A stretch of 32,148 bases of DNA from an uncultured Candidatus Actinomarina sp. (GTDB lineage Bacteria; Actinomycetota; Acidimicrobiia; Actinomarinales; Actinomarinaceae): NCBI GenBank assembly GCA_902593475.1, contig CACJIM010000009.1, positions 1 to 32,148 of the forward strand. Direction: 5' to 3'. This document shows positions 1 through 32,148 of this stretch, one piece after another. Position 1 is the stretch's first letter; each line of letters begins with the position of its first letter. A model generated the notes under the pieces. That model saw only the letters and a program-made list of their open reading frames with translations. It had not been told where the DNA came from and did not search any database. A program made the position numbers and the translations under genes.

Positions 1-40
1 ATAATAAAAAACCAGTTGCTAAATTTAACACTTGGTAATT

Positions 41-1147
41 CTAGTTATCTACAGTAACAAATCCTTCATTAGGCAAAATATGTAACCATTGAGTACTTGG
101 TGGAACTTGAATGTCATTACCATTATTATCAGTTAAAACAAAAGGTTCACTTATATCACCCCTTCTCCAAGTTCCTTCAATGTAATTACCTTGATTAAAT
201 ATATATAGATTGCCAACACCGACAGTTAAAACACTAGGTAATGTAGTAGCTTTATCTTTGTAAATTGGACCTTGTATAACAACAATAGTTTCTGTTTTTA
301 GAATATCAGTGTAGTTTCCATCTTGGCTGATAAAATTATGTGCGGTAGCTTCATCATTGTCTGAATACTTATCGATTATAAATCTAGAGTACGTATCACC
401 ATCTAATTTCCAAATAACAGTAGTAAATTCTGAATATTTAATAGTAATTCTGTCAGCACCTTCATTCCAGTTATTCTGATTTAAGCCAAAAGGATATAAT
501 GGACCAGGACCTGGCTGTAAAAAGTAAAATCCACGATCATCTATTTTTTGTCTTATTAATTCTGTATCTGCGTATAAGTTATGAGGAGCATTTCTTGAAG
601 ATATACGAAACATAGAAGGACTGTTTTGTTCTTCTAAAACAGGAACTCCTAATTCTCTTATTGATGGTATCAAACCAGCTGTAGCACCAGAAACAACTAA
701 TGTGCCTCCATAAGGTCTTACCATTGTTGGATCGGTAGGTCTTGCTGATCTAATAGGACCAAGATATTTAGATGTATTGTCATAAAAGAAAGCAAGAAAT
801 CTTGTCATTCCACCTTCTACTAATATTTCATGTACTGCATCTGCTTCTTGTAATCCTGATTGGGGTCTGGCGTTTATATTATTATCAATCTTAAATGCAA
901 TTACTCTTTTAGGTCTTTTTAACCATGTTTCAGGTGGAAGTTCCTTACCAGTAAATGGTGACATTTTCTCAACATCAAAAACATACTCTATTGTAGGTTC
1001 TGTAGTTGTTGTAGGTTCATCAGTTTGTTGAACAGTAGTGACTGGTGCTTCAGTAGTTGAAGTAGTATCCACAGTTATAGTTTCTTCCGATGTAGTAGTG
1101 CACGCAACGAACACGAGAGCAATCATTAAGATTGTGAACTTCTTCAT
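41..1147 (-). CDS. DUF3048 (YerB-like) lipoprotein
   Basis: A 368-aa exported lipoprotein of the DUF3048/YerB family, whose function is unknown. The N-terminus is a lipoprotein signal peptide: MKK, a hydrophobic stretch, then the lipobox VFVAC with the lipidated Cys near residue 16. A Thr-rich linker (about residues 17-50) leads to the DUF3048 N-terminal domain, recognisable from PFTGKELP, a KIDN segment and GPIRSARPTD. The C-terminal half would be the matching DUF3048_C domain. It acts at the outer face of the membrane. The upstream ALDH-like gene ends 4 nt before this ATG, but a TAATAT hexamer lies exactly 6 nt before the ATG, so the gene may also have its own leaderless promoter. The family call is from motifs; no biochemical role can be given. 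Confidence 0.85.
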   Translation of the reverse strand: MKKFTILMIALVFVACTTTSEETITVDTTSTTEAPVTTVQQTDEPTTTTEPTIEYVFDVEKMSPFTGKELPPETWLKRPKRVIAFKIDNNINARPQSGLQEADAVHEILVEGGMTRFLAFFYDNTSKYLGPIRSARPTDPTMVRPYGGTLVVSGATAGLIPSIRELGVPVLEEQNSPSMFRISSRNAPHNLYADTELIRQKIDDRGFYFLQPGPGPLYPFGLNQNNWNEGADRITIKYSEFTTVIWKLDGDTYSRFIIDKYSDNDEATAHNFISQDGNYTDILKTETIVVIQGPIYKDKATTLPSVLTVGVGNLYIFNQGNYIEGTWRRGDISEPFVLTDNNGNDIQVPPSTQWLHILPNEGFVTVDN

Positions 1148-1151
1148 GTTT

Positions 1152-2801
1152 TTATATTAGTGTAGAAAATATTAATTTAATTAAATTAATTTTTGAATTA
1201 GTTGCTTGATAATAAGTTAAATTCTTAAAAATTTTATGTGCCTTTTTATTTGTTACAAACCATGGAGGATCAATTATTGGAGAGAGTCTAAATCTTGAAT
1301 AAACAACACCTTTTTGAGGTGATTCAAATAATAAAGAATTGTGAACATATCCTTGTCCACTTTGAATATCATTATCTTTATTTCCAGGATACCCACCCCA
1401 CGGTAAAGTAGGGATTACAAATCCAAGTGCTGACCATTCATTTATTGCAACCGTTCCGTATTTGAGCTCTTCAACATAGGTATTAAGAATTTTACGATTT
1501 GTTTTCTTTTTATGATTTTTTATTAAAACAGTTACTCCTAAGTTACCCCATAATTCATTATTAACAAATTCAATAGAATTTAATGCATAGTCTTCATAGC
1601 TAGTAAATTGTATTTCTTTAAAATATAATGCTGTAGCCCAAACTTCTTTGTTTGCATATTCTTTTTCTAAATCTAAATCACTTACTAAAAATGGTGTACT
1701 GCAAGATAGATTATTAATTTGGTCATAATGATCTGATTCAATTAATTCATCGAGATTTTCTGATGCACCAGGATAATATGAAGTCGTATCACCAACTTTT
1801 TTTAGATAAAAAATTATTTCATCTTTTAATTTTTGAGTATGTTTCCAATCTTTTGGTAAAACGATCACTTGAGCCGCAATACAGTTGAATCCTGAGTTGT
1901 TAAGTTTTGCTGTTACAATTTTTTTTGCTTGATGTTTAAGTTCAGATCGTGACCAATTGCCAGGATGAACAATTATTGGAGTTACATTACCTAGTTCTGT
2001 AGTGATAGGTTTTTTGTTAAATTTAGGTAATGATTTTAAAGATCGTTCTTTGTCATTAAGGGTTCTGCCATAAACAATATTCTCATATGTGTAATTTGAA
2101 CCAGTTAAATGTGTTTGATGAAATCCATCATGTTGGGTTAAATATTTTGAAGCTTCCATATCTCCTTCTGTGACGATCATATATCCTCTTGATATAAATG
2201 GATCAAATACTTGTGTGAAGATTGGTAATAAATAATCATTAACTGGATTAAGTTTTAAGTAAATAACAGATTTATATGCAATCATATGAAATAATGCATC
2301 AAGAACTGGAATAGAAGAAACGTTGCCTGCTCCTAAAACAAGAGTTATTTTTGGTTTATTGTTTTTAAATCTATTTGCGAATCCTCTATACTCGTTTATT
2401 TGATCAAAATTTAAATTTTTACCAAATCTTACTTCTCCTTCTAAAAATGGGAATAAAAGCTTTTCAATATTTTTTGTAGGGAAAGCTTTGTAACTCTTTT
2501 TGGTATCATCGTATTTTGATTTGTCGAGACCATCATCATTCAAGAGTGTATCTTTGAAATACTGTATAGCATAGATACATGCAAAGGGCCCGCCTATCCA
2601 CTCTTCACCTTCTTTTGATTTATTTAGAATGCCTTTTTTTTCAGATGCAAGCGTAGCCCAATAATATGCAACAGTTTTTATATTTTCAATCGATTGATCG
2701 AGCATAGTGATAAGGTTTGCTTTATCAAGATTTAAAAATTCGGAAGAGTTGACTCTTAATTTACTTATGTTTCTATCTATATCAATCTTCGATGGATTCA
2801 T
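1152..2801 (-). CDS. Divergent aldehyde dehydrogenase superfamily protein
   Basis: A 549-aa soluble protein with the ALDH fold in distant form. Visible landmarks in order: a GAGNVSSIP segment near residue 155 in the Rossmann region, HLTGS (about 230), TTELGN with the general-base Glu (about 268), NSGFNC with the catalytic Cys (about 303), and a C-terminal NEWSALGFVIPTLPWGGYPG block. Canonical ALDHs have NxGQxC, so the Gln is replaced by Phe here, as in some acyl-CoA-reductase-like members. The substrate is unknown. It probably oxidises an aldehyde or reduces an acyl thioester with NAD(P). The start is supported by TAATAT 6 nt before the ATG. It lies 9 nt downstream of the gcv operon, which it may join by read-through. 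Confidence 0.7.
   Translation of the reverse strand: MNPSKIDIDRNISKLRVNSSEFLNLDKANLITMLDQSIENIKTVAYYWATLASEKKGILNKSKEGEEWIGGPFACIYAIQYFKDTLLNDDGLDKSKYDDTKKSYKAFPTKNIEKLLFPFLEGEVRFGKNLNFDQINEYRGFANRFKNNKPKITLVLGAGNVSSIPVLDALFHMIAYKSVIYLKLNPVNDYLLPIFTQVFDPFISRGYMIVTEGDMEASKYLTQHDGFHQTHLTGSNYTYENIVYGRTLNDKERSLKSLPKFNKKPITTELGNVTPIIVHPGNWSRSELKHQAKKIVTAKLNNSGFNCIAAQVIVLPKDWKHTQKLKDEIIFYLKKVGDTTSYYPGASENLDELIESDHYDQINNLSCSTPFLVSDLDLEKEYANKEVWATALYFKEIQFTSYEDYALNSIEFVNNELWGNLGVTVLIKNHKKKTNRKILNTYVEELKYGTVAINEWSALGFVIPTLPWGGYPGNKDNDIQSGQGYVHNSLLFESPQKGVVYSRFRLSPIIDPPWFVTNKKAHKIFKNLTYYQATNSKINLIKLIFSTLI
1154..1159 (-). promoter_or_regulatory. -10 element TAATAT, leaderless start of DUF3048 gene
   Basis: TAATAT is separated by 6 nt from the ATG at 1147. 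Transcription would begin at the start codon. The last T of the hexamer is also the first base of the TAA stop of the upstream gene. Confidence 0.5.
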
Positions 2802-2807
2802 ATATAC

Positions 2808-2813
2808 ATATTA
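2808..2813 (-). promoter_or_regulatory. -10 element TAATAT overlapping the gcvPB stop codon
   Basis: TAATAT lies 6 nt before the ATG at 2801. Its first three bases are the TAA stop of gcvPB, so one trinucleotide ends translation of one gene and seeds a promoter for the next. Confidence 0.5.
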
Positions 2814-4316
2814 TTCAGTTAATTCAAGAAGTTCAAAATCTCCCCAATTAACTGTTAAATGTTTAGCAGGAATAAGCTCATTTGGCCTTCCAACTGGTAA
2901 ATTTTTAGGATATTCTTCAAGTGAAACATCTTCACCCTGTAGTTCATCGATAATTGCTTTAAGGGTATCTGCCAAGTCATCAAGCGTATCAACAGTTTGA
3001 GTCTCTGTAGGTTCAAACATAAGAGCTTCTTCAATAATAAGAGGAAAATAGATAGTTGGGGAATGAAAACCTTTATCTAACAGAGCTTTTCCAACATCAT
3101 ATGCTTTTATCTTATGTGATTTCTTAAGATCTTTTACTGTCGCTACAAATTCATGCATGCATGGCTCGTTATAAGCAAGAGGTATAACTTTAGAAATGAC
3201 TGAACTTAGATACCTTGCATTAAGAACAGCATAAGAACCGAGTGTATCTAAACCTTCTTTACCTAATAATTTCATATAAACAAGAGCTCGTAATGCTACT
3301 AAGAAATTACCGTGATATCCATGCATACGACCAATGGATAGTTTTGGCTTATACCACTCATAACTATCTTCATTTTTCTCAACAATTGGACCTGGTAAAT
3401 ATTCTTTCAAGAAAGCTTTTACAGCTACCGGTCCTGAACCTGGACCACCACCGCCATGAGGTGTTGCAAAAGTTTTATGAAGATTTGAATGTACGATATC
3501 AAAGCCCATGTCCCCTGGTCTACATACTCCAACGATTGCATTTAAGTTTGCTCCGTCATAATAAACTAATCCACCATTCTCGTGAATAATATTTGATATC
3601 TCCATAATATTTTCTTCAAACAATCCACCTGTATTTGGATTCGTTAACATTAATCCAGCAGTATTTTCATTTACTAATCCTTTAAGGTCGTCAATGTTCA
3701 CCATACCTCTTACATCTGTTGATACTTCTACCACATTAAAACCTGCCATCTTTGCAGAAGCCGGATTAGTACCATGGGCTGAATCTGGAACGATAATATC
3801 TGTTTTATTAGTTAAATTGTTTTCTTCTAAATATTTTTTAATGATTAATAATCCTGTTAACTCTCCAGATGCGCCTGCTGGTGGTTGGAACGTAGCATTA
3901 TCCATTCCAGTGATTTCAATTAAAAATTTCTCTAATTCGTGGAGTACTTCTAAGTTACCTTGAGTGAACGCAGAAGGTGTTGAAGGATGAGAATTAGCAA
4001 AGGTATTTAACCCAGCTACATAATCAGCAAATCTAGGATTGTACTTCATTGTGCAAGACCCAAGTGGATAAAATCCCACATCAACAGCAAAATTTCTATG
4101 TGCAAGTCTTGAGTAATGCATTACTAAATCATGCTCTGAAACCTCAGGAAGACTTGGTTTGTCATTTCTAATTGCTGAATTGTTTATTTCAGTTACTGGA
4201 ACATCTAATTTAGGAAATCTCGAAGCTCTTCGACCAGGTTTGGACAATTGATTAATTGTAGGTTCAGGAGCACCGCCTACTAAAGGTAATGAACTAGCGT
4301 TACCACCACTATGCAT
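2811..4316 (-). CDS. gcvPB: Glycine dehydrogenase (decarboxylating) subunit 2
   Basis: The C-terminal half of the split P-protein of the glycine cleavage system. With GcvPA it decarboxylates glycine using PLP and passes the aminomethyl group to the lipoyl arm of GcvH. The PLP lysine is in SNLHKTFATPHGGGGPGSG. Other family marks are YPLGSCTMKYNP and FQPPAGASGE. The ORF track starts at a TTG at 4322 that directly abuts the Shine-Dalgarno. The ATG at 4316, 6 nt after GGAGG, is a better start and gives 501 aa, a normal length for the subunit. The start overlaps the end of gcvPA by 8 nt, so the two are probably translationally coupled and made in equal amounts. Confidence 0.95.
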   Translation of the reverse strand: MHSGGNASSLPLVGGAPEPTINQLSKPGRRASRFPKLDVPVTEINNSAIRNDKPSLPEVSEHDLVMHYSRLAHRNFAVDVGFYPLGSCTMKYNPRFADYVAGLNTFANSHPSTPSAFTQGNLEVLHELEKFLIEITGMDNATFQPPAGASGELTGLLIIKKYLEENNLTNKTDIIVPDSAHGTNPASAKMAGFNVVEVSTDVRGMVNIDDLKGLVNENTAGLMLTNPNTGGLFEENIMEISNIIHENGGLVYYDGANLNAIVGVCRPGDMGFDIVHSNLHKTFATPHGGGGPGSGPVAVKAFLKEYLPGPIVEKNEDSYEWYKPKLSIGRMHGYHGNFLVALRALVYMKLLGKEGLDTLGSYAVLNARYLSSVISKVIPLAYNEPCMHEFVATVKDLKKSHKIKAYDVGKALLDKGFHSPTIYFPLIIEEALMFEPTETQTVDTLDDLADTLKAIIDELQGEDVSLEEYPKNLPVGRPNELIPAKHLTVNWGDFELLELTE

Positions 4317-5616
4317 TATCAACCTCCATTAAAGACTGCACGTAATTATCTATTTGAGCTTTGGTTCTCTTTTCGGTCACTGCTACTAAGATTTGATTAT
4401 CATCATATTTAATACCAGCTAAAAATCCTTTAGATCCCATTTCGAGTATTACTTCTTCTGCAGATTTTTTAGTTTCTACTAAAAATTCTCTTAAAGAGGA
4501 AGTGTGGTTTAAAACATTGAAATTGTTATCGGTTAATAATTGTTTCATATATGAAGCTTTTTGAATAGCTTGATATCCTATTTCATAAAGACCTTCGGGT
4601 CCTAACCATGATAGGTGTATTGTTGAACCAACAGCATTTAGTGTTTGATTTGTGCAAATATTAGATGAGGCTTTTTCACGTCTAATGTCCTGTTCACGGG
4701 CTCTTAATGTCATAACATAAGTTTTGGTATTATTCGAATCTCTAGATTCACCAATTATTCTTCCTGGAACAAGTCTTGCTAATTCTTTTCTAGTTGCGAA
4801 CCAACCAACCGTTGGGCCACCAAATGATAACGGAGATCCCATTGACTGGCCTTCAGCTACAACAATATCAAATCCCATTGATCCAGGGGATTTTAAAATC
4901 CCAAGCATAGATGGGTCTGCATAACAAATTGTAATTACACCTGCTGCTTTTGCGTTATGAACTATTGATGTTAAATCCTGTGCAGAACCTTCATAGTGTG
5001 GAAGTGAAACAACAAATGCTGCATCATCTTGTGAAAAAACATAATCTTCCGGAAATAAATAATCAACTAAATCTACGTAATTAACATTAAATTTATTCCT
5101 ATCTAAAAGAGTATTAACAACTTCCTTGGTGTTGGGATTAAAACCACTGGAGATAACAATATTGTCTCTTTTTGTTTTATTAATTGCTACTGAAACTGCT
5201 TCTGCAACAGATGTTGCGCCATCGTAAAGAGATGCGTTTGCAAGTTCCATGTCGGTTAAATCACAGATAAGTGATTGATATTCAAATAGTACCTGAAGTA
5301 TTCCCTGTGAAATTTCAGCTTGATAAGGTGTATAAGATGTCATAAATTCTGGACGCATTGTTAATGATTTAACTGTTTGTGGTAGATAAACGTCGTAATG
5401 TCCTCCCCCAGCAAAACAAATAAGATTCTGAGTATTTTTAGATTCTAAAATTTCAAAATCACTAATAGATTCAAGCTCAGAGAGTGATGACGCAACATTT
5501 AAACCATCATTCAGTTTTAAAGTTTCTGGTATGTGTGTAAATAAGTCATCTAGAGAGCTTATAGATAACTCTTCAAACATTTTCTTCAAATCAATTTCTG
5601 AATGTGGTACAAACAT
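4309..5616 (-). CDS. gcvPA: Glycine dehydrogenase (decarboxylating) subunit 1
   Basis: The N-terminal half of the split P-protein, 435 aa, normal for the family. Diagnostic stretches include FAGGGHYDVYLP, TPYQAEISQG, GQSMGSPLSFGGPTVGWFA and LRAREQDIRREKASSNICTNQ. It forms the heterotetrameric PLP enzyme with GcvPB, which carries the PLP lysine. Its ATG overlaps the gcvT stop as TAATG, and its end overlaps gcvPB, so it is an internal operon gene. The presence of PA and PB as two proteins, rather than one fused GcvP, is the form common in Firmicutes, archaea and some actinobacteria. Confidence 0.95.
   Translation of the reverse strand: MFVPHSEIDLKKMFEELSISSLDDLFTHIPETLKLNDGLNVASSLSELESISDFEILESKNTQNLICFAGGGHYDVYLPQTVKSLTMRPEFMTSYTPYQAEISQGILQVLFEYQSLICDLTDMELANASLYDGATSVAEAVSVAINKTKRDNIVISSGFNPNTKEVVNTLLDRNKFNVNYVDLVDYLFPEDYVFSQDDAAFVVSLPHYEGSAQDLTSIVHNAKAAGVITICYADPSMLGILKSPGSMGFDIVVAEGQSMGSPLSFGGPTVGWFATRKELARLVPGRIIGESRDSNNTKTYVMTLRAREQDIRREKASSNICTNQTLNAVGSTIHLSWLGPEGLYEIGYQAIQKASYMKQLLTDNNFNVLNHTSSLREFLVETKKSAEEVILEMGSKGFLAGIKYDDNQILVAVTEKRTKAQIDNYVQSLMEVDNA
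4323..4327 (-). promoter_or_regulatory. Shine-Dalgarno GGAGG for gcvPB
   Basis: GGAGG inside the last codons of gcvPA, 6 nt before the ATG at 4316. It decides the start against the TTG at 4322. Confidence 0.7.
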
Positions 5617-6638
5617 TAACTTAAAAACCTCTTATATAACAAATTGCCCTCTATTAAATTACCACGAATATCAAACTCTACTAAATCGTCAGCAGGATTA
5701 CTTTTGAATAAAACAAAGCCAATTGGATAGCCTAATATTGGCGAAATATTGCCTGAAGTTACAATTCCTTCTACTCCATCGGAAACACAAATTGTTCCAG
5801 TACGGGCTATCTGTTTAGCATTTAACTTAAATCTCTTGAGGTGTTTGTGTTCCTTGGATTCTATTTGGTGATCAATAACATCTTTTCCTAGATACTCATC
5901 TTTATTCGTTACAGTCCATTTAAGACCTGCTTCAATTGGTGAAATGTCATCAGTTAATTCAAACCCGTATAGCGGTAAAGACGCTTCAAGTCTTAATGTA
6001 TCTCTTGATCCTAAACCACAAGGTTTAACACCTTTAGCCTCCAATTCAGATATAAAACCTAGTGTATCGTTAATGTCAACCATAACCTCAAGGCCATCCT
6101 CACCTGTATAGCCTGTTCTCGCATATACATATTTTCCTTCTTTTGAAGTTGAGAATTTATTAGGAACAGACATAATATTGCTAACAATATCTATCGCATT
6201 CTTACCTTGAACAGCTATTAAATCTGTATTCATAGTGAGGTCTTCATAATTAATTGAATGAATATCTAAATGTGTTTTAATTTTATTTGTATTGCTTGCA
6301 TTGCATATAAGTATCAAGTCATCTTCAAATTTCCAAAATATAACATCATCTATGGCAGTTCCGTCTTCAGAAGTAAAAATTGAGTACAGTGCCTTTGTAT
6401 TACTTATATTTTTAAGATCAGAACATATTAAATAATTAATTTCTTCAATTTGGGAGTAATTTAAACGAAGTCTTCCCATATGAGACACGTCAAAATATCC
6501 TGCAGACTCTCTTACGTAATGATGTTCTTTTAATGTTCCATCATAAGAGAATGGCATAGACCAACCAGCAAAATCTATAACCTTTGCATTTTTACTTAGA
6601 TGAAAATCGTAAAGAGAAGTAGTTTTAGATTCTGACAT
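5616..6638 (-). CDS. gcvT: Aminomethyltransferase, glycine cleavage T-protein
   Basis: A 340-aa folate-dependent T-protein. It takes the aminomethyl group from lipoyl-GcvH, releases ammonia and makes 5,10-methylene-tetrahydrofolate. Family marks: FDVSHMGRL near the N-terminus, ARTGYTGEDGLEV in the folate region (about residue 165), and GLGSRDTLRLEASLPLYG (about 205). The C-terminal beta-barrel domain follows and is complete. Both ends show TAATG stop/start overlaps (with gcvH and with gcvPA), so the gene is tightly coupled within the operon. Confidence 0.95.
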   Translation of the reverse strand: MSESKTTSLYDFHLSKNAKVIDFAGWSMPFSYDGTLKEHHYVRESAGYFDVSHMGRLRLNYSQIEEINYLICSDLKNISNTKALYSIFTSEDGTAIDDVIFWKFEDDLILICNASNTNKIKTHLDIHSINYEDLTMNTDLIAVQGKNAIDIVSNIMSVPNKFSTSKEGKYVYARTGYTGEDGLEVMVDINDTLGFISELEAKGVKPCGLGSRDTLRLEASLPLYGFELTDDISPIEAGLKWTVTNKDEYLGKDVIDHQIESKEHKHLKRFKLNAKQIARTGTICVSDGVEGIVTSGNISPILGYPIGFVLFKSNPADDLVEFDIRGNLIEGNLLYKRFLS

Positions 6639-7000
6639 TAAGAAATAAATGATTCATATTGCTGGTACGACATACCAGAATCATCCATTTCTTTAATTTC
6701 AGCTTTAACCATCCAGCCTTCACCTACTGGATCATTATTGATTAGTTCTGGTTCAGTTTCCAAATTTGAATTTACTTCAGTTATTACACAATTCATTGGT
6801 GCATAGGCCTCTGCAACAGTTTTAGTAGCTTCAACTTCTACAATTGCATCGCCTTTATTAAATTCTTGCCCTACTTCAGGTAATGTAACAAAGACTATAT
6901 CTCCAAGCTCGCCTTGTGCGTAATCAGAAATTCCAACAGTTACATTGTCTCCATCAACTATGTACCATTCATGTGTTTCAAGGTATTTTGTTTCTGACAT
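6638..7000 (-). CDS. gcvH: Glycine cleavage system H protein
   Basis: A 120-aa lipoyl carrier that shuttles the aminomethyl and reducing equivalents between P, T and L proteins. The lipoylated Lys is in VEVEATKTVAEAYAP, about residue 63. Other marks are GISDYAQGELGDIVFV and the C-terminal GEGWMVKAE. It is the first gcv gene in the transcript, 14 nt after the SDR gene, with a strong purine-rich ribosome site (AAAGGGGGAG) just before the ATG. No lpd (L-protein) gene is in the window, so it must be supplied from elsewhere. No glycine riboswitch was recognised upstream. Confidence 0.95.
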   Translation of the reverse strand: MSETKYLETHEWYIVDGDNVTVGISDYAQGELGDIVFVTLPEVGQEFNKGDAIVEVEATKTVAEAYAPMNCVITEVNSNLETEPELINNDPVGEGWMVKAEIKEMDDSGMSYQQYESFIS

Positions 7001-7002
7001 TA

Positions 7003-7012
7003 CTCCCCCTTT
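7003..7012 (-). promoter_or_regulatory. Strong ribosome-binding site before gcvH
   Basis: AAAGGGGGAG ends 2 nt before the ATG. It is unusually purine-rich compared with the many genes here that lack any Shine-Dalgarno. Confidence 0.6.
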
Positions 7013-7014
7013 AA

Positions 7015-7725
7015 TTATCTTGGCTTTACAGTAGATAGACCGCCATCAACATGAATAGTCTGACCTGTGACCCATTTTGCATCTGGGCTCAATAACCACT
7101 TTATAACAGGAAGTATATCATCTGCATCCCCAATTTTCGAAATAGGATGCATGTTTTTAGAGACTTCCCTTGCAGCTTCAGATGAAAGTATTTTTTCTGA
7201 CATATTCGAATCCATAATACTTGGAGCAATTACATTTACTCTTAAATTATCTTTTGCATAAGTAGCAGCAGCTGACCTAGCAAATCCTTCGATACCTGAT
7301 TTTGCTGCTGCAATTGCCTCATGGTTAGATAGGCCTTTAGATCCTGCTACTGATGAGAAAAATATAGCTGATCCATTTTTCATTCTCCTAGCAAAGCTTG
7401 CTAATAAATAATATGAAGAAAATAAATTTGTTGTTATGACATCATTAAATTCATCAATAGTAGTTCCATGTAATGGTTTTATTAATATTGATCCAATACA
7501 ATTAACCAATCCTTTTATTTCAGTATCTGAGTCAATGATTTTTGCAAACTCTCTGGGTTCTACAGTATTATTTAGGTCGATTACTTGATAATCTGCATTT
7601 ATTGTAGAGGCTTGTTCTTTTAATTTTGTTTCGTCTCTACCAATTAGAAACAACTCATTATTTTTAGATAATGTATCAACAATAGCTGTTCCCAGTGTTC
7701 CAGTTGATCCTGCAATTATGTACAT
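7015..7725 (-). CDS. SDR-family protein lacking the usual catalytic Tyr
   Basis: A 236-aa short-chain dehydrogenase/reductase. The Rossmann cofactor motif is GSTGTLGTA at residues 6-14, NCIG is the NNAG equivalent near residue 75, the Ser is in FFSSVAG, and WVTGQTIHVDGG closes the C-terminus. At the active site the sequence is NHEAIAAAKSG. The Lys is kept, but the position of the YxxxK tyrosine holds Ile, so the normal proton donor is missing. This NHExIAAAK form recurs in a sub-group of SDRs as far as I recall. The substrate is unknown. It lies 14 nt upstream of gcvH on the same strand and probably heads the gcv transcript. TAATAT sits 6 nt before its ATG. Confidence 0.8.
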   Translation of the reverse strand: MYIIAGSTGTLGTAIVDTLSKNNELFLIGRDETKLKEQASTINADYQVIDLNNTVEPREFAKIIDSDTEIKGLVNCIGSILIKPLHGTTIDEFNDVITTNLFSSYYLLASFARRMKNGSAIFFSSVAGSKGLSNHEAIAAAKSGIEGFARSAAATYAKDNLRVNVIAPSIMDSNMSEKILSSEAAREVSKNMHPISKIGDADDILPVIKWLLSPDAKWVTGQTIHVDGGLSTVKPR

Positions 7726-7731
7726 AGCTTT

Positions 7732-7737
7732 ATATTA
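7732..7737 (-). promoter_or_regulatory. -10 element TAATAT, leaderless start of the SDR-gcv operon
   Basis: TAATAT-N6-ATG. This is the likely main promoter for the SDR gene and the gcv genes behind it. Confidence 0.55.
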
Positions 7738-7748
7738 AGTTTTAATGG

Positions 7749-9017
7749 TTAATTTGATAAATTATTTGTTTTAGAAATATTGCCATACCAATATGCAGAC
7801 TTATGGGGTTTACGAGAATAATCCTCTTTATCTACTTCTACTAATCCAAAATTCATTTTGTAGCCAAGATCCCATTCAAAATTATCAAGAACTGACCAAT
7901 AAAGATAGCCCATTACTTTTCCATTTTCTGTTATGTAATCGTGAATATCACTTAATACATCTGAGACGAATTCAATTCTTTCATCATCATCATCAGTTGC
8001 TATGCCATTTTCTGTTATAAAAATATCTTTGTCAGGAAACACTGAATGAATTCTGTAAAGGTTATATAAAATTGCCTGGGGTCTATATTCATAACCCATT
8101 TTTGTTGTTCTTATTCCATCAGGTTCATATTCATGTCTTCCAGAAAATGTATCTCGAAATCTAGGAAATAGATAAGCCCTGAGGAATGGAATTTTAATTT
8201 GAATCCAAGATAATACTTTAAATAAGATGTTTGGACTTGTTCTTCTAATGCTATATGTCTGTAAAGCTATAAAATCATCTTCATCAGACGCATATAAAAA
8301 CTTATCTTCCATGTGATATTTTATATATTCTTTTAATGTGCTTTTATCATCATCTTCCCACTCATGGAGTGCGTGAGTCATACCAACTTTTGCTGAAGGA
8401 TTGTGATCTTTAATTTTTTTCATTGATAGTTTATGCGCAGAAATAATATTTTCAGATGCTTTAATAAATATTTTTTCATTTTGGATGCCAGGTGGAAATT
8501 TCTTTTTAGATAAATAACCAAACATTGAAAAAATTCCTGGTTCATTAATAGTATTAAAAAGCTCAATTTCTTTTGGAAGGTGTTGCATCATTACATCTAC
8601 ATAATTAACAAAAGCGGTTGATGTTTTTTGAGATGCCCACAGCCCATCGTCGATTAACCATTCAGGTGTAGTGAAATGATGGAATGTAACTATAGGAGTA
8701 ATATTTTTTTCTAATAGAAGTTTGGCTTTATCTACATAATGATTAATTCCATTTAAATCGTATTTACCTTCTTGTGGTTCTACCCTGCTCCATTCAATTG
8801 AAAATCGGAACGCTTTTATTCCTAGCTCAACCAATAAATCTATGTCTTCTTTGTAAAACTCATAATGTTTACATGCCTCGTTACATGGTTCTGCACAAAC
8901 TGAATTATCTTTATTCTCCCAATGAGTCCAGTCATTGTTATAAATTCCACCTTCAACTTGATATGAGGCAAGTGCTGTACCAAAAATAAAATTATCTGGA
9001 AATTTCTTATTTGTCAT
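7749..9017 (-). CDS. GH1 family beta-glucosidase
   Basis: A 422-aa glycoside hydrolase family 1 enzyme with a (beta/alpha)8 barrel. The N-terminal GTALASYQVEGG is the GH1 signature. The acid/base Glu is in FNTINEPG (about residue 159) and the nucleophile Glu in FITENGIA (about residue 335). The end carries YLYWSVLDNFEWDLGY, which forms the sugar-binding subsites. No signal peptide is seen, so it acts in the cytoplasm on imported beta-glucosides or galactosides. The start overlaps the DoxX-like gene by 11 nt, yet TAATTT lies 6 nt before the ATG, inside that gene. It may be expressed both with glpK and on its own. Confidence 0.93.
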   Translation of the reverse strand: MTNKKFPDNFIFGTALASYQVEGGIYNNDWTHWENKDNSVCAEPCNEACKHYEFYKEDIDLLVELGIKAFRFSIEWSRVEPQEGKYDLNGINHYVDKAKLLLEKNITPIVTFHHFTTPEWLIDDGLWASQKTSTAFVNYVDVMMQHLPKEIELFNTINEPGIFSMFGYLSKKKFPPGIQNEKIFIKASENIISAHKLSMKKIKDHNPSAKVGMTHALHEWEDDDKSTLKEYIKYHMEDKFLYASDEDDFIALQTYSIRRTSPNILFKVLSWIQIKIPFLRAYLFPRFRDTFSGRHEYEPDGIRTTKMGYEYRPQAILYNLYRIHSVFPDKDIFITENGIATDDDDERIEFVSDVLSDIHDYITENGKVMGYLYWSVLDNFEWDLGYKMNFGLVEVDKEDYSRKPHKSAYWYGNISKTNNLSN

Positions 9018-9378
9018 ATAAATAAATTACATAGGTTATATAAATATAAAGGACTTGCAGCAGAAATCTTAAGAAGTGTTGTTGGTTGCTCCAAATGTTT
9101 CTACCATATGGAAGTTTGTTTATCCATACATACAAATTTGCACCATATAAAAGAACTAGAAGAACAATCATTGCTAAAGCAGCTTCTTTTCTATATCTTG
9201 TAAGAAGTAAAAGCGGAAAAATGATTTCAAGTATGCCGGTAAATTGATGTACCACTCTAGGGAACGGAATAAAACTAGGAACTATTGCATCGTAAAATTG
9301 TGGATTTAAGAAATGATTCAATCCAGCTCCAACAAAGAAGAGAACATAAACGTAAATTAATACTTTTGTTATGTCCAC
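9007..9378 (-). CDS. DoxX-like four-helix membrane protein
   Basis: A 123-aa integral membrane protein with about four hydrophobic helices. The GAGLNHFLNPQFYDAIVPSFIP segment followed by a GILEII helix is typical of the DoxX/MauE-like superfamily. Members are often tied to thiol or quinone redox chemistry, but no precise role can be assigned here. It overlaps glpK by 10 nt upstream and the beta-glucosidase by 11 nt downstream, so the three are a single translationally linked unit. No cysteine pair is visible, which argues against a direct disulfide function. Confidence 0.75.
   Translation of the reverse strand: MDITKVLIYVYVLFFVGAGLNHFLNPQFYDAIVPSFIPFPRVVHQFTGILEIIFPLLLLTRYRKEAALAMIVLLVLLYGANLYVWINKLPYGRNIWSNQQHFLRFLLQVLYIYITYVIYLYDK
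9024..9029 (-). promoter_or_regulatory. -10 element TAATTT inside the preceding gene
   Basis: TAATTT-N6-ATG for the beta-glucosidase, embedded in the last codons of the DoxX-like gene. Confidence 0.35.
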
Positions 9379-10835
9379 TGTTTTGATTTATTAATAGCTT
9401 TATTCCATTTATTTAAATAGTGCTCTCGTTGTTTACTATCCATATTTGGATTCCAAGTTTTTGATTGTGAAATAAATGAATTCATATTTTCTAATGGAAG
9501 GCTATTGATAAAAAGATAGGAAGCAGCACCTGCACCTAAAGCGGTAATTTCATTAATTTTTTGTGAAATAACTTTTTTATCAAAAATATCAGCTTGAAAT
9601 TGCATGAGAAGATTATTAACAACCATCCCACCATCTACATTCACAGTATCGAATGTTGTTTCAATATCTTTCTCCATTGATTCAAGTAGCTCATTAGATT
9701 GATATGCTACTGACTCTAAAACAGCTCTTGCAATATGTGATTTATTTGAAAATCGAGATAATCCAACTAATACACCTCTAGCAGTCTCGTCCCAGTGTGG
9801 AGAAAACAAACCTGAAAATGCTGGCACAAAATATACATCACCATTGTCTTTTACACCCATAGAAAGGGGTTCAATTTCATCACTATTCTCAATAATATTT
9901 AAGTTGTCTCTAAGCCATTGAACTGCTGCACCTGCAATTGAAACAGATCCTTCTAATGCGTACTGAGGATCTTCACCGTCTTTTTGGTACGCAACAGTAC
10001 TAAGTAAACCATTGTTAGAATGTACAATATCATTTCCTGTATTTGTTAACGCAAAGCAACCAGTTCCATAAGTATTTTTAACATCACCTGAATTTATGCA
10101 GTTTTGACCAAATAGAGCAGCTTGTTGGTCTCCAAGTACAGAAGTTAATGGAACATTTTTTAATAAGTCAGAATTAGTTCCAAAATTATAAAGAGATGGT
10201 TTTATCTTTGGTAGTGAATTTTCTGGAATATCTAATGTCGTTAAAATGTCTTTCATCCATTTCAATGTTTTCAAATCCATCAACAAAGTTCTGCTTGCAT
10301 TTGTTACATCTGTTACGTGTTTTCCCGTAAGCTTAAAAAGCAACCAACTATCAATTGTTCCAAAGGATAAATCATTATCTTGACGTGCTTGTTTCACTTC
10401 GTCAACATTTCTCAATAACCACAAAATTTTAGATAATGAAAAATATGTAGCAACTGGTAATCCTGTCTTATTAAAAGATTCTTCTAATTCTGTTATTCCT
10501 TTAAGTTCATCGCAAATATTTTGTGTTCTAGTGTCCTGCCAGACTAATGCATTATGTAACGGCTCTGCTGTTGATGTTTTCCAAGCTAGTGTAGTTTCTC
10601 TTTGATTTGTAATACCAATGCTATCTAACTGGTCAATTGAAAATTCTTTATCTACTTCATTAATACAATTAAGAACTGATTCCCATATTTCATTAGGATC
10701 ATGCTCTACGGAGACCTCATCCGGAAGGTACTGGGTCAACTCTTGTTGGTGTTGCTTTATTATTGAACCAAATTCATCAAAAACTATAAATTTTGAACTT
10801 GTTGTTCCTTGATCAATAGCTCCGAAATATTTCAT
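9369..10835 (-). CDS. glpK: Glycerol kinase
   Basis: A 488-aa FGGY-family kinase that phosphorylates glycerol to sn-glycerol 3-phosphate in the cytoplasm. The phosphate-binding DQGTTSSKFIVFD is at residues 8-20. GITNQRETTLAW, NALVWQDTRT and NTYGTGCFALTNTG are glycerol-kinase-type substrate and ATP motifs, and a VDGGMVVNN block lies in the C-terminal domain. Length is normal. It is first in an overlapping trio with the DoxX-like and GH1 genes. No glpF or glpD is adjacent. TAAAAT lies 7 nt before the ATG. Confidence 0.93.
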   Translation of the reverse strand: MKYFGAIDQGTTSSKFIVFDEFGSIIKQHQQELTQYLPDEVSVEHDPNEIWESVLNCINEVDKEFSIDQLDSIGITNQRETTLAWKTSTAEPLHNALVWQDTRTQNICDELKGITELEESFNKTGLPVATYFSLSKILWLLRNVDEVKQARQDNDLSFGTIDSWLLFKLTGKHVTDVTNASRTLLMDLKTLKWMKDILTTLDIPENSLPKIKPSLYNFGTNSDLLKNVPLTSVLGDQQAALFGQNCINSGDVKNTYGTGCFALTNTGNDIVHSNNGLLSTVAYQKDGEDPQYALEGSVSIAGAAVQWLRDNLNIIENSDEIEPLSMGVKDNGDVYFVPAFSGLFSPHWDETARGVLVGLSRFSNKSHIARAVLESVAYQSNELLESMEKDIETTFDTVNVDGGMVVNNLLMQFQADIFDKKVISQKINEITALGAGAASYLFINSLPLENMNSFISQSKTWNPNMDSKQREHYLNKWNKAINKSKQWT

Positions 10836-10842
10836 AGCATTT

Positions 10843-10848
10843 ATTTTA
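10843..10848 (-). promoter_or_regulatory. -10 element TAAAAT before glpK
   Basis: TAAAAT-N7-ATG, which fits a leaderless glpK mRNA. The area is very AT-rich, so this one site alone is weak. Confidence 0.4.
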
Positions 10849-10882
10849 AATTTTTAAATTTAATTATGTCCAATAAAAGAAT

Positions 10883-11143
10883 TTATATTCCGTTTTGTGA
10901 ACCAAAAGGTCCAATAATTGTGCCCATGATAAATCCATAGGTGAATCCATAAAAGAAACCAATTTTAAGATATTTTATAGTCTCATTTCTAAATCGAAGC
11001 TTACCATCATCTTCGAATCGAAACTTATATCTATATTTGTCAGAGAAAGTGTGTCGAACGACTGGATAGAGATAAAATATAAATCCAACACCAATACCTG
11101 ATAAAATTCCCTCAATAAGTCTTGATAAAGCTTCTTCTAACAT
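10883..11143 (-). CDS. Small two-helix membrane protein, unknown
   Basis: An 86-aa protein I do not recognise. Two glycine-rich hydrophobic segments (about residues 11-28 and 62-80) flank a polar, basic middle with FRFEDDGKLRF. Both ends are intact. It is upstream of glpK on the same strand with a 47-nt gap, and divergent from the TauE-like permease. TAAATT lies 6 nt before the ATG, supporting the start. The role is unknown. Confidence 0.65.
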   Translation of the reverse strand: MLEEALSRLIEGILSGIGVGFIFYLYPVVRHTFSDKYRYKFRFEDDGKLRFRNETIKYLKIGFFYGFTYGFIMGTIIGPFGSQNGI

Positions 11144-11149
11144 TCTTTC

Positions 11150-11155
11150 AATTTA
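11150..11155 (-). promoter_or_regulatory. -10 element TAAATT, leaderless start
   Basis: TAAATT-N6-ATG for the 86-aa membrane protein, in the 54-bp divergent gap. Confidence 0.45.
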
Positions 11156-11197
11156 GTGACGTTCTTAAATTATCGAGATACAATAAGGTGACTTATT

Positions 11198-11950
11198 ATG
11201 GACTATCTTTACGACGATACAACAGTTTATATAATTTTATTTATTGTTGCCTTTTTTGCTTCTTTAATTGATTCAATCGCAGGAGGTGGAGGGTTATTGA
11301 CGACTCCATCAATGCTCCTTGTTGGAATGCCGCCTCTAAACGTTTTAGCTACTAATAAATTTCAATCATGCTTTGGCACGTTTACATCGACTTTTAATTA
11401 TTACAAAAATGGTTTATTGGTAGAAAAGAAAAGAGTGATGTATTTTGTACTAGCATTCATTGGATCTTCAATAGGTACCTTGTTAGTAAGCAGAATTTCA
11501 AATGAAACTTTAGAATCTGTAATACCTATTTTATTAATTAGTGCTGCAATATTCTTTATCACAAACAAAGGCCCATCAGGAGTGAAACAAAATGAGAAAT
11601 TGCTTATCATTTTCAATTTAGTTGTATTTGCGATTGGATTTTATGATGGTTTTTTTGGTCCAGGTACAGGTTCCTTTTTTGTTTTATCTTTCATCATTAT
11701 TAAAGGAGCAAATATTATGCAAGCAACAGCAATAACAAAGCTTTTAAATTTTGCATCTAATTTTGCTGCATTTATTATTTTTGGATTTCAAGGATATGTA
11801 CTTTGGTACCTTGGTTTAACTATGGCTGTTGCTCAAATCGCAGGTGCTTATACCGGATCTAGATTTGCAATAAAAAACGGTGAAAAAGTTGTTAGACCAG
11901 TACTAGTTGTTGTCTCAATACTTTTGTCTTTAAGAATCCTCCTAGGATAA
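11198..11950 (+). CDS. TauE/SafE-family membrane permease
   Basis: A 250-aa inner-membrane protein of the TauE/SafE (UPF0721, YfcA-like) family, with about seven to eight helices arranged as two related halves. The first half has SLIDSIAGGGGLLTTPSMLL and LATNKFQSCFGTFTST. The second has GFYDGFFGPGTGSFF and ATAITKLLNFASN. These paired Gly/Pro-rich and TNK/TKL blocks are diagnostic. Some relatives export sulfite or sulfoacetate, or move organosulfur compounds. The substrate here is unknown. The start has AAGGTGA upstream, so it may use a Shine-Dalgarno. The gene ends against the cspA terminator. Confidence 0.88.
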   Translation: MDYLYDDTTVYIILFIVAFFASLIDSIAGGGGLLTTPSMLLVGMPPLNVLATNKFQSCFGTFTSTFNYYKNGLLVEKKRVMYFVLAFIGSSIGTLLVSRISNETLESVIPILLISAAIFFITNKGPSGVKQNEKLLIIFNLVVFAIGFYDGFFGPGTGSFFVLSFIIIKGANIMQATAITKLLNFASNFAAFIIFGFQGYVLWYLGLTMAVAQIAGAYTGSRFAIKNGEKVVRPVLVVVSILLSLRILLG

Positions 11951-11976
11951 AAAAAACCGGCAGACTAGCTACCGGT
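11949..11976 (-). terminator. Rho-independent terminator of the cold-shock gene
   Basis: On the minus strand ACCGG and CCGGT form a stem (extendable by T-G and AG/CT pairs) followed by about eight T residues. It lies 23 nt after the cspA stop and touches the convergent permease gene's stop. Confidence 0.85.
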
Positions 11977-11998
11977 CGTAAAACATGTTTAACTTTAT

Positions 11999-12196
11999 CT
12001 ATTTAAGATTCTCAGCTGATGTTTTTCCATTATTTTCTACTAAGTCGTACTCTACTTCTTGACCTTCATCAAGATCTTGCATACCTGCACTTTTAACAGC
12101 TGAGATATGTACGAATACATCATTATCTCCCTCTTCAGGTTCGATAAATCCATATCCTTTAGTGGAGTTAAACCATTTAACTTTGCCTTTCGGCAT
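11999..12196 (-). CDS. cspA: Cold-shock-domain RNA chaperone
   Basis: A 65-aa CspA-type protein with RNP1 KGYGFI and RNP2 VFVHIS, starting [10 protein letters not shown]. It binds single-stranded RNA or DNA and melts secondary structure. The ORF track starts six codons earlier, but AAGGAG lies 5 nt before the ATG at 12196 and inside those extra codons, so 12196 is the start. It has its own promoter, a 5'-terminal hairpin and a strong terminator, so the gene is a monocistronic unit. The gene symbol is used in the generic sense; the paralogue cannot be fixed. Confidence 0.93.
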
Positions 12197-12200
12197 ATTT

Positions 12201-12206
12201 CTCCTT
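12201..12206 (-). promoter_or_regulatory. Shine-Dalgarno AAGGAG of cspA
   Basis: AAGGAG, 4 nt of spacer after adding A, before ATG 12196. It fixes the start. Confidence 0.8.
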
Positions 12207-12216
12207 AATTTCATTG

Positions 12217-12232
12217 TGTCTTGTAAAAGACA
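12217..12232 (-). promoter_or_regulatory. 5'-leader hairpin of cspA mRNA
   Basis: TGTCTT-TTAC-AAGACA is a perfect 6-bp stem with a 4-nt loop. If TATAGT at 12238-12243 is the -10, transcription starts at about 12231, so this hairpin forms the very 5' end of the mRNA, just before the Shine-Dalgarno region. Confidence 0.5.
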
Positions 12233-12237
12233 TATTA

Positions 12238-12243
12238 ACTATA
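12238..12243 (-). promoter_or_regulatory. -10 element TATAGT of cspA
   Basis: TATAGT preceded directly by TG. It gives a leader of about 35 nt carrying a hairpin and a Shine-Dalgarno, unlike the leaderless genes nearby. Confidence 0.45.
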
Positions 12244-12363
12244 CAGATACTGCGATTTATATTTTTAATTTAAAGTAAATTTATTGCTTGCGTATAACTT
12301 CTCCGAACGTTTATATTTACCAAAGAGTTGTTTTAAGAATTTAATATTAAATAGTGAAGTTTA

Positions 12364-12369
12364 TAAAAT
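12364..12369 (+). promoter_or_regulatory. -10 element TAAAAT, leaderless start of a micro-gene
   Basis: TAAAAT-N6-ATG ahead of the ATG at 12376. Confidence 0.4.
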
Positions 12370-12375
12370 ATTTTT

Positions 12376-12495
12376 ATGAAAGCGAATAAACTCTTTATAG
12401 GTTCAATTATTGTTGTAATTATCTGTTTCTTAATCTATATTTCTTTTGCATTAATTTCAATACCATTTGTATTACTTTTTTCTCTATTTACCTAA
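12376..12495 (+). CDS. 39-aa single-helix membrane micro-protein
   Basis: Not in the ORF track. It encodes a 39-aa peptide beginning MKANKLFIGS followed by one long hydrophobic stretch rich in Ile, Leu and Phe that runs nearly to the end. It has a basic N-terminus, so it would sit in the membrane with its N-terminus inside. No family is recognised. Support comes from the correctly spaced -10 element and an orderly end 3 nt before the convergent neighbour's stop. It could still be a chance ORF in AT-rich DNA. Confidence 0.4.
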   Translation: MKANKLFIGSIIVVIICFLIYISFALISIPFVLLFSLFT

Positions 12496-12498
12496 AAA

Positions 12499-12663
12499 TT
12501 ATTTATTTTTTTTATACACAAAAAACCATAAACGAATTCCAAGATACGAAAATATAACAGCAAGAATTACTTGAGTTGGAGTGTAGGTGGAGCGAAATAA
12601 GTGAAATGCTGGCCAAACTAATGCTAAAAGACCAAGTAAACCAAAATCTTTTTTATTTTTCAT
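12499..12663 (-). CDS. 54-aa small membrane protein
   Basis: Missed by the ORF track because of length. The peptide starts MKNKKDFGLLGLLALVWPAF, has two hydrophobic segments (about residues 7-21 and 31-50) with HLFRSTYTPTQ between them, and ends in KKNK. Trp and charged residues sit at the expected membrane borders, which makes it look genuinely coding. It starts 11 nt after the beta-lactamase-like gene on the same strand and probably shares its transcript. Function unknown. Confidence 0.6.
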   Translation of the reverse strand: MKNKKDFGLLGLLALVWPAFHLFRSTYTPTQVILAVIFSYLGIRLWFFVYKKNK

Positions 12664-12674
12664 TCTTTGTTTAA

Positions 12675-13880
12675 TTAATTTCCCTGTAAAGCACTATAGC
12701 AAGCATTAATTAAGTTTTGACATCTCTCACTAATTAAATACTCTCCCCCTAATTTATTAACCATATAGCCAAAAGATATTTTGCAATCAGGATCGGCAAA
12801 TGTAGCACTACTGCCTCCAAATCCAACATGGCCAAAAGCATTTTGGCCAATGATAAACGAACCACCTTCTCCTTGAAATTTGTTTCGATTGTCCATGTGT
12901 AACATGAATCCTTCAGAAAAACTTGTTGGTAACATTAACATTTTGTCTATACCTGGGACAGAATGTAACTGACTGAGCCTTTGTACTCTATCTTTAGAAA
13001 GAAGCTTACCGTTGTTTTGTGCAAGAGGTGTAAGCATTCCAGCTAATGAACGAGCATTTGTTATTCCACCTACACCACCTATTTCAGCTTTATAAGTTTC
13101 GACAGCATTGTAATCATATCCACCAGTATTAGTTAGTGACAATCTTTGCATCGACTCAGGGTCTGTTCTAAAAGCTTCTGCAAAACCGCTTGGTTTATCA
13201 GATGGAGAGGAAGTAAATGGTGTTACTTTAGCTACTCTATCAATTTCATTCTGAGGTAAACCGATCCAATATTCTAAGTTATATGGCTTACTAACTTCAT
13301 CTTGAAAGTAATTTCCTAAAGATTTTCCTGTAATTCTTCTAATTAATTCTCCTATTAACCAACCAGTTGTCATCATGTGATAACCAGTTTCATCTCCAGG
13401 ATTCCAGAATGGTTTTTCATTTTCAAGTAAACCTACCATGTATTCCCAGTCATAAAAACCCCCCTCTTGAACAGGTGTTTTAAAAGCAGGTAATCCGGAT
13501 GTGTGATTTAAAATCATACCTACGGTTGTTTCTTCTTTTCCATTTCTCCCATACTCGGGCCAATATTTAACAACTTTTTCTTCAGGGTGTAATTCTTCTC
13601 TATCAATTAACAAATGAGCACATAGTGCAAGTGCTGCTTTAGTACTAGAAAAGGCAACTGATAATGTGTCCTCATTCCACTGTTCTGTTCTCTGCTCGGT
13701 AGTGTATCCACCCCAAACATCTACTGTTATTTCACCATCAACAACAACACAGAGTGAAGAACCTATTTCATTGTATTTATCAAAATTTTCAGCAAATACT
13801 TCTACTACCTCTTGGAAGTCTTCATGGCACTTTCCATTTATTTGTACCGAAGATTTATATTGAACTTCGACCTGTTTCAT
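12675..13880 (-). CDS. Serine beta-lactamase-like hydrolase or esterase
   Basis: A 401-aa protein of the class C beta-lactamase/esterase (PF00144) family. The nucleophile motif SxxK is SSTK in VAFSSTKAALAL, about residue 82. A Tyr in GYHMMTTGWL (about 170) fits the YxN position, and HVGFGGS near the C-terminus is the HxG-type third motif. The Trp-rich N-terminal segment DVWGGY is common in the EstB-like esterase branch. No signal peptide is seen, so a cytoplasmic esterase or amidase role is more likely than antibiotic resistance. TAGGAT lies 6 nt before the ATG, and two inverted repeats lie upstream in the divergent gap. Confidence 0.88.
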   Translation of the reverse strand: MKQVEVQYKSSVQINGKCHEDFQEVVEVFAENFDKYNEIGSSLCVVVDGEITVDVWGGYTTEQRTEQWNEDTLSVAFSSTKAALALCAHLLIDREELHPEEKVVKYWPEYGRNGKEETTVGMILNHTSGLPAFKTPVQEGGFYDWEYMVGLLENEKPFWNPGDETGYHMMTTGWLIGELIRRITGKSLGNYFQDEVSKPYNLEYWIGLPQNEIDRVAKVTPFTSSPSDKPSGFAEAFRTDPESMQRLSLTNTGGYDYNAVETYKAEIGGVGGITNARSLAGMLTPLAQNNGKLLSKDRVQRLSQLHSVPGIDKMLMLPTSFSEGFMLHMDNRNKFQGEGGSFIIGQNAFGHVGFGGSSATFADPDCKISFGYMVNKLGGEYLISERCQNLINACYSALQGN

Positions 13881-13886
13881 AATTTT

Positions 13887-13892
13887 ATCCTA
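13887..13892 (-). promoter_or_regulatory. -10 element TAGGAT, leaderless start
   Basis: TAGGAT-N6-ATG for the beta-lactamase-like gene. An inverted repeat begins immediately upstream of it. Confidence 0.45.
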
Positions 13893-13907
13893 CTGGTCAA
13901 ATACCAG
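13893..13907. promoter_or_regulatory. Inverted repeat CTGGT-N5-ACCAG, possible operator
   Basis: A perfect 5-bp arm repeat abutting the -10 of the minus-strand gene, in the position expected for repressor binding. Confidence 0.4.
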
Positions 13908-13934
13908 ATTTTCTTCAATTGAAACTATCACTTC

Positions 13935-13948
13935 TTCCTTGTAAGGAA
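13935..13948. promoter_or_regulatory. Palindrome TTCCTTGTAAGGAA, possible operator
   Basis: A 14-bp palindrome with 6-bp arms in the middle of the 122-bp divergent gap. It is placed to affect both flanking genes. Confidence 0.4.
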
Positions 13949-13970
13949 AGCGCTCATGGAACATTATTAT

Positions 13971-13976
13971 TAATAT
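13971..13976 (+). promoter_or_regulatory. -10 element TAATAT with short leader
   Basis: TAATAT about 26 nt before the ATG at 14003. The leader would carry AAAGGAG at 13991-13997, a Shine-Dalgarno 5 nt from the ATG. Confidence 0.4.
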
Positions 13977-14002
13977 AAATAAAGTAATTAAAAGGAGACA
14001 AA

Positions 14003-14377
14003 ATGGATTTACATAAAAACAGTGGGTCACTGAGAGTTATTATTGATGTTAGCTATACATCAGCAGATGAATTTATAGATTTTATCGAAAATGAGCAATG
14101 TCAATTTATTGAAAGCTTGGGCGTAGATGGTCTTAAGAAGTTTGAATGGTACGTAAATGAGGAAACAAATACAGCAACATTGATTGAAGAGTTTGACGAT
14201 GCTGAGAGTTTTAAAGAAATAGCTACCAAAGCAATAGGAACCCCCGTTAATTTAAAATTTCGTGAAATTACAACATTTGAAAATATGACAATTTTAGGTG
14301 ATGTATCAGACGAGATGAAAGAAAACTTAGCTGCTATGGGTCCAAAGTTTAGAACTTATAAAGCTGGGTTAAATTAA
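14003..14377 (+). CDS. Hypothetical protein, possible dimeric alpha/beta-barrel fold
   Basis: A 124-aa soluble protein that I do not recognise with certainty. The layout is beta (SLRVIIDVSY), helix, KKFEWYVNEETNTATLIEEFDD, helix (AESFKEIATKAIG), then further strands. It resembles the ferredoxin-like domains of antibiotic-biosynthesis-monooxygenase or dabb-type proteins, but no catalytic motif can be named. It has a clear Shine-Dalgarno, AAAGGAG, suggesting efficient translation. It is followed 11 nt later by another hypothetical gene on the same strand. Confidence 0.7.
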   Translation: MDLHKNSGSLRVIIDVSYTSADEFIDFIENEQCQFIESLGVDGLKKFEWYVNEETNTATLIEEFDDAESFKEIATKAIGTPVNLKFREITTFENMTILGDVSDEMKENLAAMGPKFRTYKAGLN

Positions 14378-14388
14378 AAAGGTAATAC

Positions 14389-14799
14389 ATGGAACCTAAA
14401 AAAAATAGGTCTATAGGTCTCATAATTAGAAGATTTTTTGCAATCTTTATTATTTTTTCAACTGCTTCAGGTATCGTTGCTCAGATAGAAACAGGAACAT
14501 TTACTAATGAGACATTCGGAAGCGCATTTGTCAGTTTGTTGATAGCATATTATCTTGCCCGCTCCCCTAGAAATAAAACACAAAGTTCAAGTGTTGGTGT
14601 CGAAAGTATGAACGATGAGTTTGATGATGAAGTTGATATGGAAGAATTGCTTGAAGAATTTGAAGAGTCACTGGAAAAAATGGAATCCGATGAAATCCAG
14701 ACAAACTATAAACCAGATAGGGTTAATAAAAGCAATCCAGTTAAAGACAACCAAAGTATTTTATCAAGAATCTTCCAAGGTAGAACTGATAGATACTAG
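14389..14799 (+). CDS. Hypothetical membrane protein with acidic tail
   Basis: A 136-aa protein, no family recognised. Basic MEPKKNRS start, then two hydrophobic helices (about residues 9-30 and 40-58). A strongly acidic segment rich in EE, DD and Leu (about 75-105) probably forms a helix on the cytoplasmic face, and the tail is basic. It lies 11 nt after the 14003 gene and is probably co-transcribed with it. It ends 22 nt before the convergent cytochrome gene, without a recognisable terminator. Confidence 0.65.
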   Translation: MEPKKNRSIGLIIRRFFAIFIIFSTASGIVAQIETGTFTNETFGSAFVSLLIAYYLARSPRNKTQSSSVGVESMNDEFDDEVDMEELLEEFEESLEKMESDEIQTNYKPDRVNKSNPVKDNQSILSRIFQGRTDRY

Positions 14800-14821
14800 C
14801 GTAAACAATCTAGTAATAGAT

Positions 14822-15388
14822 CTATTTTACAAATCGCTCTTCAATTTCATCATAAATTTTATTTTCTATATTTTCTAAAGATGAAACAAGTTTTGTATTC
14901 TTTTTTGTTCTCTCTTGCCAAACTGGAACCATTGCGTTCCAAACTCCTTCTCCTTTGTACCGTGAATAGAGGGAGGCAGCAACATGTATACCAATAGTTA
15001 TATAACTAAGAAAAGCAGATAATTCATGGAGAGCAATAGCTATCGCCATGCCTGGAAGACCTGCATTTAAGATACCGGCTATTAATAATCCTGTAGTAGG
15101 CAACATTATCAAACTAAAGTAGACAAGCCTATGTGTTGCTTTAGCGATAAATAAATGCCCTTTATGCATTTCTTGGTGAGCACCAAGCAATGTTTTTGCA
15201 TCTTTCATGTAGAAAAAACGAAGCATAACGATTATCAAAAATATTACAGCAAACAGTATTTCAAAATTTAGTAGAGAAGCATCTTCTAGTTCCTCTAGAT
15301 CTTCAACTTGTTTGAATATTCCGTACGCATAAAGGATAGAGAATGTCCAGTGTATGGTTTTAGCTAAAAGTGTATGCGAATTTTCCAT
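14822..15388 (-). CDS. Cytochrome b561-type membrane protein
   Basis: A 188-aa integral membrane protein of the prokaryotic cytochrome b561 (YceJ/CybB) family, with four helices. Candidate haem-ligand histidines are in KTIHWTFS (helix 1), ATHRLVYF (about residue 87), ALHELSAF and IGIHVAASLYSRY (helix 4). The spacing is the family pattern for two b haems. It moves electrons between quinol and a periplasmic partner, or takes electrons from superoxide as shown for E. coli CybB. The partner here is unknown. TATTAT lies 7 nt before the ATG. Confidence 0.85.
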   Translation of the reverse strand: MENSHTLLAKTIHWTFSILYAYGIFKQVEDLEELEDASLLNFEILFAVIFLIIVMLRFFYMKDAKTLLGAHQEMHKGHLFIAKATHRLVYFSLIMLPTTGLLIAGILNAGLPGMAIAIALHELSAFLSYITIGIHVAASLYSRYKGEGVWNAMVPVWQERTKKNTKLVSSLENIENKIYDEIEERFVK

Positions 15389-15395
15389 TTAATAA

Positions 15396-15401
15396 ATAAT
15401 A
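15396..15401 (-). promoter_or_regulatory. -10 element TATTAT of the cytochrome b561 gene
   Basis: TATTAT-N7-ATG, with TG directly before the hexamer. Confidence 0.45.
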
Positions 15402-15439
15402 CAATTTAATAATTAAATTTTAAATATTTTTTTAGAAAG

Positions 15440-15473
15440 ATAAGAGGGTTCCCATCCTTGAGAAACCCCTTAT
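15440..15473. other. Hairpin-forming inverted repeat
   Basis: ATAAG-a-GGGTT pairs with AACCC-CTTAT: ten base pairs, one bulged A and a 13-nt loop. No T-run follows. It lies in the 153-bp divergent gap, upstream of the MGMT promoter. It may be a short RNA structure or a protein site. Confidence 0.4.
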
Positions 15474-15480
15474 CCAAATT

Positions 15481-15510
15481 AGCTATTTAAATTCCTCAAA
15501 ATAGATAGCT
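15481..15510. other. Inverted repeat AGCTAT ... ATAGCT
   Basis: 6-bp arms with an 18-nt centre, directly after the previous hairpin and 19 nt before the -10 of the MGMT gene. An activator or repressor site is possible. Confidence 0.3.
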
Positions 15511-15529
15511 GTTTAAAGCCTAATTATTA

Positions 15530-15535
15530 TAGAAT
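15530..15535 (+). promoter_or_regulatory. -10 element TAGAAT, leaderless start of the MGMT gene
   Basis: TAGAAT-N6-ATG, placing +1 on the A of the ATG. It argues that the one-domain protein is the real, complete product. Confidence 0.55.
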
Positions 15536-15541
15536 CGAGTC

Positions 15542-15820
15542 ATGAAAAATTTACCACTAAAAGGAACAGAGTTTCAAATAAAAGTTTGGAAAGAAATTTC
15601 AAAAATTCCTTACGGTGAAACTAGAACATATAAAGATCTGGCTATTGCAATAGGAAAACCCGATAGCGCAAGAGCAGTTGCTAACGCCTGTGGTAAAAAC
15701 CCATATCCTCTAACTATTCCATGTCATAGAGTTATTCGTACAGATGGGAAACTAGGTGGATACAGTGGCAAAGGAGGAATAAAAACTAAAAAGAAATTAC
15801 TTAAACAAGAACAAAAATAA
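15542..15820 (+). CDS. One-domain O6-methylguanine-DNA methyltransferase
   Basis: A 92-aa protein matching only the C-terminal DNA-binding and active-site domain of Ogt/MGMT proteins. FQIKVWKEISKIPYGETRTYKDLA is the helix-turn-helix entry. ARAVANACGKNP holds the Arg finger region, and PCHRV contains the methyl-acceptor Cys. Typical Ogt proteins are about 150-170 aa with an N-terminal ribonuclease-like domain, absent here. Alkyltransferase-like proteins are this short but have Trp in place of the Cys, so this keeps catalytic potential in a minimal form. A leaderless promoter at its ATG shows that it is not simply truncated by a wrong start. It would reverse O6-alkylguanine. Confidence 0.85.
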   Translation: MKNLPLKGTEFQIKVWKEISKIPYGETRTYKDLAIAIGKPDSARAVANACGKNPYPLTIPCHRVIRTDGKLGGYSGKGGIKTKKKLLKQEQK

Positions 15821-15934
15821 TTACTTTCTTTTACCTGTTCTATTTGTTCTCCAGTCAAGTCTTCCCCTACGCTTCAACATATGTTTTTTTTTACGGGCCT
15901 GACGTCGTGCTTCTGTAATTTCTTTATCTGCCAT
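15821..15934 (-). CDS. 37-aa very basic small protein
   Basis: Absent from the ORF track. It encodes MADKEITEARRQARKKKHML followed by KRRGRLDWRTNRTGKRK, with about half the residues Lys or Arg. Such composition is typical of small ribosomal or nucleoid proteins. The RRGRLDW and terminal GKRK parts loosely recall small accessory ribosomal proteins such as bTHX or bS22, but the likeness is too weak to name it. The stop is directly next to the stop of the convergent MGMT gene with no gap. It is probably real because the codons are well behaved and the composition is far from AT-random. Confidence 0.65.
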   Translation of the reverse strand: MADKEITEARRQARKKKHMLKRRGRLDWRTNRTGKRK

Positions 15935-15973
15935 AATTTATATTTGAATAATAATCTAAATAGCTCAGAATGC

Positions 15974-15979
15974 TACATT
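15974..15979 (+). promoter_or_regulatory. Extended -10 TGC-TACATT
   Basis: TACATT with an upstream TG, 5 nt before the ATG at 15985. It fits a leaderless start. Confidence 0.4.
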
Positions 15980-15984
15980 GATAT

Positions 15985-16566
15985 ATGCCCTTATTAGTCC
16001 GAAGATACATACAAGCAGTTACAGGCATAACTATGATCGGTATTGGTGTTGCTTTTAATTACATGGCAGATTTAGGGTTAGGTCCATGGGGTGTCTTACA
16101 CGATGGCATATCTAAAACTATAGATATATCTTATGGGCAGGCAGGAATATTAACTTCGCTTATTTCACTACTACTTTGGATACCGTTAAAACAGAAGCCC
16201 GGGATTGCAACTATATTTGATGCATTTTGGATAGGACTTACAGCAGATTTTGTTATCAATATTATTCCTGTTGCTCAGTCACTTCTTGTACAAGTAATAT
16301 ATCTAATTTCTGGAATTACATTAATTGGGCTTGGTACTGCAATATATGTTGGAGCAGATTTAGGTGCAGGGCCAAGAGATGGAATTATGGTTGGACTCGA
16401 AAAGCTAGGACTGAAAATTGGTAATGCAAGAACTCTTTTGGAGTTTATAGCCTTTTCTATTGGATTTCTTCTTGGAGGAAAGATTGGTATTGCTTCAATT
16501 ATTATTGTTTTATCAATAGGAAGAGTGCTACAAGTATTTATGCCATATTTTGATCTACGTAAATAA
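15985..16566 (+). CDS. YczE/YyaS-family membrane protein
   Basis: A 193-aa membrane protein of the YczE/YyaS group (related to YitT/DUF161), five or so helices. An internal repeat is visible: GIGVAFNYMADLGLGPWGVLHDGI in the first half and GLGTAIYVGADLGAGPRDGIMVGL in the second. These paired DLGxGPxDG blocks are the hallmark. Molecular function of the family is not established; transport is often assumed. It reads away from the basic micro-gene, and a terminator-like double hairpin follows 47 nt after the stop. Confidence 0.85.
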   Translation: MPLLVRRYIQAVTGITMIGIGVAFNYMADLGLGPWGVLHDGISKTIDISYGQAGILTSLISLLLWIPLKQKPGIATIFDAFWIGLTADFVINIIPVAQSLLVQVIYLISGITLIGLGTAIYVGADLGAGPRDGIMVGLEKLGLKIGNARTLLEFIAFSIGFLLGGKIGIASIIIVLSIGRVLQVFMPYFDLRK

Positions 16567-16612
16567 TATATTTTTATAAACATTAAATAGAAAATACGTT
16601 TATGGTGATATT

Positions 16613-16666
16613 AGGTAATAAGCCTGTTACCTCAAAAAAAGAGTTCGGGAAACTGGACTCTTTTTT
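16613..16666 (+). terminator. Two adjacent hairpins, the second a bidirectional terminator
   Basis: AGGTAA-N8-TTACCT (16613-16632) is followed by AAAAAAGAGT-N12-ACTCTTTTTT (16635-16666). The A-rich and T-rich flanks make the second a terminator in both directions. It probably ends the YczE-type gene transcript. The pair could also be the body of a short RNA. Confidence 0.6.
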
Positions 16667-16675
16667 GCATTTAAA

Positions 16676-16691
16676 CTACTTTAAAAAGTAG
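16676..16691. promoter_or_regulatory. Palindrome CTACTTTAAAAAGTAG
   Basis: A 16-bp palindrome with 7-bp arms directly before the micro-gene at 16693. It is too short-looped for a good RNA hairpin, so a protein-binding site is the likelier reading. Confidence 0.3.
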
Positions 16692-16692
16692 G

Positions 16693-16830
16693 ATGATGAA
16701 TAAAATACTTCTCTTTTTTGGGCTATATTATAAATACAACAGACTTTGGGTTACTAAAAGATTAGAAAAAGTGTTTTGGGTTATAATTATTTCTCTTTCA
16801 ATAAGAAATTTTGTTCTAAATCAAATGTAA
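16693..16830 (+). CDS. Possible 45-aa membrane micro-protein
   Basis: Missed by the ORF track. It starts MMNKILLFFGLYYKYNRLWV, has a basic centre (TKRLEK) and a second hydrophobic stretch (VFWVIIISLSI). Two consecutive ATGs are possible starts. No family is recognised, and the start signal is poor. Kept because its composition resembles other small membrane genes in the window. Confidence 0.35.
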   Translation: MMNKILLFFGLYYKYNRLWVTKRLEKVFWVIIISLSIRNFVLNQM

Positions 16831-16833
16831 AAT
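16828..16833 (+). promoter_or_regulatory. -10 element TAAAAT overlapping a stop codon
   Basis: TAAAAT-N6-ATG for the 26-aa gene. Its first three bases are the TAA of the preceding micro-ORF. Confidence 0.35.
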
Positions 16834-16839
16834 AATAAA

Positions 16840-16920
16840 ATGGAACCAAAGAAAATACTTTTATTAAGTTTTGCACTTCTCATACCATTATTTTTTGGCC
16901 TGTTATATTTGTTATATTAA
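16840..16920 (+). CDS. Possible 26-aa single-helix micro-protein
   Basis: Encodes MEPKKILLLSFALLIPLFFG plus LLYLLY: a positively charged start and one transmembrane helix. It ends 2 nt before the ATG of the aldo/keto reductase and may be a leader peptide or a co-expressed membrane peptide. A correctly spaced -10 supports it. A chance ORF cannot be excluded at this length. Confidence 0.35.
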   Translation: MEPKKILLLSFALLIPLFFGLLYLLY

Positions 16921-16922
16921 TT

Positions 16923-17825
16923 ATGCAAAATAATCCAAAACATATTGTTCCACGCATAGGCTTAGGAACCTACAATATGGATTCTAAAGAAGCTGAAGAA
17001 ATGACGTATGCCGCTATTGATTATGGGTACAGGCATATAGACACTGCAGCAGTTTATAGAAATGAAGATGGCGTTGGTAGAGCGTTAAACAATATTTTTA
17101 CTGATACAAATCTTAACCGAAGTGATATAACTATAACTACTAAACTTTGGCCTGGTGGCTTGGTAAAAGTTGATAGAGTAAAAAATAATGAAGGCACTAT
17201 CAAGTCATTAGAAAAAAGCCTTAGAAATCTTGATTTAGAATATGTAGATCTATATTTAATTCACTCACCACATGCTAAAGGTAAGAGGTTAGAACAGTGG
17301 GAAACATTAATATCTCAACAAGAAATTGGGAAAATAAAACATATTGGTGTATCTAACTGGGGTATTAATCATCTTGAGGAATTAAAAGAAAAAGGTTATC
17401 CACTTCCAGATGCAAACCAAATAGAGATACACCCATGGTCACAAAAATCTGAACTTGTTGCTTATCTTCAAGAGAATAACATTGATATTATTGCATACAG
17501 CAGTCTTGTACCGCTTTCTACATGGCGTCATAAGGACGGCGAGAATAGTTTAAAAACTGAACAAATGTATAAAGATAGTGAAGATCCAGACTCACCATTT
17601 AAAAAATTAGCCAAAAAATATAACGTCAGTGAAGCTCAAATATTACTTAAGTGGGCACTGCAACTTGGTTATGCAATACTGCCAAAAAGTATACAGATTG
17701 ATCGAATGAAAGATAATTATGATTTAACTTTTAATATAGATCAAGATGACATGCTGTTGATAGACTCATTAGATCGAGGCGGTAGTGTTACCTGGGAATA
17801 CGGAGATCCATTAGCTGTTAAATAA
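16923..17825 (+). CDS. Aldo/keto reductase
   Basis: A 300-aa NADPH-dependent AKR with a (beta/alpha)8 barrel. Catalytic residues are visible: Asp and Tyr in HIDTAAVYRNE (about residues 40-45), Lys in ITTKLWPGG (about 75) and His in LIHSPH (about 113). ILPKSIQIDRMKDN near residue 255 is the NADPH 2'-phosphate-binding segment. It reduces aldehydes or ketones; the substrate is not readable from sequence. The start is only 2 nt after a possible 26-aa ORF. It converges on a small membrane gene 2 nt past its end with no terminator between them. Confidence 0.9.
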   Translation: MQNNPKHIVPRIGLGTYNMDSKEAEEMTYAAIDYGYRHIDTAAVYRNEDGVGRALNNIFTDTNLNRSDITITTKLWPGGLVKVDRVKNNEGTIKSLEKSLRNLDLEYVDLYLIHSPHAKGKRLEQWETLISQQEIGKIKHIGVSNWGINHLEELKEKGYPLPDANQIEIHPWSQKSELVAYLQENNIDIIAYSSLVPLSTWRHKDGENSLKTEQMYKDSEDPDSPFKKLAKKYNVSEAQILLKWALQLGYAILPKSIQIDRMKDNYDLTFNIDQDDMLLIDSLDRGGSVTWEYGDPLAVK

Positions 17826-17827
17826 AA

Positions 17828-18076
17828 TTATAAAATTTTAAAATATTTCAATACTCTAATAGCAAAAACAACGATAAGTAAGAAGGCTATAAATGCAGAA
17901 ATTATTTGAACTAAAGTCACATCTGGTGGTAAATGTACAAATGCATAAGGTATAGCGAAAACACTTATTACTAATAATTGAATAATAATTGAAGAAGATT
18001 CATTTTGTTTTGAATCTCCAGATCTATTAAATAAACCTTGTATATACTTTGCTATCGCCGCAAATAAATGTCCCAC
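17828..18076 (-). CDS. 82-aa small membrane protein, unknown
   Basis: Starts at GTG, with AAGGA 7 nt upstream. An amphipathic N-terminus (HLFAAIAKYIQGLFNRS) is followed by a polar linker and two hydrophobic helices (about residues 30-48 and 55-75), ending basic. No family is recognised. It may be a two-helix envelope protein. It is convergent with the AKR gene and divergent from the DoxX-like gene. Confidence 0.55.
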   Translation of the reverse strand: MGHLFAAIAKYIQGLFNRSGDSKQNESSSIIIQLLVISVFAIPYAFVHLPPDVTLVQIISAFIAFLLIVVFAIRVLKYFKIL

Positions 18077-18170
18077 TAATAATTCCTTAATAATAAAAAC
18101 TGAAAGCTTTTTTTTATTTTAAATCATAAAACACAAAATTTAATGATTTTTAGTAAATAAGAATAACTAA

Positions 18171-18176
18171 TAAGGT
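18171..18176 (+). promoter_or_regulatory. -10 element TAAGGT before the DoxX-like gene
   Basis: TAAGGT-N6-ATG. The AAGG core could instead act as a weak ribosome site. Confidence 0.35.
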
Positions 18177-18182
18177 TATTGT

Positions 18183-18626
18183 ATGAAAAATATTAAATCA
18201 TTTAATGACTTAGATATCTTAATAACAAGTTTTATGTCTCGTTGGGGTATTACTTTATTGAGATATTCTTTAGGATTAATTTATATATGGTTTGGAATTT
18301 TAAAACCTTTTGGACTCAGTCCTGCACAAGAATTAGTTGAAAATACTGTTTACTGGTTTGAAAATCCTGCAGATTTCGTTCCTATTTTAGGATGGTGGGA
18401 AGTTCTTATTGGATTAACGATGTGTATTAAACCATTAATCAGGATTTCAATTGTTCTTCTTTTCATACAAATGCCTGGAACATTTTTACCCCTAGTACTA
18501 TTTCCTGAAGTATGTTTCACAAGCTTTCCATTTGGATTAACCCTTGAAGGGCAATATATTGTTAAGAATCTAATAATTATTTCTGCAGCTCTTGTTGTTG
18601 GGTCAAGTGTACGAGATAAAAATTAA
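18183..18626 (+). CDS. DoxX-like membrane protein
   Basis: A 147-aa protein with four hydrophobic helices. RYSLGLIYIWFGILKPFGLSP and FVPILGWWEVLIGLTMCIKP fit the DoxX/DUF417-like superfamily: a first helix ending in a WFG/K segment and a second with a conserved Trp-Glu. Function is unknown; relatives are tied to redox or membrane-stress processes. A second, unrelated DoxX-like gene is at 9007-9378. Its TAA stop forms the -10 of the next small gene. Confidence 0.7.
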   Translation: MKNIKSFNDLDILITSFMSRWGITLLRYSLGLIYIWFGILKPFGLSPAQELVENTVYWFENPADFVPILGWWEVLIGLTMCIKPLIRISIVLLFIQMPGTFLPLVLFPEVCFTSFPFGLTLEGQYIVKNLIIISAALVVGSSVRDKN

Positions 18627-18629
18627 TTT
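18624..18629 (+). promoter_or_regulatory. -10 element TAATTT overlapping the DoxX-like stop
   Basis: TAATTT-N6-ATG for the 66-aa gene. The first three bases are the TAA stop of the upstream gene. Confidence 0.4.
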
Positions 18630-18635
18630 ATATTT

Positions 18636-18836
18636 ATGATTTACGTACTAATTATTACAGTTTTAATAATAATTAACTTTACAAATACTATTACAAAGAT
18701 CCAGAACAAAGAATATTTAAGTAGTACAGAAAATTTTATTCTAAATAATTACAAATTGTTATTCGGTAGTATATTTTTACTTTTTTTTATAGCTTTTTGG
18801 AGGTATAGCTGTTTCTTTTTAAGATTTAATTGTTAG
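18636..18836 (+). CDS. 66-aa small membrane protein
   Basis: A 66-aa protein with two hydrophobic stretches (MIYVLIITVLIIINF at the start, LLFGSIFLLFFIAFW near the end) around a polar linker. No family is recognised. It starts 9 nt after the DoxX-like stop. The 3' end overlaps the convergent NDH-2 gene by 11 bp. Composition is AT-driven, so only moderate confidence. Confidence 0.5.
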   Translation: MIYVLIITVLIIINFTNTITKIQNKEYLSSTENFILNNYKLLFGSIFLLFFIAFWRYSCFFLRFNC

Positions 18837-20085
18837 TTACATTTTTTACATTATTGCGGTAAATTAATCTTGTTCCTCTTTTATTCAAAAAATATGCAAA
18901 AACCCATTCAATTAGAACAATGAATTTAGATTTATAACCAATTAAATAAACTAAGTGGATCAAACTCCAAAAGAGCCATGCAAGTAAACCTGATATTTGA
19001 AACTTGCCAATAACTCCTATAGCCTTAAATCCCCCTACTGTAGCCATCATACCTTTATCACGATAACGAAAAATTTTATTAGTTCTGAGGGGTTTATCAG
19101 ATGTCAATATTTTCGCCAAATATTTACCTTGCTGGATAGCTACTGGAGCTATTCCTGGTAATGGATCCCCATTATTATTTTTATAGTTTGCAGCATCTCC
19201 TATTACATAAATTGAATTACTATTTTTTAATGAAAAATCGTAATCTACTATAACTCTTCCAAATTTATCAACTTCTGTATCTAGTTTTTCAATAAGCGGA
19301 TTAGCTTTGTTGCCAGCAGCCCAAATAATATTATTAGTAGCGTAACTTTCTTTTTCAGTTGTTACTTTGTTATATTCTATATTTAAAACTTTCTCATTCA
19401 ATTTTAAATTGACACCTAACTTTTCTAAGTACTTGCTTGCTTTAGATGATAGAATTTTAGAGTAATCAGGGAGAATATCACTACCAGCTTCAATCAAGTA
19501 AACATTTATATCCTCAATTTTAAAATTTCTATATTCGTTTTTAATATTTTTATAAGCAAGTTCAGCTATCGATCCAGCTAGCTCTACTCCTGTAGGCCCA
19601 CCACCAATAATTACAAAATTTAAATATGAAAGCTTTTTAAAAATATCTTTTTCACTTTCTGCTTTTTCGAAAGCTTTTAAGATATTATCTCTAATATCAA
19701 GAGCATCATTTAAGTTTTTTAATCCGTTGGAGTAAGAGCTCCAATCATCATTACCAAAATATGAAAAGCTAGAACCAACACTGATCAATAATTTATCATA
19801 GTTAATTAAATTTCCACTTTTTAATTGAAGGGACTTGTTTTGCTGATCTATATCAATTACTTCATCAAGAACAATTTGCACATTCTTATCATTTTTGAAT
19901 AAATTTCGGATTGGAACAGTTATATCTGCAGGCGACAAAACAGCTGTAGCTACCTGGTATAAAAGAGGTTGAAAAAGATGGTGGTTAGTTTTATCAACTA
20001 ATATAAAGTTATTTTTACTTTTACGAGCTGCTTTAAGAAAACTTAATCCTCCAAAACCTCCACCAATTATTACAACCTTCTTCAT
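18826..20085 (-). CDS. ndh: Type II NADH dehydrogenase
   Basis: A 419-aa NDH-2 flavoprotein that passes electrons from NADH to quinone at the inner membrane face without pumping protons. The FAD motif is GGGFGGLSFLKAA (residues 8-20). HHLFQPLLYQVATAVLSPADI is a strong NDH-2 signature. A second dinucleotide fold, FVIIGGGPTGVELAGS (about residue 158), binds NADH. YVIGDAANY (about 296) contacts FAD. The C-terminal hydrophobic and basic segment is the membrane anchor. TATAAT, a consensus -10, lies 7 nt before the ATG. Confidence 0.93.
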   Translation of the reverse strand: MKKVVIIGGGFGGLSFLKAARKSKNNFILVDKTNHHLFQPLLYQVATAVLSPADITVPIRNLFKNDKNVQIVLDEVIDIDQQNKSLQLKSGNLINYDKLLISVGSSFSYFGNDDWSSYSNGLKNLNDALDIRDNILKAFEKAESEKDIFKKLSYLNFVIIGGGPTGVELAGSIAELAYKNIKNEYRNFKIEDINVYLIEAGSDILPDYSKILSSKASKYLEKLGVNLKLNEKVLNIEYNKVTTEKESYATNNIIWAAGNKANPLIEKLDTEVDKFGRVIVDYDFSLKNSNSIYVIGDAANYKNNNGDPLPGIAPVAIQQGKYLAKILTSDKPLRTNKIFRYRDKGMMATVGGFKAIGVIGKFQISGLLAWLFWSLIHLVYLIGYKSKFIVLIEWVFAYFLNKRGTRLIYRNNVKNVTNN

Positions 20086-20092
20086 TAAGTAA

Positions 20093-20098
20093 ATTATA
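20093..20098 (-). promoter_or_regulatory. Consensus -10 TATAAT of ndh
   Basis: TATAAT-N7-ATG, supporting a leaderless ndh mRNA. Confidence 0.55.
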
Positions 20099-20212
20099 TA
20101 TAGAGTTAATGCTTTACATAAAAACTAGATAATATGTTTAATATAATTGCTAATTATTTGCAAAATTATTCCAATTTGCTCAACCTCATTGTTTTTGGTC
20201 CGTAAATGTATT

Positions 20213-20218
20213 TATACT
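20213..20218 (+). promoter_or_regulatory. -10 element TATACT of the PanB-like gene
   Basis: TATACT-N7-ATG. Confidence 0.5.
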
Positions 20219-20225
20219 TATACAA

Positions 20226-21056
20226 ATGAAACGTATCTACACCTTTGGTCACGAACAGGTAGAAAGAAATATAACTGTTGGAGACATATTAGAAAATAAA
20301 AAAAATAATATAAAAATGACTCAAGTTACCGCTGCTAATCAAGAAGAGGCTGAAATAATTGCAAGCCAAGATGTGGATATGATTATTACGGGAAGTGACT
20401 GGTATCAAGATGTTAGAAATGGTGCTCCAAATACGTTTATTACAGCTGCTCTTTTTGCTGGAAGATTTATTACAAATGAAGAAATACTTAGAGGTGCTTT
20501 TGATGTAATGATGGCAGGAGCTGATTCAGTACTAACTCCAAGAAGCTTTGATGTTGTAGAAATGTTAGCAAAAGAAGGTATGCAGGTACAAGGTCATGTA
20601 GGAATGGTTCCTTCAATGGCAACAAAATATGGTGGAATTAGAACTGTTGGTAAAACTGCAGACGAAGCTATAGAGATTCTTAAAGATATGAAAAGACTTG
20701 AAGATGCAGGAGCATTTGGTGCAGAAGTAGAGTGTGTAGCTGAAGATGCATTAAATGAAATTAAAAAACACACTTCCCTAGTTATAAACTCCCTTGGCTC
20801 TGGTTCAGGTGGAGATGTTATGTTTTTATTCTTTGAGGATATTTGTGGTGAAACAGCTGGAATTAAAATGCCAAGGCATGCAAAATCATGGGGAGATGGT
20901 AAAAAAATAAAACATAAATTAAATCAAGAAAGATCAAAAGCCATAAAAGGTTTTAAAGATGATGTTGATTCAGGAAATTTTCCAAATAGCAATCATACAG
21001 TTGAGATGCTTCCTGGAGAAAAAAAAGTTCTACTTGAAAAATTAGACAGTATATAA
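20226..21056 (+). CDS. PanB-like protein without key active-site residues
   Basis: A 276-aa protein of the ketopantoate hydroxymethyltransferase superfamily. The C-terminal half aligns well by eye with PanB: QGHVGMVPS (PanB GHxGLTPQ), a GGI..VGKT segment, LEDAGAFGAEVECV (PanB AGA..LVLECVP, keeping Glu181) and a tail ending like the PanB C-terminus. The N-terminal half is divergent: VGDSL is replaced by TGSDW, ADLPF (Asp84, a Mg ligand) by ALFAG, and KIEGG (Lys112, Glu114) by VLTPR. It is therefore unlikely to make ketopantoate and may use another 2-oxo acid or phosphonate-like substrate. It is followed with no gap by a 48-aa membrane gene. Confidence 0.7.
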   Translation: MKRIYTFGHEQVERNITVGDILENKKNNIKMTQVTAANQEEAEIIASQDVDMIITGSDWYQDVRNGAPNTFITAALFAGRFITNEEILRGAFDVMMAGADSVLTPRSFDVVEMLAKEGMQVQGHVGMVPSMATKYGGIRTVGKTADEAIEILKDMKRLEDAGAFGAEVECVAEDALNEIKKHTSLVINSLGSGSGGDVMFLFFEDICGETAGIKMPRHAKSWGDGKKIKHKLNQERSKAIKGFKDDVDSGNFPNSNHTVEMLPGEKKVLLEKLDSI

Positions 21057-21203
21057 ATGAAAAATTGGCAGAAGCTTGCAGTAGGTTTAGGAATCATTGG
21101 TATAGGATACAACTTTATAATAAGATATGACTCACTACCCTATTATCAATTAATTGCTATTGGAATCGGTTTATATTTTATCTTTAGAAAGTTTAGGAAT
21201 TAA
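21057..21203 (+). CDS. 48-aa two-helix membrane protein
   Basis: Missed by the ORF track. ATG follows the PanB-like stop directly (TAAATG). The peptide starts MKNWQKLAVGLGIIGIGYNF, turns at IIRYDSLPYY, has a second helix (QLIAIGIGLYFIF) and ends RKFRN. The ordered helix-turn-helix with basic ends looks genuine. The last 33 nt overlap the 3' end of the convergent DUF1295 gene, an unusually long tail-to-tail overlap. Confidence 0.6.
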   Translation: MKNWQKLAVGLGIIGIGYNFIIRYDSLPYYQLIAIGIGLYFIFRKFRN

Positions 21204-22049
21204 TACAGGAGTATTCCTTTTATAGCGTTGATACTCTTCTAAATGTCCATACCTCTCATCAGCAATTCGTTCAAGTAAATTTACACCACTCATTCGAGTT
21301 AACAAAATATATACAAATACTGGGGATATAAGCGTAGTGTATTCAATACCTGATAACGTATTTAAAGCTATAACAGCAATGCCAGTCCATAGTGTTATCT
21401 CCCCAAAATAATTAGGATGTCTTGATCTTGCCCATAGGCCTGTATGAATAAAGGATTCAGTTGGATTGTTCTCTTTTCTAAATACCCGTTTTTGGTAATC
21501 AGATATAGATTCAATCGTAAATCCAGACAGCCACAACGCCATGCCAACCATTGCTAACACAGGTAGTGTGTTCTCTTCGGGAGATAAGATTGCAATAATA
21601 GCTGCGCATGCAGTTAATGCTACCCAGAGTGCTTGTCCCATCCAGTATTGTAGAAACCAGAAAAAATGTCTTTTTGCTTTTTCAAACCGTATGTCTTTGC
21701 CGTCATTTCTGACTCGTCTAAATAAATAGATTCCAAGTCTTGAAGCCCAGACCATAACGTAAAAATAAATTATTGAATCAATCATAGTTTTATTCTCTAC
21801 AGCAAAATACGCCAGTGATACAGTTGTAACATATGTCAAGCTTCCTACTAAGTCGTAATATTTCTCAGTTTTTAATAGAAAAGAAGGAATAAAAAAGATT
21901 ATCTGAAGTAATACTGCAACAATCAAAATAAACGTAAAGGCATTAATCCCTCTTATCTCAATTTCAATATTTTGACCTGCAAAATTTATTAAACCAATAC
22001 AGATGAGGAAAACTGTAATTGCAATAATATTCTTAATTTGTCTATTCAT
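21171..22049 (-). CDS. DUF1295 membrane protein (steroid 5-alpha-reductase-like)
   Basis: A 292-aa membrane protein with about seven helices. The cytoplasmic signature GLWARSRHPNYFGEITLW (about residues 207-224) is that of DUF1295 / 3-oxo-5-alpha-steroid 4-dehydrogenase C-terminal domains, related to isoprenylcysteine methyltransferases. Members reduce or methylate lipid-like substrates using NADPH or SAM; the substrate is not known here. TATAAT lies 6 nt before the ATG. The 3' end overlaps the 48-aa gene on the other strand by 33 nt. Confidence 0.87.
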   Translation of the reverse strand: MNRQIKNIIAITVFLICIGLINFAGQNIEIEIRGINAFTFILIVAVLLQIIFFIPSFLLKTEKYYDLVGSLTYVTTVSLAYFAVENKTMIDSIIYFYVMVWASRLGIYLFRRVRNDGKDIRFEKAKRHFFWFLQYWMGQALWVALTACAAIIAILSPEENTLPVLAMVGMALWLSGFTIESISDYQKRVFRKENNPTESFIHTGLWARSRHPNYFGEITLWTGIAVIALNTLSGIEYTTLISPVFVYILLTRMSGVNLLERIADERYGHLEEYQRYKRNTPVLIPKLSKDKI

Positions 22050-22055
22050 ATCTAA

Positions 22056-22061
22056 ATTATA
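22056..22061 (-). promoter_or_regulatory. Consensus -10 TATAAT of the DUF1295 gene
   Basis: TATAAT-N6-ATG. Confidence 0.55.
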
Positions 22062-22109
22062 TACCTGTATTTGGCCTTACTTCTTAAACTAGTTAGGACT
22101 TAACAATAT

Positions 22110-22115
22110 TAATGT
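22110..22115 (+). promoter_or_regulatory. -10 element TAATGT
   Basis: TAATGT-N7-ATG for the unknown 165-aa gene. Confidence 0.35.
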
Positions 22116-22122
22116 ATACGGT

Positions 22123-22620
22123 ATGGAAGATAATTATTATGTATCCGGTAACGAAAATAAATTGTTCATAAATTACTTTGATGTGTTGTATTTATTAAAG
22201 ATTGTATTTAAAGAAAATAAGAAATATGAATTTATAGACACTTCTCATGTTGAGTCAATCTGGAATACGATTGAATACAAATATCATAAATTCTGTGTAA
22301 TTAAAGCATTCAAATATGAACTAGGCGGATACGAAGTACAAATAGGCGACGAATATAAAGGTGTTTGCGATGAATTGATTCCAAAAGAAAATTCCAATAT
22401 CACATATAATCCCCTTTCCTATGAAGACAATCCAGATTTTAAAAAATCATATTGGAAGAGAAGAGATAATGCTCTGAACTCTTTTACTGATGGTAACGAA
22501 AACTTGAATGAACATTACTACATTGCAGGTTTTACTGAAAAATTTGATTATGAACAACAGAAAATTCTTGGATTAAATACTCCATATGTGAATTTTGTAA
22601 TTAATAATGATAAAGATTAA
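22123..22620 (+). CDS. Hypothetical 165-aa soluble protein
   Basis: Not recognised. A soluble protein rich in Tyr, Asn, Glu and Lys, without signal peptide or membrane segment. The N-terminal YFDVLYLLKIVFKE is a probable helix. The middle alternates strands (HKFCVIKAFKYELGGYEVQIGDEYKG). Only two Cys and no obvious catalytic motif. It stands alone between the divergent DUF1295 gene and a tRNA on the other strand, 4 nt past its stop. It may be a lineage-specific gene. Confidence 0.6.
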   Translation: MEDNYYVSGNENKLFINYFDVLYLLKIVFKENKKYEFIDTSHVESIWNTIEYKYHKFCVIKAFKYELGGYEVQIGDEYKGVCDELIPKENSNITYNPLSYEDNPDFKKSYWKRRDNALNSFTDGNENLNEHYYIAGFTEKFDYEQQKILGLNTPYVNFVINNDKD

Positions 22621-22624
22621 TTTG

Positions 22625-22698
22625 TGGGAGATACAAGATTTGAACTTGTGACCCCTTGCGTGTCGAGCAAGTGCTCTGCCGAACTGAGCTAATCTCCC
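22625..22698 (-). tRNA. tRNA-Val (anticodon GAC), with C33
   Basis: A full cloverleaf can be drawn: acceptor GGGAGAT/ATCTCCC, D stem GCTC/GAGC, anticodon stem CTTGC/GCAAG, T arm ACAAG-TTCAAAT-CTTGT, discriminator A. The anticodon loop is TCGACAC, so the anticodon is GAC but position 33 is C instead of the nearly invariant U. Swapping positions 32 and 33 would give the standard CTGACAC. The 3' CCA is not encoded. Confidence 0.9.
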
Positions 22699-22707
22699 GT
22701 ATTTAGA

Positions 22708-22716
22708 AATATAGCA
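22708..22716 (-). promoter_or_regulatory. Extended -10 TGC-TATATT of tRNA-Val
   Basis: TGCTATATT ends 9 nt before the mature tRNA 5' end, giving a primary transcript with a very short 5' extension. Confidence 0.5.
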
Positions 22717-22740
22717 TCATTTAGATTTTTTATAAATTGA

Positions 22741-22944
22741 TTATTTCTCTACAGTTATAATTCTTTTGCCAAACCTGAGAAAAAGCCTCTCAACTATTTC
22801 GATAAGTAGGTTTAGTACCCAAAGTCCTATATATATAGCTAAAAATATTTGTATAAACTGCCACAACACAAACACAATAATTCCGTAAACAAATATCCAT
22901 GTAATTGTAAATTTTAAGGAATATATAGGTGACTGACTATTCAC
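22741..22944 (-). CDS. 67-aa small membrane protein
   Basis: Starts at GTG overlapping the SRAP stop (TAGTG), so it is translationally coupled to that gene. The mostly hydrophobic core from about residue 10 to 50 is enough for one long or two short helices. The C-terminus is basic (RLFLRFGKRII). No family recognised. Confidence 0.55.
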   Translation of the reverse strand: MNSQSPIYSLKFTITWIFVYGIIVFVLWQFIQIFLAIYIGLWVLNLLIEIVERLFLRFGKRIITVEK

Positions 22945-23588
22945 TAAAAAGGAACCTCTTCATATTTTCGTATAAGTGAATCATTATTATTTTTTGGATT
23001 ATTAACTGCCCTGTCCACTTTATGAAATTCTATATCATCATACGTGTAATCTAAAATTTCCGTGTAAATCTCTTCACTTGATATATCGGATACCCAAAGC
23101 TCTCTTTCTTTTTTTGTAAGCAACAATGGTGACCTGTTGTGAATAGTTTGTAGTGAGCTAACTGCCTCTCTTGTAATAATAGAGGTTTCAATATCACCAC
23201 TACTTCTATTCCAATAAAGACCTGCAGCAAACAACAAACTTTCAGAAGTATCAAAAAAATAATATGGTTGTTTGATTCCATCTTCTTCTTTCCACTCGTA
23301 CCATCCAGAGATTGGAATTAAACATCTTGAGTTTTTAAATGCGGAAGTAAATGTTTTTTTCTCAAGTAAAGACTCATAACGTGTATTAAATAGTGGTCTA
23401 GGATTTGATTGTCTCTTTAACCAGTCTGGAAAATATCCCCAGTTGGCAATTACTAAATTATTATCGATTATGCACGGTGCCTGATTCTGTGGTGCTACAT
23501 TAAAATTTTTTTCATATTCGATTTCAGAAACGTTATTTACAAACAACAGTTCATCTTTTGGAATATCAATATAATACCTTCCACACAT
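22944..23588 (-). CDS. SRAP / HMCES-YedK abasic-site protein
   Basis: A 214-aa SOS-response-associated peptidase family protein. MCGRYY gives the catalytic Cys2 that forms a thiazolidine crosslink to abasic sites in single-stranded DNA. NTRYESL (about residue 72) and GWYEWK with the Glu (about 104) complete the DNA-binding and active site, and HNRSPLLL holds the His (about 156). The family shields abasic sites at stalled forks. TACAAT lies 6 nt before the ATG and no LexA box is seen, so it is apparently not SOS-controlled here. Confidence 0.93.
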   Translation of the reverse strand: MCGRYYIDIPKDELLFVNNVSEIEYEKNFNVAPQNQAPCIIDNNLVIANWGYFPDWLKRQSNPRPLFNTRYESLLEKKTFTSAFKNSRCLIPISGWYEWKEEDGIKQPYYFFDTSESLLFAAGLYWNRSSGDIETSIITREAVSSLQTIHNRSPLLLTKKERELWVSDISSEEIYTEILDYTYDDIEFHKVDRAVNNPKNNNDSLIRKYEEVPF

Positions 23589-23592
23589 GTTT

Positions 23593-24264
23593 TTATTGTA
23601 ATAATGATATGTCTATTGTGTCACCATCAGAAAATGTATGGTGTTCTTTCTTATATATAATATGAACATTTTGTTTACCTAAAACACTTAACTTATCATC
23701 ATCTTTTATAAAGTACGTGTCTTTTTCTAAACATAATAATTTGTGCTTGCCTCTGTTTAAAACATTTACAGTACTTGAAATCCATGAGTAAAAATTCTCA
23801 CCATAATGTGGTATAACAATTGTGTTTGGTAAATAATTTAAACCAACTCCTTTAATCATTTTCTCGCCCATTATCATTGCGCCTGCGCTACAACCAGCAA
23901 TGATTCCTCTTTTTTCTATATCTTTTAGTTCTATTGAAAAAACTGTGTCATTTATGGAGTCATACAAATGATTTGGTGAACCCCCGGAAAAGAACACAAA
24001 ATTTGATTTTTTCATTTCATCAATTACATAATCTTGATTTAAATCTTCTCTATTCCTTGCGTCAATATGCTTATGACTAACATTTAAATTCTTGAAATGT
24101 GTTATTGCAAGATTTTCCCAGTAAGAAAGTCTTGCATCAGATTCTTTACCAGCAGCTGTTGAAAATGTTAGTACATATGGAATCTCACCTAAGTAATTTA
24201 AAAGTTTTCTATCGACATTAAGAATAGATGGTAAAAACTCTCCTGAACCTGTTATAGCAATCAT
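23593..24264 (-). CDS. S51-family (peptidase E-like) peptidase
   Basis: A 223-aa protein of the S51 / class-I glutamine-amidotransferase-like fold. The nucleophile elbow is GCSAGAM (about residue 117), FFSGGSPNHLYDSI precedes it, and VIPHYGENFY follows. The family includes alpha-aspartyl dipeptidase and cyanophycinase-like hydrolases; the substrate is not clear. The ORF-track start (24384) is wrong: its first 40 codons are the tRNA-Gly and tRNA-Cys genes read as protein. The true ATG at 24264 lies 6 nt after the encoded CCA of tRNA-Cys, so the mRNA 5' end could be created by tRNA processing. Confidence 0.85.
   Translation of the reverse strand: MIAITGSGEFLPSILNVDRKLLNYLGEIPYVLTFSTAAGKESDARLSYWENLAITHFKNLNVSHKHIDARNREDLNQDYVIDEMKKSNFVFFSGGSPNHLYDSINDTVFSIELKDIEKRGIIAGCSAGAMIMGEKMIKGVGLNYLPNTIVIPHYGENFYSWISSTVNVLNRGKHKLLCLEKDTYFIKDDDKLSVLGKQNVHIIYKKEHHTFSDGDTIDISLLQ
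23595..23600 (-). promoter_or_regulatory. -10 element TACAAT of the SRAP gene
   Basis: TACAAT-N6-ATG. It falls inside the end of the upstream peptidase gene. Confidence 0.5.
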
Positions 24265-24270
24265 AATTAT

Positions 24271-24344
24271 TGGAGGCGACGACCGGAATCGAACCGGTGT
24301 ACAAGGTTTTGCAGACCTCTGCGTAGCCACTCCGCCACGTCGCC
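24271..24344 (-). tRNA. tRNA-Cys (anticodon GCA), CCA encoded
   Basis: Acceptor GGCGACG/CGTCGCC, short D stem GCG/CGC, anticodon loop CTGCAAA, T arm ACCGG-TTCGAAT-CCGGT and discriminator U, as usual for tRNA-Cys. The three bases after it are CCA. Confidence 0.95.
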
Positions 24345-24350
24345 ATGTAG

Positions 24351-24423
24351 AGCGGAAGACGGGATTTGAACCCGCGGCCTCCACCTTGGCAAGGTGGCGC
24401 TCTGCCAGCTGAGCTACTTCCGC
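24351..24423 (-). tRNA. tRNA-Gly (anticodon GCC)
   Basis: Acceptor GCGGAAG/CTTCCGC, D stem GCTC/GAGC, anticodon stem CCACC/GGTGG with loop TTGCCAA, T arm GCGGG-TTCAAAT-CCCGT. The 3' end is followed by CTA, so CCA is not encoded. It is 6 nt upstream of tRNA-Cys and co-transcribed with it. Confidence 0.95.
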
Positions 24424-24432
24424 GTAACTTTT

Positions 24433-24438
24433 ATATTA
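24433..24438 (-). promoter_or_regulatory. -10 element TAATAT of the tRNA-Gly/Cys transcript
   Basis: TAATAT with +1 expected about 3 nt before mature tRNA-Gly. It lies in the 37-nt gap after dut. Confidence 0.4.
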
Positions 24439-24460
24439 ATAATAGATTTAAATAATAAAA

Positions 24461-24904
24461 TTAATTTTTTCCTGTTGAACCAAATCCACCTGTTGACCTA
24501 TCAGATATATCCAACTCTTCAACTTTTTCAAATAAAATATTCCCTGTAGTAATAGTTACTAATTGAGCAACTCTTTCATTTTGCGACACGGTATACACTT
24601 CATTTGAATAATTCATTAGTGGAACCATAAGCTCACCTGTATATCCTGGATCGATTAGACCTGGAGCATTAATTGGAGCAACAAGGTTTTTAGTAGCTAA
24701 TCCTGATCTTGGTAAAACAAACCCTCCAACATTTTTTGGTAATTGAATTGCTATACCTAAATTTACAAGTACAACTTTTTGCGGTTCGATAATATACTCT
24801 TCATCTGAATATAGGTCGTAACCGATGTCATCCTCATGGCTTTTGCTAGGTATTTTGGCAAATTCATTAAGAATCTTTATTTTTATATTAAAATTATTTT
24901 GCAG
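24461..24904 (-). CDS. dut: dUTP diphosphatase, non-ATG start
   Basis: Not in the ORF track. Reading the minus strand gives all five trimeric dUTPase motifs: DIGYDLYS (I), PRSGLA (II), GLIDPGYTGEL with the catalytic Asp (III), RVAQLV (IV) and STGGFGSTG (V). It hydrolyses dUTP to dUMP, keeping uracil out of DNA. No ATG, GTG or TTG lies before motif I in frame. The best start is CTG at 24904, preceded by GAAAGG with a 6-nt spacer, giving 147 aa. An ATT at 24919 is the alternative. The family call is secure; the start is not. It shares its promoter region with the divergent gene at 24921. Confidence 0.9.
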   Translation of the reverse strand: MQNNFNIKIKILNEFAKIPSKSHEDDIGYDLYSDEEYIIEPQKVVLVNLGIAIQLPKNVGGFVLPRSGLATKNLVAPINAPGLIDPGYTGELMVPLMNYSNEVYTVSQNERVAQLVTITTGNILFEKVEELDISDRSTGGFGSTGKN

Positions 24905-24913
24905 TGGTACCCT
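24905..24913 (+). promoter_or_regulatory. Extended -10 TGG-TACCCT
   Basis: TACCCT-N7-ATG(24921), with TG upstream. It overlaps the start region of dut on the other strand. Confidence 0.35.
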
Positions 24914-24920
24914 TTCAATG

Positions 24921-25988
24921 ATGAATATTAGAGATTATTTCTTAATAAATAAAACGAAAAAAGTTAATAAAATTAAAATTTTAGACCTACTAGGTTTTGA
25001 AAGCGATACTCTTATTGAAGCATCATCTTACACTGATGATGCAATTGAAGTTGTTGAAGAGCTTAATCAAGAAACATTCGAAACAATATTAAACAATACA
25101 GAAGAAATATATGTTCAACAAAGTAGCATCGAATCATACATTGCAAACACTACCCAACCAACTAATGTTGCTGACCTAACTCCAACAGATACATTTAATC
25201 CATTAAATATAACTGAACAGATCCAAAGAGTGTGGACTGATCTTGAAAGTAGAAGAAAATGGGTTTTACCAGCCTTTATTTCAATATCAATGGTCTTTGT
25301 ACTGACTATTGCTACAAATACTTATTTAAGCTATATGGATAGTCAAGAAGCTGTTGTAGAAGAAGCTGTTGTTGTTACAAATAACTCAAATGAATTAGTT
25401 TCACTTCTCCCTGATTTGATTGAGATATCAACAAATACTTTTTATTCCAAATATGATGTTTCTAATGCAAGTGCAAACCTGCAACAGATTGAATCATCAT
25501 TACTTCAGTATCAATATAATTTAGAAAATAGAACTGACCTCTCTGATATCAGTACTGTTAAATCAAATTTAGATAATATTTTTTTACTTGTTAATGAACT
25601 TGACCTAGTACTTTCATATAGAATTTCAGTTTCTGAAGTATTAATTTATGAAGATCTTCCAACCGAAGAAGGAAATATAGACATTGAGGCAATAACTAAT
25701 AATTTATCCAATGTTATTGCACAAAGTAAAGTCAATATAGCCACTTTGCCAGATATTAATGAGTTTGAAAAGCACAAATCTCTAGTAATGGATGCTGTCA
25801 CAACAGCTGAAAATTTACATGGTAGGTATTTGGGGGCATTGAGAAACAATGAATATGATGTAGCACAGTCAATTTCTCAAGCAATTCTTTTAAATAAAGA
25901 GACTGAAAGTCGTGCATTTGAAAATGCTTTACTGGAATTTAAGGACAAGTCGCTTGCAAATTATGCAAATTTTAATAATTTACCTTAA
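24921..25988 (+). CDS. Unknown bitopic membrane protein, acidic
   Basis: A 355-aa protein I do not recognise. About 110 residues of acidic N-terminal domain (Asp/Glu/Thr/Asn-rich) come first. One transmembrane helix follows (WVLPAFISISMVFVLTIATN, about residues 107-126). The roughly 225-aa extracytoplasmic domain is rich in Leu, Asn and Ser and looks helical. The topology suggests a cell-division or envelope-sensor protein but no domain is identifiable. The ORF-track start at 24825 lies inside dut on the other strand. ATG 24918 or 24921 is better, and the -10 spacing favours 24921. It is convergent with nrdR, 1 nt apart. Confidence 0.7.
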   Translation: MNIRDYFLINKTKKVNKIKILDLLGFESDTLIEASSYTDDAIEVVEELNQETFETILNNTEEIYVQQSSIESYIANTTQPTNVADLTPTDTFNPLNITEQIQRVWTDLESRRKWVLPAFISISMVFVLTIATNTYLSYMDSQEAVVEEAVVVTNNSNELVSLLPDLIEISTNTFYSKYDVSNASANLQQIESSLLQYQYNLENRTDLSDISTVKSNLDNIFLLVNELDLVLSYRISVSEVLIYEDLPTEEGNIDIEAITNNLSNVIAQSKVNIATLPDINEFEKHKSLVMDAVTTAENLHGRYLGALRNNEYDVAQSISQAILLNKETESRAFENALLEFKDKSLANYANFNNLP

Positions 25989-25989
25989 T

Positions 25990-26427
25990 TTATAACTCTG
26001 CTACTTCTTTTTCAAAGTCGGAAGCATCAGAAAACTCTTTATAAACAGATGCAAATCGTAAATAAGCTACTTCATTTGATTCTTTTAAGTATTTAAGAAC
26101 AGTTTCCCCCACAATTTCCGATTTAATTTTGTTTCCTTGAGTTTTTATTTCATTATGAATGTTATCAACAAGAGTTTTTAGCTTTTTGTCATTAATGTCT
26201 AGGCCACCAAAGGCATTTTCTATACCTTTATACAACTTTTCGTAATTGAATTCTTGTATATCGCCACTTCTTTTTTGTATCATTAAACCAATTTCAGCCT
26301 TTTCATACGTAGTGAATCGTAATTCACATTTAGGGCACTCTCTTCTTCTTCTTATTGAGTTACCTTCATTGGTTTTTCGTGAATCAACGACATTAGTTTC
26401 TTCTTTATTACAGTAAGGACATACCAT
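25990..26427 (-). CDS. nrdR: Transcriptional repressor NrdR
   Basis: A 145-aa ribonucleotide-reductase regulator. The zinc ribbon is CPYC near the N-terminus plus CPKC about 30 residues on, with the SRKTNEGNSIRRRRECP and FTTYE signatures, followed by an ATP-cone (YEKLYKGIENAFGG). It senses ATP/dATP and represses nrd operons. The ORF-track start adds 13 residues; the family starts at M[VRK]CPYC, so 26427 is chosen. A TATAAT lies 10 nt before it. It follows the LysM gene, as in mycobacteria and corynebacteria. Confidence 0.94.
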   Translation of the reverse strand: MVCPYCNKEETNVVDSRKTNEGNSIRRRRECPKCELRFTTYEKAEIGLMIQKRSGDIQEFNYEKLYKGIENAFGGLDINDKKLKTLVDNIHNEIKTQGNKIKSEIVGETVLKYLKESNEVAYLRFASVYKEFSDASDFEKEVAEL

Positions 26428-26437
26428 ATATAGTGTC

Positions 26438-26443
26438 ATTATA
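26438..26443 (-). promoter_or_regulatory. Consensus TATAAT before nrdR
   Basis: TATAAT-N10-ATG, giving a leader of about 3 nt. It allows nrdR expression apart from the SOS-linked LysM gene. Confidence 0.4.
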
Positions 26444-26462
26444 GTTAACTCTAAATCTTGTA

Positions 26463-26735
26463 TCAAATATTTACTGGTAATATCAGTACTTGATTTTCAA
26501 TAAGTAATGAATTGTCTAAATTATTGATCTTTTTAATTAAATAAATAAATTCTTGATGATTTTTATTAGTAAATTTATGGGAAATACCCCAAAGTGTGTC
26601 ACCTTTTTGTATTTTATATTCAACAGTTGGTGTATTTTCATAGTTATATTGTTCGTTAAACGGTTTTTTAACAAAAAATATAATTAAACTACTAAAAAAA
26701 TACAAATATATTATTAATTTGATTTTTAACTTCAT
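26463..26735 (-). CDS. LysM membrane protein, likely SOS cell-division suppressor
   Basis: A 90-aa protein: short basic N-terminus, one transmembrane helix (LIIYLYFFSSLIIFFV, residues 8-23), a linker, then a single LysM domain (YKIQKGDTLWGISHKF to ILPVNI) outside the cell. The position between lexA and nrdR, the divergent direction and the TM-LysM layout match mycobacterial Rv2719c/ChiZ, corynebacterial DivS and Bacillus YneA, which delay division during DNA damage. The assignment rests on this context, since the sequence alone shows only LysM. TAGAAT lies 6 nt before the ATG and the LexA box abuts the -35 zone. Confidence 0.8.
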   Translation of the reverse strand: MKLKIKLIIYLYFFSSLIIFFVKKPFNEQYNYENTPTVEYKIQKGDTLWGISHKFTNKNHQEFIYLIKKINNLDNSLLIENQVLILPVNI

Positions 26736-26741
26736 AGAACA

Positions 26742-26747
26742 ATTCTA
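26742..26747 (-). promoter_or_regulatory. -10 element TAGAAT of the LysM gene
   Basis: TAGAAT-N6-ATG. The LexA box starts 25 nt upstream. Confidence 0.5.
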
Positions 26748-26772
26748 AAAAATGTGTAAGACAAAAAATTAT

Positions 26773-26788
26773 TCGAACATTTGTTCTA
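26773..26788. promoter_or_regulatory. LexA (SOS) box between lexA and the LysM gene
   Basis: TCGAACATTTGTTCTA, the CGAAC-N4-GTTC-type operator of Gram-positive/actinobacterial LexA. It covers the -35 zone of lexA and abuts that of the divergent LysM gene, so one dimer could control both. Confidence 0.9.
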
Positions 26789-26793
26789 AATTA

Positions 26794-26802
26794 TGTTATA
26801 CT
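26794..26802 (+). promoter_or_regulatory. Extended -10 TGT-TATACT of lexA
   Basis: TATACT with an upstream TG, 8 nt before ATG 26811. It spans the ATG that the ORF track used at 26793, showing that start is within the promoter. Confidence 0.6.
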
Positions 26803-26810
26803 TCATCTAT

Positions 26811-27395
26811 ATGAATAAACAATCAGAAATTTTAGAGTACATAAATAAAAAATTAACTACTGAAGGTTACTCTCCTTCAGTTAGAGAGATAGCAAAGGCT
26901 GTAAATCTTAAGTCAACAAGTTCAGTACAGTACCACTTAGATAATTTAATTAAAAAAGGTTTATTGAGTAAAAAGGCAAACTTATCAAGATCATTATCAA
27001 ATAATCAAAAACTAAATACATTTATGTCAATACCAGTTATAGGTGAAATTTCTGCTGGTACTCCCCTTTTAGCTGAAGAAAATAAAATTGGAGAAATTCC
27101 AATTGTTGAAAAGAAATATAATAAGGATCTCTTTGCATTGAAGGTTAATGGAGATTCAATGATTGATGCCGGTATTCACGATGGTGATATTGTTGTTGTT
27201 GATAAAAATATAGAACCAAAAAATGGAGATATTGGTGCTTTTATGATTAATGAGATAGAAGCAACTGTTAAATATCTAGATACAGTTTCTGGTAAAAAAT
27301 ATTTAATCCCAGCAAATAAAAATTATGAAAATTTTGAAGTTAACCAAAATACACAACCAATTGGAAAAGTTGTTAGTTTATTTAGAGATATATAA
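26811..27395 (+). CDS. lexA: SOS repressor LexA
   Basis: A 194-aa LexA. A winged helix-turn-helix domain (SVREIAKAVNLKSTSSVQYHL, residues about 23-43) is followed by the S24 autoprotease domain. The Ala-Gly cleavage site is in ISAGTPLLAEE. The nucleophile Ser is in NGDSMIDAGI and the general-base Lys in EATVKYLD. RecA-ssDNA triggers self-cleavage and derepression. The ORF track begins six codons early, inside the promoter; 26811 (MNKQSEILEYI) matches the family. Autoregulation by the adjacent box is expected. The 3' end overlaps dapF on the other strand by 14 bp. Confidence 0.95.
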   Translation: MNKQSEILEYINKKLTTEGYSPSVREIAKAVNLKSTSSVQYHLDNLIKKGLLSKKANLSRSLSNNQKLNTFMSIPVIGEISAGTPLLAEENKIGEIPIVEKKYNKDLFALKVNGDSMIDAGIHDGDIVVVDKNIEPKNGDIGAFMINEIEATVKYLDTVSGKKYLIPANKNYENFEVNQNTQPIGKVVSLFRDI

Positions 27396-28116
27396 CTTCT
27401 CCTGATAAGTATAAATTATCATTTTCAAATCTAAGATTTAAATCTCCACCCGGATACATCACATATGAATTATTATCAATTTGATCTGTTTTATTTAGAT
27501 AGTTAAACATGCAAAGTGCACCTGATCCACAGGCATCTGTCTCACCTACTCCTCGTTCAAAAACTCTAGCTTTAATATAATTTCTACTAACTATTTGGTA
27601 TATTTCAATATTTACACCATCCGGAAATATGTTTTTGTTTAGTACTTGTGAATTCAAATTTTCTAAATCTAATCCATCTACATCATCTACTTCTATCATA
27701 AAATGAGGATTTCCGACTGAAGATTTAACACCTTCGAAAGTATTTACATTAATTTTTTGATTTTCATAAGTAGGAATAGGAGTTGATACTTCAACTATAT
27801 TATTATCTACATATACTTCTAACTCTCCTACTGGTGCTTTAACAATAAATCTATCAACATCCAGATAGTTATTATCAAGAGCATATTTAGCAACACATCG
27901 TACTCCGTTTACACAAAGTTCTGCATCAGAACCATCATTATTGAAATAATGCATTTTTACAGTATTGTTATCTAATGGTTCTACGAATATTACACCATCT
28001 ACTTCATATTCAGCATCACTTACAAGCGCAATAATTTGAATTTCTGAAACTTCACCTTCATACTGACCAACTATAAAATCATTCCCTGTGCCAGACATAT
28101 ACGCAAAATTAGACAT
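27382..28116 (-). CDS. dapF: Diaminopimelate epimerase
   Basis: A 244-aa PLP-independent epimerase turning LL- into meso-diaminopimelate for lysine and peptidoglycan. The two catalytic Cys are in ELCVNGVRCVAKYA (about residue 76) and GETDACGSGALCM (about 200). The N-terminal GTGNDFIV block is also present. Slightly short but complete in both lobes. The start overlaps miaA by 8 nt, with GGAG in the miaA end as ribosome site, in the actinobacterial order miaB-miaA-dapF. Confidence 0.94.
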   Translation of the reverse strand: MSNFAYMSGTGNDFIVGQYEGEVSEIQIIALVSDAEYEVDGVIFVEPLDNNTVKMHYFNNDGSDAELCVNGVRCVAKYALDNNYLDVDRFIVKAPVGELEVYVDNNIVEVSTPIPTYENQKINVNTFEGVKSSVGNPHFMIEVDDVDGLDLENLNSQVLNKNIFPDGVNIEIYQIVSRNYIKARVFERGVGETDACGSGALCMFNYLNKTDQIDNNSYVMYPGGDLNLRFENDNLYLSGEVIYL

Positions 28117-28933
28117 TAATTATCTCCATCATTGAATTGTATACAAGGTTCTCGTCATCGGTTTCAATCATATGTAATTTTGGTTCCTTTTTAAACCATG
28201 TAATTTGTTTTTTAGCTAGTCTTTTTGTTTTTATATTAATATTTTCTTCAAAATTATCAGATAAATTCATACCAATAGCTTGCAGGACTGTTTTTGAAGG
28301 ATTATTTATTTTGTTTATTTCTTCTACCAATCCATTATCAATCATTTTTTTGGTTCTAATTTCAATATTATTTTTATGATTAGGGTGATTCCAAAATACT
28401 CCAACTTTGTCTTTAGGTATATTTACTTCTGGAAAAACATATTTTGATTCCTCCAGCATAAAGCTTTCTATGTTTCTCATTAATCTCCTTTTGTTAAGCT
28501 CAATATCAGGAATAGGGATCTCGTTAAGTTCATGAAATTTTATCAATTGATCAAAGTTTAACTGTTCTAATTCTGATCTTATTGTTGGATCAGTTGGTTT
28601 AAATTCGTACCTGTCAATAATTGCTTTTACGTATAATCCTGATCCTCCTACAGCTAATATATCTTCATTAAATGATTTTTCCGGTATATCTTGATCAATA
28701 AGATAGTTTAAATAATCAATTATTGAAAAATTCTGGTCACAATCTGCAATATCTAAACCATAATATTTTACTTGCGCTTGCATAACGTCAGAAGGTTTTG
28801 CAGTTAACACATCAAGTCCCTTATAAACAGCCATAGAATCAACTGAAAGAATAGACATGTTATTCTCAATTGCAATTCTGTGTGCTAAATCTGACTTTCC
28901 AGATGCTGTTATACCTGTGAGAAAATATAACAA
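28109..28933 (-). CDS. miaA: tRNA dimethylallyltransferase
   Basis: A 274-aa enzyme that adds the isopentenyl group to A37 of tRNAs reading U-starting codons. The P-loop-like motif is GITASGKSDLAHR (residues 7-19), SVDSMAVYKGLDVLTAKPS follows (catalytic Asp region), and GGSGLYVKAI is near residue 100. The C-terminal WFKKEP is the family ending. Start codon appears to be TTG, one nt after the miaB stop, so translation is probably coupled to miaB. Its product i6A is the substrate of the MiaB enzyme encoded just upstream. Confidence 0.93.
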   Translation of the reverse strand: MLYFLTGITASGKSDLAHRIAIENNMSILSVDSMAVYKGLDVLTAKPSDVMQAQVKYYGLDIADCDQNFSIIDYLNYLIDQDIPEKSFNEDILAVGGSGLYVKAIIDRYEFKPTDPTIRSELEQLNFDQLIKFHELNEIPIPDIELNKRRLMRNIESFMLEESKYVFPEVNIPKDKVGVFWNHPNHKNNIEIRTKKMIDNGLVEEINKINNPSKTVLQAIGMNLSDNFEENINIKTKRLAKKQITWFKKEPKLHMIETDDENLVYNSMMEIINV

Positions 28934-28934
28934 A

Positions 28935-30311
28935 CTAAATTAATTCTGCTTTTAAATAAAAAGGTGTTGAATCAATAATTTTAACTTCAACAATATCCCC
29001 AGTAGAAACATTCTTATTATCAATATGTGTAATCTGCCCACTATCAATTTTGCCAGTTAGAACCTGATTATTTTTTTTCGATTGCTTTTCGATTAATAAA
29101 ACTTGTTCAGTTCCAACAAATCTTTTTAATCTTTTTTCACTAATATCTGTTTGAACATCTTTTAAATGTTGAAATCTTTTCTTAATAATATCTTGGTCAA
29201 CAAATTCATCTTCCATATCGTTTGCTTTTGTGCCTGGTCTTGGCGAAAACTGAAACATATAAACTGAATCAAATTCAACATATTTTACAATATCCATTGT
29301 GTCTTGAAAATCATCATCAGTTTCACCAGGAAAGCCAACTATTATATCTGTTGTCAATGAAACGTCTGGAATAATGCCTCTAATCATGTCTACTTTTTTT
29401 ATAAATTTTTCCTTATTGTAACCACGATGCATCTTTGAAAGAATATCACTACTTCCACTTTGTAATGGTACGTGTATCTGATTACATACTTTACTTAGTG
29501 ACTTGACTGCATTTATAGTTTCCTCTTTAAAATCTTTTGGATGTGGTGATGTAAAACGAATTCTTTCAAGTCCGTCTATCTCATTAAGCTTATGTAACAA
29601 CTGAGCAAAGTATGGTCTACTCTTATTATCAATTTTCAAATCTCTCCCATAGGAATTTACATTTTGTCCTAATAAAGTAATTTCCTTAATGCCTGACTCA
29701 ACTAATTCCTGTGCTTCGTTAATAATATCGCTTGGTCGTCTACTTATTTCTGGACCTCTGACTGACGGAACAATACAAAATGTACAAGAATTATTGCAAC
29801 CGATTTGAATTGTTAACCATGCAGAATGCTCAGACTCTCTAATTGATGGTGCATCTGTTGGAAGATCTTCTATTTCATCAATTATTTCAGTTATAGGACC
29901 CCAGTCTTCTGATTGGTTGAGTAGGTTAATGATATTTGTTAAATTGTGAGTACCAATTACGACATCTACCCATGGAGCTCTCTCTCTTACAAGTTCTTTG
30001 TCTTTCTGTGCAGCACATCCACCAACAAGTAACTTGCGATCGATTCCTTCATTTTTCCATTTTTTTAACTGACCAAGTGTTCCATATAATCTATCATCAG
30101 CATTTTCTCTGATTGTGCATGTATTGATAAACATAATATCTGCGGAATCCTCAATGGTAGCTTTTGTCATACCGTCTAGTTCAAACATGCCAGCTATTTT
30201 TTCAGAGTCATGTTCATTCATTTGGCAACCAAATGTTTTAACAAAATATTTTTTACCCTCTCGCGAAGGAGTAAAATTCATTTTTGGCTTAATTACAACT
30301 GTTTGTTCCAC
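28935..30311 (-). CDS. miaB: tRNA-2-methylthio-N6-dimethylallyladenosine synthase
   Basis: A 458-aa radical-SAM methylthiotransferase. The UPF0004 domain has cysteines in KTFGCQMNEHDSE, INTCTIREN and GGCAAQ. The radical-SAM cluster motif CxxxCxxC is CNNSCTFC (about residue 170). The C-terminal TRAM domain binds tRNA. It adds the methylthio group to i6A37. The start is GTG at 30311, backed by a consensus TATAAT exactly 6 nt upstream. It is 38 nt downstream of recA; recX, which often sits here in actinobacteria, is missing. Confidence 0.95.
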   Translation of the reverse strand: MEQTVVIKPKMNFTPSREGKKYFVKTFGCQMNEHDSEKIAGMFELDGMTKATIEDSADIMFINTCTIRENADDRLYGTLGQLKKWKNEGIDRKLLVGGCAAQKDKELVRERAPWVDVVIGTHNLTNIINLLNQSEDWGPITEIIDEIEDLPTDAPSIRESEHSAWLTIQIGCNNSCTFCIVPSVRGPEISRRPSDIINEAQELVESGIKEITLLGQNVNSYGRDLKIDNKSRPYFAQLLHKLNEIDGLERIRFTSPHPKDFKEETINAVKSLSKVCNQIHVPLQSGSSDILSKMHRGYNKEKFIKKVDMIRGIIPDVSLTTDIIVGFPGETDDDFQDTMDIVKYVEFDSVYMFQFSPRPGTKANDMEDEFVDQDIIKKRFQHLKDVQTDISEKRLKRFVGTEQVLLIEKQSKKNNQVLTGKIDSGQITHIDNKNVSTGDIVEVKIIDSTPFYLKAELI

Positions 30312-30317
30312 AATTGA

Positions 30318-30323
30318 ATTATA
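30318..30323 (-). promoter_or_regulatory. Consensus -10 TATAAT before the GTG start of miaB
   Basis: TATAAT-N6-GTG in the recA-miaB gap, giving a leaderless GTG-initiated mRNA for miaB-miaA-dapF. Confidence 0.55.
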
Positions 30324-30349
30324 AAATTGTTTTTTAAATAATCTCTATA

Positions 30350-31402
30350 TTATTTTTCAGGTGTTGCATCCTCTGACTCTTCTACAGTATCTTCTTCTGT
30401 AGCCTCTTCAGATTCAATCATGCCCACTGCCTTGTACACATCAGTTTCTAACTGCAAAGCAATATCAGCATTTTCTCTTAAAAATCTCTTAGAATTTTCC
30501 TTACCTTGACCTAATTGAATTTCATCATAAGTAAACCATGCACCAGCTTTTCTAACTATTCCATGATCTACACCTACATCTAGCAAGCTTCCTTCTCTAG
30601 AAATACCTTGACCAAACATAATATCAAATTGAGCCTCTTTAAATGGTGGCGCGACTTTGTTCTTTACAATTTTTGCTCGTACACGATTACCAATCATTTC
30701 AGCTCCAATTTTAAGAGTTTCAATTCTTCTAATGTCAATTCTTACTGATGCATAAAATTTAAGCGCTCTACCACCACTTGTAGTTTCAGGAGAACCCCAC
30801 ATAACACCAATTTTTTCTCTAATTTGATTGATAAATATAACAGTTGTTTGTGTTTTATTGATAGAAGATGTGAGCTTTCTTAACGCCTGTGACATTAATC
30901 TTGCCTGTAAACCTACATGGGATTGACCCATTTCTCCATCAATTTCGGCTTGAGGTACTAAAGCTGCAACAGAGTCAATAACTACTACATCGACACCTTC
31001 GGAATCGATCAACATATTTGCAATCTCTAGAGCTTGTTCACCTGTATCTGGCTGTGATACAAGTAATTCATCAACATCAACACCAAGAGCGCTTGCATAG
31101 ATGGGATCAAGTGCATGTTCTGCATCAATGAATGCTGCTACCCCACCAGCTTTTTGAGCTTCAGCAGCAATGTGTAAAGATAATGTTGTTTTACCTGAGC
31201 TTTCAGGACCATAGATTTCTATGACTCTACCTTTGGGTACACCACCTATACCTAACGCAAGGTCTATTGATAGTGCTCCTGTTGAAATTGAAGGTATCTT
31301 TCTAACTTGGTCAGAACCAAGCTTCATCAAAGAACCTTCACCAAATTGTTTTTCTATCTGCGAAAAAACTGTATCGAGTTTTTTTGCCCTGTCTTTATCC
31401 AT
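30350..31402 (-). CDS. recA: Recombinase RecA
   Basis: A 350-aa RecA. Walker A is [10 protein letters not shown] (about residue 66), Walker [22 protein letters not shown], loop L1 [19 protein letters not shown], then loop L2 and a typical acidic C-terminal tail rich in Glu. It forms filaments on ssDNA for recombination and triggers LexA cleavage. AGGAG lies 6 nt before the ATG, and a perfect LexA box is centred about 74 nt upstream, so the mRNA has a leader and is SOS-inducible. Confidence 0.97.
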
Positions 31403-31408
31403 TATTTT

Positions 31409-31413
31409 CTCCT
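31409..31413 (-). promoter_or_regulatory. Shine-Dalgarno AGGAG of recA
   Basis: AGGAG with a 6-nt spacer. It marks recA as one of the minority of genes here with a clear ribosome site. Confidence 0.8.
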
Positions 31414-31467
31414 ATTTATTAACAATAATTAATAACTATTTAAACATCTCTATATGACAAATTTTAA

Positions 31468-31483
31468 TCGAACATTTGTTCGA
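31468..31483. promoter_or_regulatory. Perfect LexA (SOS) box of recA
   Basis: TCGAACATTTGTTCGA, a fully symmetric version of the lexA box with the same core. It lies between the cinA stop and recA. Confidence 0.93.
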
Positions 31484-31489
31484 ATACAA

Positions 31490-32148
31490 CTATTTAATTA
31501 AATTTAATAGATCCCATATACAGTTATTTACTGCTCTATTAATGATATCTTCCCTATTACCGCGTAAATTGTGTGTGAAATTAGTTATTTCACCATTGAT
31601 GCAGACGGATATAAATATTTCACCTATTTTATATTTACTTGAAGTAACGGGGCCAGCTTCACCTAATACTGCTAAACCGACTGACGAATTATATTTTTTC
31701 ATAGATGCAACTGCTAACTCTTCTGTGAGTAAGGCCCAGTCTTCACTAGGTTCCGCGTTTAAAAATTCTTTTTTTGAATCCATAGAATACAAGACATTGG
31801 ATGCAATTAACGTTTCACTTGCACCTGGATGAGAAACAAGCTCTTTAGAAAATGATCCCCCTGTAATGCTTTCTACTAGTGATATTGTATAGTTCTTTGC
31901 TTTAAGTTCCCTTAATAAAACTTTCGAAGCAGGGATATTTTCATAACTTAATACATTGTCACTTAATGTTTCTTTAATTTGATTTTTAAAATCTTTTAAC
32001 GCATCTTCACTGACTGAATTTTTATCGATTCGTAATTTAATTATTCCCTTGCTTGCTAAATAAGCTATATCTAAACCTTCAGGTTTGAACTTATCAATCT
32101 TTTCTGCCAAAGCAGACTCTGCTTCATTAAAAAACAAAATAAATTCAT
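31490..32148 (-). CDS. cinA: CinA-family protein, 5' end beyond the window
   Basis: A partial gene; the frame stays open to the window edge past the TTG used by the ORF track. The C-terminal CinA/PncC nicotinamide-nucleotide amidase domain is complete: LLRELKAKNYTISLVESITGG (canonical AESCTGG), HPGASETLIASNVLYS and GLAVLGEAGP. The preceding 60 residues fit the linker domain of full-length CinA, so the molybdopterin-binding-like N-terminal domain should lie outside. The protein recycles NMN to NaMN. Gene order cinA-recA is typical of actinobacteria. The recA SOS box starts 7 nt after its stop. Confidence 0.85.
   Translation of the reverse strand, partial: EFILFFNEAESALAEKIDKFKPEGLDIAYLASKGIIKLRIDKNSVSEDALKDFKNQIKETLSDNVLSYENIPASKVLLRELKAKNYTISLVESITGGSFSKELVSHPGASETLIASNVLYSMDSKKEFLNAEPSEDWALLTEELAVASMKKYNSSVGLAVLGEAGPVTSSKYKIGEIFISVCINGEITNFTHNLRGNREDIINRAVNNCIWDLLNLIK

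Follow-up and report, generated by a model that had tools for sequence, protein, structure and literature searches.

Ketopantoate hydroxymethyltransferase (PanB; TIGR00222; E. coli, PDB 1m3u) is a methylene-tetrahydrofolate (methylene-THF) dependent enzyme (PMC4814558). One review regards the condensation of formaldehyde with THF as spontaneous (PMC8879981), and the uncatalysed reaction has been described as far too slow in vivo for growth (PMC7073904). Capture of formaldehyde by other carriers is sped up by enzymes, Fae acting with tetrahydromethanopterin and Gfa with glutathione. In rhizobia, the mocD operon is involved in the catabolism of rhizopine, an O-methyl inosamine (PMC3538637; PMC10107442). 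The accounts of demethylation and moc operons that we found, among which few subscription papers were covered, name no PanB-like protein, whereas the rhizobial loci described below have a PanB-like gene. We compare these systems here with a gene of an uncultured Candidatus Actinomarina sp., located in a window (the whole stretch of DNA analysed) of 32,148 nucleotides.

The gene (20226–21056, + strand) starts with ATG and encodes 276 aa, its reading frame being intact, as a first-pass annotation had held. The product matches PF02548 (Pantoate_transf) with 112.1 bits (E 4e-32; Pfam gathering score 28.7 bits), mostly over residues 61–254, and this is the only significant Pfam family in it. There was no Pfam match to Fae or Gfa, which are unrelated to it in sequence and use other carriers. 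It does not pass the PanB equivalog model TIGR00222 (EC 2.1.2.11), scoring 94 bits against a cut-off of 207.55, whereas a second gene of the same genome (assembly of 836,891 bases, 60.5% complete), located at G000:C2:35692-36468, scores 351.5 bits and is a canonical panB. The fit of the C-terminal half to PanB claimed in the first-pass annotation is borne out by the PF02548 match, but the VGDSL loop is mostly deleted, and the overall length comes out close to that of PanB only through further differences at the N-terminus and C-terminus. The intact promoter that it also described was not recovered: no sigma-70-like site was found on the + strand of 20085–20226, and the count for the region did not exceed that in shuffled sequence. 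An AlphaFold2 run with close relatives as input gave a model with a mean pLDDT of 43, which was unusable. We call this protein and its relatives PanB*, a clade name defined here on 80 sampled members.

In E. coli PanB, Asp45 and Asp84 are Mg2+ ligands, and the residues considered here also include keto-acid contacts and the general base. Alignment with the E. coli K-12 protein (L106), possible over the C-terminal two thirds, indicates that this metal/keto-acid site is missing from the window protein, with four positions replaced (all codons on the + strand): 1) Asp45 by Ser57 (20394–20396), 2) Asp84 by Ala75 (20448–20450), 3) Lys112 by Leu103 (20532–20534), and 4) Glu114 by Pro105 (20538–20540). 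The last three losses and the retention of Glu181, as Glu169 (20730–20732), had been proposed before; the change at Asp45 and the retention of His136, as His124 (20595–20597), are additional. His124 and Glu169 have equivalents in 80/80 PanB*. With His136, Glu181 and G-rich motifs as fixed points of the alignment, the possibility that the catalytic Asp, Lys and Glu are present but shifted is ruled out; they are truly absent. After VGDS, a deletion of about 20 residues (site at 20397–20408, + strand) has removed most of the region of E. coli residues 47–70, which averages 4.1 residues in PanB* versus 24 in the comparison PanBs. The loop is thus altered, as had been noted, but mostly deleted rather than rewritten. 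Four residues, Arg64 (20415–20417), Asp100, Glu167 (20724–20726) and His218 (20877–20879), are invariant across the 80 PanB* and not in canonical PanB, each occurring in less than 20% of 35 comparison PanBs. Glu167, at the position of Val179, lies two residues N-terminal of Glu169, and His218 occupies the position of Phe229. The window protein has all four, together with the loop deletion. Of two motifs suggested as marks of homologues, TGSDW is confined to the subclade formed by Actinomarina plus L044/L045, and VLTPRS is conserved only in part outside that subclade. Judged from the alignment, the loss of the keto-acid site with His and Glu kept would fit a changed acceptor.

It is highly improbable that PanB* is still a ketopantoate hydroxymethyltransferase, as its database label has it. 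Membership in PF02548, the retained equivalents of Glu181 and His136, and the fact that in 11 of 40 PanB*-bearing genomes, some of them drafts, no PanB reaches the TIGR00222 cut-off could be read that way, but four active-site positions are replaced, the loop is deleted, the score falls far below the equivalog cut-off, and a canonical panB is present in this genome as well as in 29 of the 40.

In a maximum-likelihood tree, the 80 PanB* proteins, from Actinomarina, other Acidimicrobiia, Rhodobacterales and rhizobia, formed one group apart from the 35 other PanBs (support 100/100). Of 42 genomes sampled from the Actinomarina family, 36 (including the one studied here) encode the protein at full length, the other 35 copies being at 72–94% identity. 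Values of dN/dS among the Actinomarina copies were 0.05–0.16, approximate because dS is near or above 1, and indicate purifying selection. Decay is ruled out by these values, by the full-length conservation in 36 genomes and by the new invariant residues. A catalytically dead PanB paralogue, with a structural or regulatory role, would agree with the loss of the PanB metal site and with the solitary position of the gene in Actinomarina, but the invariant Glu167, Arg64 and His218, in combination with the kept His124 and Glu169, look like parts of an active site that functions, and we consider a dead or decaying gene improbable. That PanB* is a distinct family with its own role, as the first-pass annotation supposed, is well supported by the single clade, the new residues, the low dN/dS, the separate canonical panB and the recurrent gene context of the relatives (see below); its reaction may be new, as that annotation also proposed.

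The closest proteins outside Actinomarina come from two Rhodobacterales MAGs (68–69% identity), followed at about 35–49% by many from Rhodobacterales, rhizobial plasmids and other Acidimicrobiia. Within a radiation made up mainly of Rhodobacterales proteins, those of Actinomarina share one clade with the two P450-linked Rhodobacterales sequences, and this nesting suggests that the gene may have moved between the two lineages, in either direction. A viral carrier was rejected, as the PanB* query gave no relative on viral contigs. Among 348 genomes sampled from one Rhodobacterales family, 77 encode PanB* at E ≤ 1e-25. Three genomes of this family (G540, G656 and G422) have 4–5 copies each, located in different gene clusters, which suggests specialisation by partner system.

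An O2-dependent oxygenase of a tested type was located within 5 kb in 57 of 74 non-Actinomarina PanB* loci versus 0 of 29 control loci, i.e. panB loci from the same genomes screened identically (Fisher p 5e-14, with counts that are not independent since the loci are related, and with oxygenase families that were themselves defined from the PanB* neighbourhoods). One control, L234, adjoins a divergent hydroxylase-like gene missed by the screen, so that the control count is at most 1/29; its PanB is altered at positions 84, 114 and 179. No oxygenase of these types lies that close to PanB* in the other 17 of the 74 loci. By type, the partners are MocD-like FA_desaturase (30 loci), sterol-desaturase/FA_hydroxylase (26), Rieske oxygenase (7), P450 (3) and HD-type (3), the last label being that of the record annotation ('inositol oxygenase family') only, because the small proteins concerned (L050, L126 and L127) gave no Pfam match. 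Electron-transfer and folate genes found were those for a MocE-like Rieske ferredoxin (30 loci), ferredoxin reductase (9) and PurU (2). In a 68-locus survey, the MocD-like and Rieske-ferredoxin genes were always on the same strand as PanB*, with median gaps of 13 and 4 bp, respectively. The Rieske partners are nearest to glycine betaine monooxygenase GbcA, with scores below the cut-off, and at L152, from Acidimicrobiia, the surroundings of PanB* include PhyH dioxygenase genes and purU. The substrates of these partner systems look diverse, and the desaturase, P450 and sterol-desaturase partners could perform hydroxylations other than demethylation.

The clusters often contain other catabolic genes as well, including those for class II aldolase (11 loci), iol genes and dehydrogenases. 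Since reaction changes come readily in TIM-barrel superfamilies, PanB* might be an aldolase, isomerase or hydrolase that acts on the demethylated product and transfers no C1 unit. We regard this as unlikely, for it is the genes for oxygenase and electron transfer that return from locus to locus, whereas the downstream genes vary, and this argues that the PanB* step is common to all loci.

On plasmids of R. leguminosarum and S. meliloti, a LacI gene is divergent from a desaturase gene followed by genes for a 'MocE family' ferredoxin, a FAD reductase and PanB*, so that PanB* directly follows a mocDEF-type set. The rhizobial MocE ferredoxin passes TIGR02377 (186.1 bits; cut-off 136.15), and the record for R. 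etli CIAT 652 names the desaturase mocD. By eye, PanB* and a moc-type gene lie within about 3 kb of each other on about 19 of the 21 plasmids listed for both. MocDEF reportedly carries out O-demethylation (Bahar et al. 1998). Loci of Marivivens and Peteryoungia contain the same genes plus iol genes, consistent with the use of O-methyl inositols. Unlike these loci, Actinomarina panB* has no adjoining moc-type genes apart from one reductase-like match.

A third PanB lineage is also found beside oxygenase-like genes (L234:7178-8047, L239:6944-7861 and L240:7173-7955). These proteins resemble PanB* in having lost Asp84 (replaced by Ser or Cys) and Glu114 (Gln) and in having Glu in place of Val179, but the loop, Asp45 and Lys112 are present and they still score above the TIGR00222 cut-off. 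They group with PanB* at modest support (93/76). The hydroxylase-like gene adjoining the PanB of L234 encodes histidine boxes (recognized by eye; no NCBIfam match), whereas L239 and L240 adjoin a Rieske oxygenase gene and a GcvT-type gene, the latter near DMSP demethylase though below its cut-off. These residue patterns suggest that the oxygenase link may have come with the loss of Asp84 and Glu114 and the gain of Glu179, and that the loop was lost later. The three proteins are probably mis-annotated as pantothenate enzymes. Another protein, encoded at L241:6945-7742 in an unrelated-looking catabolic operon, is very divergent (26% identity to E. coli PanB; 121 bits to TIGR00222), lacks Asp45, Asp84 and Lys112 but keeps Glu114, and is possibly a further branch of the superfamily.

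One Rieske partner in the third lineage has as its closest, though weak, match a sterol C-4 demethylation oxygenase (79 bits; cut-off 600), which would agree with a retro-aldol reaction. The oxygenase would then convert a C-methyl group next to a carbonyl to -CH2OH, and PanB* would transfer this group to THF, in a reversal of PanB. The same oxygenase linkage and the kept Glu181 and His136 of PanB are compatible with such a reaction. However, the metal and keto-acid residues that stabilise the PanB enolate are lost and the best-known partner, mocDEF, acts on an O-methyl compound, so that we judge it fairly improbable.

The lost metal site and the location of the relatives beside demethylase-type oxygenases indicate that PanB* probably handles the released one-carbon piece. 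Our preferred reading, to which we give a little under an even chance, is that PanB* works with oxidative demethylases and passes the removed methyl carbon to THF. Hydroxylation of an O- or N-methyl group by the oxygenase would let the C1 unit leave at the formaldehyde level, and PanB* would hand this unit to THF to give 5,10-methylene-THF, with the kept His124 and Glu169 and the new Glu167 and His218 replacing the Mg2+/keto-acid site of PanB. Transfer to THF is favoured because demethylation at the formaldehyde level is common to the best-understood partners, because PanB uses methylene-THF, and because purU and GcvT-type genes are nearby. On this reading, most of the partners would be demethylases, PanB* would handle formaldehyde or a hydroxymethyl intermediate as their product, and THF would be the acceptor; binding and use of folate would likewise follow from PanB ancestry and the purU/GcvT-type neighbours. 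More tentatively, PanB* could be the enzyme that captures formaldehyde, or a nascent hydroxymethyl intermediate, on THF to yield 5,10-methylene-THF, which we consider possible but doubtful. The job so proposed for PanB* would resemble those of Fae and Gfa.

No tested oxygenase was located within 5 kb of panB* in any of 19 Actinomarina loci, so that its role there is extrapolated from the relatives; Actinomarina PanB* would do the same job with an oxygenase encoded elsewhere. The panB* neighbours in this genome are NDH-2 and DUF1295 genes, while a gamma-glutamyltransferase-like gene and a TauE/SafE-like permease gene (named by eye) stand beside panB* in other Actinomarina subclades. As the neighbours differ between subclades and give no consistent hint, a local partner was rejected. 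Widespread in Actinomarina is a P450 (L197:9368-10612; the same as G000:C2:42400-43602 in this genome) that shares about 31% identity with the P450 partner from Rhodobacterales. In this genome, its gene is located among genes for nucleoside hydrolase, phosphorylase, PfkB kinase and deoxyribosyltransferase. It is possibly a demethylase of modified nucleosides, and it is only a candidate for the PanB* partner, 31% identity between P450s saying little about substrate. The partner ferredoxin had no detectable match in Actinomarina in a search run without a positive control, and no PurU above the cut-off was found there. The window also contains glycine-cleavage genes, gcvP (two ORFs) and gcvT, on the - strand at 2811–6638, about 14 kb from panB*, which represent another source of methylene-THF.

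Databases label PanB* proteins as pantothenate enzymes although they form a separate clade. If these proteins do pass C1 units to folate, the destination of O- and N-methyl carbon would be explained in abundant marine and plant-associated bacteria, the rhizopine mocDEF operon would gain a gene, and the existence of a cellular enzyme for the formaldehyde-THF reaction would become testable. In Actinomarina, methyl carbon of dissolved organic matter would then enter the folate pool via PanB*.
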